DNA of 64,000 nt, taken from positions 1 through 64,000 of the forward strand of contig CALGMR010000008.1 in assembly GCA_937958815.1 (NCBI GenBank), in the 5' to 3' direction. Made by a program: the position numbers and the translations under genes. The notes below the pieces were generated by a model. It did no database searches and had not been told where the DNA came from. It saw only the letters and a list, made by a program, of their open reading frames with translations. Below are positions 1 through 64,000 of this stretch, piece after piece (the first letter of the stretch is position 1; each line of letters begins with the position of its first letter). Source of the DNA: an uncultured Rhizobiaceae group bacterium. GTDB lineage: Bacteria; Pseudomonadota; Alphaproteobacteria; Rhizobiales; Rhizobiaceae.

Positions 1-3000
1 GTTGCTCAAAGTCACCGATTGTAACGCATCGCCTTCCACATCACTGTAGCCAAAGTCGGCAACAGTAAACACATAGGCCACATCTTCATCGGTGGTGACG
101 GAACTGTCGGACGCCACAGGAACATCGTTCACCGGATTGACATCAATGCTTAAAGTTCCAATGTCAGTTCCCAGGTCTGCGTCATTGGCCGTAAAATCGA
201 TCTCAGCTGTCTGAACACTGTTGAGAGCCGGTGTGAAAGTCAGGGTGGATAGTTGCGTTATGTTCAACGTATCGCCCACGTTGACGGTGGTGCCGCCGCC
301 GTGGACAAGTAAGCCGCCTGCGAGACGCAAGTCCTGAATTGTGATGGACTGAAGTGGATCACCTTCGACATCGGTGAAGGTCACATTCCCATTTATCAAA
401 CGAGATGTGTCTTCTTGAATGGTGATATTCGTGTTGGTTGCTACAGGAAGATCGTTTATCGGGTTTACTTGGATCGCCATCTGCGCCGAAACCGACCCCG
501 TATTCAGATCGTTAACGGTGTAATCAAATGATGCATCAACAAAACTATTGGCAACTGGCGTAAACGTTAAATCAGCAAGTTGCGCTGCGGTGATCGTATC
601 ACCATTGCTAACGGTCACAGTGCCACCGGAATGGGTCAGCGTTCCACCCGCCAAAGACAGGTTGGTGAGGGTTACGGATTGTAACGCATCACCGTCTTCA
701 TCGTCGTAGTTGAAGTCGGCAACAGAGAACACGTAAGCCACATCTTCGTCTGTGACCACAGAACCACCGGTTGCAACGGGTATTTCATCCACATCGTTGA
801 CCACGACCCTGATTCTTTGAGTGTCTGTTGCGCCAGCGCTGTCCGTGACCCGAACTACAACAATAAAGTCTCCGTCATTGTTGGAATCATGCGGGTTTTC
901 AAAGTCAGGAACCGTATTAAAGGTCAGAATTCCAGTGACTTCGTCAATGGAAAACAACCCGGCATCAACCCCACCCACAATAGAAAAGGTCAAATTATCG
1001 GCAGGAAGATCCGGGTCGATTGCGTCAATATCTTGAACCACAGTCTGGTTTTCATCCAAATCAAGCTGCCATGTGGCACCTGCGCCATCATCCAATATTT
1101 CGGGATCATCGTTTCGCGGTGTGATGTTGATGGTAATTGTACCAACCTCAGTGCCAGCGTCAGCATCGTTTGAGGTGTAGTCAATCGTGACCGGTGCTGT
1201 GCTGTTTGAAGCAGGTCTGAACAAAAGAGACGAGATTTGTGGGCCTGAAATCGTATCGCTAACATTGACGACTGTACCACCTGAGTGCGTCAACGTTCCG
1301 CCAGCAAGTTCTAATGCCTGGATGGTGATCGATTGCGCAAGATTACCGTCTTCGTCGGTATAAACAAACTGACTGCTAAGATCTACGGGCGTGTCTTCAA
1401 TTGTGCTTGTGGTCGATCCGACGGCTACTGGGGCGTCGTTGATATCTTCTATTTCCACAAAAATTGGAAGGACATCTGTTCCACCGTTTCCGTCTGAAAC
1501 TTCCACGAGTACAGCATAAATGTTATTCCCATTGTCGTCGGCGGGAACTTCAAAATTTGGAGCGACAGAGAAAGTCAACGCTCCAGTCACCGGGTCGATT
1601 GTGAAATGTGAAAAATCAGCTGACGAAGACGCAGGTATTCCAGGGTAACGCGCTTGTGCGTCAGCGGACGTTAAAACTGAGAATGATAATGTGTCGCCAG
1701 CATTGGGATCAGTTGCCGTGATTATATCAACTGCAAGTGAGTTCTCGTCACGGCGCAGATAACGAAACCCCGAAAATTGCTCTGCGCCATTTCGATCAAT
1801 AACAGGATCGCTGTTTTGTGAATCAATCAGCTTAAAATAGAGGTCGTGACCATTCCTAAAGGAACCATCGGGACGCACGTAACGACCATCGGCATAATCA
1901 CCAGATCTGCTGCTCGCGGTTTCGACGGTTTCACTGGGATTGTCGGTCGACAGTGTAATATAATATTGTTGCTCATCATTCAAAACGGCAGCACTGTCCA
2001 ACTGGATTGCATAGTAGTCGAAACTGCCGCTCAAAGCGGTGCTGCTAAATGTGCCTTGAGCGATTGATGGTCCACCCAAACTGTCACTGATCGTTACGAG
2101 AATGGTTTGGTTTGGGCCACCTGTGTCGCGCAAAACCACTTCAATTTTGTCGACTTCGTACGTTCCATTTCCGCTGTCATGCTCGAAGGTTTGGCCAACA
2201 CTGCGTGTCGATCCAATTTCTTCTATGTCGTCAATTTGCGAAAGATTTGGACTGTATTCTTCCAGAACCACGTCCATCAAAGTTCCTGTCCAGTTCGAAT
2301 GAACCGAAACCTCTTCGGTCTCAATGTCCCCAGACTTAACTTCCAAATCCCAGTTGCCACCCTGTGCAGCATTTCCGGTCAAATCTTCGCTGGCCGCAAC
2401 ATCTGCCCCAGTTAAACGTGCAATCTGTTCGACTGCCTTTCTGCCGATTTCGCCACCCGCGAAATCACACCCATAAATCAGGATGTCACCGTCGGCACTC
2501 AAGGCATCGCCAATCATGGCAAGTTGTGCGCCATAAATTCCGCGCATCGTATCAGACGTCAGGTTTTCGCCACCAAGAGCCAGAGACCCTTCACTGCCAT
2601 GGCTTAGAATGTGAATAGCATCAACGTCCGAGCGCATGGAAAGCGTTTCGGCAATTTGGCTGAGGCCATCTTGGTCAGACGCCAGAAAAACAACTTCTGT
2701 TGTGCTCGAAAGCGTTGCGAGCAGACCGGTTGGATCATCAATGTCAGAGGCAATAAAAACGATCTCGGTTCGTTGGGCGGAAGCAGGGTGAAGGTCCAAA
2801 GCTTCCAGCGGGTCGGCCAAAGCTTGCGAAGTGCTATTTGGATCGGATTGACCATCCTGCTCCGCGAAATTGGATTGGAGGAAGTTGTCCGCGAGTTCAG
2901 AATGAATGGATTCGCTTGCGGCATCCGCAGCAGTTTCCATTGCTGCAGCATCCAGCAAAATTCTAGGTTCCAGCGCTCGCATGTGAAGCCGGGGGGAACT

Positions 3001-3057
3001 TGGCATAGCAAACGGTGAGCATGATTGCTCCAGCGCCTTTTGCTTGCCCTTTAACAT
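1..3057 (-). CDS. Large repeat adhesin, 3' end outside window: LEPR-XLL-type N-terminal motif, DUF4347-like domain, cadherin-like and VCBS-like tandem repeats
   Basis: Manual reverse-strand translation is open from ATG at 3057 to position 1: MLKGKQKALEQSCSPFAMPSSPRLHMRALEPRILLDAAA..., then DAIHILSHGSEGSL (DUF4347-like), then repeats such as PVATGGSVVTDEDVAYVFSVADFNYDDEDGDALQSVTLTNLSLAGGTLTHSGGTV. Not in ORF track because no in-window stop. Confidence 0.9.
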   Translation of the reverse strand, partial: MLKGKQKALEQSCSPFAMPSSPRLHMRALEPRILLDAAAMETAADAASESIHSELADNFLQSNFAEQDGQSDPNSTSQALADPLEALDLHPASAQRTEIVFIASDIDDPTGLLATLSSTTEVVFLASDQDGLSQIAETLSMRSDVDAIHILSHGSEGSLALGGENLTSDTMRGIYGAQLAMIGDALSADGDILIYGCDFAGGEIGRKAVEQIARLTGADVAASEDLTGNAAQGGNWDLEVKSGDIETEEVSVHSNWTGTLMDVVLEEYSPNLSQIDDIEEIGSTRSVGQTFEHDSGNGTYEVDKIEVVLRDTGGPNQTILVTISDSLGGPSIAQGTFSSTALSGSFDYYAIQLDSAAVLNDEQQYYITLSTDNPSETVETASSRSGDYADGRYVRPDGSFRNGHDLYFKLIDSQNSDPVIDRNGAEQFSGFRYLRRDENSLAVDIITATDPNAGDTLSFSVLTSADAQARYPGIPASSSADFSHFTIDPVTGALTFSVAPNFEVPADDNGNNIYAVLVEVSDGNGGTDVLPIFVEIEDINDAPVAVGSTTSTIEDTPVDLSSQFVYTDEDGNLAQSITIQALELAGGTLTHSGGTVVNVSDTISGPQISSLLFRPASNSTAPVTIDYTSNDADAGTEVGTITINITPRNDDPEILDDGAGATWQLDLDENQTVVQDIDAIDPDLPADNLTFSIVGGVDAGLFSIDEVTGILTFNTVPDFENPHDSNNDGDFIVVVRVTDSAGATDTQRIRVVVNDVDEIPVATGGSVVTDEDVAYVFSVADFNYDDEDGDALQSVTLTNLSLAGGTLTHSGGTVTVSNGDTITAAQLADLTFTPVANSFVDASFDYTVNDLNTGSVSAQMAIQVNPINDLPVATNTNITIQEDTSRLINGNVTFTDVEGDPLQSITIQDLRLAGGLLVHGGGTTVNVGDTLNITQLSTLTFTPALNSVQTAEIDFTANDADLGTDIGTLSIDVNPVNDVPVASDSSVTTDEDVAYVFTVADFGYSDVEGDALQSVTLSN

Positions 3058-3350
3058 TCCCAAATGTCCCCCATCGAATTCTAAATCATCAGTCGCAATC
3101 GAGTTTGGGTTCCTCAAAACCACGAACCTATGCCTTTAGGTTACTATAAATGTGCTATAGAGACGTTAACATTTGCACATGAATGAACATGATTAATTGT
3201 CAGAAAATTAAAGATTTTTTCCGAACGAAGACAAAAAATTTCGGCTTGAAATTGGACTATTTTGATCGTTAAAGCCTCCCTTTTTTGCTTGGCACCCCCA
3301 AGTTCTTCGGTCAAAAGTAGAGACAGAAATTTTGAACCGGATCTAACAAC

Positions 3351-4529
3351 ATGAGCACTTCCAATTTCGACGAGAAAATTGACCGAATTGGCACCAATGC
3401 CGCCAAATGGGACGCATTGGAATCCATGTATAAAATGGATCCGAATGACGGGATTGCCATGTGGGTTGCAGACATGGAGTTCAAGCCACCACAAGCTGTT
3501 CTGAACAAGCTGCAAGATATGCACGACCATGGAGTTTTCGGGTATTACGGTGACCAAACGAGCTATTTGAACTCAATCACCAGTTGGATGGAGCGGCGAC
3601 ATGGATGGACAGTCGATCCATCATGGATTTTCACCACCCATGGGTTGGTGAACGGCACGGCCCTTTGCGTGCAAACCTACAGTCAACCTGGCGACAATAT
3701 CATTTTGTTCACCCCCGTTTATCACGCGTTTGCCAAGATCATTAAAGCCAATAATCGCGGCATTTTGGAAAGCCCGTTGGTGAACAATGATGGCCGATAT
3801 GAAATGGATTTAGAGGCACTGGAGGGTCAGTTAACGGGCAAAGAAACCATGCTGGTGTTCTGTTCACCTCACAATCCATGTGGTCGTGTGTGGACAAAGG
3901 AAGAGCTCAGAAGTGTCTGCGACTTTTGCATAAAACACGACCTCATTCTTGTATCCGACGAAATTCATCATGATCTTGTGTTTTCCGGTCACAAACACAC
4001 CGTAATGCAACTTATGGGTGACGACATTAAATCGCGTTTGGTGATGATGACGGCTGCGACGAAGACCTTCAACATGGCTGGCGGTCACAGCGGCAATGTG
4101 GTGATTGAAGATCCGAACTTGCGTGCAAAGTTTGCCGCCACCATGATGGCTGGTGGCGTTTCACCAAACAGTTTTGGCATCTCCATGACGGAAGCGGCCT
4201 ACAATCATGGCGAAAAATGGTTGGATGAACTTCTCACCTATCTTGATGGCAATAGGCGCCTGTTTGACGAAGGCGTGAATTCTATACCTGGCTTGAAATC
4301 GATGAAACTGGAAGCCACATATTTGGCATGGGTGGATTTCTCTGACACAGGGATGAGCCGTCAAGAGTTTACAGAGCGCGTTGAAAAAAGCGCTCGCATT
4401 GCAACCAATTACGGACCTTCATTCGGATCGGGTGGTGAAACCTATTTGCGTTTTAACATTGCATGTTCACGCTCTGAGATTGAAACTGCGGTTGCGCGCC
4501 TGAAGGACGCTTTCAGCGATCTGCAATAG
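3351..4529 (+). CDS. MalY/PatB-type PLP-dependent aminotransferase / cystathionine beta-lyase
   Basis: 392 aa; fold-type I aminotransferase with VFCSPHNPCGRVW, LVSDEIHHDL and TAATKTFNMAG (PLP lysine). Confidence 0.88.
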   Translation: MSTSNFDEKIDRIGTNAAKWDALESMYKMDPNDGIAMWVADMEFKPPQAVLNKLQDMHDHGVFGYYGDQTSYLNSITSWMERRHGWTVDPSWIFTTHGLVNGTALCVQTYSQPGDNIILFTPVYHAFAKIIKANNRGILESPLVNNDGRYEMDLEALEGQLTGKETMLVFCSPHNPCGRVWTKEELRSVCDFCIKHDLILVSDEIHHDLVFSGHKHTVMQLMGDDIKSRLVMMTAATKTFNMAGGHSGNVVIEDPNLRAKFAATMMAGGVSPNSFGISMTEAAYNHGEKWLDELLTYLDGNRRLFDEGVNSIPGLKSMKLEATYLAWVDFSDTGMSRQEFTERVEKSARIATNYGPSFGSGGETYLRFNIACSRSEIETAVARLKDAFSDLQ

Positions 4530-4631
4530 ATTATCTCTATGAAAATAAACATTTTTTCGGGCTGGTAAGCTTAATACGAACAAATAGTGTCAAATTAACC
4601 CCTGTATTGCGTCACCGAATTATGGTGGCGT

Positions 4632-5753
4632 ATGAATACAGCTCGCGAACCTCAGTTAAATATCCAAAACGACCCAGCACCTAGGTTGCCAGGGTTGGAT
4701 ATTTTGCGTCTAGGTGCAGCCCTTCTTGTGGTGATTTATCACTATGGTTTTCGAGGTGGACTGAACGGAGAGTTTCTCAATTTCTCTTTGTTTGAAACGG
4801 GGTCATGGGTTCAGTATTTTTATTTTGGCGTGCAGTTGTTTTTCATCATTTCTGGCTTTGTCATTCTATGGTCAGCTGAAAACAAGAGTTGGATAGACTT
4901 CGCAACAGCGCGCATTTTGAGGTTGTGGCCCGCCTATTTGATTTGCGTATCAATCACGGCGGCTACGTTTTATTGGACTGATACTCAGTTGTTTGAAACG
5001 AGTGTCCTTCATTGGCTCACAAATCTGACATTTTTTGCTCCAGCCTTCGGCCAAAGCTTTATGGATGGTGTTTACTGGACCATCGTTTTGGAACTCATAT
5101 TCTACTTCTGGGTGATGGCGGCGCTGTGGGCAAAACTTCTTCCGCGCTTCACCCATGAACTCTGTTTGGGCTGGATGATTGTTATTGTCGCAAATGAATT
5201 CTGGTTAGAGTCTGGAATTGCCAGCAAAGCATTGCTGACCAGTCATGGTGTCTGGTTCATCATTGGGATTCTTATGTATTCGATGTGGTCGCGGGGAGCA
5301 TCTGCAATCACCAACATCCTCCTTGTCACTGCCATTGCACTCTCGATGATCATGGCTGTGATCGAACATATGGGGATTGCAGGCCAGTACGGATATTCCG
5401 TTGAGTTTTTACGGCCAACGATTGCCAACAGCGCCGTGATATTTCTCGCGGCTGCAACAATCGTTATGGGCAACCGACTGCCTGGCGGACGCATTGCATT
5501 TGTTCTCGGTGGCCTGACTTATCCGCTTTATCTGGTGCATCAAAATGTTGGATACATCATGATCAACGATCTGCGCCAAAGCATGAGTGATGTTCAAGCG
5601 GTCGGATTGGTTGTGGTTGCAATGTTAGTCCTTTCAACAATTATCTTCCTGTTTTGGGAACGCCCTGTGGGCCGATTGCTCAAGCGTTTTGTGACAAAGG
5701 TGCAAATGTCTTTGTTCAATATCCAGCTGATAAACCATCGAAAACACGCTTAA
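4632..5753 (+). CDS. Acyltransferase 3 family integral membrane protein
   Basis: 373 aa; LPGLDILRLGAALLVVIYHYGFRGG, FFIISGFVILWS, multiple TM segments. Confidence 0.85.
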   Translation: MNTAREPQLNIQNDPAPRLPGLDILRLGAALLVVIYHYGFRGGLNGEFLNFSLFETGSWVQYFYFGVQLFFIISGFVILWSAENKSWIDFATARILRLWPAYLICVSITAATFYWTDTQLFETSVLHWLTNLTFFAPAFGQSFMDGVYWTIVLELIFYFWVMAALWAKLLPRFTHELCLGWMIVIVANEFWLESGIASKALLTSHGVWFIIGILMYSMWSRGASAITNILLVTAIALSMIMAVIEHMGIAGQYGYSVEFLRPTIANSAVIFLAAATIVMGNRLPGGRIAFVLGGLTYPLYLVHQNVGYIMINDLRQSMSDVQAVGLVVVAMLVLSTIIFLFWERPVGRLLKRFVTKVQMSLFNIQLINHRKHA

Positions 5754-5855
5754 ACCTACACACCCTTCTTCCATCACAAATTTTCACTCTTTTCGATTCA
5801 CCAATTAGTGCTGGTGCGGTATTGTGAGTTCAGCCTTGAAAACTGAAGTGTTGAT

Positions 5856-7184
5856 GTGACCCAAAATATTCTGCCGCAAGAGATAATTCGTAAAAAGCGC
5901 GATGGGCTTGAGCTCGATCAAGCTGAGATTGGTTCGTTTGTTCGGGGCATAACCGACACCAGTGTCACGGAGGGGCAGATCTCTGCGCTTGCAATGGCCG
6001 TTTATTTTCAAGGCATGTCGCGGGATGAGGCTGTCTCTTTGACACTCAACATGCGCGATTCCGGCGATGTACTGAACTGGTCTGATCTCAACGGTCCTGT
6101 TTTGGACAAACATTCAACTGGCGGAGTGGGCGATAATGTATCGCTCATGCTGGCACCGGCAGTGGCAGCATGTGGCGGGTTCGTGCCGATGATTTCGGGT
6201 CGTGGCCTTGGACATACGGGTGGCACATTGGACAAATTGGAGTCCATTCCAGGTTACACCACCACTCCCGATAATGCATTGTTTCGCAAAGTCACAAAAG
6301 ATATTGGCTGTGCCATTATTGGCCAAACAACCAATCTCGCGCCTGCCGACAAACGCTTTTATGGCGTTCGCGATGTGACCGCCACCGTAGAAAGCGTGCC
6401 GCTGATCACCGCTTCCATATTGTCGAAAAAGTTATCTGCAGGATTAGGTGGTTTGGTATTGGATGTGAAATGCGGCAATGGCGCATTTATGGATGACATT
6501 GGAAAGGCGCAAGAACTGGCAACATCTTTGGTTGAAGTGGCCAATGGAGCTGGCCTGCCTTCCTCGGCTTTGATCACCGACATGAACGCCCCCCTCGCTT
6601 GCGCTGCAGGCAATGCGGTTGAAGTTCACAACTGCATAGATTTTCTCACTGGCCGTCACGTGGACAGCCGTCTTTGGGACGTCACAATCGCGTTGGGTGC
6701 AGAAATGCTGGTCAGTGGTGGGCTTGTCAATTCGACTGACGACGGTGCCAGACAGATGGAGCAAGCGTTTACATCAGGCGCTGCCGCCGAAAAATTTGCG
6801 CAGATGGTTTCTGCACTTGGCGGGCCTGCTGATCTCAATGACAAGCCAGAAAAGTACTTTGAGGCCGCACCGGTTGTTCGGCCCGTTTTCGCTGAAGCCG
6901 AAGGCGCAGTGACCCATGTGGAAACCCGTGCAGTTGGCATGGGTGTGGTTGCTCTTGGTGGTGGGCGCGTGCGCGCTGCAGACACCGTTGATCCGGCAGT
7001 GGGATATACTGATCTTGCAATGTTGGGTGACTTTGTCGATACCGAAAAGCCATTGGGCATCGTGCATGCACGCGATGAAGACAAAGCAGATCAGGCCGCC
7101 AACGCTTTAAGATCAGCCTTCACGCTAGGCTCAGCGCGTGATGTGCAAGACACACCAGTGATCATTGAGAAAATCAGCGCATAG
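5856..7184 (+). CDS. deoA: Thymidine phosphorylase
   Basis: 442 aa, GTG start; LDKHSTGGVGDNVSLMLAPAVAACGG and SGRGLGHTGGTLDKLESIPG. Confidence 0.93.
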   Translation: MTQNILPQEIIRKKRDGLELDQAEIGSFVRGITDTSVTEGQISALAMAVYFQGMSRDEAVSLTLNMRDSGDVLNWSDLNGPVLDKHSTGGVGDNVSLMLAPAVAACGGFVPMISGRGLGHTGGTLDKLESIPGYTTTPDNALFRKVTKDIGCAIIGQTTNLAPADKRFYGVRDVTATVESVPLITASILSKKLSAGLGGLVLDVKCGNGAFMDDIGKAQELATSLVEVANGAGLPSSALITDMNAPLACAAGNAVEVHNCIDFLTGRHVDSRLWDVTIALGAEMLVSGGLVNSTDDGARQMEQAFTSGAAAEKFAQMVSALGGPADLNDKPEKYFEAAPVVRPVFAEAEGAVTHVETRAVGMGVVALGGGRVRAADTVDPAVGYTDLAMLGDFVDTEKPLGIVHARDEDKADQAANALRSAFTLGSARDVQDTPVIIEKISA

Positions 7185-8178
7185 CCTCTATCACTTTAAA
7201 TCCGCCTGCATCATCCAGCTGCACCACTTTTCGAAACATGTCGTTCAGTGTGCGTTCATAGGGTAGATTACGATTTGCCACCATCAACAAGCGCCCACCT
7301 TGGGGCAGCGCTTTTGCTGCTGCTTCGATGAATTTTGCTCCAAGTTCAGGTTCTGCTGCTCGGGCACTGTGAAATGGTGGGTTCATCACAATCCAATCGA
7401 ATGGGTCGCGCGGCGCTTCCGATGTAATATCAGTCCAATGGAAACTTGTGATGTCCGACGGGACATTCTGTTTAGCAGCTTGCAGTGCAGACCAATTGGC
7501 TTCGTGCAATTCCATGCTTTCAATTTGGTCACTCTTTGCCAGCAGCTCACCAGCCAGAAAGCCCCACCCTGCCCCAAAGTCCGCAACCTTGCCGCGAATG
7601 CGTTGATCAAAGTGAGACGCCAGCAAAATAGAACCGGCGTCAGGCCCATCTGCTGAAAACATTCCCGGCCCGATTTTGTACGGTCCAACTTCTGTCTGCT
7701 CAACATGTAGAGGCCAGTTGTCGCCCTTCTTTGTAATCCAGAACACAACGGCATGATGTTTTGAAAAGTCACCTGCAATTTCTGCTTTTGTTGCGACCCA
7801 CTTTCGAAGAGATTTTACGCCAGCCTTGTTATCGGCTGCAAAAACCATAAACCCACCCTTGCGAAGTCCATTCCATGCACGAGTGATATTGATCTCATTA
7901 ATCGCCCGTGACCTGTTTGGAAGCACTACGATTCCGCCCAGCCCTTTTGAAGAAAGATCAATGTGTTTTTCTGTTTGATAGCCTTTTTGAGCAAGCTCAA
8001 TGTGCAAAGGTCGAAACCCTTGCTCGCACTGGAAAATATCTTTCCACGCGATCCCAGAACCCGGCAAAGCTTGCGCCTCAAGCAACGCGTATGTCTCACC
8101 ATCTTCAGGCAGCGGCAATTCTTCGCGCTGGAATGCGAGCGCCAAGGCGTCTCGAAAATCTTGATTCTTCGCAGCCAT
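7174..8178 (-). CDS. Class I SAM-dependent methyltransferase, RsmC-like (rRNA guanine-N2)
   Basis: VADFGAGWGFLAGELL and DWIVMNPPFHSARAAEPELGAKFIEAAAKALPQGGRLLMVANRNLPYE (NPPF motif). Confidence 0.85.
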   Translation of the reverse strand: MAAKNQDFRDALALAFQREELPLPEDGETYALLEAQALPGSGIAWKDIFQCEQGFRPLHIELAQKGYQTEKHIDLSSKGLGGIVVLPNRSRAINEINITRAWNGLRKGGFMVFAADNKAGVKSLRKWVATKAEIAGDFSKHHAVVFWITKKGDNWPLHVEQTEVGPYKIGPGMFSADGPDAGSILLASHFDQRIRGKVADFGAGWGFLAGELLAKSDQIESMELHEANWSALQAAKQNVPSDITSFHWTDITSEAPRDPFDWIVMNPPFHSARAAEPELGAKFIEAAAKALPQGGRLLMVANRNLPYERTLNDMFRKVVQLDDAGGFKVIEAMR

Positions 8179-9323
8179 TATCGACGAGCGATCCGATCGT
8201 ATTTTTTAAGGGTTGGCGGACTGTCCCACCAAAAACCAGGCTCTTGGACCGTTTTGTAGCCGATATCGTAGATACGCCTCAAATGTTCTCGATCAAATTC
8301 AATTGCTGAATTCGGTGGCTTCACATCGCTGGGTATCGCTGTCAGTCTAAAATCAGTTCCGGAGTTCTGAGCTCTGACATAGCCTCGGTAAACGACTTGC
8401 TGCGTCAACTCTCTGGTCAACGTCCCCGTGGACTTTGTTGCAATGTCACGAATCCCGGGTTGTACGGCCTCGAACGTCTCTTCTAGTGCCAGTGAACCGT
8501 TGATGATGACAAAAAGCTCTCGCGATGGCGCGGTTGAATCAAACAAGAAATCGCTGATCAACACAGGTGCTTTCACCCCCCCATCCACATGTGCTTGACG
8601 CAATTGCACACCACGTTTGGGTTTAATGTAGACAGGTGGAAAGAGCACCGGAATTGCCGCTGACGCACGAAGAACTTTTTGAAAAAGCTGTAGTGAATTT
8701 GTACGCCCTTCCGCTCCGCCGCTGGCCAACAACCCCATATCCCACACGACGAGTTCTTTAGAATCCAGATTGGTCGTGGCCACATAAAGACGACGACCTT
8801 TTGCGTGCTCGGCTGCCACGAGATCAAGCAATTCAGGCGTCATATATTTTTCAATACGCCGCTTCAAAGGTGAATTGTCGTAAAGGCTGTCTTGAAAAAA
8901 CCCTGCAACACCCCGATTTCTCAAAATGTCCTTTTCTTCAGGATTTACGTAGAGATCCTCCAGCATTGCGTCATATTGTGGACCTAGGAACGCAAACACG
9001 GACATCAAAGCGCCCGTTGAAACCCCAGTCACAATATCAAATTTTGGCCTGCGTCCGGTTTTCGTCCAACCGTTAAGCACTCCAACACCGTAAGCGCCAT
9101 CCGCACCACCGCCAGACAGAGCAAGAATGGTCATATGGCCATTGGCCTTGGCCAATGAAACGTTCCGATTGCCGGTTTCCACATCGTTGACAGCAACGGC
9201 CTCATTGGGTGTCAGCCCGCGAATGCCAAGGCTTTCAGCTGGACGACCAACACATGCACTGAGCACTATGAGGCAACACACCCCAATCACTCTCATCAGC
9301 ATATGTGATTTTGTCAGCTGCAT
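8178..9323 (-). CDS. Patatin-like phospholipase, predicted lipoprotein
   Basis: Lipobox-like LIVLSAC; LSGGGADGAYGVGVLNG; nucleophile elbow GVSTGA; DGG dyad (HVDGGVKAPV). Confidence 0.85.
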   Translation of the reverse strand: MQLTKSHMLMRVIGVCCLIVLSACVGRPAESLGIRGLTPNEAVAVNDVETGNRNVSLAKANGHMTILALSGGGADGAYGVGVLNGWTKTGRRPKFDIVTGVSTGALMSVFAFLGPQYDAMLEDLYVNPEEKDILRNRGVAGFFQDSLYDNSPLKRRIEKYMTPELLDLVAAEHAKGRRLYVATTNLDSKELVVWDMGLLASGGAEGRTNSLQLFQKVLRASAAIPVLFPPVYIKPKRGVQLRQAHVDGGVKAPVLISDFLFDSTAPSRELFVIINGSLALEETFEAVQPGIRDIATKSTGTLTRELTQQVVYRGYVRAQNSGTDFRLTAIPSDVKPPNSAIEFDREHLRRIYDIGYKTVQEPGFWWDSPPTLKKYDRIARR

Positions 9324-9435
9324 TTCTTTTTGCCCAAACTCCTCGATGATCCAATATTACGAGAATAGCTGTCGCCTTCAAGCCAATATCTAGAAATTTG
9401 TTAACTTTGGTTAACCATCTTTTCACAACGAAAAA

Positions 9436-9463
9436 AGGCGGCTCGTTTTACCAAGCCGCCTTC
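9436..9463 (-). terminator. Rho-independent terminator downstream of pnp
   Basis: Perfect 9-bp stem aaggcggct/agccgcctt; on the minus strand followed by a T6 run. Confidence 0.85.
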
Positions 9464-9490
9464 CTTCAAATTTGTTTCAGACGCGAAGTC

Positions 9491-11620
9491 TTATTCTTCG
9501 TCTTCGTCGTCTGCGAATTCTTCGCCAGTTTCCTGATCGACAACTTTCATGGAAAGGCGAACTTTACCACGGTCATCAAAGCCCATCAGTTTGACCCAGA
9601 CTTTGTCGCCTTCGCTGACAACATCTGTTGTTTTACCAACGCGCTCGTCTGCCAATTGTGAAATGTGTACGAGGCCATCTTTGGCGCCAAAGAAGTTCAC
9701 GAATGCACCGAAGTCCACTGTTTTCACAACAGTGCCTTGGTAAATCTCGCCGACTTCTGGATCGTCAGTGATGGAACGGATCCATTTCACAGCAGCGTCG
9801 ATTTCTTTTGCAGAAGAAGAAGCAACCTTCACTGTACCATCGTCTTCGATGCTGACTTTCGCGCCAGTTTTCTCAACGATTTCACGGATCACTTTGCCGC
9901 CTGAACCAATCACTTCACGGATTTTATCCGTTGGGATTTTGAAACTTTCGATGCGCGGGGCAAACTCACCAAGTTCTGCACGACCTTCTGTCAAAGCGTT
10001 CGCCATTTCACCAAGAATGTGAATACGACCGTCTTTGGCCTGATCGAGAGCCACTTTCATGATCTCTTCAGTGATGCCCGTGATCTTGATGTCCATCTGC
10101 AAAGACGTGATGCCTTCTGATGTACCAGCCACTTTAAAGTCCATGTCGCCGAGATGATCTTCGTCACCAAGAATGTCGGACAATACAGCGAAGTCGTCGC
10201 CTTCTTTGATCAAGCCCATCGCGATACCAGCAACTGGTGCCTTCAGCGGAACACCGGCGTCCATGAACGCAAGTGATGTGCCGCAAACGGTTGCCATGGA
10301 AGACGAACCGTTTGATTCAGTGATCTCAGAAACCGCACGAAGTGTGTATGGGAACTCTTCTTTGTTTGGAAGAACCGCACGAACCGCACGCCATGCGAGC
10401 TTACCGTGGCCAATTTCACGACGTGATGTGAAACCAATACGGCCAGTTTCACCTACTGAGTATGGTGGGAAGTTATAATGCAGCAGGAAATTTTCCTTGT
10501 AGGTTCCTGTCAGTGCATCGATGAACTGTTCATCATCACCTGTGCCCAATGTGGCCACAACGATTGCTTGTGTTTCACCGCGTGTGAACAAAGCTGAACC
10601 GTGGGTACGCGGAAGAATTCCAACTTCTGATTCAATGGCGCGCACTGTTGAAAGGTCACGACCATCAATACGTTTCTTCGTTTTGATGATTGAACCGCGA
10701 ACCACTTTCGCCTGCACCGATTTGAAAACTTCACCAAGAGTGTTGGCTTCTTCTTCAGTGGACTCTTCTGTCAGGAACTTCTCTTTGGCTTTTGCTTTTG
10801 CAGCGTCCAAAGCGATGTAACGGTCTTGCTTGTCAGCGATTGTGTAAGCTTTGTCGATGTCTTTGCCGACCAGCTTTTCAACTTTTGCCATCAGATCAGA
10901 ATTGTCTGGCGCAATATGCTCGCGAGGCTCTTTTGCGCATTTCTCAGCAAGAGCGATTACAGCGTCGATGACAGGTTGGAATTCTTTGTGACCAAACATC
11001 ACAGCGCCAAGCATCACGTCTTCTGACAGGATTTTGGCTTCTGATTCCACCATAAGAACAGCGTCGTTTGTGCCTGCAACAACGAGGTCGAGATCGCTCT
11101 CGTCCATTTCGTCGATATTTGGGTTCAAGACATATTCGCCATCAATCAAACCAACACGTGCGCCACCGATTGGACCTTGGAAAGGCACGCCGGACAACGT
11201 GAGGGCTGCAGATGTTGCAATCATTGCAACGATGTCTGGATTGTTTTCCATGTCATGAGACAAAACAGTACATGTGACTTGCGTGTCGTTCTTGTAGCCA
11301 TCAGCAAACAATGGGCGGATTGGGCGGTCGATCAAACGGCAAACGAGCGTTTCGTTTTCTGATGGACGCGCTTCACGTTTAAAGAAGCCGCCTGGAATTT
11401 TACCAGCAGCATAAGCTTTTTCGATGTAGTTTACAGTCAGCGGGAAGAAGTCGAGACCCGGCTTTGGCTGCAGTTGAGAAACAACGTTACACATAACTGT
11501 TGTTTCGCCGTATGTAACAATAACGGAGCCGTGGGCCTGGCGGGCAACTTGGCCAGCTTCAAGCGTGAGCGGACGTCCGCCCCATTCGATTTCCACGACG
11601 TGTTTTTCAAACATTGACAT
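9491..11620 (-). CDS. pnp: Polyribonucleotide nucleotidyltransferase
   Basis: 709 aa; [33 protein letters not shown] domain [17 protein letters not shown]-terminal S1 domain. Confidence 0.97.
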
Positions 11621-11984
11621 TCAATAGTTTCCTTCGTGTGCGGCCACACGGCGCCTATCGCCGGGTGCACGAACCGCACGGATTTTCATTTTTTGGTAGA
11701 AGTGTGCCTTGCATGAACCGCACGAAAAATGCGCTCAAACCCGATAACAATTTTGAGGAAAAGGGGTCGCTTCTTAAAGCAACCATATTGCATCATTTGC
11801 CGCATCTTTTTGCACCACCGTGGCGCAACGTACAAAAGGGCAAATATCCCTTCCTTTAAGGTCCGTCGAGGGCAAGACAATAAGAGACACTTTAAACGTG
11901 CCGCTGATAATCCTGCCCCTATCCTTCTAGGACCACTCTACCAATACCCAAAGTCTAACAGAATGTGAGACTTCAAACAACAAA

Positions 11985-12008
11985 CGGCGAATCTGAATTG
12001 ATCCGCCG
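11985..12008 (-). terminator. Hairpin/attenuator between rpsO and pnp
   Basis: CGGCGAATC(tgaatt)GATCCGCCG, 9-bp stem with one G-U, followed on the minus strand by a T-rich tract (GTTTGTTGTTTG). Confidence 0.6.
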
Positions 12009-12024
12009 CCTGAATTCTTCAAAT

Positions 12025-12294
12025 TTATCGGCGAATACCGAGGCTTGTGATGAGCTTTTTGTAACGCTCTTCGTCTTTGCGCTTCGTGTAGTCGAGAAGC
12101 GAACGACGTGTCGCCACCATTTTCAAAAGGCCGCGACGAGAATGGTTGTCTTTCTTGTGGCCCTTGAAATGTTCTGTAAGATTGTTGATGCGTTCTGTGA
12201 GGATAGCAACTTGCACCTCTGGAGAACCGGAATCACCTTCAGTTGTGGCATATTCCTTGATCAATTCTGCTTTGCGCTCAGGCGTAATCGACAT
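12025..12294 (-). CDS. rpsO: 30S ribosomal protein S15
   Basis: [57 protein letters not shown]; track ORF is 5'-overextended; SD-like AGGAG upstream of 12294. Confidence 0.96.
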
Positions 12295-12383
12295 CGGGAT
12301 ACTCCTATATAGTAAGGGAAAAGAGACGCCTGGGCCGGGATGTCGTCCAGCAAAGGCCAGTGATGTACACAAAGTACGCGGGC

Positions 12384-12412
12384 GATATAGGCTTGATTGG
12401 TACAAAACGCAA
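12384..12412 (-). promoter_or_regulatory. Candidate sigma70-type promoter for rpsO-pnp
   Basis: Minus strand TTGCGT-N17-TATATC about 90 nt upstream of rpsO. Confidence 0.4.
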
Positions 12413-12454
12413 GAGCGGTGCAACCCCGCTTGAGACCAAATAAGGGATATTCAA

Positions 12455-12880
12455 ATGCACACAGCGCGTCTTGTTCCGGAACTGTATTGCACAGATATTG
12501 CAACCAGCTTGCGGTTTTATGTCGATCTCATCGGCTTTGAAATTCTCTGGGAACGGAGAAAGGAGAAATTCGCCTATCTCAACCTCAACGGTGCGCAGTT
12601 AATGCTGGAACAACAAGCCTTCGTTGCGCCTTCAGAGCGAACGTGGTGTTCAGGGCAAGCTCAATATCCATTAGGTCGCGGCATCAATTTTGAAATAGCA
12701 GTGGATGATGCAGATGTTTTATATGAGAATATTGCTGACGCAAAATGGCCGATTTTCCAACAGATCGAAAGCAAATGGTATCAAACTGGCGAAGCGAAGT
12801 CAGGGAACAGACAATTCCTGGTACAAGATCCTGACGGATACCTTTTAAGATTTGCAAGTCCCTTGCGTGAAGGCAGTTGA
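12455..12880 (+). CDS. VOC/glyoxalase-superfamily protein (bleomycin-resistance-like)
   Basis: 141 aa; VPELYCTDIATSLRFYVDLIGFEILWERRKEKFAYLNLNGAQLML ... FLVQDPDGYLLRF. Confidence 0.85.
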   Translation: MHTARLVPELYCTDIATSLRFYVDLIGFEILWERRKEKFAYLNLNGAQLMLEQQAFVAPSERTWCSGQAQYPLGRGINFEIAVDDADVLYENIADAKWPIFQQIESKWYQTGEAKSGNRQFLVQDPDGYLLRFASPLREGS

Positions 12881-12937
12881 TGACTTGGATATGTAATACG
12901 CATTTTTAGGTGTTTGTATGGCTTGTTGCTCTGACTT

Positions 12938-13732
12938 TCAGCGCGTGTTTCGCTTTAACCAGCTGTTCCAGTCTGCGCGGCTGCCGTTGTAAGCGTTGAT
13001 ATCAACATGCCCCTCAATGCCCGGAATTTTGCCAGTTCCCGTATATTGCCAAAACACCCAAGGTCGGCTGCCGTAGATGTATTTTGGTTCGGCTTTTACA
13101 GAACGCAGCCAATACTGATATCCGGGCAATTCGCCATTTGCCAAATTTTCGCGATGAAAATCGACAGTGGTGTAGATGATCGGTTTTTGACCGTAATGGC
13201 GTTCGATGATTTTCAACCAGCGCCCTAGGCGGTTAACCACTGTTGCTGGAGATGGACGCCTTTTGCACGATGGCGATTTTGGGTTCCATTCCACATCAAG
13301 AATGGGCGGAAGGGCTGAATCTCTTTTGGGAACAGTTCGAATATAATTGGCAGCTTGGGCCTCTGGCGTCGCGCAGAAATAGTAGAAGTGATATGCCGAT
13401 CTTGGCACACCTGCGCGGCGTGCATCGCGCCAAAATTCTGAGAACCGCACATCACGATCGTCTTTGCCTTCTGTGGCTTTCACGAATGCGAAGTCCACGC
13501 CGACGCGCTTCACAGTTCGCCAGTTGATCGCTTTGTTGTGGCGCGAAAGATCAATTCCATGCACTGCAAATTCTTTGGGCTGTTTGCCGCGAATTTTCAC
13601 AGGATCGAAATCACCATATTTCAGGTGATCAACGGTATTCACGCGCAGCGCTTTTTCAATGGAATAGTCTGCTTGCGTGCAAGCAGTAAGCGCGACAACG
13701 GCCAAGGATGACAATATATGAGCAGGCTTCAT
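12938..13732 (-). CDS. GH25-family lysozyme-like muramidase, lipoprotein signal
   Basis: VHGIDLSRHNKAINWRTVKRVGVDFAFVKATEGKD; PPILDVEWNP; lipobox-like VALTAC. Start set at MKPAHILSS. Confidence 0.87.
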   Translation of the reverse strand: MKPAHILSSLAVVALTACTQADYSIEKALRVNTVDHLKYGDFDPVKIRGKQPKEFAVHGIDLSRHNKAINWRTVKRVGVDFAFVKATEGKDDRDVRFSEFWRDARRAGVPRSAYHFYYFCATPEAQAANYIRTVPKRDSALPPILDVEWNPKSPSCKRRPSPATVVNRLGRWLKIIERHYGQKPIIYTTVDFHRENLANGELPGYQYWLRSVKAEPKYIYGSRPWVFWQYTGTGKIPGIEGHVDINAYNGSRADWNSWLKRNTR

Positions 13733-13862
13733 TTTTGATCCATTCCATTTTCGATTGTCGCAAAGCCGGCAACCGATTGCCCCCAACACCTAAATGCAAT
13801 GGGTATGGTTAATGAAACCTCAACATAAAGCCCAAATGAGACAGAACTTGGTTAGGTACAGA

Positions 13863-15050
13863 TCATCTGCGCTCTACGCACATGGCAACACCCATGCCAC
13901 CACCAATGCACAATGTCGCCAAGCCTTTTTTGCCATCGCGCCGCTTCATTTCATGCAAAAGCGTGGTCAGTATGCGAGCACCTGACGCGCCAATCGGATG
14001 ACCAATGGCGATTGCACCGCCATTCACATTCACTTTCTCCACATCCCACCCCATTTCTTTGTTTACAGCACAAGCCTGAGCCGCAAATGCTTCATTGGCT
14101 TCGATGAGATCGAGTTCACTGGCATCCCAGCCTGCTCTTTCCAGTGCGCGCCGTGATGCCGGTATAGGGCCCGTGCCCATAATGGTTGGATCGACACCTG
14201 CAGTTGCCCGTGACACGATCCATGCCAGAGGCTCCAGACCACGTTTTTCCGCTTCCGCCTGTGACATCAGCACCATTGCGGCAGCGCCATCATTGATGCC
14301 GGAAGCATTTGCAGCTGTGACAGAGCCTTCTTTGTCAAAAGCAGGTCTCATGCCAGCGATGCCCTCAACTGTTGCGCCGTGGCGAATATATTCATCTTGA
14401 TCAACCACGGTTTCGCTTTTGCGGGATTTTACAGTCACCGGGGCTATCTCTTGTGAGAAACGACCAGCTTTTTGGGCTGCTTCTGCCTTGTTTTGAGAGG
14501 ACACGGCGAAAGTATCCTGCGCTTCACGGGTGATCTGAAATTTCTCAGCAACGTTTTCTGCCGTTACCCCCATATGGTAGCCGTTAAACGCATCCCAAAG
14601 TCCGTCTTTGATCATGGTATCTATCATTTGGAAATCGCCCATGCGCTGGCCGTTTCTCATATGTTGGCAATGGGTCGATAGAGACATGCTCTCTTGGCCA
14701 CCAGCAACGACAATGTTTGCGTCGCCGCCTTCGATCTGTTGCATACCGAGAGCAACCGCTCGTAAACCAGAGCCGCACACTTGGTTGATGCCCCAAGCTG
14801 ATGCTTCTTTGGGAATGCCCGCTGCCATTGCAGCTTGCCTTGCAGGGTTTTGGCCTTGGCCAGCAGTTAAAACCTGTCCCAGTATAACTTCTTCAACTTC
14901 CTGACTGCCGATGCCCGCACGCGCGATTGCAGCTTCAATAGCAACGTGACCCAACTCGTGTGCAGACACGCTGGACAGTGACCCGTTGAAGCTTCCCACT
15001 GGAGTTCTCGCGGCAGATACAATGACGACAGAATTTTCTGGATTTGGCAT
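13863..15050 (-). CDS. phaA: Acetyl-CoA C-acetyltransferase (thiolase)
   Basis: 395 aa; [56 protein letters not shown]. Confidence 0.92.
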
Positions 15051-15150
15051 GTTTTGACGGTTCCAAAAGTGAACAGATTGTTTGTGTTGAGACTTACATG
15101 CTTAAACTGCAAAAAAAAGAGCAAAGGCCATTACACCATTGTAAAACAAA

Positions 15151-18030
15151 ATGGTGTGCAAAAACGCACTTGTTATAGACTGGCCATGGGCTATCGTCTT
15201 TCTTAGTAAGCGACAGGTCTGTTCTAAGTGCCACGCACAAAGTGTTTTGGGGTATGAATTGCAAAAAGACAGCACACTAGCTGATGCCAACAGGCCTTTA
15301 GATCGTAACTTGCTGCGATATGTTTGGCGCCATACACGGGCAGAGCAAATCTGGATTCTGTGCGTTATTATTGCGTCAATGCCCACTTATTTTCTTGTGC
15401 TGGACCTTCCCGTGCGCATCATCAACCAACCCATTCAGGGGGATGGTTTTGAAGTGGTTGGCGCCACGCAAGAGTTTTTGAATATTTCGTTTTCATTGCC
15501 AGAATTTTTGGGCGGTGGTGAATTTGTCATTTTCCAAGGCTTTGAGTTGGAACGTTGGCCATATTTGATTGCCTTGAGTTCACTCTTCCTTGGTCTCGTT
15601 TGCATCAATGGCCTGTTTAAATTTTACATCAACACCTACAAAGGCCGGTTGGGAGAGCGGATGTTGCGCCGTATGCGCTACCAATTAACCGACCGTGTTT
15701 TGCGCTTCCCTATTCGCCATTTCAAGCGGGTGAAGGGATCGGAAATTGCCTCAATGGTGAAAGACGAAGTTGAACCTTTTGGCGAGTTTATTGGTGATGC
15801 ATTCGTACAGCCTGTTTATCTGGGTGGGCAGGCTTTGGTGGCCTTCATTTTTATTCTCAACCAGAGTTTCTGGCTCGGGATGATTGCCGTTGCCATCATC
15901 GCCATCCAAGTGACACTCATTCCATATTTGCGACGACGTGTTCTTGAACTTGGTCGCATGCGTCAACTGACGGCACGATTGCTGTCCGGTCGTATAGGCG
16001 AGATTGTTGATGGCATATCGTCTATTCACGTGAACGACACTTCTAACTACGAACGAGCAGAACTTTCCAGCCGTTTGAGCAAAATTTTCTTCATTCGTTA
16101 TGAGTTGTATCAGCGGAAATTCTTTATCAAATTCATCAACAACTTCTTGGCTCAACTCACACCGTTTTTGTTTTATGTGGTGGGTGGGTATTTTGCGATA
16201 CGCGGCACATTGAATGTTGGCCAATTGATTGGTGTCATCAATGCCTACAAAGACCTTCCATCGCCTATCAACGGCCTGATCATGTGGGATCAAAAGCGCG
16301 TCGATATCAACATCAAATATGCTCAGATTGTTGAACAGTTTAATGTCAAAGACATTGCTGATGCAGAATTGCAGCAGCACAGCGATGATCCTGTAGAGCC
16401 GCTCAGTGGAGAAATTACAGTCAACAATTTGAATGTGGTCGATGATACCGGAACGGCTCTGGTTGAAGATGCTGATTTCACAATTCAAGTGAATGAGATT
16501 GCCTGCGCCATTGGCCCACTTGGTTCAGGTGCGGGTGCCACAGCGGACACTTTGGCTGGATTGATCAACCCAACTTCGGGCCGCGTTTTGTTGAATGGTC
16601 GTCAGCTCACCGAGCTTCCACAACGCATTCGAGGCAGACGTTTTTCTTATTGCGGCAGTGATGCCTACCTACCTCAGTCAACTCTTTTGGACACGCTGCT
16701 TTATGTAAACAAACACGCGCCTTTGCGAGAAACAGACGGCTCTAATATTCCTGAAAAATTGCATCCAAAGACACGAGCGGAAGCGAGAGCGTCCGGAAAC
16801 ACATTGCTGAGTTATTACTCAGATTGGGTTGACTATGAAGCCATGGGTATTTCTGGCCCTGAAGAGATCTACGAGAAAGTTCGTGACGTTCTGGACGTGG
16901 TTGAAATGGGGGAAACCGTTTATCAACTCGCCATGCGTCAGGAATTAGACCCAAAACAGCACCCAGAACTCACGGACAAGCTCGTTGAAATGCGCAAAGT
17001 GTTGCGAGAACATATTGACGGGTCTGAGATTAGCAATCTTGTCGAGGTATGGGATTGGGACGGGTACAATGAACACGCCACGATTGCTGAAAATCTTCTG
17101 TTTGGTACGGCAGTTGAAACAGATGATGTGCAATCAAGCCAACTTGTCGAGAACGAATATCTTCGTTCCATTCTCAAGAAGGACGGATTGGATGAAGCTA
17201 TGTTCGACATGGGGGTGGAACTTGCCGAGACCGCGATTGAACTCTTTGCCGATTTGTCTCCGGGCAACCCGTTTTTTGAACAGTTGAATTTCATGAGCCC
17301 CGAGCAACTTGAGTTGTATGGACCTATTGTTGCCCGTGCCAAGGAATCTGGTTTTGTGGGCGTCAATGAATCAGATCGCCGAATGTTGCTCCGGCTGCCA
17401 TTTGACTATGTTGAGCCGCGCAATCGCCTGCGACTTCTCGACCAAGAATTGCAGGACAAGATTCTCCAAGCCCGCCACAGCTTCCATGAAAACTTGCCGG
17501 AAGAGATGCAAAACTCGATCTCTGTTTACAACTTGGACACTTACAATCCTCACAACTCGGTGCAGGACAATATCTTGTTTGGGCGTGTTGCTTACGGCTC
17601 GTCAAATGGGCCTGAAAAAGTCCAAGCATTGATCAAAGCATTGCTGCGCAAAAATGGTATGGATGATGATCTATTTAGAGCTGGCCTTAATTTTGATATT
17701 GGCACGGGTGGCAAGCGACTTTCCGAGGCCCAAAGACAGCGTCTTATTCTAGCACGCGCACTTTTGAAAAGAGCTGATCTGATGGTTGTAAATCGAGGCT
17801 TGAATGCCTTGGATGCAAAATCTCAAGAAGTGCTGATCAAGCGGGTGATTGAGCGCGCGCGTGGGGAAAATGGAACCAAACCTTTCGGTATCTTCTGGGT
17901 GCTCACATCGCCCAGAATGGCAAGCGAATTTGATCAGGTTTTTGTTTTCCAAAGACAACGACTTACTGCCAAAGGGCATGCAAGTTTGCTGGAAGATACC
18001 GACGATTTTTATAAGCAATTGGTGGCATGA
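15151..18030 (+). CDS. Fused ABC transporter (membrane domain plus degenerate ATPase domain with large insertion)
   Basis: 959 aa track ORF; TM domain, then GPLGSGAGATADTLAGL in place of Walker A, signature LSEAQRQRLILARALLKRADLMVVNRGLNALD. Exact start uncertain, possibly downstream of 15151. Confidence 0.82.
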   Translation: MVCKNALVIDWPWAIVFLSKRQVCSKCHAQSVLGYELQKDSTLADANRPLDRNLLRYVWRHTRAEQIWILCVIIASMPTYFLVLDLPVRIINQPIQGDGFEVVGATQEFLNISFSLPEFLGGGEFVIFQGFELERWPYLIALSSLFLGLVCINGLFKFYINTYKGRLGERMLRRMRYQLTDRVLRFPIRHFKRVKGSEIASMVKDEVEPFGEFIGDAFVQPVYLGGQALVAFIFILNQSFWLGMIAVAIIAIQVTLIPYLRRRVLELGRMRQLTARLLSGRIGEIVDGISSIHVNDTSNYERAELSSRLSKIFFIRYELYQRKFFIKFINNFLAQLTPFLFYVVGGYFAIRGTLNVGQLIGVINAYKDLPSPINGLIMWDQKRVDINIKYAQIVEQFNVKDIADAELQQHSDDPVEPLSGEITVNNLNVVDDTGTALVEDADFTIQVNEIACAIGPLGSGAGATADTLAGLINPTSGRVLLNGRQLTELPQRIRGRRFSYCGSDAYLPQSTLLDTLLYVNKHAPLRETDGSNIPEKLHPKTRAEARASGNTLLSYYSDWVDYEAMGISGPEEIYEKVRDVLDVVEMGETVYQLAMRQELDPKQHPELTDKLVEMRKVLREHIDGSEISNLVEVWDWDGYNEHATIAENLLFGTAVETDDVQSSQLVENEYLRSILKKDGLDEAMFDMGVELAETAIELFADLSPGNPFFEQLNFMSPEQLELYGPIVARAKESGFVGVNESDRRMLLRLPFDYVEPRNRLRLLDQELQDKILQARHSFHENLPEEMQNSISVYNLDTYNPHNSVQDNILFGRVAYGSSNGPEKVQALIKALLRKNGMDDDLFRAGLNFDIGTGGKRLSEAQRQRLILARALLKRADLMVVNRGLNALDAKSQEVLIKRVIERARGENGTKPFGIFWVLTSPRMASEFDQVFVFQRQRLTAKGHASLLEDTDDFYKQLVA

Positions 18031-18077
18031 GATGTTAATGCGTCACCAAAAGACTGGTTTTAAGAAGGGGAAGTGCA

Positions 18078-18554
18078 ATGAGTAAGCTGAAGGATGAAGT
18101 CGATCTTTTACGATCGATACCAATGTTAGCAAACTTGCCAGCCAACAAACTCAAGCTGCTGGCTTTTGCCTCAGATCGTGTCTCGTACGCGCAAGGCGAT
18201 ACGCTGTTTCACCAAGGTGATGATGCTGATGCGGCCTATATTGTAATTTCGGGTTGTGCAGATGTTTTGGTTTCGCCAGATGGCGAGGCCGACCCTACTG
18301 CTGTGGCCCAACTTGGACCAAATTCAGTGATCGGTGATATGGCAATATTATGCGATATTCCAAGAACGGCCACCATTCGTGCCTGCGAAAACTTGGACGC
18401 TTTGAAGATTCATAAAGATCATATGCTGGATATGATGAAAGAAAGCCCCGCACTGGCGTTGGCTGTCTTAAAAGAGATTGTTCAGCGCCTTGCAAAGACA
18501 ACACAAGACCTCTCGGAAGCTCGAGAAGAAGTTGCAAAGTTGCAAGCAGGATGA
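18078..18554 (+). CDS. Cyclic nucleotide-binding domain protein
   Basis: 158 aa; FHQGDDADAAYIVISGCADVLV ... GDMAILCDIPRTATIRA phosphate-binding cassette; no DNA-binding HTH apparent. Confidence 0.88.
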   Translation: MSKLKDEVDLLRSIPMLANLPANKLKLLAFASDRVSYAQGDTLFHQGDDADAAYIVISGCADVLVSPDGEADPTAVAQLGPNSVIGDMAILCDIPRTATIRACENLDALKIHKDHMLDMMKESPALALAVLKEIVQRLAKTTQDLSEAREEVAKLQAG

Positions 18555-18578
18555 GCATAAAACGCAAAAATTTGGAGT

Positions 18579-19442
18579 ATGATTTTGCCTAAACAAAAAT
18601 TCTTCGCAAAGTTTTGGGGTGCTCGTGGCACCATGGCGTCCACATCGGACGACACCAATCGTTATGGTGGCAACACCGCTTGCGTTGAAATAAATTGCGG
18701 CGATGAAACTCTTATCTTTGATGCTGGTTCAGGGCTTCGTTTGCTGGGCGACGACATTATGAAAAGAGCCGTGAAAAATGACAAAAAGGACATTAAGCGC
18801 AAGCGTTTGAATTTGTTTTTTACACACTGTCATTACGATCATATTTCAGGATTCCCATTTTTTGCGCCATTCTTCGACAAAAAGACCAAAATAGACATTT
18901 GGTCAGGACACCTCACAGGCGAAGATAAAACCGAAAGAATGATCTTAAGCTATATGCGCCCCCCATTCTTTCCCGTTGGGCCTGAAGTTTTTGCTGCCAA
19001 ACTTCGCTATAGAGATTTTGAACCCCAAGACCAATTGAAGCCAGCAAAAGGCATCAAAGTGTCTACCCTATCTCTCAATCACCATGATGAGTGCATTGGT
19101 TATCGGGTGGATTTTGACGATCGCAGTATATGCTACATCACAGATACAACCCATATTTTGGGCAGTCCGGACACGCGCATCATTGAGTTCTGCAGAGATA
19201 CCGACTTGATGATCTATGATGGCACTTACACGGATAGTGAGTTCCCGCAATTTGCAAATTTTGGACATTCAACTTGGCAAGAAGGCCAGAGATTGGCGAA
19301 GACAGCTAACGCAAAACGTTATTGCATATTCCACCACCGCCCGAGCCGAACTGACAAAGCGCTCGATAAAATTGAAAAACAAGCAAGAGCGAAGTTTGCG
19401 AAATCTTGGGCTGCCCATGAAGGACTGGTTATAAAGGTATAG
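18579..19442 (+). CDS. Metallo-beta-lactamase-fold hydrolase
   Basis: 287 aa; FWGARGTMASTSDDTNRYGGNTACVEI, HCHYDH metal motif, ITDTTH, FHHRPSRTD. Confidence 0.85.
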   Translation: MILPKQKFFAKFWGARGTMASTSDDTNRYGGNTACVEINCGDETLIFDAGSGLRLLGDDIMKRAVKNDKKDIKRKRLNLFFTHCHYDHISGFPFFAPFFDKKTKIDIWSGHLTGEDKTERMILSYMRPPFFPVGPEVFAAKLRYRDFEPQDQLKPAKGIKVSTLSLNHHDECIGYRVDFDDRSICYITDTTHILGSPDTRIIEFCRDTDLMIYDGTYTDSEFPQFANFGHSTWQEGQRLAKTANAKRYCIFHHRPSRTDKALDKIEKQARAKFAKSWAAHEGLVIKV

Positions 19443-19536
19443 TCACATACTGAACCCAATATCTTGAATGGACTGTGACCCACCAAAAGCACACAATTTA
19501 CAGGCCCATTCTCTCAGAAAGCGATCTACAACTGTA

Positions 19537-28233: not shown

Positions 28234-29091
28234 TCAAGTGTTTGAGCGACGCGCCATGAAGGCCAGTCGCTCAAACAAATGAACATCTTGCTCGTTTTTC
28301 AACAAAGCGCCGTGAAGTTTCGGCAGGGCATTTGTTGATTTTTCGCGCAGGGTTTCCGGGTCCACATCATCGGCCACCAACAAGCGAATCCAATCCAGAG
28401 CTTCACTTGTCGACGGCTTTTTCTTTAAGCCCGGTGTTTCGCGAATTTCATAAAATTGCGTCAGTGCTTCACGCACCAAACGTGGTTTGATACCCGGGTA
28501 ATGAACATCTACAATTTTGTTCAGAACCTCAGCTTCGGGAAATGAAATATAGTGGAAGAAGCAACGTCGCAGGAACGCATCAGGCAGTTCTTTTTCATTG
28601 TTTGACGTGATGATGACGATCGGGCGGTTTTTTGCTTTGATCGTTTCGTCCAATTCATAACAATAGAACTCCATCTTATCGAGTTCCTGCAAAAGATCGT
28701 TTGGGAATTCGATGTCTGCTTTGTCTATTTCATCGATGAGAAGCACCACCTTTTCATCTGTCTCGAAGGCCTCCCACAGCTTTCCTTTTTTGATGTAGTT
28801 GCGAATATCTTGAACTTTCTTGTCGCCCAATTGGCTGTCTCTCAAACGAGAAACGGCATCATATTCGTAAAGACCCTGTTGAGCTTTGGTGGTGGATTTC
28901 ACATTCCACTCAAGCATTTTCAAACCAAGGGCCTGCGATATTTGCTTTGCCAATTCGGTTTTACCCGTGCCGGGCTCCCCCTTCACAAGCAATGGACGTT
29001 CTAAGGTGATTGCAGCATTTACAGCCGTGGTGAGGTCTGCACCGGCGACATATGAATCGGTGCCTTCAAAACGCTTTTTGGTATCGGACAT
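28234..29091 (-). CDS. MoxR-type AAA+ ATPase
   Basis: LLVKGEPGTGKTELAKQISQALG (Walker A), VVLLIDEIDKAD (Walker B), TSNNEKELPDAFLRRCFF. Confidence 0.9.
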   Translation of the reverse strand: MSDTKKRFEGTDSYVAGADLTTAVNAAITLERPLLVKGEPGTGKTELAKQISQALGLKMLEWNVKSTTKAQQGLYEYDAVSRLRDSQLGDKKVQDIRNYIKKGKLWEAFETDEKVVLLIDEIDKADIEFPNDLLQELDKMEFYCYELDETIKAKNRPIVIITSNNEKELPDAFLRRCFFHYISFPEAEVLNKIVDVHYPGIKPRLVREALTQFYEIRETPGLKKKPSTSEALDWIRLLVADDVDPETLREKSTNALPKLHGALLKNEQDVHLFERLAFMARRSNT

Positions 29092-29153
29092 AAAGTATTG
29101 AATTCCAACTGGTGATTTTCCAACCTTAAAAGCTGGGAAGGTACCATGCAATC

Positions 29154-30995
29154 CTATTTAGCGACGTCAGGGGTCCAGCCCGCCAGAGTGAGACCCTTTA
29201 GAAACACATCCATATGTTCGCACTTAGTAAAAGGATGCCCCGCCTTCACAGATTCTATTGGATAAACAGGCATAACCTTTTGCACTTCGCTGTAAGTGCG
29301 TTTTGCGCCTTCCACGTCGCCAGCAAGGGCCTGACAGGCGGCCGCAAGCACTTGATGGAAATACCAATTGGGTCGTTTGGCAGCGGCTTCAAATGCCAGT
29401 TGTTGTGCCTCGTCATATTTGCCGTCCAACATTGCAGCCAAAGCCAGTGAGCGAATGAAAAGGCTTGCGTGGGGGTCAGTGGGCGAAATCTTCAATGCCC
29501 GGGAAGCAACGACGCGCGCCTCTTGCGTTTCGCCGGAACAGACAAGCATTCTGGCAAGTTCTCCCATTGCGGCAGCAGAATTTGGGTTCAGTTCCAACGC
29601 TTGTCGCTCAGCCGCAATCGCTTCCGGCATTCTGTCTTTCAAAGACAGTGCCGTACCTAAGGTAAAATGCGCACTTGAATCTGTTTGATCATACTGCACA
29701 GCAAGGCGCGCCAATCGAAGGGTCTCGGTTGCAACGTAATCAAAGTCATCATATCGACCCGTCCAAATTTTGATCATGTTGCAAAAGGCTAAGAGTGCAT
29801 AAGCGCGTCCGTTTTCCGGATCCAGTTGCAGAGCCTTTTCCGCATTCACCATGGCTTGCAAAATACTTTTGTGATTTCCCCGCCAGTAATGCCATCTGGC
29901 ACGCATCAGCAATTCCCATGCGTCCACACTGCGGGGGCGACTGTGTGAAGCTTTCCAAGCCTCATGGCGCAAAAATTCTGGTTCGATATTTCCGACAATT
30001 TGCCGTGTGATCTCGTCTTGAATCTCATAGAAATTCTGGTCTTTGTGATCAAAGGTCTGAGACCACACCGTAAACTCGCTTGAGCAATCGATGAGGTTTG
30101 CTGTCACACGAACGGAATTGCCTTGATTGCGAATCCGCCCTTTCAATAGATAACGTACGCCCAACTCTTGAGCGACAACGTTGTCCGTATAACTCGCATC
30201 GGAATAATTCATGGAAGACCGCGGAGAAATTACATTGAGCCATTTGGAATACGCCAGACCATCCGCCACATCAGCGGCAAGGCCCAATGCCACCCAGGCA
30301 TCTTCTTCTTCAGCAACGTCCCCTCCTTTGGGAACTTCAAAAGGCAACACAGCGATTCCGCGATCCCTGTTGAACCCCAAACCATCAGTTTGCACTTCAT
30401 CAATGATCTGCGCAGAAAGTGATTTATTGCGGGCAGAATTGTCGGTGAGTTGCCAAAGACGAACTGGATTTGAAATTCCCTTTAAAACGCGAAAGCCAAG
30501 ATCATTAAATCCAAATTCGTCTTCTTGAGACACCGCAGAGTGTGCCTCTCCGCAAATGATTGTTGTTGCGGGTTCTGCCAAATGCTGCAAGCGCGCAGCA
30601 ATGTTCACGGCAGGCCCAGAAATTTTGTCTGTCTCTCGCAGAATGGCCCCATAACAAACACCAGCGCGAAAGTTTAATCTGTCTTCCAACGGGAGGTGTT
30701 CGTTTGCCTTCGACACACGCGTATGAAAGTCGAGCAAGCATTGGGAAGCGCCAGCAGGGTTCTCAAACTCAGCAAAAACCCCATCGCCTGCCGTATCGAT
30801 GATCGTCCCACCATGCTCCACAATGAGAGCGTCCAATTGCTCGAAATGTGAGGTTAAATGTTTGCGGGTTTCAATGGCGTCGCGTTCAATATGCGTAGAA
30901 TAGGCAACAGCGTCGACAAAGGCCGCGCAACCTTTGTCCCAGGTATAACCACCGCTTTTGCCTACCTTGCCCAAGGTCGTGCATCCCCACCACAT
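29154..30995 (-). CDS. Class III adenylate cyclase with TolB-like/TPR C-terminal region
   Basis: 613 aa; AAFVDAVAYSTHIERDAIETRKHL ... IIDTAGDGVFAEF ... GPAVNIAARLQ, then GIAVLPFEVPKG and TPR-like repeats. Confidence 0.85.
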   Translation of the reverse strand: MWWGCTTLGKVGKSGGYTWDKGCAAFVDAVAYSTHIERDAIETRKHLTSHFEQLDALIVEHGGTIIDTAGDGVFAEFENPAGASQCLLDFHTRVSKANEHLPLEDRLNFRAGVCYGAILRETDKISGPAVNIAARLQHLAEPATTIICGEAHSAVSQEDEFGFNDLGFRVLKGISNPVRLWQLTDNSARNKSLSAQIIDEVQTDGLGFNRDRGIAVLPFEVPKGGDVAEEEDAWVALGLAADVADGLAYSKWLNVISPRSSMNYSDASYTDNVVAQELGVRYLLKGRIRNQGNSVRVTANLIDCSSEFTVWSQTFDHKDQNFYEIQDEITRQIVGNIEPEFLRHEAWKASHSRPRSVDAWELLMRARWHYWRGNHKSILQAMVNAEKALQLDPENGRAYALLAFCNMIKIWTGRYDDFDYVATETLRLARLAVQYDQTDSSAHFTLGTALSLKDRMPEAIAAERQALELNPNSAAAMGELARMLVCSGETQEARVVASRALKISPTDPHASLFIRSLALAAMLDGKYDEAQQLAFEAAAKRPNWYFHQVLAAACQALAGDVEGAKRTYSEVQKVMPVYPIESVKAGHPFTKCEHMDVFLKGLTLAGWTPDVAK

Positions 30996-31005
30996 TTCCT
31001 AGAAA

Positions 31006-31044
31006 GTGTATATTATCACACTTTAGAGGTGTGATAAATCACAC
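31006..31044. promoter_or_regulatory. Tandem 16-bp palindromic operator upstream of cyclase/TPR gene
   Basis: GTGTATATTATCACAC (31006-31021) and perfect palindrome GTGTGATAAATCACAC (31029-31044), 23 bp apart. Confidence 0.55.
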
Positions 31045-31055
31045 ATATGGATGAT

Positions 31056-31514
31056 TTATGCTGGTAGGTCTGGAATAGGTGCGGGCCGCTGTGCTGGTAT
31101 TGGGACTTTTTGACCTCTGGGCAAGGTATAGGCATTGCGGGTTTGGCACTTTTTGCCGGACACAAAGCGCTCTCCCACAGGCGAAAGCCCAACGGGTGCC
31201 CATCCTGCTCCTTTAAAACCAAGTCTCTCCGCTGCAATGCGCGTCACATCAATAATGCGCCCTTTGATGAAGGGCCCTCGATCATTGATGCGCACAATTA
31301 CTGATCTTCCATTTCTGAAATTTGTCACCCTGACACGGGTGCCAAAAGGAAGCGTGCGGTGGGCTGCAGCCATGACATTGGGATTTGCACGTTCACCACT
31401 CGCGGTCATAGACGTCAATTGATACCAAGATGCTTTGCCGCAGCTTTTGATCCCTGCATGGGCAGGGTCAATTGTTGCCAGCACGATCAACATTGGAAGT
31501 ATGAGTTTTCTCAT
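31056..31514 (-). CDS. RlpA-like double-psi beta-barrel protein
   Basis: GKASWYQLTSMTASGERANPNVMAAAHRTLPFGTRVRVTNFRNGRSVIVRINDRGPF; signal peptide. Confidence 0.9.
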   Translation of the reverse strand: MRKLILPMLIVLATIDPAHAGIKSCGKASWYQLTSMTASGERANPNVMAAAHRTLPFGTRVRVTNFRNGRSVIVRINDRGPFIKGRIIDVTRIAAERLGFKGAGWAPVGLSPVGERFVSGKKCQTRNAYTLPRGQKVPIPAQRPAPIPDLPA

Positions 31515-31576
31515 GCAGATGTGTTGCTTTCAAAATCGGGCAGAATTCTGTCGCATGAAGCGACCTTCACAAACAA

Positions 31577-31606
31577 AAAGGCCCACGACTTACATCGCGG
31601 GCCTTT
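31577..31606 (-). terminator. Rho-independent terminator downstream of rpsA
   Basis: aaaggccc...gggccttt stem, T5 on minus strand after the stem. Confidence 0.8.
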
Positions 31607-31630
31607 CCAAATTCATGAAGCGGTGGTCGC

Positions 31631-33331
31631 TTATTCGCCTTCGCGATCCTTAAGCGCTGCGCCTAGGATGTCACCGAGTGAAGCGCCTGAGTCGGATGAA
31701 CCGAACTGCTTGACGGCTTCTTTTTCTTCAGCGATTTCCAAAGCCTTAATTGACAGATTGACCTTGCGATTTTTCTTGTCGAACAAGATGACGCGTGCGT
31801 CGATTTTCTGACCAACAGAGAAACGCTCTGGGCGTTGCTCGTCACGGTCACGGGAAAGATCGAAACGCTTAACGAATGCTTCGATGTCTGTGTCAACGAT
31901 TTTGACCTCTAGGCCGCCATCAGTCACGTTCAGAACTTCAGCAGTTACGATTGAATTCTTACGAATTTCACCGCCTTCGCCGCCTTCCATTGGATCAGCA
32001 CCATCAAGTTGTTTGATGCCGAGCGAGATGCGCTCTTTATCAACATCAACATCAAGAACGATGGCTTTCACCATGTCGCCTTTGTTGAAGTTCTCGATTG
32101 CTTCTTCACCAGACAAGTTCCAATCCAGATCAGACAAGTGAACCATACCGTCAACGTCGCCATCGAGACCGATGAACAAACCGAATTCAGTTTTGTTTTT
32201 CACTTCGCCTTCAACGATTGTGCCCTGCGGGAACTGCTCTGCAAATGTATCCCATGGGTTGGACAGGTTCTGTTTCAGACCCAAAGAAATACGGCGCTTA
32301 GAAGGATCAACTTCAAGAACAATCACTTCAACTTCCTGAGAAGTTGCAACGATTTTTCCTGGGTGAACGTTTTTCTTCGTCCAAGACATTTCAGAAACGT
32401 GGATCAAGCCTTCAATGCCTGGCTCCAGTTCAACAAACGCACCGTAGTCAGTGATGTTTGTGATGCGACCAACAACTTTCGTGTCGATTGGATATTTCGC
32501 ACCGATTGCATCCCATGGGTCGCTCTCAAGCTGCTTCATGCCAAGTGAGATACGGTGTGTATCTTGGTTCACACGGATGATTTGAACTTTAACAGTCTGA
32601 CCAATGTTCAGAATCTCTGTCGGGTGATTGACACGGCGCCAAGCCATATCTGTCACGTGCAACAGACCGTCAATGCCGCCGAGGTCAACGAACGCACCGT
32701 AGTCAGTGATGTTTTTCACAACACCTTCTACAATTTGGCTCTCTTCGAGGTTTTGAACGATTTCAGAACGCTGTTCTGCACGGCTCTCTTCGAGAACTGT
32801 ACGACGTGAAACAACGATGTTGCCGCGACGACGGTCCATTTTCAAAATCTGGAACGGCTGCGGAGTGTTCATAAGCGGAGTAACGTCGCGGATTGGACGG
32901 ATGTCCACCTGCGAACGCGGAAGGAATGCAGTTGCTCCGTCCAGATCGACAGTGAAACCACCTTTGACCTGATTGAAGATTGTGCCTTCGACTTTTTCTT
33001 CTGCTTCGAACTGCTTTTCGAGTTTAACCCAGCTCTCTTCACGGCGGGCTTTGTCGCGAGATAGAACAGCTTCGCCCATCGCGTTTTCAACACGCTCCAG
33101 GTAAACTTCTACTTTATCGCCAACTTTCAAAGAGCCGTCGCGTGCGCTGGCTCCGAATTCTTTAAGTGCAACACGGCCTTCAACTTTAAGGCCTGCATCG
33201 ATCACAGCCATGTCTTTTTCGATGGCTGTTACAATACCTTCAACAACAGTGCCTTCCTGAATGGACTGTACGGCAAAGGATTCGTCTAGGAGGGCTGCGA
33301 AGTCCTCCATTGAGGGGTTCATTTCTGACAT
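31631..33331 (-). CDS. rpsA: 30S ribosomal protein S1
   Basis: 566 aa with repeated S1 domains (VKNITDYGAFVDLGGIDGLLHVTDMAWRRVNHP ...). Confidence 0.97.
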   Translation of the reverse strand: MSEMNPSMEDFAALLDESFAVQSIQEGTVVEGIVTAIEKDMAVIDAGLKVEGRVALKEFGASARDGSLKVGDKVEVYLERVENAMGEAVLSRDKARREESWVKLEKQFEAEEKVEGTIFNQVKGGFTVDLDGATAFLPRSQVDIRPIRDVTPLMNTPQPFQILKMDRRRGNIVVSRRTVLEESRAEQRSEIVQNLEESQIVEGVVKNITDYGAFVDLGGIDGLLHVTDMAWRRVNHPTEILNIGQTVKVQIIRVNQDTHRISLGMKQLESDPWDAIGAKYPIDTKVVGRITNITDYGAFVELEPGIEGLIHVSEMSWTKKNVHPGKIVATSQEVEVIVLEVDPSKRRISLGLKQNLSNPWDTFAEQFPQGTIVEGEVKNKTEFGLFIGLDGDVDGMVHLSDLDWNLSGEEAIENFNKGDMVKAIVLDVDVDKERISLGIKQLDGADPMEGGEGGEIRKNSIVTAEVLNVTDGGLEVKIVDTDIEAFVKRFDLSRDRDEQRPERFSVGQKIDARVILFDKKNRKVNLSIKALEIAEEKEAVKQFGSSDSGASLGDILGAALKDREGE

Positions 33332-33558
33332 TTAAGCTCCAAATCCGCGGGCGATAATAAATTGCGCGTGCGCGGAGGTGCACCGGGGTTTGTGTTTCAA
33401 TTAATCGGCTTGTCCCACTCCGCCTCATTTTCGAGGCTCAATCCGGAAAATCCGGTGTGGTGCAAAAAAGCGGAAGGCCGGTTTGCTTTGCGAACAACTT
33501 CAAGACTCTTGAAATCAAAAGGGCGCAGCCGGTCTCGGCAGCACCCCCAATTCGCTGT

Positions 33559-34209
33559 TCATTCAGGTTTTGAAGATTTCACAATGCTCAAAGCCGTCTG
33601 GAACGCGGTTTCTATATCCATTTTTGACGTATCGAGCAAGTGGGCATCTTCTGCCGGTTTTAACGGACTATCCGCTCGACCCATATCCCGTTCGTCACGC
33701 AGACGAATATCAGACAAAATGGTTTCAAAACTGGCATCCATGCCCTTCAGAATGCCTCGTTCCTGAACTTCCTTCCAGCGCCGCTCTGCCCGCACTTCCG
33801 GTGAGGCGGTGACATAGAGTTTCACTTGGGCATTGGGGCAAACAACTGTGCCTATATCGCGGCCATCCAGCACGGCACCTCGACCAGAATTTGCAAACTT
33901 GCGCTGTTGCTCAACCAATGTGCTGCGCACGCGAGACATGACAGCCACTTTCGAGGCCGCTTCACCAATTGTGTGGACAGCGAGAACGGCAGGGTCGAGT
34001 GCGCCCAGATCAATGGCCTTGGCTGCCTCCACAGCAGTATCTTCATCGTTCAATGGTTGGCCGCTTTCCAACAAAGCATGAGCCACCGCACGGTAAGTCA
34101 GTCCCGTATCCAGATGCGGCAACTCGAAAGCTTCGGCCAAACGACGTGACAACGTTCCCTTGCCGGAAGCAGCAGGGCCATCAATTGCAATGATAAAAGG
34201 TATGGTCAT
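33559..34209 (-). CDS. cmk: Cytidylate kinase
   Basis: [62 protein letters not shown]. Confidence 0.95.
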
Positions 34210-34364
34210 GAGCTGCGTTTACCCCCTCGCCGTTTGGCACACAAGATCAAGAACTATCCACCGTCATTGAAATGACATCAATCCGTCATCTTTGTGTTAG
34301 GCTGTTGCCGCACTGGTGGGCCACCGGGTTCGCAAGACCGGTCATCACAACACGGAGATTGATC

Positions 34365-36281
34365 ATGACACTTGATGCTAAAATTCAGCCTGCCTGCGAA
34401 AACATTGACGATATCACGTTTGACGACATTGATGACATCATAAACCCAAGGCCTGATGAAAACGATTTTGATCAGGTCGTTGAAAACGCCCTCTCACGCC
34501 GAGGCTTTATGAGCGGTGTATTGGTGCTGGGCGGTGCAGCCATGTTGGGCGCATCCAGCGCTTTGACACCTTCCATCGCAAATGCAGCAACACTGTTTGA
34601 TTTCGAACAAGTTCTTGCGAACTCCTTAGACACAATTACTGTGCCTAAAGGTTATACATGGGATGTTGTTGCAAAATGGGGTGATCCACTTTTCTCCGAT
34701 GTTCCTGAGTTCGATGAAGCCACACGCGGTACACCCGAGACGCAAGCGCGCGCCGTTGGTGACAATAACGACGGCATGGACTTGTTCGAAAAGGACGGGA
34801 AGTCTGTCTATGTGGTCAACAATGAGTATGTGAACCGCAAAATTATCTGGGGCAACAATCCAGACGGGAAACCAGCTTCTGACGCCGACATATTGAAAGG
34901 CAAGCTGGCCCACGGTGTCACCGTGATGGAAGTTGCTGAGACGGACGGGAAATGGATGATCGTAAAGGGCTCCCCTTTCAACCGCCGCATCACACCTGAC
35001 ACAGAAATGGACATTACCGGCCCTGCTGCCGCCCATGATTTAATGAAAACGTTGGCTGATCCAACTGGCACCAAGACGCTTGGCACGTGGAACAACTGTG
35101 GCAATGGCCGAACGCCATGGGGCACCTATCTTGCTTGCGAAGAAAACTTCAATGGCTATTTTTCAGGCCCAAGTGACGATTATGAAGTGACCTCAGAGCT
35201 GAAACGCTATGGCGTTTCTGGCAGAGACTGGGGTTACAGCTGGGCAAAAATTGACGATCGTTTTGATGTTTCCAAAAATCCGAACGAGCCCAACCGTGCA
35301 GGCTACGTGGTTGAAATTGACCCATTTGATGCAAGCTCAACACCACAAAAGCGCACAGCGCTTGGCCGTTTCAAACATGAAAACGCGGAAGTTGTTGTGG
35401 CCAAAAACGGCAAGATCGTTGTTTACATGGGCGACGACGAACGCGGCGAATTTCTCTACAAATTTGTGTCTGATGGCACTTATGTGGAAGGCGGCGATAC
35501 GTCGAAACTGCTGACAGATGGCACACTTTATGTGGCTAAATTTGAAGCAGATCAGAAGGGTCAATGGATATCTTTGACCAAAGAGACTGTTGGAATGGAG
35601 GCGGCTGAAATCGCAATCCACACCCGCCAAGCCGCTTCAAAAGCTGGAGCAACAACCATGGATCGCCCCGAATGGGTGGCCGCACACCCTACAAAGGCTG
35701 AAGTCTATTGCGCGCTGACCAACAATAAAAACCGTGGCAAGAAACCCAATGCCGGCGGTGATGCAACGCCAGCTGCTGGCCCCAACCCGCGCGCGAAAAA
35801 CAATTATGGCCAAATCGTTCGTTGGCGCCCCGAGGATGACGACCACACAGCTACATCATTTGAATGGGATTTGTTTGTACTTGCGGGCAACCCCAAAGTT
35901 CACAGCGACGCTTATGCTGGTTCTGAAAACATCAACGAAGGCAATATGTTCAACTCACCAGATGGTTTGAGTTTCGATGACAAAGGGATTTTGTGGATAC
36001 AGACTGACGGGAAATACACGAACGAGGGTGATTTCGCAGGACAAGGCAACAATCAAATGCTTGCTGGCGATCCTGCCACCGGAGAAATCCGCCGTTTTCT
36101 GGTGGGCCCCAATGAATGTGAAGTCACTGGCATGACCTTCTCTGGCGACCGCAAAACCATGTTTGTTGGCATTCAACACCCTGGTGAAAAGGGCAACAGC
36201 CACTTTCCAGATGGCGGCAAGAGTTTGCCGCGTTCCTGCATCATCGCAATAAAGCGCGAAGACGGTGCCGTGATCGGATAG
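34365..36281 (+). CDS. PhoX-family phosphatase (DUF839), Tat-exported
   Basis: Tat-like SRRGFMSGVLVLGGAAMLGASS; GTYLACEENFNGYF; DNDDGMDLF; SD and ATG at 34365. Confidence 0.87.
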   Translation: MTLDAKIQPACENIDDITFDDIDDIINPRPDENDFDQVVENALSRRGFMSGVLVLGGAAMLGASSALTPSIANAATLFDFEQVLANSLDTITVPKGYTWDVVAKWGDPLFSDVPEFDEATRGTPETQARAVGDNNDGMDLFEKDGKSVYVVNNEYVNRKIIWGNNPDGKPASDADILKGKLAHGVTVMEVAETDGKWMIVKGSPFNRRITPDTEMDITGPAAAHDLMKTLADPTGTKTLGTWNNCGNGRTPWGTYLACEENFNGYFSGPSDDYEVTSELKRYGVSGRDWGYSWAKIDDRFDVSKNPNEPNRAGYVVEIDPFDASSTPQKRTALGRFKHENAEVVVAKNGKIVVYMGDDERGEFLYKFVSDGTYVEGGDTSKLLTDGTLYVAKFEADQKGQWISLTKETVGMEAAEIAIHTRQAASKAGATTMDRPEWVAAHPTKAEVYCALTNNKNRGKKPNAGGDATPAAGPNPRAKNNYGQIVRWRPEDDDHTATSFEWDLFVLAGNPKVHSDAYAGSENINEGNMFNSPDGLSFDDKGILWIQTDGKYTNEGDFAGQGNNQMLAGDPATGEIRRFLVGPNECEVTGMTFSGDRKTMFVGIQHPGEKGNSHFPDGGKSLPRSCIIAIKREDGAVIG

Positions 36282-36302
36282 ATTTGCTTCAAGATAAGAC
36301 CG

Positions 36303-36331
36303 AAAAGGCCCGGCAATGTTCGGGCCTTTTT
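36303..36331 (+). terminator. Rho-independent terminator downstream of phoX-like gene
   Basis: AAAAGGCCCG(gcaatgtt)CGGGCCTTTTT. Confidence 0.85.
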
Positions 36332-36507
36332 GTGTTCACCATCTCCAAAATTGTTGTTGCGTTGAATGAGCGCCGCAAATTGCGCAAAGGCCGCGCATTT
36401 TATGGCACTTTTCGATTTGCCATAAACGCAAAACGCTTGAGATGCCGCATGGCATTGCTCCAGTGTTTGTCCTATATGAACATCGAAGAGTTTGAAGGGA
36501 TGCACCC

Positions 36508-37296
36508 ATGAGCAGCGTCAGCAACAACAGCCGCACCACACAAGCCGAGCAAATGAGCACCGCTTATGGCTTTGAACAGGTGGCCGAAGGCCAAAAGCAA
36601 AGCAAGGTGAACGATGTGTTTCATTCCGTTGCACGCCGTTATGACCTGATGAACGACTTTATGTCATTGGGAGTTCACCGCCTTTGGAAAGATGCGATGG
36701 TGACAAAAGCCGCACCTTCGAAAAAACAACCGTGGGCTTCTTTAGATGTGGCAGGCGGAACGGGCGACATCGCTTTTCGATTGGTTGAAGCGTCAAACAA
36801 AAACGCCCATGTGACCGTGCTGGATATCAATGGCTCCATGTTGGAAGTGGGGCGCGACCGCGCTTTGAAAAAAGGTTTAGGCGACAATGTGGATTTCATT
36901 GAAGCCAATGCAGAAGAGCTGCCCTTTCAAGACAATATGTTTGACGTTTACACAGTCGCTTTTGGCATTCGCAATGTGCCGCGCATGGACCACGCGTTGG
37001 CTGAGGCACATCGCGTTTTGAAACCGGGTGGCCAGTTTTTGTGCCTTGAATTTTCGGAGGTCGATGTGCCGATGCTCGACAAGTTTTACGACCTTTGGTC
37101 TTTCAACGCGATCCCACCAATTGGCAAGGCTGTGACAGGTGATGCGGAAAGCTATCAATATCTGGTGGAGAGCATTCGCAAGTTTCCCAATCAAGACAGT
37201 TTTGCAAACCTTGTTCGCGATGCAGGTTTTTCCCGTGTGGACTACCGCAACATGACAGGCGGCATTGCTGCCCTTCACTCAGGTTGGAAAATCTAG
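36508..37296 (+). CDS. ubiE: Demethylmenaquinone/ubiquinone methyltransferase
   Basis: [63 protein letters not shown]. Confidence 0.95.
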
Positions 37297-37303
37297 ACTG
37301 ATC

Positions 37304-38881
37304 ATGAAAACTATTCGCGCCTATTTTTCGCTTCTTAAAGCGATTTACGTTCTCATGCGTGAGGGCGTGATTACGGCTTTGCCAGAGGAAAATGCTCCGC
37401 CACCCATGGTGTTTGCGAAAAGCGTTGCGCGTTTGATAGAACGCCGCCGCGCCAAAACAACGACACAATCAAAAAAGCTGGCAGCCGCATTAAACCGACT
37501 CGGACCGAGCTGGGTGAAGCTTGGGCAGTTCCTCGCCACGCGACCCGATCTTGTGGGCGATTCAATCGCAGCCGACCTGGAATTGCTGCAAGATCGCATG
37601 GACGCGTTTCCAACGGAAGATGCGCGCAAGATGATTGCGGCGACTTTGGGCCAGACCGTAAATCAACTCTTCATCGAATTTGGCGACCCCATAGCCGCCG
37701 CTTCCATTGCTCAAGTTCACAAGGCCAAAGTGCAAGACGCCGACGGCTCCGTACGCGATGTGGCTGTGAAAGTGATCCGACCCGGAGTGCGCGAGCGTTT
37801 CGCTTGGGATTTAGAGACATTTTACACTGCGGCCAGCACATTAAACTTTCTGTTCCCGCCCTTGCGTCGTCTTCAACTTGTGCCTTCTGTCCACATGCTT
37901 GCGCAATCTGCCAAGTTGGAGATGGAACTCCGCATGGAAGCGGCAGGCCTTTCAGAAATGGGTGACAATTCTGCCCACGACGAAGGCTTTCGTGTGCCGC
38001 ACGTGGATTGGCCACGTTCGGGCAGGGATTGTTTGACCATGGAATGGGTCGACGGGATCAAGATGAACAATATGGAAGCGCTGCGTGCTTCTGGTCATGA
38101 TCTTAAGGCTGTCGCCAACACGCTGAACCAAACATTTTTGCGCCATGCATTGCGTGATGGTTTTTTCCACGCGGACATGCACCCCGGCAATTTGTTTTTG
38201 TCACCCAATGGCGACATCGTCGCGGTTGATCTTGGGATTGCGGGGCGCTTGATCAAAGCAGAGAGACGCTTTCTGGGCGAAATTCTTTACGGATTCATCA
38301 ATCGTGATTACCGCCGCATTGCGGAAGTTCACATTGAAGCGGGTTATGTGCCGGCAGACAAAGATGTGGAGAGTTTTGCACAAGCGCTGCGTGCTGTGGG
38401 TGAACCCATTTATGGCAAAGCTGCCGAAGAAATTTCTATCGGCAGTCTTTTGACTCTACTTTTCGACATTACAGAATTGTTCGACATGAAAACACAACCG
38501 CAATTGTTGCTGCTGCAAAAAACAATGGTCGTGGTTGAAGGCGTGGCACGCAAACTCGATCCGCAATTTAATATGTGGGAATCCGGTGGCCCTGTGGTCA
38601 CACCTTATGTCACGCGATTGATCGGCCCGTTGGGCAAACTTGATGAAGCCAAAGACGGTCTTCAGGCTATGAGCAAACTCGTACAACTTGCACCCGATAT
38701 GGCAAAGCGTGCTGAACTGCTGAGCCATGAAATCGATGTGATGGCCAAAGAAGGTGTACGCCTCGACAAACCAACCATTGAAGCCATTGGCAAGGCCGAA
38801 GCGCGACACTCGCGATCTGGACGTATTGCGCTTTGGGTCATTGCAGCTGCTGCTGTTTATGCGGCGTGGACAGTTTCTTAG
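37304..38881 (+). CDS. ubiB: Ubiquinone biosynthesis ABC1/UbiB kinase-like protein
   Basis: RLGPSWVKLGQFLATRPDLVG, DPIAAASIAQVHKAK, DGFFHADMHPGNLF, VDLGIAGRL; start set at MKTIRAYF. Confidence 0.94.
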   Translation: MKTIRAYFSLLKAIYVLMREGVITALPEENAPPPMVFAKSVARLIERRRAKTTTQSKKLAAALNRLGPSWVKLGQFLATRPDLVGDSIAADLELLQDRMDAFPTEDARKMIAATLGQTVNQLFIEFGDPIAAASIAQVHKAKVQDADGSVRDVAVKVIRPGVRERFAWDLETFYTAASTLNFLFPPLRRLQLVPSVHMLAQSAKLEMELRMEAAGLSEMGDNSAHDEGFRVPHVDWPRSGRDCLTMEWVDGIKMNNMEALRASGHDLKAVANTLNQTFLRHALRDGFFHADMHPGNLFLSPNGDIVAVDLGIAGRLIKAERRFLGEILYGFINRDYRRIAEVHIEAGYVPADKDVESFAQALRAVGEPIYGKAAEEISIGSLLTLLFDITELFDMKTQPQLLLLQKTMVVVEGVARKLDPQFNMWESGGPVVTPYVTRLIGPLGKLDEAKDGLQAMSKLVQLAPDMAKRAELLSHEIDVMAKEGVRLDKPTIEAIGKAEARHSRSGRIALWVIAAAAVYAAWTVS

Positions 38882-38903
38882 TTCAAATGGTAGGTTTCAC
38901 CTC

Positions 38904-40136
38904 ATGAGCATTGAACAAACACTTCACCAAAAAAACCTGCTGTTGATTATCAGCGGGGGCATTGCCGCATACAAGTCGCTCGACCTGATCCGTCGCCTGC
39001 GCGAACGCGGCGCATCTGTTCGCTGTGTGATGACCGATGCCGCACAAGAGTTTGTCACACCCATGACAGTCGGCGCTTTAACTGGTGATACCGTTTTCAC
39101 CAATATTTGGGATCGTGATGCTGAACAGGATATTGGCCACATTCGCTTGGCGCGAGAAGCTGATCTAATTATCGTGGCGCCTGCAACCGCTGACCTGATG
39201 GCTAAAATGGCAAACGGTCTCGGCAATGATTTGGCATCGACCGTGTTGCTTGCCGCTGACAGCCCTGTTCTCGTCGCGCCTGCTATGAACCCTGCTATGT
39301 GGAACAATCCGGCAACCCAACGCAATCTGGAAACACTTGAGCAAGATGGTGTTTCCTTTGTTGGGCCCAATGAAGGCGAAATGGCAGAAAGTGGCGAAGC
39401 AGGCTTGGGCCGTATGTCTGAACCTATGGAAATCGTCAGTGCAGTGGAAAATCTGCTGGACGATCGTCCACGCCCACTGGCTGGCAAAACAGCCGTCGTA
39501 ACGTCCGGCCCAACGCGGGAAGATATTGATCCTGTTCGCTACATTTCAAATCATTCTTCTGGCAAACAAGGTCATGCCATTGCTGAAGAACTGGCGCGCG
39601 CGGGGGCCGAGGTTATTTTGGTGTCTGGCCCTGTTTCCATACCCGATCCGCAGAATGTCACTGTGGTCAACGTAACGTCTGCTTTGGACATGCAGGATGC
39701 GGTTGAAAAATCATTGCCTGCCGACATTGCAGTATTTGTTGCAGCTGTCGCGGATTGGCGCATCGACAATCAAGCTGACGAGAAGATCAAGAAAGACGGC
39801 AGCGGCAATATCCCTGCGCTTTCTATGATCGAGAACCCTGATATCCTCAAAGGTGTTGGGACACGCAAGAAAGATCGTCCTGCTTTGGTGATTGGTTTTG
39901 CTGCCGAAACTGAAAAGCTTACAGAACACGCGCGTACCAAACTGGCGAAAAAGGGTGCCGACTGGATTGTTGCCAATGATGTCTCACCTGAAAACAATGT
40001 GTTTGGTGGAGATGAGAATTCAATCGTGTTGGTCAGCGCGTCAGGTGACGAAACATGGCCTAAAAGCTCAAAACAGGACGTGGCTGAACGGCTGGTGGAG
40101 AAAATTGCCGAACGATTTGAAGTCGTGAGCATTTAA
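38904..40136 (+). CDS. coaBC: Bifunctional phosphopantothenoylcysteine decarboxylase / phosphopantothenate-cysteine ligase
   Basis: LLIISGGIAAYKSLDLIRRLRERG, APAMNPAMWNNPATQRNL, TSGPTREDIDPVRYISNHSSGKQG. Confidence 0.95.
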   Translation: MSIEQTLHQKNLLLIISGGIAAYKSLDLIRRLRERGASVRCVMTDAAQEFVTPMTVGALTGDTVFTNIWDRDAEQDIGHIRLAREADLIIVAPATADLMAKMANGLGNDLASTVLLAADSPVLVAPAMNPAMWNNPATQRNLETLEQDGVSFVGPNEGEMAESGEAGLGRMSEPMEIVSAVENLLDDRPRPLAGKTAVVTSGPTREDIDPVRYISNHSSGKQGHAIAEELARAGAEVILVSGPVSIPDPQNVTVVNVTSALDMQDAVEKSLPADIAVFVAAVADWRIDNQADEKIKKDGSGNIPALSMIENPDILKGVGTRKKDRPALVIGFAAETEKLTEHARTKLAKKGADWIVANDVSPENNVFGGDENSIVLVSASGDETWPKSSKQDVAERLVEKIAERFEVVSI

Positions 40137-40155
40137 CTGCTGCCTCACAGCAGAT

Positions 40156-41310
40156 TTACAAGCTGAAGCCTTTCAGACGACTTTCCAACAGGCCAATCGT
40201 TTCCACATCTACATTTGCAAATGCAATGCGCAGATAGTTGTCCTGATTTTTTCCGAAGAACGATCCCGGTAGACAAGTAACACCTGCTTGCTCTGCCATA
40301 GCCTTTGCAACCTCTATGGACGCGTGTTTTTCAAACGGGTGTTTCACAAATGCGAAATAGGCACCCATGGAACTTATGTGCCAACCATCCAGTTTTGAAA
40401 ACGCCTGCCGCATAGCTTGAGCGCGGGATTGAATTTCAATTCGATTGGCTTCACGCCAATCTGCCAGTGGCACAATTGCCTTTGCCACAGCGCTTTGCGC
40501 TGCACGTGGCGCGCAGATTTGCAGATTGTCCATGACCTTAAAAACGGCGTTAATGACACTTTCGCCAGCCACTACGGCACCAAGTCTGTGACCAGGGATG
40601 CAATAGCTCTTGGAAAACGAATAGAGTTGAATGAGCCTCTCTTCCCAATCCACATTGTCAAATAGCGCATGTCGTTCTTCTTCGGCCATAAAATCGCGAT
40701 AGGTCTCATCCAATATCAGCCAAACACCTGCATCGCGGCACGCCTGATAAATTTCCTGCAGAAGCGATTTTGGATAAATGCTGCCGGTTGGATTATTGGG
40801 CGAAACGATCGCAAATGCCCTCACGCCTCTTAGTGCCACTCGAATGTTTTCAATATCTGGCAGAAAGCCATTGTCAGGATTGCACTCAATAAAAGCGGAT
40901 TTTATGCCGAGCATCGCAAGGGATGCTTCGTGGTTGAAATAACAGGGATTGGTCATCAAAACCGTATCACCTGCCCCCGCAACAGCCATTGCAGCAACTA
41001 TAAAAGCCTGATTGCAACCAGACGTGATGTGCGTCTGATCAGGTGTGATCTTCGAATTGTAGATTTCTGAAACATGCGCCGCATACGTTCTGCGCAGTTT
41101 CGCTTCACCTTGTGTAGGTCCATAGCCAGTAAAATCAGGCGATGCAGCTGCCTCGCCCAACCATACCAACATTTCTGGCGGCGGCGGATAACCGGGGGCC
41201 GCTTGCGATAAATCGATCAAAGGGCCCAACGCGCCCTGATACGCCCGTCCCCAAGCCTGAGCCATAGGAATGACAGGCGCGTCCAATTCATCGACAAACG
41301 AATTCAACAT
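40156..41310 (-). CDS. Aminotransferase class I/II (PLP-dependent)
   Basis: IVSPNNPTGSIYPKSLL, LILDETYRDF, SFSKSYCIPGHRLG. Confidence 0.9.
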   Translation of the reverse strand: MLNSFVDELDAPVIPMAQAWGRAYQGALGPLIDLSQAAPGYPPPPEMLVWLGEAAASPDFTGYGPTQGEAKLRRTYAAHVSEIYNSKITPDQTHITSGCNQAFIVAAMAVAGAGDTVLMTNPCYFNHEASLAMLGIKSAFIECNPDNGFLPDIENIRVALRGVRAFAIVSPNNPTGSIYPKSLLQEIYQACRDAGVWLILDETYRDFMAEEERHALFDNVDWEERLIQLYSFSKSYCIPGHRLGAVVAGESVINAVFKVMDNLQICAPRAAQSAVAKAIVPLADWREANRIEIQSRAQAMRQAFSKLDGWHISSMGAYFAFVKHPFEKHASIEVAKAMAEQAGVTCLPGSFFGKNQDNYLRIAFANVDVETIGLLESRLKGFSL

Positions 41311-41335
41311 TGGGCTTGGCTTCTATATTGGGGAG

Positions 41336-41977
41336 CTAGTGCGCGCCGCTCATATCGCCAAGAATTTCCTTGGACGCAACCGTGCTGTCCGCATTCAATT
41401 TGTAGATCATGGGAATGCCTGTCCCCAAGTTCAGTTTGAGAATGCTTTCGGTTGTCATGCCATCCAAGATCATCACAAGTGATCGCAGAGAATTTCCATG
41501 GGCTGCCACCAGAACGGTTTCACCTCGCAAGACGCGCGGCAGAATATCCGTCATGTAATAGGGCCAGACACGTGCGCCCGTGTCTTTCAAGCTTTCCCCT
41601 TCATCACCTGGAGGCGGGGTGTCATAGCTGCGACGCCAAATGTGAACCTGCTCGTCACCCCATTTTTTACGAGCATCGTCTTTATTCAAACCAGCAAGGT
41701 CGCCATAATTGCGTTCGTTCAAAGCTTGATCGTGAATGGTTTCCAAATCGCTCTGGCCAACACCATCGAGAATGTGTTGGCAGGTTTTTTCAGCGCGCTG
41801 CAAAACTGATGTAAAGGCAATGTCGAACTTCATGTTCATCTCACCCAGCGTCTTGCCAGCTTCAATTGCTTCAGCAACACCTTGTTCTGTGAGGTCAGGA
41901 TCCTTCCAACCGGTGAAGAGGTTTTTCTTATTCCATTCACTTTGACCGTGACGGACGAGAACGAGAGTTCCTGACAT
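41336..41977 (-). CDS. gpmA: 2,3-bisphosphoglycerate-dependent phosphoglycerate mutase
   Basis: [58 protein letters not shown]. Confidence 0.94.
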
Positions 41978-41989
41978 AATTTTCTACCT

Positions 41990-42811
41990 TTATGTGTCTT
42001 TTGAAATTCCAAGCACGTCGAGCATGTCGTAACGGCCTGGCTTTTTGTCATATGCCCAAAGTGCTGCTTTCACAGCTCCACGGGCGAAGAGAAGTCTGTC
42101 GGTGGCGCGGTGTGCAATTTCGATGGTTTCGCCTTCGCCAGCAAAGACCACCGAATGTTCGCCGATAACTGAACCACCGCGCAGAGTAGCAAACCCAATT
42201 GTGCCTTCTTCGCGCGCACCAGTAATACCATCACGTACTTTGACCGCTTTTTCTTTCAATGAAATATCTCTGCCTTCGGCAGCGGCTTCTCCCAACAGTA
42301 ATGCAGTGCCTGAAGGTGCATCGACTTTGTGTTTGTGGTGCATTTCCAAAACTTCAATGTCAAAGTCACCCGAGGCCAAAGCCTGTGCCGCCTGTTTGAC
42401 CAATACCGCCAAAAGATTGACCCCAAGGCTCATATTGCCCGATTTCACAACGCGGGCATGACGACCGGCAGCGAGAAATTTTTCTTCGTCTTCATCTGTG
42501 CAACCAGTTGTGCCAATCACATGGACAATGCGCGCTTGCGCGGCCAGAGTGGAAAACTCTACGCTTGCAGCAGGCACTGTGAAATCAAGAACGCCATCAG
42601 CTGCCGCAAAAGCGGTAAGTGGATCATTTGAGATCGGCACACCATTGGCACCAAGGCCTGCCAACTCACCACTGTCTTTGCCAAGGAATTCAGAGCCTTC
42701 ACGTTCAACAGCGCCGCTTAAAACCACGCCTGGTGTTTCTGCAACTGCGCGAATGAGGGTTTGGCCCATGCGGCCCGCCGCGCCTACAACAACAAGTTTC
42801 AAATCAGCCAT
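41990..42811 (-). CDS. dapB: 4-hydroxy-tetrahydrodipicolinate reductase
   Basis: [47 protein letters not shown]. Confidence 0.95.
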
Positions 42812-42822
42812 GGCCTATCACT

Positions 42823-44631
42823 CTATTCAGAACCCACATTATGCAGCTTTGCATAGACGCCTTTGGTGCGTTTCAGCAACTGCTTATGCGTGCCTTCGTC
42901 TACGACTTTGCCACCGTCGACAACAACAATCTTGTCAGCACTCGAAATGGTCGAGAGACGGTGGGCGATCACCAATGTGGTTCTGCCCTTCATAAGACCT
43001 TCCAAAGCATTTTGAACCAAAGCTTCTGATTTGTTGTCGAGCGCAGATGTGGCTTCGTCCAACAACAAAATTGGTGCATCACGCACAATGGCACGTGCAA
43101 TCGACAAACGTTGGCGCTGACCGCCCGACAAATTTGTACCATTTTCGCCCAGCGCAGTGTCATATCCGTTTGGCAAAGCCGTGATGAAGTCATGGGCCTG
43201 TGCATTGATGGCAGCTTGTTCAATTTCAGCGTCGGTGGCGTCCGGGCGTGCATAACGCAAATTGTCGCGAATGCTGCCTTGGAACAGAATTGGATTCTGT
43301 GAGACGTAGGCCATGTGATTGCGCAACGCGAATGTATCCACATTGGTCAACGATGTTCCATCAATCAAAATCTCTCCGTTTTCAGGTTCATAAAACCTTT
43401 GTATCAAAGCAATGATTGTGGACTTGCCGCCGCCAGATGGCCCAACGAGTGCTGTGGTTTTACCTGCTTCGACCGTGAAGCTCATGTCGCTGATGACAGG
43501 CGGTGGTTTCAGAACACCCCGCCCCTTTTCGTCGGTGGCAATATTACCGTCGTAACTGAATGTGACGTTCTCAAATTTGATTTGGCCCGGGCCAACAAGC
43601 TTTTCGTTGCTGGACCCTTTCGCGCCGCCCGCAGGAGGAACATCTAGCACTTCGTAAATCATGCGTGCATTGACCATAGATCGTTCCAAAACCACGCGCA
43701 GGCGCGCCAGTTTTTTGGCTGGTTCATAAGCCAACAAGAGTGCCGTCATGAATGATGTAAGATCGCTGGGCTCATATCCGCTTTCGATCACGCGATAACC
43801 GCCATATGCAATGACAGCAGCGATTGCGAAACCGGCCAGAGTTTCCATCAACGGACTGGTGCGCGCTGTAATGCGAGCAATTTTATTAGATCGGCGCTCC
43901 GCTTCCACGGTCAATGCGTTCAGTTTTTCGCGCAACTGATCTTCCATCGTGAAGGCTTTCACCACAGCAATGCCGTGGGACGCTTCCTGCATTGATGTTG
44001 CGACTTGTGAATTGATTTGAACTTCTTCACGAGCGATTTTTTTCACCCGTCGCGCATAGCCAGCCAAAACAGCCAATGCCAATGGGCCAATAATGAAAAT
44101 TGCCAGTGACATATAAACATCGCGATAAAACATCACGCCAATCAACGCGATCAATGTGATGAGATCCCGCACATAACCCAACACCACATTGTTGAGCATA
44201 TCACGCACACCAAGAACGTTCTGATTCAACCTGCTGACCAGAGCAACAGAGTGTTGAGACGCAAAAAAACCAACGTCCAAATTCAGCAAATGATCAAACA
44301 ATCGACGCTGATAACGCGCCACCATATTGTTGCCGATGCGTTGCATAATGACGTTCTGGCGATAGGTCACAAACCCCTTCACAAGGAAAATGAGGATCAC
44401 AATACCTGAAAGCCAAATGGCTTGATCGAAGTTATTGCCATAGAAAACGTCTTTGACAATTGGGCCCATCAGCCATGCGCTGTACGCCGTGATCCCGGCG
44501 ATAATCAACAGACAGACAATCGCCTGAATATAGTCAGCCCGATATCGTTTAAAATTCTCTGATGCCATACGCTGGAAAACTCCGGCGTCATCAGGTGACT
44601 TCAAAAAGAATTTGGAAAATGAGGTGAACAT
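42823..44631 (-). CDS. ABC transporter, fused permease/ATP-binding (MsbA-like)
   Basis: Walker A GPSGGGKSTI, LSGGQRQRLSIARAI, ILLLDEATSALD; intact catalytic motifs. Confidence 0.91.
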   Translation of the reverse strand: MFTSFSKFFLKSPDDAGVFQRMASENFKRYRADYIQAIVCLLIIAGITAYSAWLMGPIVKDVFYGNNFDQAIWLSGIVILIFLVKGFVTYRQNVIMQRIGNNMVARYQRRLFDHLLNLDVGFFASQHSVALVSRLNQNVLGVRDMLNNVVLGYVRDLITLIALIGVMFYRDVYMSLAIFIIGPLALAVLAGYARRVKKIAREEVQINSQVATSMQEASHGIAVVKAFTMEDQLREKLNALTVEAERRSNKIARITARTSPLMETLAGFAIAAVIAYGGYRVIESGYEPSDLTSFMTALLLAYEPAKKLARLRVVLERSMVNARMIYEVLDVPPAGGAKGSSNEKLVGPGQIKFENVTFSYDGNIATDEKGRGVLKPPPVISDMSFTVEAGKTTALVGPSGGGKSTIIALIQRFYEPENGEILIDGTSLTNVDTFALRNHMAYVSQNPILFQGSIRDNLRYARPDATDAEIEQAAINAQAHDFITALPNGYDTALGENGTNLSGGQRQRLSIARAIVRDAPILLLDEATSALDNKSEALVQNALEGLMKGRTTLVIAHRLSTISSADKIVVVDGGKVVDEGTHKQLLKRTKGVYAKLHNVGSE

Positions 44632-44744
44632 TCAGACCTGACAATGGCAGCACCTAGATTGGCGCCGGATGATGTGTTCGAATTATAGCGAAAGAATGAA
44701 ACGGTTTCTATCATCTGCTTGGGAAAATATGTTCCCGACACATA

Positions 44745-45767
44745 TTAGAGGCTTGTCCAACGCCGATGGTCCGTATCAACGGCAAATTCATCTGGCATTT
44801 GTGCATAGGCCTTCAAGCCAACCAAAGCTGGAAGCGGATGCTGAATCAACCAAGTGGGCATGGCATTCATATGTTCTTCGTGTGGGCCTTTGTCGTCAAA
44901 CGCGTCTCGAAAGCCACCATCGCCGAGAGTTTCTGCAGCATGTTTGGAAACGCCACCGGCCAGATAGACGCCTCCTTTTGCCAATGTTGTGATAGCAAGA
45001 TCTCCGGCCACACGACCCAAGCAAACCGAAAAAATAGACAATGTTTCTGTCGCTTGAGCATTGCTGCCAACGGCTTCAGTAATTTCTGCGGGAACGTTCA
45101 ATACAGGCTCGATACCATCTGCTTTACAAATTGCGGAATATAAATTCACAAGACCAGCACCGCATAAAATCTGTTCTGCAGAAACACGACCTGCAACGGT
45201 TTCCAAATGAGGCCAGATTTCAGCTTCCCTTTTCGTGCGGCTTCCAAGGTCTACATGACCACCCTCGCCAGCAACGGGTATCCATTTGCCACTGGCGCGA
45301 ACAAGGCTTGCAACGCCCAACCCAGTTCCCGGGCCCAAAACTGCTTTTGTTCGGCTGGATGTGGGAATGTCTTTTGGCCCGCCCAACCACTGGAGATCGG
45401 AAGATTCTAGAAAGGGCAGTGCCAAAGCCTGCGCTTCAAAATCATTCATCAAAATGAGTTCTTTGAACGGCCCGTTTTTGAGAAAATCATTGTGATCAAT
45501 TGACCAATCGCAATTGGTGAGATTGATGCCAACAGGTGTTATTGGGCCTGCAGCGGCCAAAATTGCTGTGCGAGGAACCAGAGTTGTGTTTTGCAATACA
45601 GAACTTGCAATCGCCTCTTCAACAGATTCAAATGCACTGGTTTTGACAGGATCAAAAGAAACAGCATCCGATTGTGCCGTTTCGATAATTTGAAATCGTG
45701 CATTGGTTCCACCAATATCCCCAATCAAAACCGGAAACTCATGAGATTGTAAGGAGAATTGTGCCAT
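44745..45767 (-). CDS. glk: Glucokinase
   Basis: VLIGDIGGTNARFQI, LNDFEAQALALP, GPGTGLGVA, VYLAGGV. Confidence 0.92.
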   Translation of the reverse strand: MAQFSLQSHEFPVLIGDIGGTNARFQIIETAQSDAVSFDPVKTSAFESVEEAIASSVLQNTTLVPRTAILAAAGPITPVGINLTNCDWSIDHNDFLKNGPFKELILMNDFEAQALALPFLESSDLQWLGGPKDIPTSSRTKAVLGPGTGLGVASLVRASGKWIPVAGEGGHVDLGSRTKREAEIWPHLETVAGRVSAEQILCGAGLVNLYSAICKADGIEPVLNVPAEITEAVGSNAQATETLSIFSVCLGRVAGDLAITTLAKGGVYLAGGVSKHAAETLGDGGFRDAFDDKGPHEEHMNAMPTWLIQHPLPALVGLKAYAQMPDEFAVDTDHRRWTSL

Positions 45768-45912
45768 TGATGGAGAAAGAGCTGCGTTGTTCTAATGTGT
45801 CGTAACACTCTTCTCACACAGAGTGCACAATGTCAGCACCCGAATTTCATATGCACTACAAACTTGTACATTCTCAATCATGAGAGCTCAAAGAAAAGGG
45901 TTATGGACTGGC

Positions 45913-47133
45913 TCAATCTCCACCATCAATGGCGCGCAAGAACGGTTTTCCCACTTCACCCTTTTCGCTTTCCTGCACTTGAGTTGCGCCAAATTCTAAG
46001 GCTTCAATACGCTCGCCATGTCGCGTGAGCTTGCGCGTGGAGATCAAAATATTATCGATGTCTTTGCCTGTCAGGTCATGATGGGATTTGAGTTTGGCTA
46101 TGCGCTCGTCAAGCAAACCCAAGTCTTTTGAGAACTTCATAACCTCACCTTGAATGAGATGAGCTTGTTCGCGCATGCGCGCATCTTTTAAGACAGCCTG
46201 AATGACTTGAATCGACAACATCAACAGAGATGGGGAGACAATCACCACACGTGACTTGTGCGCTTTTTGAACAATGCCTTCGAAATTCTCATGAATCTCA
46301 GCAAAAATAGATTCAGACGGTACGAATAAGAAAGCCGTGTCCTGGGTTTCTCCGGGTATGAGATACTTCTCAGCAATATCTGAAATATGCACATCCATAT
46401 CACGTTTGAATTGTGCAGCTGCCGCCTTCTTGCCTTCAGTTGTTTCCGCTTCGCGCATAAGGTTCCAAGCTTCCAACGGAAACTTGGCATCAATCACCAA
46501 AATCGGAGCGTCATTGGGCATTTTGACAGTGCAGTCAGGGCGCTTGCCATTGGAAAGCGTGGCTTGAAACTCAAAAGCACCCATAGGCAAACCATCCTGC
46601 ACAATGGTTTCCATACGGCTTTGGCCAAACGCTCCACGGGTTTGTTTGTTTTGCAAAATGGCCTGCAGACCAACCACATCTTGCGCCAAAGATTGAATGT
46701 TATTTTGTGCAACATCAATGACCGCCAACCGCTCTTGCAGTTTGGTCAGGCTTTCTTGAGTGGTCTTTGTTGTGTTGGCAAGCGATTGCGAAACGTGGCC
46801 TGTTACACCCGTTAAACGTTCATCCAATTGCTTGGAAAAAGCCGCCTGATTAGTGGTGACGTTTTCTTGCACCGATGCCAAACGACCGGTGAGTTCATTT
46901 TGCGCAGCCACGAGTTCAGCCATGCGCATTTCCGCATCGCGTGCCCGCTCTTCTGCTTGGCGCCTCTGCATCATGTCTTCAAATTGCCGGCGTCTGTTTC
47001 CGCGCCAAATAGCAAACAGCAAAAAGAGCGCAATCACTCCAAGAACAATACCTAGAATAAGAGCGCCATCACCACGGCTGAGAACTGTGTCGCCGATTAT
47101 GACCAGCGTTTTTTCAAGTTGAAAAGCTTCCAT
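45913..47133 (-). CDS. rmuC: DNA recombination protein RmuC
   Basis: N-terminal TM plus coiled coil; VIDAKFPLEAWNLMREAE, AFLFVPSESIFAEIHENF. Confidence 0.92.
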   Translation of the reverse strand: MEAFQLEKTLVIIGDTVLSRGDGALILGIVLGVIALFLLFAIWRGNRRRQFEDMMQRRQAEERARDAEMRMAELVAAQNELTGRLASVQENVTTNQAAFSKQLDERLTGVTGHVSQSLANTTKTTQESLTKLQERLAVIDVAQNNIQSLAQDVVGLQAILQNKQTRGAFGQSRMETIVQDGLPMGAFEFQATLSNGKRPDCTVKMPNDAPILVIDAKFPLEAWNLMREAETTEGKKAAAAQFKRDMDVHISDIAEKYLIPGETQDTAFLFVPSESIFAEIHENFEGIVQKAHKSRVVIVSPSLLMLSIQVIQAVLKDARMREQAHLIQGEVMKFSKDLGLLDERIAKLKSHHDLTGKDIDNILISTRKLTRHGERIEALEFGATQVQESEKGEVGKPFLRAIDGGD

Positions 47134-47242
47134 GAAATTAGTGTAACCGATTCGACCAAGAGAATAAAACGCGAACATTTGAAATCACGTCCGTCCATTT
47201 TCTACCGTTGACCCATCAGCTTGAAGGGCTTATCTCAACGCC

Positions 47243-47821
47243 ATGTCGATCTTGCCAATTGTCCATATTCCTGACCCGATTTTACGCGTTGAATCCAAAC
47301 CGGTGGAACGCTTTGACGAGCAGCTTCGTGCGTTTCTGGACGATATGCTGGACACAATGTACGACGCGCCTGGCATTGGTTTGGCAGCTGTTCAAGTTGG
47401 CGAACCTTTACGCATCTTCACTGTCGATTGCACCGAACGGGCGGAGAATGAAGAAGAAGGTGACGGAGAGCCGCAAAGCGGCGAAACCCAAGAAGAGAAT
47501 CGAAATCCCATCTTCATGATCAACCCTGAGATTGTTGCATCCACAGACGTGCCAAGTGTTTACGAAGAAGGGTGCCTTTCAATCCCTGATTTTTATGCAC
47601 AAGTTGAGCGGCCAGAAGGTGTTACAATCAAATATCAGGATGAAACCGGTGCCGAGCAATTGCTTGAAGCCGACGGTTTGCTCGCCACGTGTATTCAACA
47701 TGAATATGACCATTTGAACGGCGTTCTTTTTGTCGATCATATTTCGAAGCTGAAACGCGATATGGTCATTCGAAAATTTACAAAAATTGCCAAACAAAAC
47801 GGCACGAAATTTATTGGTTGA
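47243..47821 (+). CDS. def: Peptide deformylase
   Basis: [36 protein letters not shown]. Confidence 0.95.
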
Positions 47822-47862
47822 TCTGGGCGGTTCGAACCAGCTACTTTGCAATCGGAAATTGA

Positions 47863-48798
47863 ATGGCTTTGCGCATCATCTTTATGGGAACGCCTGATTT
47901 TTCGGTTCCGACACTAAATGCACTTTACAAAGCTGGCCACGATATCGTGTGCTGCTATACGCAACCCCCTCGTCCTGCGGGCCGACGTGGCTTGGAGCTA
48001 AAACCGTCTCCTGTCCAAATGGCTGCAGAAGCGCTTGGAATTGACGTCCGCCACCCAACAAGTTTGAAGGACGCTGTTGAACAAGAACGTTTTGCCGCGC
48101 TCAATGCTGATGTTGCAGTTGTTGTTGCTTATGGACTTCTTTTGCCAGAAGCCATTTTGCAAGCGCCCAAACACGGTTGCTTCAACGGCCATGCATCGCT
48201 TTTACCAAGATGGCGTGGAGCCGCCCCAATTCAACGCGCTATTATGGCGGGTGATCAAGAAACGGGCGTCATGATTATGAAGATGGATGTTGGTTTGGAT
48301 ACGGGCCCTGTTGCGCTCACAGGGCGCACAGATATCACCCCAAAGACAACCGCTGGCTCGCTTCATGATGAACTGTCGGAACTCGGGGCAGAACTCATGG
48401 TGGACGCAATGGCGCAACTTGAGGCCGGTCAATTGCAACTGGTTGAACAGTCTGCTGATGGCATTGAATATGCTTCGAAAATATCCAAAGCAGAGACCCG
48501 CATTAACTGGACAAAATCCGCCGAGGAAGTTCAACGCCATATTATGGGCCTTTCCCCCTTCCCCGGCGCATGGTGCGAGATGGAACTGGGTGGGAAGACT
48601 CAGCGCGTGAAAATTCTTGAAGCTGAAACACACTCGCTTTCGGGCGATACAGGTGCCGTTTTGAGTGATGATCTTGTCATTGCGTGTAAAATAAAAAGTG
48701 TGCGACTGACGAAGCTTCAAAAAGCAGGCTCAAAAACCATGTTGTCCCAAGAATTTCTTCTGGGAAACTCTCTATCAATTGGTGCTCAACTTGTCTGA
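47863..48798 (+). CDS. fmt: Methionyl-tRNA formyltransferase
   Basis: [52 protein letters not shown]. Confidence 0.95.
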
Positions 48799-49555
48799 TA
48801 CCCAACGATATCGCTTCACCATCGAATATGATGGCAGTCCCTATGTAGGCTGGCAGCGTCAGATTGATATGGCCTCTGTACAAGGAGCGATCGAAAATGC
48901 GCTCGTGAAAATTGGGGAGATTGACCCCGTTGTGCAAGGCGCGGGACGCACTGATGCTGGCGTTCATGCCCTTGGTCAAATTGCCCATGCAGACTTGCAA
49001 CGCCCTTGGGTGCCGTTTCGCTTGATGGAAGCTTTGAACGCGCAAATGCGCCAAGCAGGTGACACAGTGGCCATTACCGACTGCGAAATCACCGATGAGG
49101 ATTTTCACGCGCGGTTTTCGGCCATTCAGCGTCACTATGTGTATCGCATTATCGCGCGTCGCGCGCCGCTGACCGTTGAACGCGGTCGTGCATGGAATGT
49201 GAAACAGGAACTTGATGTGGACGCTATGAATGATGCAGCTGCCGCTTTGTTGGGAGAACATGATTTTTCGACCTTTCGTTCAACCGAGTGTCAGGCAAAA
49301 TCACCCATCAAAACACTCGACACGCTGGCGGCCTCGCAACGGAAATTGCATGGTGTGACAGTGACTGAAATCTCGACAACTGCGCGGTCTTATTTGCACA
49401 ATCAGGTGCGTTCATTTGCCGGAGCTTTGAAACTGGTGGGCGAAGGCAAATGGAACCGCCAAGACTTAGAAGATTCATTAAACGCACGTGACCGCAAGGC
49501 CTGTGCACCCGTTGCCCCGGCGCATGGATTGTACCTCGTGTCGGTCGGCTACTGA
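48779..49555 (+). CDS. truA: tRNA pseudouridine(38-40) synthase
   Basis: [29 protein letters not shown]; overlaps fmt 3' end; non-ATG start (TTG/GTG), exact start uncertain. Confidence 0.93.
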
Positions 49556-49660
49556 ACTTTGAGTTTGTCACCTCAATCTGGTTCTTAGCTATGCCCCGTA
49601 TCCTTTGACCAAAGGGAAAGCATCATTCATGATGGCGAGAGAGTTTCTGGAGACTTAACT

Positions 49661-50881
49661 ATGGCGCGCGCATTTTTGTTTGTTCTGGATTCTGTCGGTA
49701 TCGGCGGTGCTGAAGACGCCGATGAATTTGGCGACAAGGGCTCCAATACAATTGGCCATATTGCAGCTGCATGTGCTGCCGGAGGTGGTGATCAGGATGG
49801 CCTGCGCAGTGGCCCATTGAAGCTGCCAAACCTTGAGCAATATGGCCTCGGTTTGGCTGCCGAACTGGCCACGGGCTCGATGCCAGAGGGCTTCACCTAT
49901 ACCGAGGCCGCTAAAGCCGGTTGGGCTTGCGCAAAAGAAGTTTCACGCGGCAAAGACACCATCACTGGACACTGGGAAATGGCGGGCGTCCCTCTTTCCA
50001 AAGACTGGGGATATTTTCCCGAAACCGTCCCCGCATTTCCACCAGACTTTATGGATGCCATCATCAAGGGCGGTGAATTGCCTGGTCTTTTGGCTTGCAG
50101 ACATGCTTCGGGCACAGGCGTGATAGAAGACTACGGTGATGAACATATTCAATCGGGAAAACCGATCATTTACACCTCTACGGATTCAGTTATCCAAATC
50201 GCTGCCCACGAAGATTTTTTTGGTCTGGAACGGCTTTACAAATTGTGTGCGCTGACACGCAAACTTGCTGATCCTCTCAACATTGGGCGCGTAATCGCGC
50301 GACCGTTTCTCGGCAAATCGCGGGAGAGTTTTGAACGCACCGAAAACCGCAGAGATTATTCTGTTCCACCACCAGAACCTACAATTCTTGACCGATTGGA
50401 AGATGATGACCGTGGTGTGTTTGCAGTTGGGAAAATTGCCGACATATTTGCCCATCGCGGTGTCACCGATGTGCGCAAAGCCAACGGCAATAACGCCATG
50501 ACAGATGCAACATTGCAAGCGATGGATGATGCGTCGGATGGTGATTTTGTCTTCACCAATTTCGTGGATTTCGATCAACTGTTTGGCCATCGGCGCGACG
50601 TGCCGGGCTATGCCAATTGTCTCGAACAATTTGACAAACGCCTTCCAGAGCTTGTGGGAAAATTGCGCCATGGCGATATGATGATCATAACTGCCGACCA
50701 TGGAAACGACCCAACCTGGACAGGAACAGACCATACCCGCGAACAAGTTCCAGTGTTGATTATTGGCCCCAACCTACCAACGGGCAATTTGGGCCAACGC
50801 GAAACATTTGCGGATATTGGCGCAACAATTGCCAAACATTTGGGTCTAGAGCCCGGTTCTCATGGGACAAGCCTTATTTAG
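49661..50881 (+). CDS. deoB: Phosphopentomutase
   Basis: [58 protein letters not shown]. Confidence 0.95.
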
Positions 50882-50891
50882 AAAGTTTGAT

Positions 50892-51866
50892 ATGTCTTTG
50901 CTGAAAGCTGAAATTCACTGCCATATCGAAGGGGCTGCAGATCCCAACTTGGTGTTGCGGCTGGCGCAAAAATACCAATTGGACATGAGCGATATCATAG
51001 AAGATGGCGCCTATGTCTGGTCGGATTTTACAAGCTTTCTTAAAGCCTATGACAAGGCCTCAAGCGTTTTCAGAACACCCGATGATTACCGGTTGTTGAC
51101 CTATGACTACTTTTCAAAACTGGCCGATCAAAACTGCATCTATGGAGAGATATTCGGCTCTTCAGACCACGCCGCCCAGATGGGCATTGGGTACAATGAT
51201 CTTGTCCAAGCGATGGCAGCTGGCATCGAAGATGCCAAATCAGAAACCGGAATTGAAGGCCGTATCATCATGACATGTGTGCGGCATTTGGGGCCAGAAG
51301 CTGCCATAGCTGTTGCAGAGCTGATCGCAGAAAATCCACATCCAATGGTCACAGGCTTTGGCATGGGGGGCGATGAGCGAATGTTTGATGTGCAGGAATT
51401 TGCACCTGCATATGCTATAGCGGCCGACGCTGGCCTTGGTTTGACGGCGCATGGTGGAGAATTTGCAGGTCCTGACAGTGTGCGAGACTGTCTTGATCAT
51501 CTCAATGTCACTCGCGTCGGTCATGGTGTTCGCTCAATTGAAGACCCTGCTTTGATGAACCGTCTGCGTGATGAAAATATTGTTTTGGAAGTTTGCCCAG
51601 GGTCTAATATTTCATTGGGTGTATATGAAAATTTCGCGGCACACCCTCTGCGCAAATTGTTTGAAGCAGGTGTAGCGGTGACACTGAATTCCGACGACCC
51701 GCCATTTTTTCATACGAGTTTGGACCGCGAATACCAATTGGCCACTGATGAATTTGGATTTGAAGACGACACCATCAACCAGTTCACCCGCACCGCGTTG
51801 GAAGCCGCATTTGTCGACGAACCCACACGTTCGAAACTGCTTAAAAAGCTGGATACCCACAGCTGA
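50892..51866 (+). CDS. add: Adenosine deaminase
   Basis: [52 protein letters not shown]. Confidence 0.94.
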
Positions 51867-51949
51867 TTGATTTGCCCGTAGACGAAACCATTGTACTGGG
51901 TGAAGATGGGTCTAAGACATTAGAAAGATATTTTTCCAAGGAGACGTCC

Positions 51950-52579
51950 ATGGACGGAGTAACCCTCGTCGATCATCCGCTCGTGCAGCATAAATTGAGT
52001 ATTATGCGGGACAAAAAAACATCGACGGGCAGCTTCCGACGCTTGTTGCGCGAAATCTCCCTGTTGCTTTGTTACGAAGTTACCCGTGATCTTGAGTTGA
52101 CGACGAAGCCAATCGAGACCCCCATGGAGGAAATGGACGCTCCCACTTTGAAGGGAAAGAAACTGGTGTTTGCATCCATCCTTCGTGCTGGTAATGGCTT
52201 GCTGGAAGGCATGTTGGATTTGGTGCCATCTGCCCGCGTTGCCCATGTGGGGCTTTACCGTGACCACGATACGTTGGAAGCCATCGAATACTATTACAAA
52301 GCTCCCCACGATCTCAGCGACCGAGTGGTGATTGCCGTTGACCCCATGTTGGCCACTGCAAATTCAGCAACCGCTGCAATCGAGAAACTTCAAGCAAGCG
52401 GTGCGAAAGATATTCGTTTTCTATGCCTTCTCGCCGCGCCCGAAGGTATTGCAAATTTTCAAAAAGCTCTGCCCAACGTGCCAATTTACACCGCAGCCAT
52501 CGACGAGCGTTTGAACGAGAAGGGTTATATCGTACCCGGTCTTGGCGATGCTGGCGATCGCATGTACGGCACAAAATAA
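51950..52579 (+). CDS. upp: Uracil phosphoribosyltransferase
   Basis: [55 protein letters not shown] before 51950. Confidence 0.95.
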
Positions 52580-52591
52580 GGGTTTAAAGTG

Positions 52592-53356
52592 ATGAGCGAT
52601 GTAGCAACTTATCCAAGCCTGAAGGGCAAGACCGCTGTGATCACAGGGGGCGGCAGTGGGATCGGTGAATCCTTAACCCGCCAATTCGCCCAACAGGGAT
52701 GCAAGGTCGGGTTTCTTGATATTGCAGACGATCCTTCCCGAGCTTTGGAAAGCGCCTTGAACGATGAAGGGCACACGGTTCAATATTACCCGTGCGACAT
52801 TACCGACACATCGGCTTTGCAAACAACCATCGCGGACATTCGATCCAAGTTTGGGTCCGTGGGTGTTTTGATCAACAATGCGGCCCATGATCAGCGCCAC
52901 GCATTTGAAGACATCACACCCGAGTATTGGGATGAACGCTTCGCCATCAACATCAAACATCAATTCTTTGCAGCTCAGGCCGTCATGGAAGACATGAAGG
53001 CATTGGGCGGCGGGTCTATCATCAATATGGGGTCTACTTCGTGGATGATCGGCAATGGTGGAATGGCCTGTTACACTGCCGCAAAATCTGCTGTTTTGGG
53101 CCTTACAAGGTCGCTTGCCCATGATTTCGGGCCGTTCAACATCCGCGTCAATTCCATTGCACCAGGATGGATTATGACCCAACGCCAAAAGGAACTTTGG
53201 CTGACGCCCGAAGGCGAAGCAGATATTTTCAAAAATCAGTGCCTAAAGCGTTTTCTCGTGCCAGACGACATTGCGCGACCTGCTCTGTTTCTTGCCTCCG
53301 ACGAATCCGCCGCTTGTACCAATCAAAGTTACATTGTTGATGGTGGCTGGATTTAG
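52592..53356 (+). CDS. SDR family oxidoreductase
   Basis: MSDVATYPSLKGKTAVITGGGSGIGESLTRQF, LINNAAHD, CYTAAKSAV; paralogous to the SDR at 26959-27717. Confidence 0.92.
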   Translation: MSDVATYPSLKGKTAVITGGGSGIGESLTRQFAQQGCKVGFLDIADDPSRALESALNDEGHTVQYYPCDITDTSALQTTIADIRSKFGSVGVLINNAAHDQRHAFEDITPEYWDERFAINIKHQFFAAQAVMEDMKALGGGSIINMGSTSWMIGNGGMACYTAAKSAVLGLTRSLAHDFGPFNIRVNSIAPGWIMTQRQKELWLTPEGEADIFKNQCLKRFLVPDDIARPALFLASDESAACTNQSYIVDGGWI

Positions 53357-53428
53357 ACTTGCTTAACCCATCCGCTTAGACTCTTCTTAGCTCACACCGA
53401 TTACTCTGCTGCTACATTTGGCGGAGGA

Positions 53429-53935
53429 GTGAAGCTGATGAACCAGATTGTAGTTATCGCGGCAGCGGTTGTAGGGTTTGCTATTGCAGCCCCTAAACTC
53501 ATGAACGTCTATCAAGGCGACAATGCTGAAAGCATCAATTCGGTTTCTGTTAAATCCAATGGCCCGCAAACGGCAATTGGATATCGCAATGCTGGAGGTC
53601 AATTTGACTTCAACAGCAGCATGAATGGACTGCACGTCCAAGTGCTTGTGGATACTGGCGCGTCCTCCGTGACAATCAACCGTTCAACTGCGCGTCGCAT
53701 TGGTATTGAGTTGGACGACAGGGACTTCAACAACTTTGCTGATACAGCAAATGGGCGCACATCGTTTGCACGTGCAACCATCGATGAAATTCGTATCAAT
53801 GGCATAGTGGTTCGAAATGTCCGCACCGCGGTGTTGAAAGACACGTCCCTCAACAAAGCGCTTTTGGGCATGACATTCTTGAACAAACTTAAAAAGTTTG
53901 AATTCCAAGGCAACCAGTTGAAGCTGATCCAATAG
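53429..53935 (+). CDS. Retropepsin-like (TIGR02281-type) aspartic protease family protein
   Basis: GLHVQVLVDTGASSVTINRSTARRIGI, LLGMTFLNKLKKFEFQGNQLKLIQ. Confidence 0.9.
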   Translation: MKLMNQIVVIAAAVVGFAIAAPKLMNVYQGDNAESINSVSVKSNGPQTAIGYRNAGGQFDFNSSMNGLHVQVLVDTGASSVTINRSTARRIGIELDDRDFNNFADTANGRTSFARATIDEIRINGIVVRNVRTAVLKDTSLNKALLGMTFLNKLKKFEFQGNQLKLIQ

Positions 53936-53958
53936 CGGACCAAGAACTCAAGGGGCCG

Positions 53959-54774
53959 CTATGACCCTATAGATTTCAATTGCTCGATATTTGGCATTGA
54001 AATGGTGGAATATCCCGAGTCCACGAAATGCACTTCGCCCGTCACACCGCCAGACAATTCTGACAACAGATACAAGGCTGAGCCGCCAATCTCATCTAGA
54101 GATACTGTTCGACGCAATGGCGCATTGCGTTTTTGGAAGTTAAACATTTCGCGGGCATCAGAAACACCTGCGCCTGCCAATGTGCGCACTGGCCCCGCTG
54201 AAATTGCATTCACGCGAATATTGCTTGGTCCATAATCCGAGGCCAAATAGCGAACGCTTGCTTCAAGGGCCGCTTTGGCGACACCCATAACATTGTAGTT
54301 CGGCATAACGCGAGACGCACCGCCATAGGTAAGCGTGATCATCGAGCCACCATCTGTCATCAATTCAGATGCGCGCTTGGCAAGTTCTGTGAATGAAAAA
54401 CACGAAATCACCATCGTCTTGGAAAAATTTTCGCGCGAGGTGTCTGCGTAAAGACCTTTAAGTTCATTTTTATCTGAGAACCCAATGGCATGAACCAGAA
54501 AATCGATTTTGCCCCATTCCTGTTTCAGTGTATCAAACACAGAATCCACAGAATCCAAATCTTCCACATCGCATGGCAAAAGCAGAGATGACCCAAGAGA
54601 TTCTGCCAGTGGCTTAACACGACGACCGAACGCTTCTCCCTGATAGGTGAATGCGAGTTCAGCGCCATGAGCGGCGAGTGTTTTTGCAATGCCCCAAGCG
54701 ATCGAGTGGTCGTTGGCCACGCCCATGATAAGACCGCGTTTGCCCGCCATGATATTGGACTGTAGTTCAGTCAT
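53959..54774 (-). CDS. fabI: Enoyl-ACP reductase
   Basis: GKRGLIMGVANDHSIAWGIAKTLAAHGAELAFTYQ; SGPVRTLAGAGVSD-like SAGPVRTLAGAGV. Confidence 0.95.
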   Translation of the reverse strand: MTELQSNIMAGKRGLIMGVANDHSIAWGIAKTLAAHGAELAFTYQGEAFGRRVKPLAESLGSSLLLPCDVEDLDSVDSVFDTLKQEWGKIDFLVHAIGFSDKNELKGLYADTSRENFSKTMVISCFSFTELAKRASELMTDGGSMITLTYGGASRVMPNYNVMGVAKAALEASVRYLASDYGPSNIRVNAISAGPVRTLAGAGVSDAREMFNFQKRNAPLRRTVSLDEIGGSALYLLSELSGGVTGEVHFVDSGYSTISMPNIEQLKSIGS

Positions 54775-54797
54775 GATGTTGTACTTATCTATCTAAT

Positions 54798-56018
54798 TTA
54801 CGCGTAGCGCTGGAAAACCAGCGACGCATTTGTACCGCCAAATCCAAATGAATTGGACAGGACAGTGTTGATTTCCATGTTGTCTTGGCGTTCACGAACA
54901 ATTGGCATGTCCGCAAACTCTGGATCGATTTCTGTGATATGCGCGCTTTCGCAAATGAAGCCGTTTTGCATCATGAGCAAAGAATAAATCGCCTCTTGCA
55001 CACCGGTTGCTCCCAAAGAGTGACCTGTTAAAGACTTGGTTGCCGCGATAGGTGCGCATTCGTCTGCCCCAAAAATCTCACGCAAAGCTTCCAGTTCTTT
55101 TGCATCACCAACGCCCGTGGAAGTTGCGTGGGGGTTGATGTAATCCAGCTTGCTGTTCACATCAGCCATCGCCATTTCGATGCAGCGTTTTGCGCCTTCA
55201 CCTGAAGGAGCAACCATATCATATCCGTCAGATGTTGCGCCGTAGCCTATGATCTCACCATAAATTTTTGCGCCACGCGCTTTGGCATGTTCCAGCTCTT
55301 CCAGAACCAACACGCCTGCACCACCGGCAATCACAAATCCATCGCGTGACACGTCAAACGCGCGCGAGGCTGTTGCTGGCGTGTCGTTGTATTTGGATGA
55401 CATGGCGCCCATGGCGTCAAACAAATTGGACATGGTCCAATCAAGGTCTTCGGAACCGCCTGCAAAAACAATGTCCTGTTTGCCAACCTGAATTGTTTCA
55501 TAGGCGTTGCCTATGCAGTGGTTAGATGTGGCACATGCAGAGGAGATCGAATAATTCACGCCTTTGATTTCAAATTGCGTGGCCAAAACAGCTGAGGCTG
55601 TGGAACTCATGGCTTTCGGCACTGCGGTTGGGCCAATGCGTTTTGGCGAACCCGTTTCCACCGTTTTCGCCGCAGCTTCCACGATTGTTTTTGTGGAAGG
55701 CCCACCAGAGCCCATGATAATGCCAGTGCGGGGATTCACGACTTCGGAAGCTTCTAAACCAGCATCAGAAATCGCCTGTTCCATGGCGATATAATTCCAA
55801 GCGGTGCCTTTCGACATAAAGCGGACGGTACGACGGTCCAGCGTTTCGAAAGGATCTAAATCAGGAGCCCCCTGCACGCGGCAACGAAAACCATGTTCGT
55901 CAAAATCATCCGAAAATGTAATGCCAGACTTTGCTTCTCTCAAAGAAGCCAAAACTTCTTGAGAATTATTGCCAATTGAGGAAACAATCCCCATTCCGGT
56001 GACCACGACCCGCTTCAT
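54798..56018 (-). CDS. fabB: Beta-ketoacyl-ACP synthase I
   Basis: [76 protein letters not shown]. Confidence 0.95.
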
Positions 56019-56146
56019 ATATCGGTCCCTTCTTTACAATTCCGGCCTATGCATTTGCGCGTCGGAATAAATTTTCTGCTGTATACGAACATGAAACATG
56101 CATCTGCCTTATTCAATGGCAGATCGCATATTTCAATTCCGCAACA

Positions 56147-56650
56147 TTATTGGAAAAGCGCAACCCGCAGGTCTTGTGCAGTAAACACCGTTTCTCCATC
56201 GGCTTTAACCTGCCCATTGGCAATCCCCAAAACAAGGCGGCCGCGCATGACACGCTTGAAATCGATTTCATATTCAACCAGTTTCGTTTCTGGGGTGACC
56301 ATGCCTGTGAATTTGACTTCACCTGTGGAGATGGCGCGACCTTTTCCGGGTTCACCCAACCAACCAAGATAAAAACCGGTCAGTTGCCATAGAGCATCAA
56401 GGCCCAAACACCCAGGCATCACTGGATCACCTTCGAAATGGCATGGAAAAAACCACAAATCTTTGTGAATTTTAAAATCGGCACGAATGTAGCCCTTGCC
56501 GTTTTCGCCACCCGTTTCGGAAATGTCTGTGATACGGTCGAACATTAACATGGGGGGCAAAGGCAATTGCGCATTGCCGGGCCCGAACATTTCACCGCGT
56601 CCGCACGTGAGAATTTCTTCGTGGGTGTAACTGGATTTTTGCTCAGCCAT
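56147..56650 (-). CDS. fabA: 3-hydroxydecanoyl-ACP dehydratase
   Basis: [49 protein letters not shown]. Confidence 0.95.
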
Positions 56651-56865
56651 ATTGATCAACAAGCCCCTGGACGTTGGTACACAAATCAGTATTGCGCTTA
56701 TAATTAAGAATTCTCACACATGCCAGCATTGTTTGGCCGTTAATCATCGCCATGAAGTTGTCTTGGCGTGTCAAACTGACAACTTGCAGAGTCGCTGGCA
56801 CTCACCTATCTTGAAGCAGTATCAGCCTTGGCAATTTGGCTTTGTAGAGCACGGAATCCTTCGCG

Positions 56866-57318
56866 ATGAATCATTCGCAGAATACAGATGGCAATGCGCC
56901 CGTTCAGGGATGCGAAACCACAAAGCTTTCTTCTAAACTGCGTGATGCCGGATTGCGGCCCACCAAGCAAAGATTGTCTTTGGCTCATTTGCTGTATTCG
57001 CAGGGCAATCGCCACGTTTCTGCAGAAGCTCTTCACGAAGAGGCTTTGGGTGCAAAAGTCGATGTGTCTTTGGCGACGGTCTACAACACGCTGCACCAAT
57101 TTACAGATGCAGGTCTGTTGAGAGCGGTAGCGGTTGAATCGTCAAAAACCTATTTTGACACCAACACCACTGATCATCACCATTTTTTCATCGAAAATGA
57201 GAACCGTGTGGTGGATGTGCCAGCATCACAAATCCATGTGTCAGATTTGCCCGAGGCGCCTGAAGGCATGGAAATCGCGCGGGTCGACGTCATTGTCCGT
57301 CTGCGCAAAAAGGACTAG
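56866..57318 (+). CDS. irr: Iron response regulator Irr (Fur family)
   Basis: LRDAGLRPTKQRLSLAHLLYSQGNRHVSAEALHEEA, VSLATVYNTLHQF, TDHHHFF; divergent from fabA. Confidence 0.9.
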   Translation: MNHSQNTDGNAPVQGCETTKLSSKLRDAGLRPTKQRLSLAHLLYSQGNRHVSAEALHEEALGAKVDVSLATVYNTLHQFTDAGLLRAVAVESSKTYFDTNTTDHHHFFIENENRVVDVPASQIHVSDLPEAPEGMEIARVDVIVRLRKKD

Positions 57319-57326
57319 TCGGCGTT

Positions 57327-57896
57327 TTAGCCTTCAATGCCTTCATCAGGATAAACACCCCAAAGCTTATATTGCTTGAGGTAGAAGCGTACGCTTTGTG
57401 CTTCAACTTCACACCAGCCGGACTCACAGGCATCAACGTCTACGAGCAAGCCGGACTGGAGTTTGGCCACGGTTGAAGCGTTTTTGTGGGCGCTTTTCTT
57501 GCCTTCGTGGAAAACAGCTCGCGTTACTGCCCCATCTTTACGTACATCCCAAGGTGCCAAAATGGCGGTGCGTTTGCTGGACAACAATGAGTGCAAAACC
57601 CAACCTGTTGTCCCCTCAGAGTCGCGAATGCGGCGCCATTGGTCGAACTCTTGGATCACTTCCACAGGCAGGCCCTTTTTGCGGTAGTGCCATGCAATTT
57701 TATATTTACGACCGGGCCCGACGCGCAGGTTCACGGACTGCGCCTTTAGGCTCACAAATCGTGGCAAAGGCAACCCAGTTTCACGGCCGGCCTTTTCGGT
57801 GTCTGCTGCATAAGCCGCTTCTGAAAATGCCCCAAGGGCCACACCCAACATGATAAGACACGTTACAAACACGTGGATTTTCGAAACTCTGAACAT
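57327..57896 (-). CDS. Exported bacterial SH3-domain protein
   Basis: Signal peptide; SVNLRVGPGRKYKIAWHYRKKGLPVEVIQEFDQWRRIRDSEGTTGWVLHSLLSSKRTA. Confidence 0.88.
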   Translation of the reverse strand: MFRVSKIHVFVTCLIMLGVALGAFSEAAYAADTEKAGRETGLPLPRFVSLKAQSVNLRVGPGRKYKIAWHYRKKGLPVEVIQEFDQWRRIRDSEGTTGWVLHSLLSSKRTAILAPWDVRKDGAVTRAVFHEGKKSAHKNASTVAKLQSGLLVDVDACESGWCEVEAQSVRFYLKQYKLWGVYPDEGIEG

Positions 57897-58177
57897 ATTC
57901 GATTTCTGAATTTTTGGCACTGATTTGAATTCCCTGCGTTGCCCAGTCGTTCGCAAAAAGGTGGCCTATTGCGTTACGACGCTTGTCTGTTAATAAAGTC
58001 CAGCTGTGCGAAAGCCGGCATAGTGAACAGACTATGGCGGAGTTCGGTTAAACCGCCCTCAACAAGGATGGTTAACGAAATCTTGAAATGCGGGTTTTTT
58101 GAACAGCTGACGTAGAATTCGTGCTAGAAGGGGCAATGGCACATGGCAAAATGCAATCAGTTGACGGTGAGTAGCCT

Positions 58178-59176
58178 ATGACAGGTAAAAAACCCCATGT
58201 GGTTATTACACGCAAACTTCCCGATTCCATTGAAACGCGGATGCGGGAATTGTTTGAAGCGGATCTCAACCTTGATGATACCCCTTTAAGCCAAGACGAT
58301 CTGAAAGCTGCCGTCGCAAAAGCAGATGTTTTGGTTCCCACAGTCAGCGATAAGATTGACGAGGCCGTGATTGCCAGTGCAGGCGATCAACTCAAACTGA
58401 TCGCAAATTTTGGCAACGGCACTGACAATATCGATATTGCAGCTGCTGCAAAGCGCGGCATTACTGTCACCAACACCCCCCAGGTTTTGACAGACGACAC
58501 TGCCGATATGATTATGGCTATGATTTTGGCCGTGCCGCGTCGTTTGGTCGAAGGTGCCAAAGTCATGTCCAGCCCCGATGGATGGCCAGGGTGGTCACCC
58601 ACTTGGATGTTGGGTCGCCGTGTCACTGGAAAACGTTTGGGCATTGTGGGAATGGGTCGCATTGGATCGGCCGTTGCCCGCCGCGCCAAAGCATTTGGCT
58701 TGTCGATACACTATCACAACCGTGAACGTGCGCACCCGGATTTAGAACAAGAGCTGGAAGCGACTTACTGGGACAGTCTCGATCAAATGTTGGCACGTGT
58801 GGATATTATTTCCGTCAACAGCCCGTTTACACCGGCCACCTATCACCTTTTGTCAGAACGACGTTTAAAACTCATTCAACCCACGGCTTACATCGTCAAC
58901 GCTGCGCGTGGCGAAATCATAGATGAATCTGCTTTGATGGATTGTTTGGAAGCTGGCAGCATATCCGGCGCGGCACTGGATGTTTTTGAAAATGAGCCTG
59001 CAGTTTCAGACCGCATGTTAAAGCTGGCAGAAGATGGCAAACTGGTTTTGCTGCCGCATATGGGTTCCGCGACTGTGGAAGGCCGCATCGAAATGGGCGA
59101 AAAAGTGCTGATCAACATCCGCACTTTCTTTGACGGCCATCGCCCGCCCGACAGAGTGTTGCCGGGCCGCGATTGA
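58178..59176 (+). CDS. D-isomer-specific 2-hydroxyacid dehydrogenase (glyoxylate/D-glycerate type)
   Basis: GKRLGIVGMGRIGSAVARRAKAFG, AYIVNAARGEIIDESALM, LVLLPHMGSATVEGR. Confidence 0.92.
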   Translation: MTGKKPHVVITRKLPDSIETRMRELFEADLNLDDTPLSQDDLKAAVAKADVLVPTVSDKIDEAVIASAGDQLKLIANFGNGTDNIDIAAAAKRGITVTNTPQVLTDDTADMIMAMILAVPRRLVEGAKVMSSPDGWPGWSPTWMLGRRVTGKRLGIVGMGRIGSAVARRAKAFGLSIHYHNRERAHPDLEQELEATYWDSLDQMLARVDIISVNSPFTPATYHLLSERRLKLIQPTAYIVNAARGEIIDESALMDCLEAGSISGAALDVFENEPAVSDRMLKLAEDGKLVLLPHMGSATVEGRIEMGEKVLINIRTFFDGHRPPDRVLPGRD

Positions 59177-59181
59177 TTGAA

Positions 59182-60168
59182 CTAAATCGTTGCCACAACG
59201 CGGCCGCGAATTTTGCCTTCAACGATATCAGTGGCTGCGCCGATGAGATCGTCAAAGCCGATCTCAGTGGTCAGGCTTTCCAATTTCGCCATATCAAGAT
59301 CTTTCTCCAAGCGCGCCCATGCTTCTTCGCGCAAAGAAGTTGCGGCCATCACACTGTCTACACCCAACAAACTCACACCGCGCAGAATGAACGGCATCAC
59401 TGTTGCAGGTAAATCGAAGCCTTGCGCCAAACCACATGCCGCGACTGCACCACCATATTTCGTTTGTGCAATCACATTGGCAAGCGTGTGCGACCCAACA
59501 GCGTCAACGGCCCCAGCCCAACGCTCTTTGCCGAGCGGGCCACCCGCTTCGGACAATTCATTGCGATCAATAATATCTGTAGCACCCAATGATTTGAGAA
59601 AATCCGCTTCGTCTGTGCGGCCCGTCGACGCGATCACCTCGTAGCCAAGTTTGGACAAAAGCGAGATTGCAACAGATCCAACACCGCCATTTGCTCCGGT
59701 CACAACAATCGGCCCTTTGTCCGCAGTGATGCCAGCGCGTTCCAACGCCATGACACACAACATGGCTGTATAACCTGCTGTCCCGATAGACATGGCATGT
59801 TTTGCAGAAATACCCGCAGGGCGTTTGATCAACCAATCACCATTCACCCGTGCTTTCTCAGCATAGGCACCCCAATGGGTTTCTCCCACGCCAAAGCCAT
59901 TTAAAATGACATCGTCTCCCGCCGCAAATTTCGCATTGCTTGAGTCGATCACTTTGCCTGCAAAATCGATGCCCGGGATCATTGGCCATTTGCGAACGAC
60001 TGGCGCTTTGCCCGTGATCGCCAACCCATCTTTGTAGTTCACCGTGGTGGCCTCTACGGCAACGGTGACATCGCCTTCCATCATATCTGCTTCGTTCACC
60101 TGCGTGACCTCAACAGACTGCTTCTTATCTTCGTCCCGTGAAATCAGGATGGCTTTGAATGACGACAT
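59182..60168 (-). CDS. acuI: Acrylyl-CoA reductase AcuI-like MDR-family oxidoreductase
   Basis: MSSFKAILISRDEDKKQSVEVTQVNEADMMEGDVTVAVEATTVNYKDGLAITGKAPVVRKWPMIPGIDFAG; VVTGANGGVGSVAISLLSKLGYEVIASTGR. Confidence 0.87.
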   Translation of the reverse strand: MSSFKAILISRDEDKKQSVEVTQVNEADMMEGDVTVAVEATTVNYKDGLAITGKAPVVRKWPMIPGIDFAGKVIDSSNAKFAAGDDVILNGFGVGETHWGAYAEKARVNGDWLIKRPAGISAKHAMSIGTAGYTAMLCVMALERAGITADKGPIVVTGANGGVGSVAISLLSKLGYEVIASTGRTDEADFLKSLGATDIIDRNELSEAGGPLGKERWAGAVDAVGSHTLANVIAQTKYGGAVAACGLAQGFDLPATVMPFILRGVSLLGVDSVMAATSLREEAWARLEKDLDMAKLESLTTEIGFDDLIGAATDIVEGKIRGRVVATI

Positions 60169-60176
60169 GATATCTC

Positions 60177-60677
60177 TCAGTTTTGTTGTTGTGTTTCATC
60201 TTGCGCACGGCGTGTGCGGCTTGAAAACAGTTCATCAATAATAATAGCAGCAGCACCAATGGTTATGAAAGCATCTGCCACGTTGAACACCGCAAAGGCC
60301 CAGCTTTGAGTGTGAAATAAGAAAAAGTCGATCACGTGCCCATATGAGACACGGTCAATAAGATTGCCAATCGCGCCTGCAATGACAAAGGCAAACCCCA
60401 AAAGAGTGAGCTGGTGGTGACGCGGAACTCTTTGCCACAGAACAATTAAAATGATCGTAACAATTGCGGTGAGCGCTATCAAACCATAGCTTCCAAACCA
60501 AGACAGCATGGAAAACGCTACGCCTGTATTATAGGTGAGATAAAGCGAGAAAAATGGCACCACATCCACCGGTTGCTGGAACGGTAAATTGGCTTCCGCC
60601 GACCATTTGCTCAACTGATCAATGGCGATCAAAACGAGCACCAGAACATAAAGTTTGCCCTTCAAGCGCATTGTCAT
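60177..60677 (-). CDS. lspA: Signal peptidase II
   Basis: IAIDQLSKW, AGAIGNLIDRVSYGHVIDFFLF, AFAVFNVADAFITIG. Confidence 0.95.
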   Translation of the reverse strand: MTMRLKGKLYVLVLVLIAIDQLSKWSAEANLPFQQPVDVVPFFSLYLTYNTGVAFSMLSWFGSYGLIALTAIVTIILIVLWQRVPRHHQLTLLGFAFVIAGAIGNLIDRVSYGHVIDFFLFHTQSWAFAVFNVADAFITIGAAAIIIDELFSSRTRRAQDETQQQN

Positions 60678-61543
60678 TTACTCCGGTCGTTTGATTTCAA
60701 TGCATGGCGACGCGCTTCAAACAACATGATGCCCGTGGCTACCGCAAGATTTAATGAATCTGCAGCACCATCCATTGCAATATATGCAAGTTGCGAACAA
60801 GCGTTTGAAAGACTTTCCGTCAAACCTTTTTGTTCATTGCCCATCAATATGATTTGCGGGCCTTTATCATAATCAATTTCGCGATGGTCGACAGCACCTT
60901 CAAGATGCGTTCCCACAACAGCACCGCCAGCACTTTTCCATTTTGCAGCATAGGCCAGAAATTGATCTTCACTCAGTCTTGCAATTGGCGTGTGAAACAA
61001 TGACCCCATTGTGGCGCGCACGGCTTCAAGCGCAAATGGATCAGTGGTTTCACCAATCAGCAAAACGCCTTTGGCCCCCAGCGCATCAGCGGTTCTGATG
61101 ATGGTGCCGAGATTGCCAGGGTCGCGAACACGATCGAGCGCTACCCATGTGTTGTTGTCGACACATTTTACATCTTGAACGTCGATAAACTTCTGCTCGA
61201 TCACGGCCACCACCATTTGCGCGTTGTCTCGGCGGGTGATGGATGTGAGAAGTTTGTCATTGGTGATGAACACATCACCACCACGTGCGCGAACAGTGGT
61301 TGCCAACTGCTCAACACGGGATTTCAACTTCGCATCGTCGAACAATTTTTTGGAATGAATAAGGGTTCGCACACGCCAACCGGTGGCCAGTGCATCAGTC
61401 ACCAGTTTCATGCCTTCAGCAAGAAAGAGTTTTTCGTTTTCGCGGTTCTTTTTCAAAGCCAAGGCCTTGATGGACTTTATACGAGGATTGGACGTCGACG
61501 TGATTTCTTCCACACGCCCGGGTCGAACAGCAGATTCACTCAC
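60674..61543 (-). CDS. TrmH-family RNA 2'-O-methyltransferase
   Basis: LDRVRDPGNLGTIIRTADALGAKGVLLIG, GNEQKGLTESL, MDGAADSLNLAVATGIMLFEARR. Confidence 0.93.
   Translation of the reverse strand: MSESAVRPGRVEEITSTSNPRIKSIKALALKKNRENEKLFLAEGMKLVTDALATGWRVRTLIHSKKLFDDAKLKSRVEQLATTVRARGGDVFITNDKLLTSITRRDNAQMVVAVIEQKFIDVQDVKCVDNNTWVALDRVRDPGNLGTIIRTADALGAKGVLLIGETTDPFALEAVRATMGSLFHTPIARLSEDQFLAYAAKWKSAGGAVVGTHLEGAVDHREIDYDKGPQIILMGNEQKGLTESLSNACSQLAYIAMDGAADSLNLAVATGIMLFEARRHALKSNDRSK

Positions 61544-64000: not shown

Follow-up and report, generated by a model that had tools for sequence, protein, structure and literature searches.

The window, the whole stretch of 64,000 nucleotides of Rhizobiaceae DNA analysed here, contains a gene whose product is a type IV ABC exporter by fold, yet lacks the residues that define an active ABC ATPase. 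This raises the question of what the protein does with such an ATPase domain (NBD), and whether the missing residues reflect decay of this copy or an older change.

The reading frame and its probable start

15151..18030, +, pseudo-ABC exporter gene; open frame, probable true start TTG 15259

The frame was unbroken over 959 codons, as the original prediction had said, and all of the motifs quoted there were found in place. Its gene extent was retained as an open frame, except for the start codon. The ATG at 15151 is doubtful because in a 90% identical relative (L037) the frame does not stay open on the upstream side of residue 22. Both genes have a TTG at the position of residue 37 (15259), preceded by GGGG. 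Translation therefore probably starts at TTG 15259, giving a product of ~923 aa. Pfam matched ABC_membrane to residues 139-362 (62.9 bits) and ABC_tran in two separate stretches. The NCBIfam exporter models were likewise divided, the N-terminal match ending at about residue 520 and the C-terminal match beginning at about 783. The only database names for the protein are 'ABC transporter ATP-binding protein' and similar ones, which are misleading for this clade.

Loss of the catalytic motifs

The Walker A of the window protein reads GPLGSGAGATADTLAG (residues 455-470), with Ala461 at the Lys position. The Asp-Glu of Walker B is replaced by NR (881-882), and the H-loop region WVLTSPR (residues 916-922; context FWVLTSPRMA) has no His. 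The signature-like LSEAQRQR was found at residues 857-864. A total of 107 sequences were aligned, comprising orthologues from family genomes and from named genome contigs. Lys was present at position 461 in none of the 107, the residue there being A, G, T, S, V or L. Asn881 was present in all 105 sequences with data, followed at 882 by Arg, Lys or Gln. The H-loop position was mostly N, A, S, T or D, with His in five of the 107. The signature took the form L(S/T)xxQRQK and the LSGGQ glycines were not conserved; the Gln of YLPQST was not fixed, occurring in 64% of the sequences. All four residue sets tested for an active ABC ATPase (Walker A Lys, Walker B Asp/Glu, LSGGQ and H-loop His) were thus lacking. 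The losses are not due to chance, because position 461 never holds Lys, Asn881 is invariant and 882 is confined to Arg, Lys or Gln.

The absence of the Walker A Lys, the Walker B Asp and catalytic Glu, and the H-loop His had been predicted originally and was confirmed. The accompanying view that signature-like and Q-loop-like motifs remain held only in part: LSEAQRQR is present, but the signature glycines are lost and the Q-loop Gln is not fixed. Based on these residues, the window protein is very probably a pseudo-ATPase. It would then have lost ATP binding and hydrolysis, although ATP could still bind without the Lys.

Ancestry of the loss and constraint on the gene

The Lys and Asp/Glu losses were fixed in every Rhizobiales-type orthologue aligned, and the His loss in nearly all. 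A wider set of 109 non-redundant members divided at the Walker A Lys position into 33 with Lys, 18 with Arg and 58 with neither. In 26 of the 33 Lys-keeping members, Glu or Asp followed the Lys, and only two had Ser there; at the Walker B Asp position, these members usually had Asn or Ser. Because Lys-keeping members have these substitutions at both places, the Mg2+ ligands (Ser/Thr and Asp) appear to have been lost before the Lys. The member closest to canonical was L159, with GSGKE, LDEATTALD and LHR. In a tree built from the transmembrane columns only, by a quick method and with a midpoint root for drawing, 50 rows including the window formed a single clade (SH-aLRT 99), none of them with Lys.

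Since the Lys persists in the partly eroded sites of sister lineages, the loss of catalytic residues is ancestral in the Rhizobiales-type clade and not decay of the window copy. The original prediction had reasoned that losses fixed among homologues, with the rest conserved, would make the pseudo-ATPase ancestral; the losses proved fixed clade-wide, that of His nearly so, with the rest conserved. It had also named, as evidence to the contrary, orthologues with intact motifs together with accelerated substitution in this copy. The first half of this was found in part: distant relatives keep Lys and a few, such as L159, have near-canonical motifs, but they belong to other clades, and the window copy is not the fast-evolving one.

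Values of dN/dS were low in all regions of the gene, though these are rough since dS was saturated. Mean identity within the pseudo-ABC family was 64% for the transmembrane domain (TMD), 42% for the NBD core and 37% for the insert described below. For a canonical exporter used as control (30 orthologues, from the same bacterial family as the pseudo-ABC sample), the corresponding values were 61% for the TMD and 78% for the NBD, and all 30 kept GxxGxGK, LSGGQ and DE. The membrane part is thus under the constraint seen in a genuine exporter and the NBD under weaker constraint than normal, the reverse of the usual pattern.

These data bear on two other explanations. That the gene is decaying in the window lineage would fit the S. 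meliloti 1021 record, in which the orthologue lies in two frames, and one genome copy with an internal stop. Such decay is hardly credible, as the frame is open here and in nearly all orthologues, dN/dS is low everywhere and the losses are common to the whole clade; the claim that simple decay was unlikely is borne out by intact frames in ~100 orthologues and by the low dN/dS (dS saturated) in every region. The second is an atypical but active ATPase, in which other residues replace Lys, Glu and His. The conserved replacements Asn881 and Arg/Lys/Gln882 would suit it, as would the sister lineages that keep Lys, usually followed by Glu/Asp, a few of which also keep DE and His. With residue 461 free among A, G, T, S and V, the signature glycines lost and the NBD relaxed relative to a normal exporter, it is very improbable.

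Predicted fold and a triplicated helical unit

15310..16341, +, type IV exporter transmembrane domain (residues ~54-397), assigned from Pfam ABC_membrane, the model and Foldseek
16411..16728, +, pseudo-NBD N-terminal half (residues 421-526) with the degraded Walker A (455-470) and the first Q-loop-like unit
16729..17505, +, insert between Q-loop and signature (~residues 527-785), a tandem repeat of the Q-loop/helical unit, assigned from hhalign and the model
17506..17976, +, pseudo-NBD C-terminal half (residues 786-942) with the third Q-loop-like unit, LSEAQRQR, NR and the His-less H-loop

The whole chain was modelled with AlphaFold2 from 67 family sequences (pLDDT 82, pTM 0.77). The TMD comprised six long helices, two coupling helices and a periplasmic beta insert at residues 107-133, the latter conserved in the family. 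Foldseek comparison of the whole chain with MsbA, TM287/288, TmrAB and PCAT1 gave TM scores over the target of ~0.6. The NBD modelled alone (pLDDT 91, pTM 0.85) matched the TAP1 ATPase domain with TM 0.79-0.81 over the target, so that the NBD fold is predicted to be retained despite the lost catalytic residues. With ABC_membrane and exporter topology fused to an NBD, the window protein is a type IV ABC-exporter half by fold. The description of an ABC exporter with a degraded NBD therefore stands; it had overlooked an insert of ~270 residues, carrying a triplicated helical unit, that splits the NBD between Q-loop and signature.

The repeat was recognised by aligning profiles of the three copies with hhalign. 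Copies 2 and 3 aligned over 84 columns (E 1e-17) and copies 1 and 3 over 72 columns (E 1e-7); copies 1 and 2 were more weakly related (E 5e-5). All three were modelled as strand-helix-strand, at residues 498-526, 631-654 and 790-813. Ordinary exporters, including those from other classes of the phylum, matched only profile positions ~274-379, equivalent to copy 3 (E ~1e-11), and the full architecture was not seen outside the class in the exporter sample compared.

Two variant forms were also found. Four members (L140, L141, L142 and L190) combine the triplicated NBD with a strongly diverged TMD and have no Walker A Lys. Three TMD-only relatives of 404-425 aa without an NBD (L212 4516-5727 +, L213 4543-5817 - and L214 4932-6197 +) come from genomes that also encode the full protein, and no GT (glycosyltransferase) or CNBD gene was found beside them.

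A predicted cyclic-nucleotide-binding partner

18078..18554, +, cyclic-nucleotide-binding domain (CNBD) protein, 158 aa; Pfam cNMP_binding PF00027, 71 bits

Directly downstream of the ABC gene, a CNBD gene was present in 102 of the 108 loci. The remaining six comprised four truncated by the end of a contig or locus and two (L034 and L036) that encoded C-terminal CNBD fusions. The CNBD is therefore downstream in all assessable Rhizobiales-type loci and fused in divergent members, with further fusions in L134-L136, L173-L178, L181, L191, L192 and L216-L219. In the divergent loci L179, L185, L186 and L190, none was found at the threshold used. Some genomes, such as G142 (L191, L192, L216) and G174, carry two or three divergent fused copies.

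In an alignment of 204 rows, the phosphate-binding cassette showed Gly in 203/203, an acidic residue in 199/203 (Glu in 176, Asp in 23) and Arg in 201/203. Both the CNBD fold and the Gly-Glu...Arg cassette were thus found in the partner protein, the window copy having Asp in place of Glu. With its cassette intact, the partner is predicted to bind cAMP or cGMP, and it very likely works together with the pseudo-ABC exporter.

Gene context

18579..19442, +, metallo-beta-lactamase-fold (MBL) hydrolase, RNase Z/ELAC-like; third gene, conserved in most Rhizobiales-type loci
19468..20877, +, class III nucleotide cyclase with a hydrophobic N-terminal part; Pfam Guanylate_cyc
20874..22595, +, class III cyclase with an SdhC-like membrane anchor and a 2Fe-2S ferredoxin domain; Pfam

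In the window, the MBL gene and both class III cyclase genes belong to the same operon as the ABC and CNBD genes. The MBL gene was considered as a possible cyclic-nucleotide phosphodiesterase, and similarity was found only to the RNase Z/ELAC type. The cyclase at 20874-22595 is a candidate redox sensor resembling S. meliloti CyaC, a heme-anchored adenylate cyclase with a six-helix diheme anchor (PMC10463352). The SdhC-like anchor is shared with CyaC, and the window cyclase has the 2Fe-2S domain (Pfam) in addition.

Among the 73 named loci with a length of 11 kb or more, one of the GT genes was present in 63, the MBL gene in 62 and a cyclase in 55; in the 48 loci from other lineages, the figures were 25, 2 and 7, respectively. 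GT genes are common and their linkage is incomplete; the GT figures are raw counts. GT28-GT4-GT28 genes lie beside the ABC gene in most lineages. The commonest order was GT28>GT4>GT28>ABC>CNBD>MBL, with GT4, DUF3095, UDP-sugar dehydrogenase and cyclase genes beyond. The GT28>GT4>GT28>ABC>CNBD part was recurrent in Rhizobiales, and in other lineages the GT genes were divergent from the ABC gene. Such clusters occur in R. leguminosarum WSM1325 (RLEG_RS29495-RS29515) and on S. meliloti pSymB; the R. leguminosarum orthologue of the ABC protein is WP_012763549.1. The window genome has the same four GTs as a group on another contig (C3), unlinked to the ABC gene; a GGDEF-EAL protein (L242 2756-5167 -) adjoins that cluster.

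DUF3095, a family of unknown function, was present in 40 of the 73 named loci (e.g. L072 15249-16448). No published description of it was found, and a relationship to cyclases was without support from hhalign (best probability 15%).

The original prediction captured the pseudo-ATPase at this locus and missed the near-universal CNBD partner, the fusions and the glycosyltransferase context. Together with the helical-unit triplication, these are the most informative facts about the system.

Comparison with known systems and distribution

In its transmembrane fold, its coupling helices and the core fold of its NBD, the window protein agrees with the type IV exporters MsbA, PCAT1, TM287/288, TmrAB and TAP. 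It differs in lacking the Walker A Lys, the Walker B Asp/Glu, the glycines of the signature and the His of the H-loop, and in having the ~270-aa helical-unit insert and the CNBD partner.

Catalytic residues are likewise lost from an exporter NBD in the heterodimeric degenerate-site exporters TM287/288, BmrCD, CydDC and IrtAB. The window protein might then be the degenerate half of a heterodimer of the TM287/288 or TmrAB kind, the other half being a transporter with a competent ATPase. Exporters with one degenerate NBD are known, and the TMD-only relatives in three genomes could be taken in the same sense. The known degenerate-site heterodimers, however, keep one competent site and ATP binding; their degenerate halves retain the ATP-binding residues, whereas the window protein does not. 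In known heterodimeric exporter pairs the partner gene is usually adjacent. No conserved intact exporter gene was found near the ABC gene in the neighbourhoods of the loci, and thus no linked competent partner; the ABC genes that do lie nearby are irregular, several being oligopeptide-importer genes. The suggested pairing with another NBD is therefore unsupported, and this explanation is quite improbable.

A further comparison is with CFTR and SUR (ABCC), in which an exporter scaffold serves as a gate or regulator rather than a classic pump, under second-messenger or nucleotide control. Both are ATP-binding proteins whose control, by phosphorylation or by nucleotides, is exerted at the NBD, whereas in the window system a separate CNBD would mediate the effect of the cyclic nucleotide.

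The glycosyltransferase context suggested a possible identity with S. meliloti MsbA2 (SMb21191), whose exporter gene on pSymB adjoins glycosyltransferases (PMC3687685). This was rejected, since the exporter encoded in the msbA2 region is canonical and has 25% identity to the query, over no more than part of its length. MsbA2 is a different, ordinary 600-aa exporter at 941-943 kb of pSymB, and the window gene's orthologue lies at ~842-844 kb.

In a sample of 385 genomes of the class, 131 carried the system. It occurs in S. meliloti and R. leguminosarum, and the loss of the ATPase residues extends over a whole group of soil- and plant-associated bacteria. In S. meliloti 1021 (L238, pSymB ~842 kb), the orthologue is split over two frames near residue 187; in strain R14 it is a single open frame, and the 1021 split is a frameshift or sequencing error. 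One member (L052), nested in the Rhizobiales-type clade, comes from a contig labelled Plasticicumulans lactativorans, a gammaproteobacterium, and represents horizontal transfer or contamination. No published description of the pseudo-ABC/CNBD family was found in open-licence papers; subscription papers could have been missed.

Proposed mechanism

We propose, as a reading favoured slightly over its negation, that the protein is an exporter-type pseudo-ATPase whose drive comes from a cyclic-nucleotide sensor and which serves an envelope-glycan pathway. The ATPase function of the exporter half would have been lost in the clade ancestor while the TMD was kept under strong constraint, and the NBD would have become a non-catalytic coupling domain, enlarged through duplication of its helical subdomain. 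As input, cAMP or cGMP from the cyclases of the same operon would bind the CNBD, whether encoded by the next gene or as a fused domain. Outside the Rhizobiales type, most lineages have no linked cyclase (present in 7 of 48 loci), so the ligand may also come from elsewhere. The CNBD would then dock on the pseudo-NBD and shift the TMD between states, in place of ATP. Such gating of a transport or flipping step by cyclic nucleotide is marginally the better bet. Handling of a glycan is suggested by the linked GT genes, and the most likely output would be to move or gate an intermediate of an envelope glycan that the GT28-GT4-GT28(-GT4) enzymes produce; that the substrate is a glycan is evenly balanced.

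A different role for the same parts would be that of a regulatory scaffold or receptor, in which a ligand in the membrane or periplasm is recognised by the TMD, which together with the CNBD protein controls glycosyltransferases or other envelope enzymes. The dead ATPase, the very conserved TMD, its conserved periplasmic beta insert and the tight CNBD linkage are all compatible with this role. The TMD, however, retains complete exporter topology and both coupling helices, and NBD and TMD are joined in one chain in all full-architecture members, so the scaffold role is possible but unlikely.

If cyclic-nucleotide-driven transport is the correct reading, the erosion can be traced in living relatives, from the near-canonical L159, through members in which the Mg2+ ligands are replaced and the Lys kept, to those in which the Lys is lost. 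Tentatively, the family may form a transporter or gate class of its own, with an ABC-exporter fold, a cyclic-nucleotide sensor replacing the ATP drive, a helical duplication in the NBD, a recruited CNBD and a role in a conserved alphaproteobacterial glycan pathway. The findings point to an undescribed, widespread system, and, if the reading is right, to an ABC-exporter scaffold that has been rewired from ATP hydrolysis to second-messenger control.
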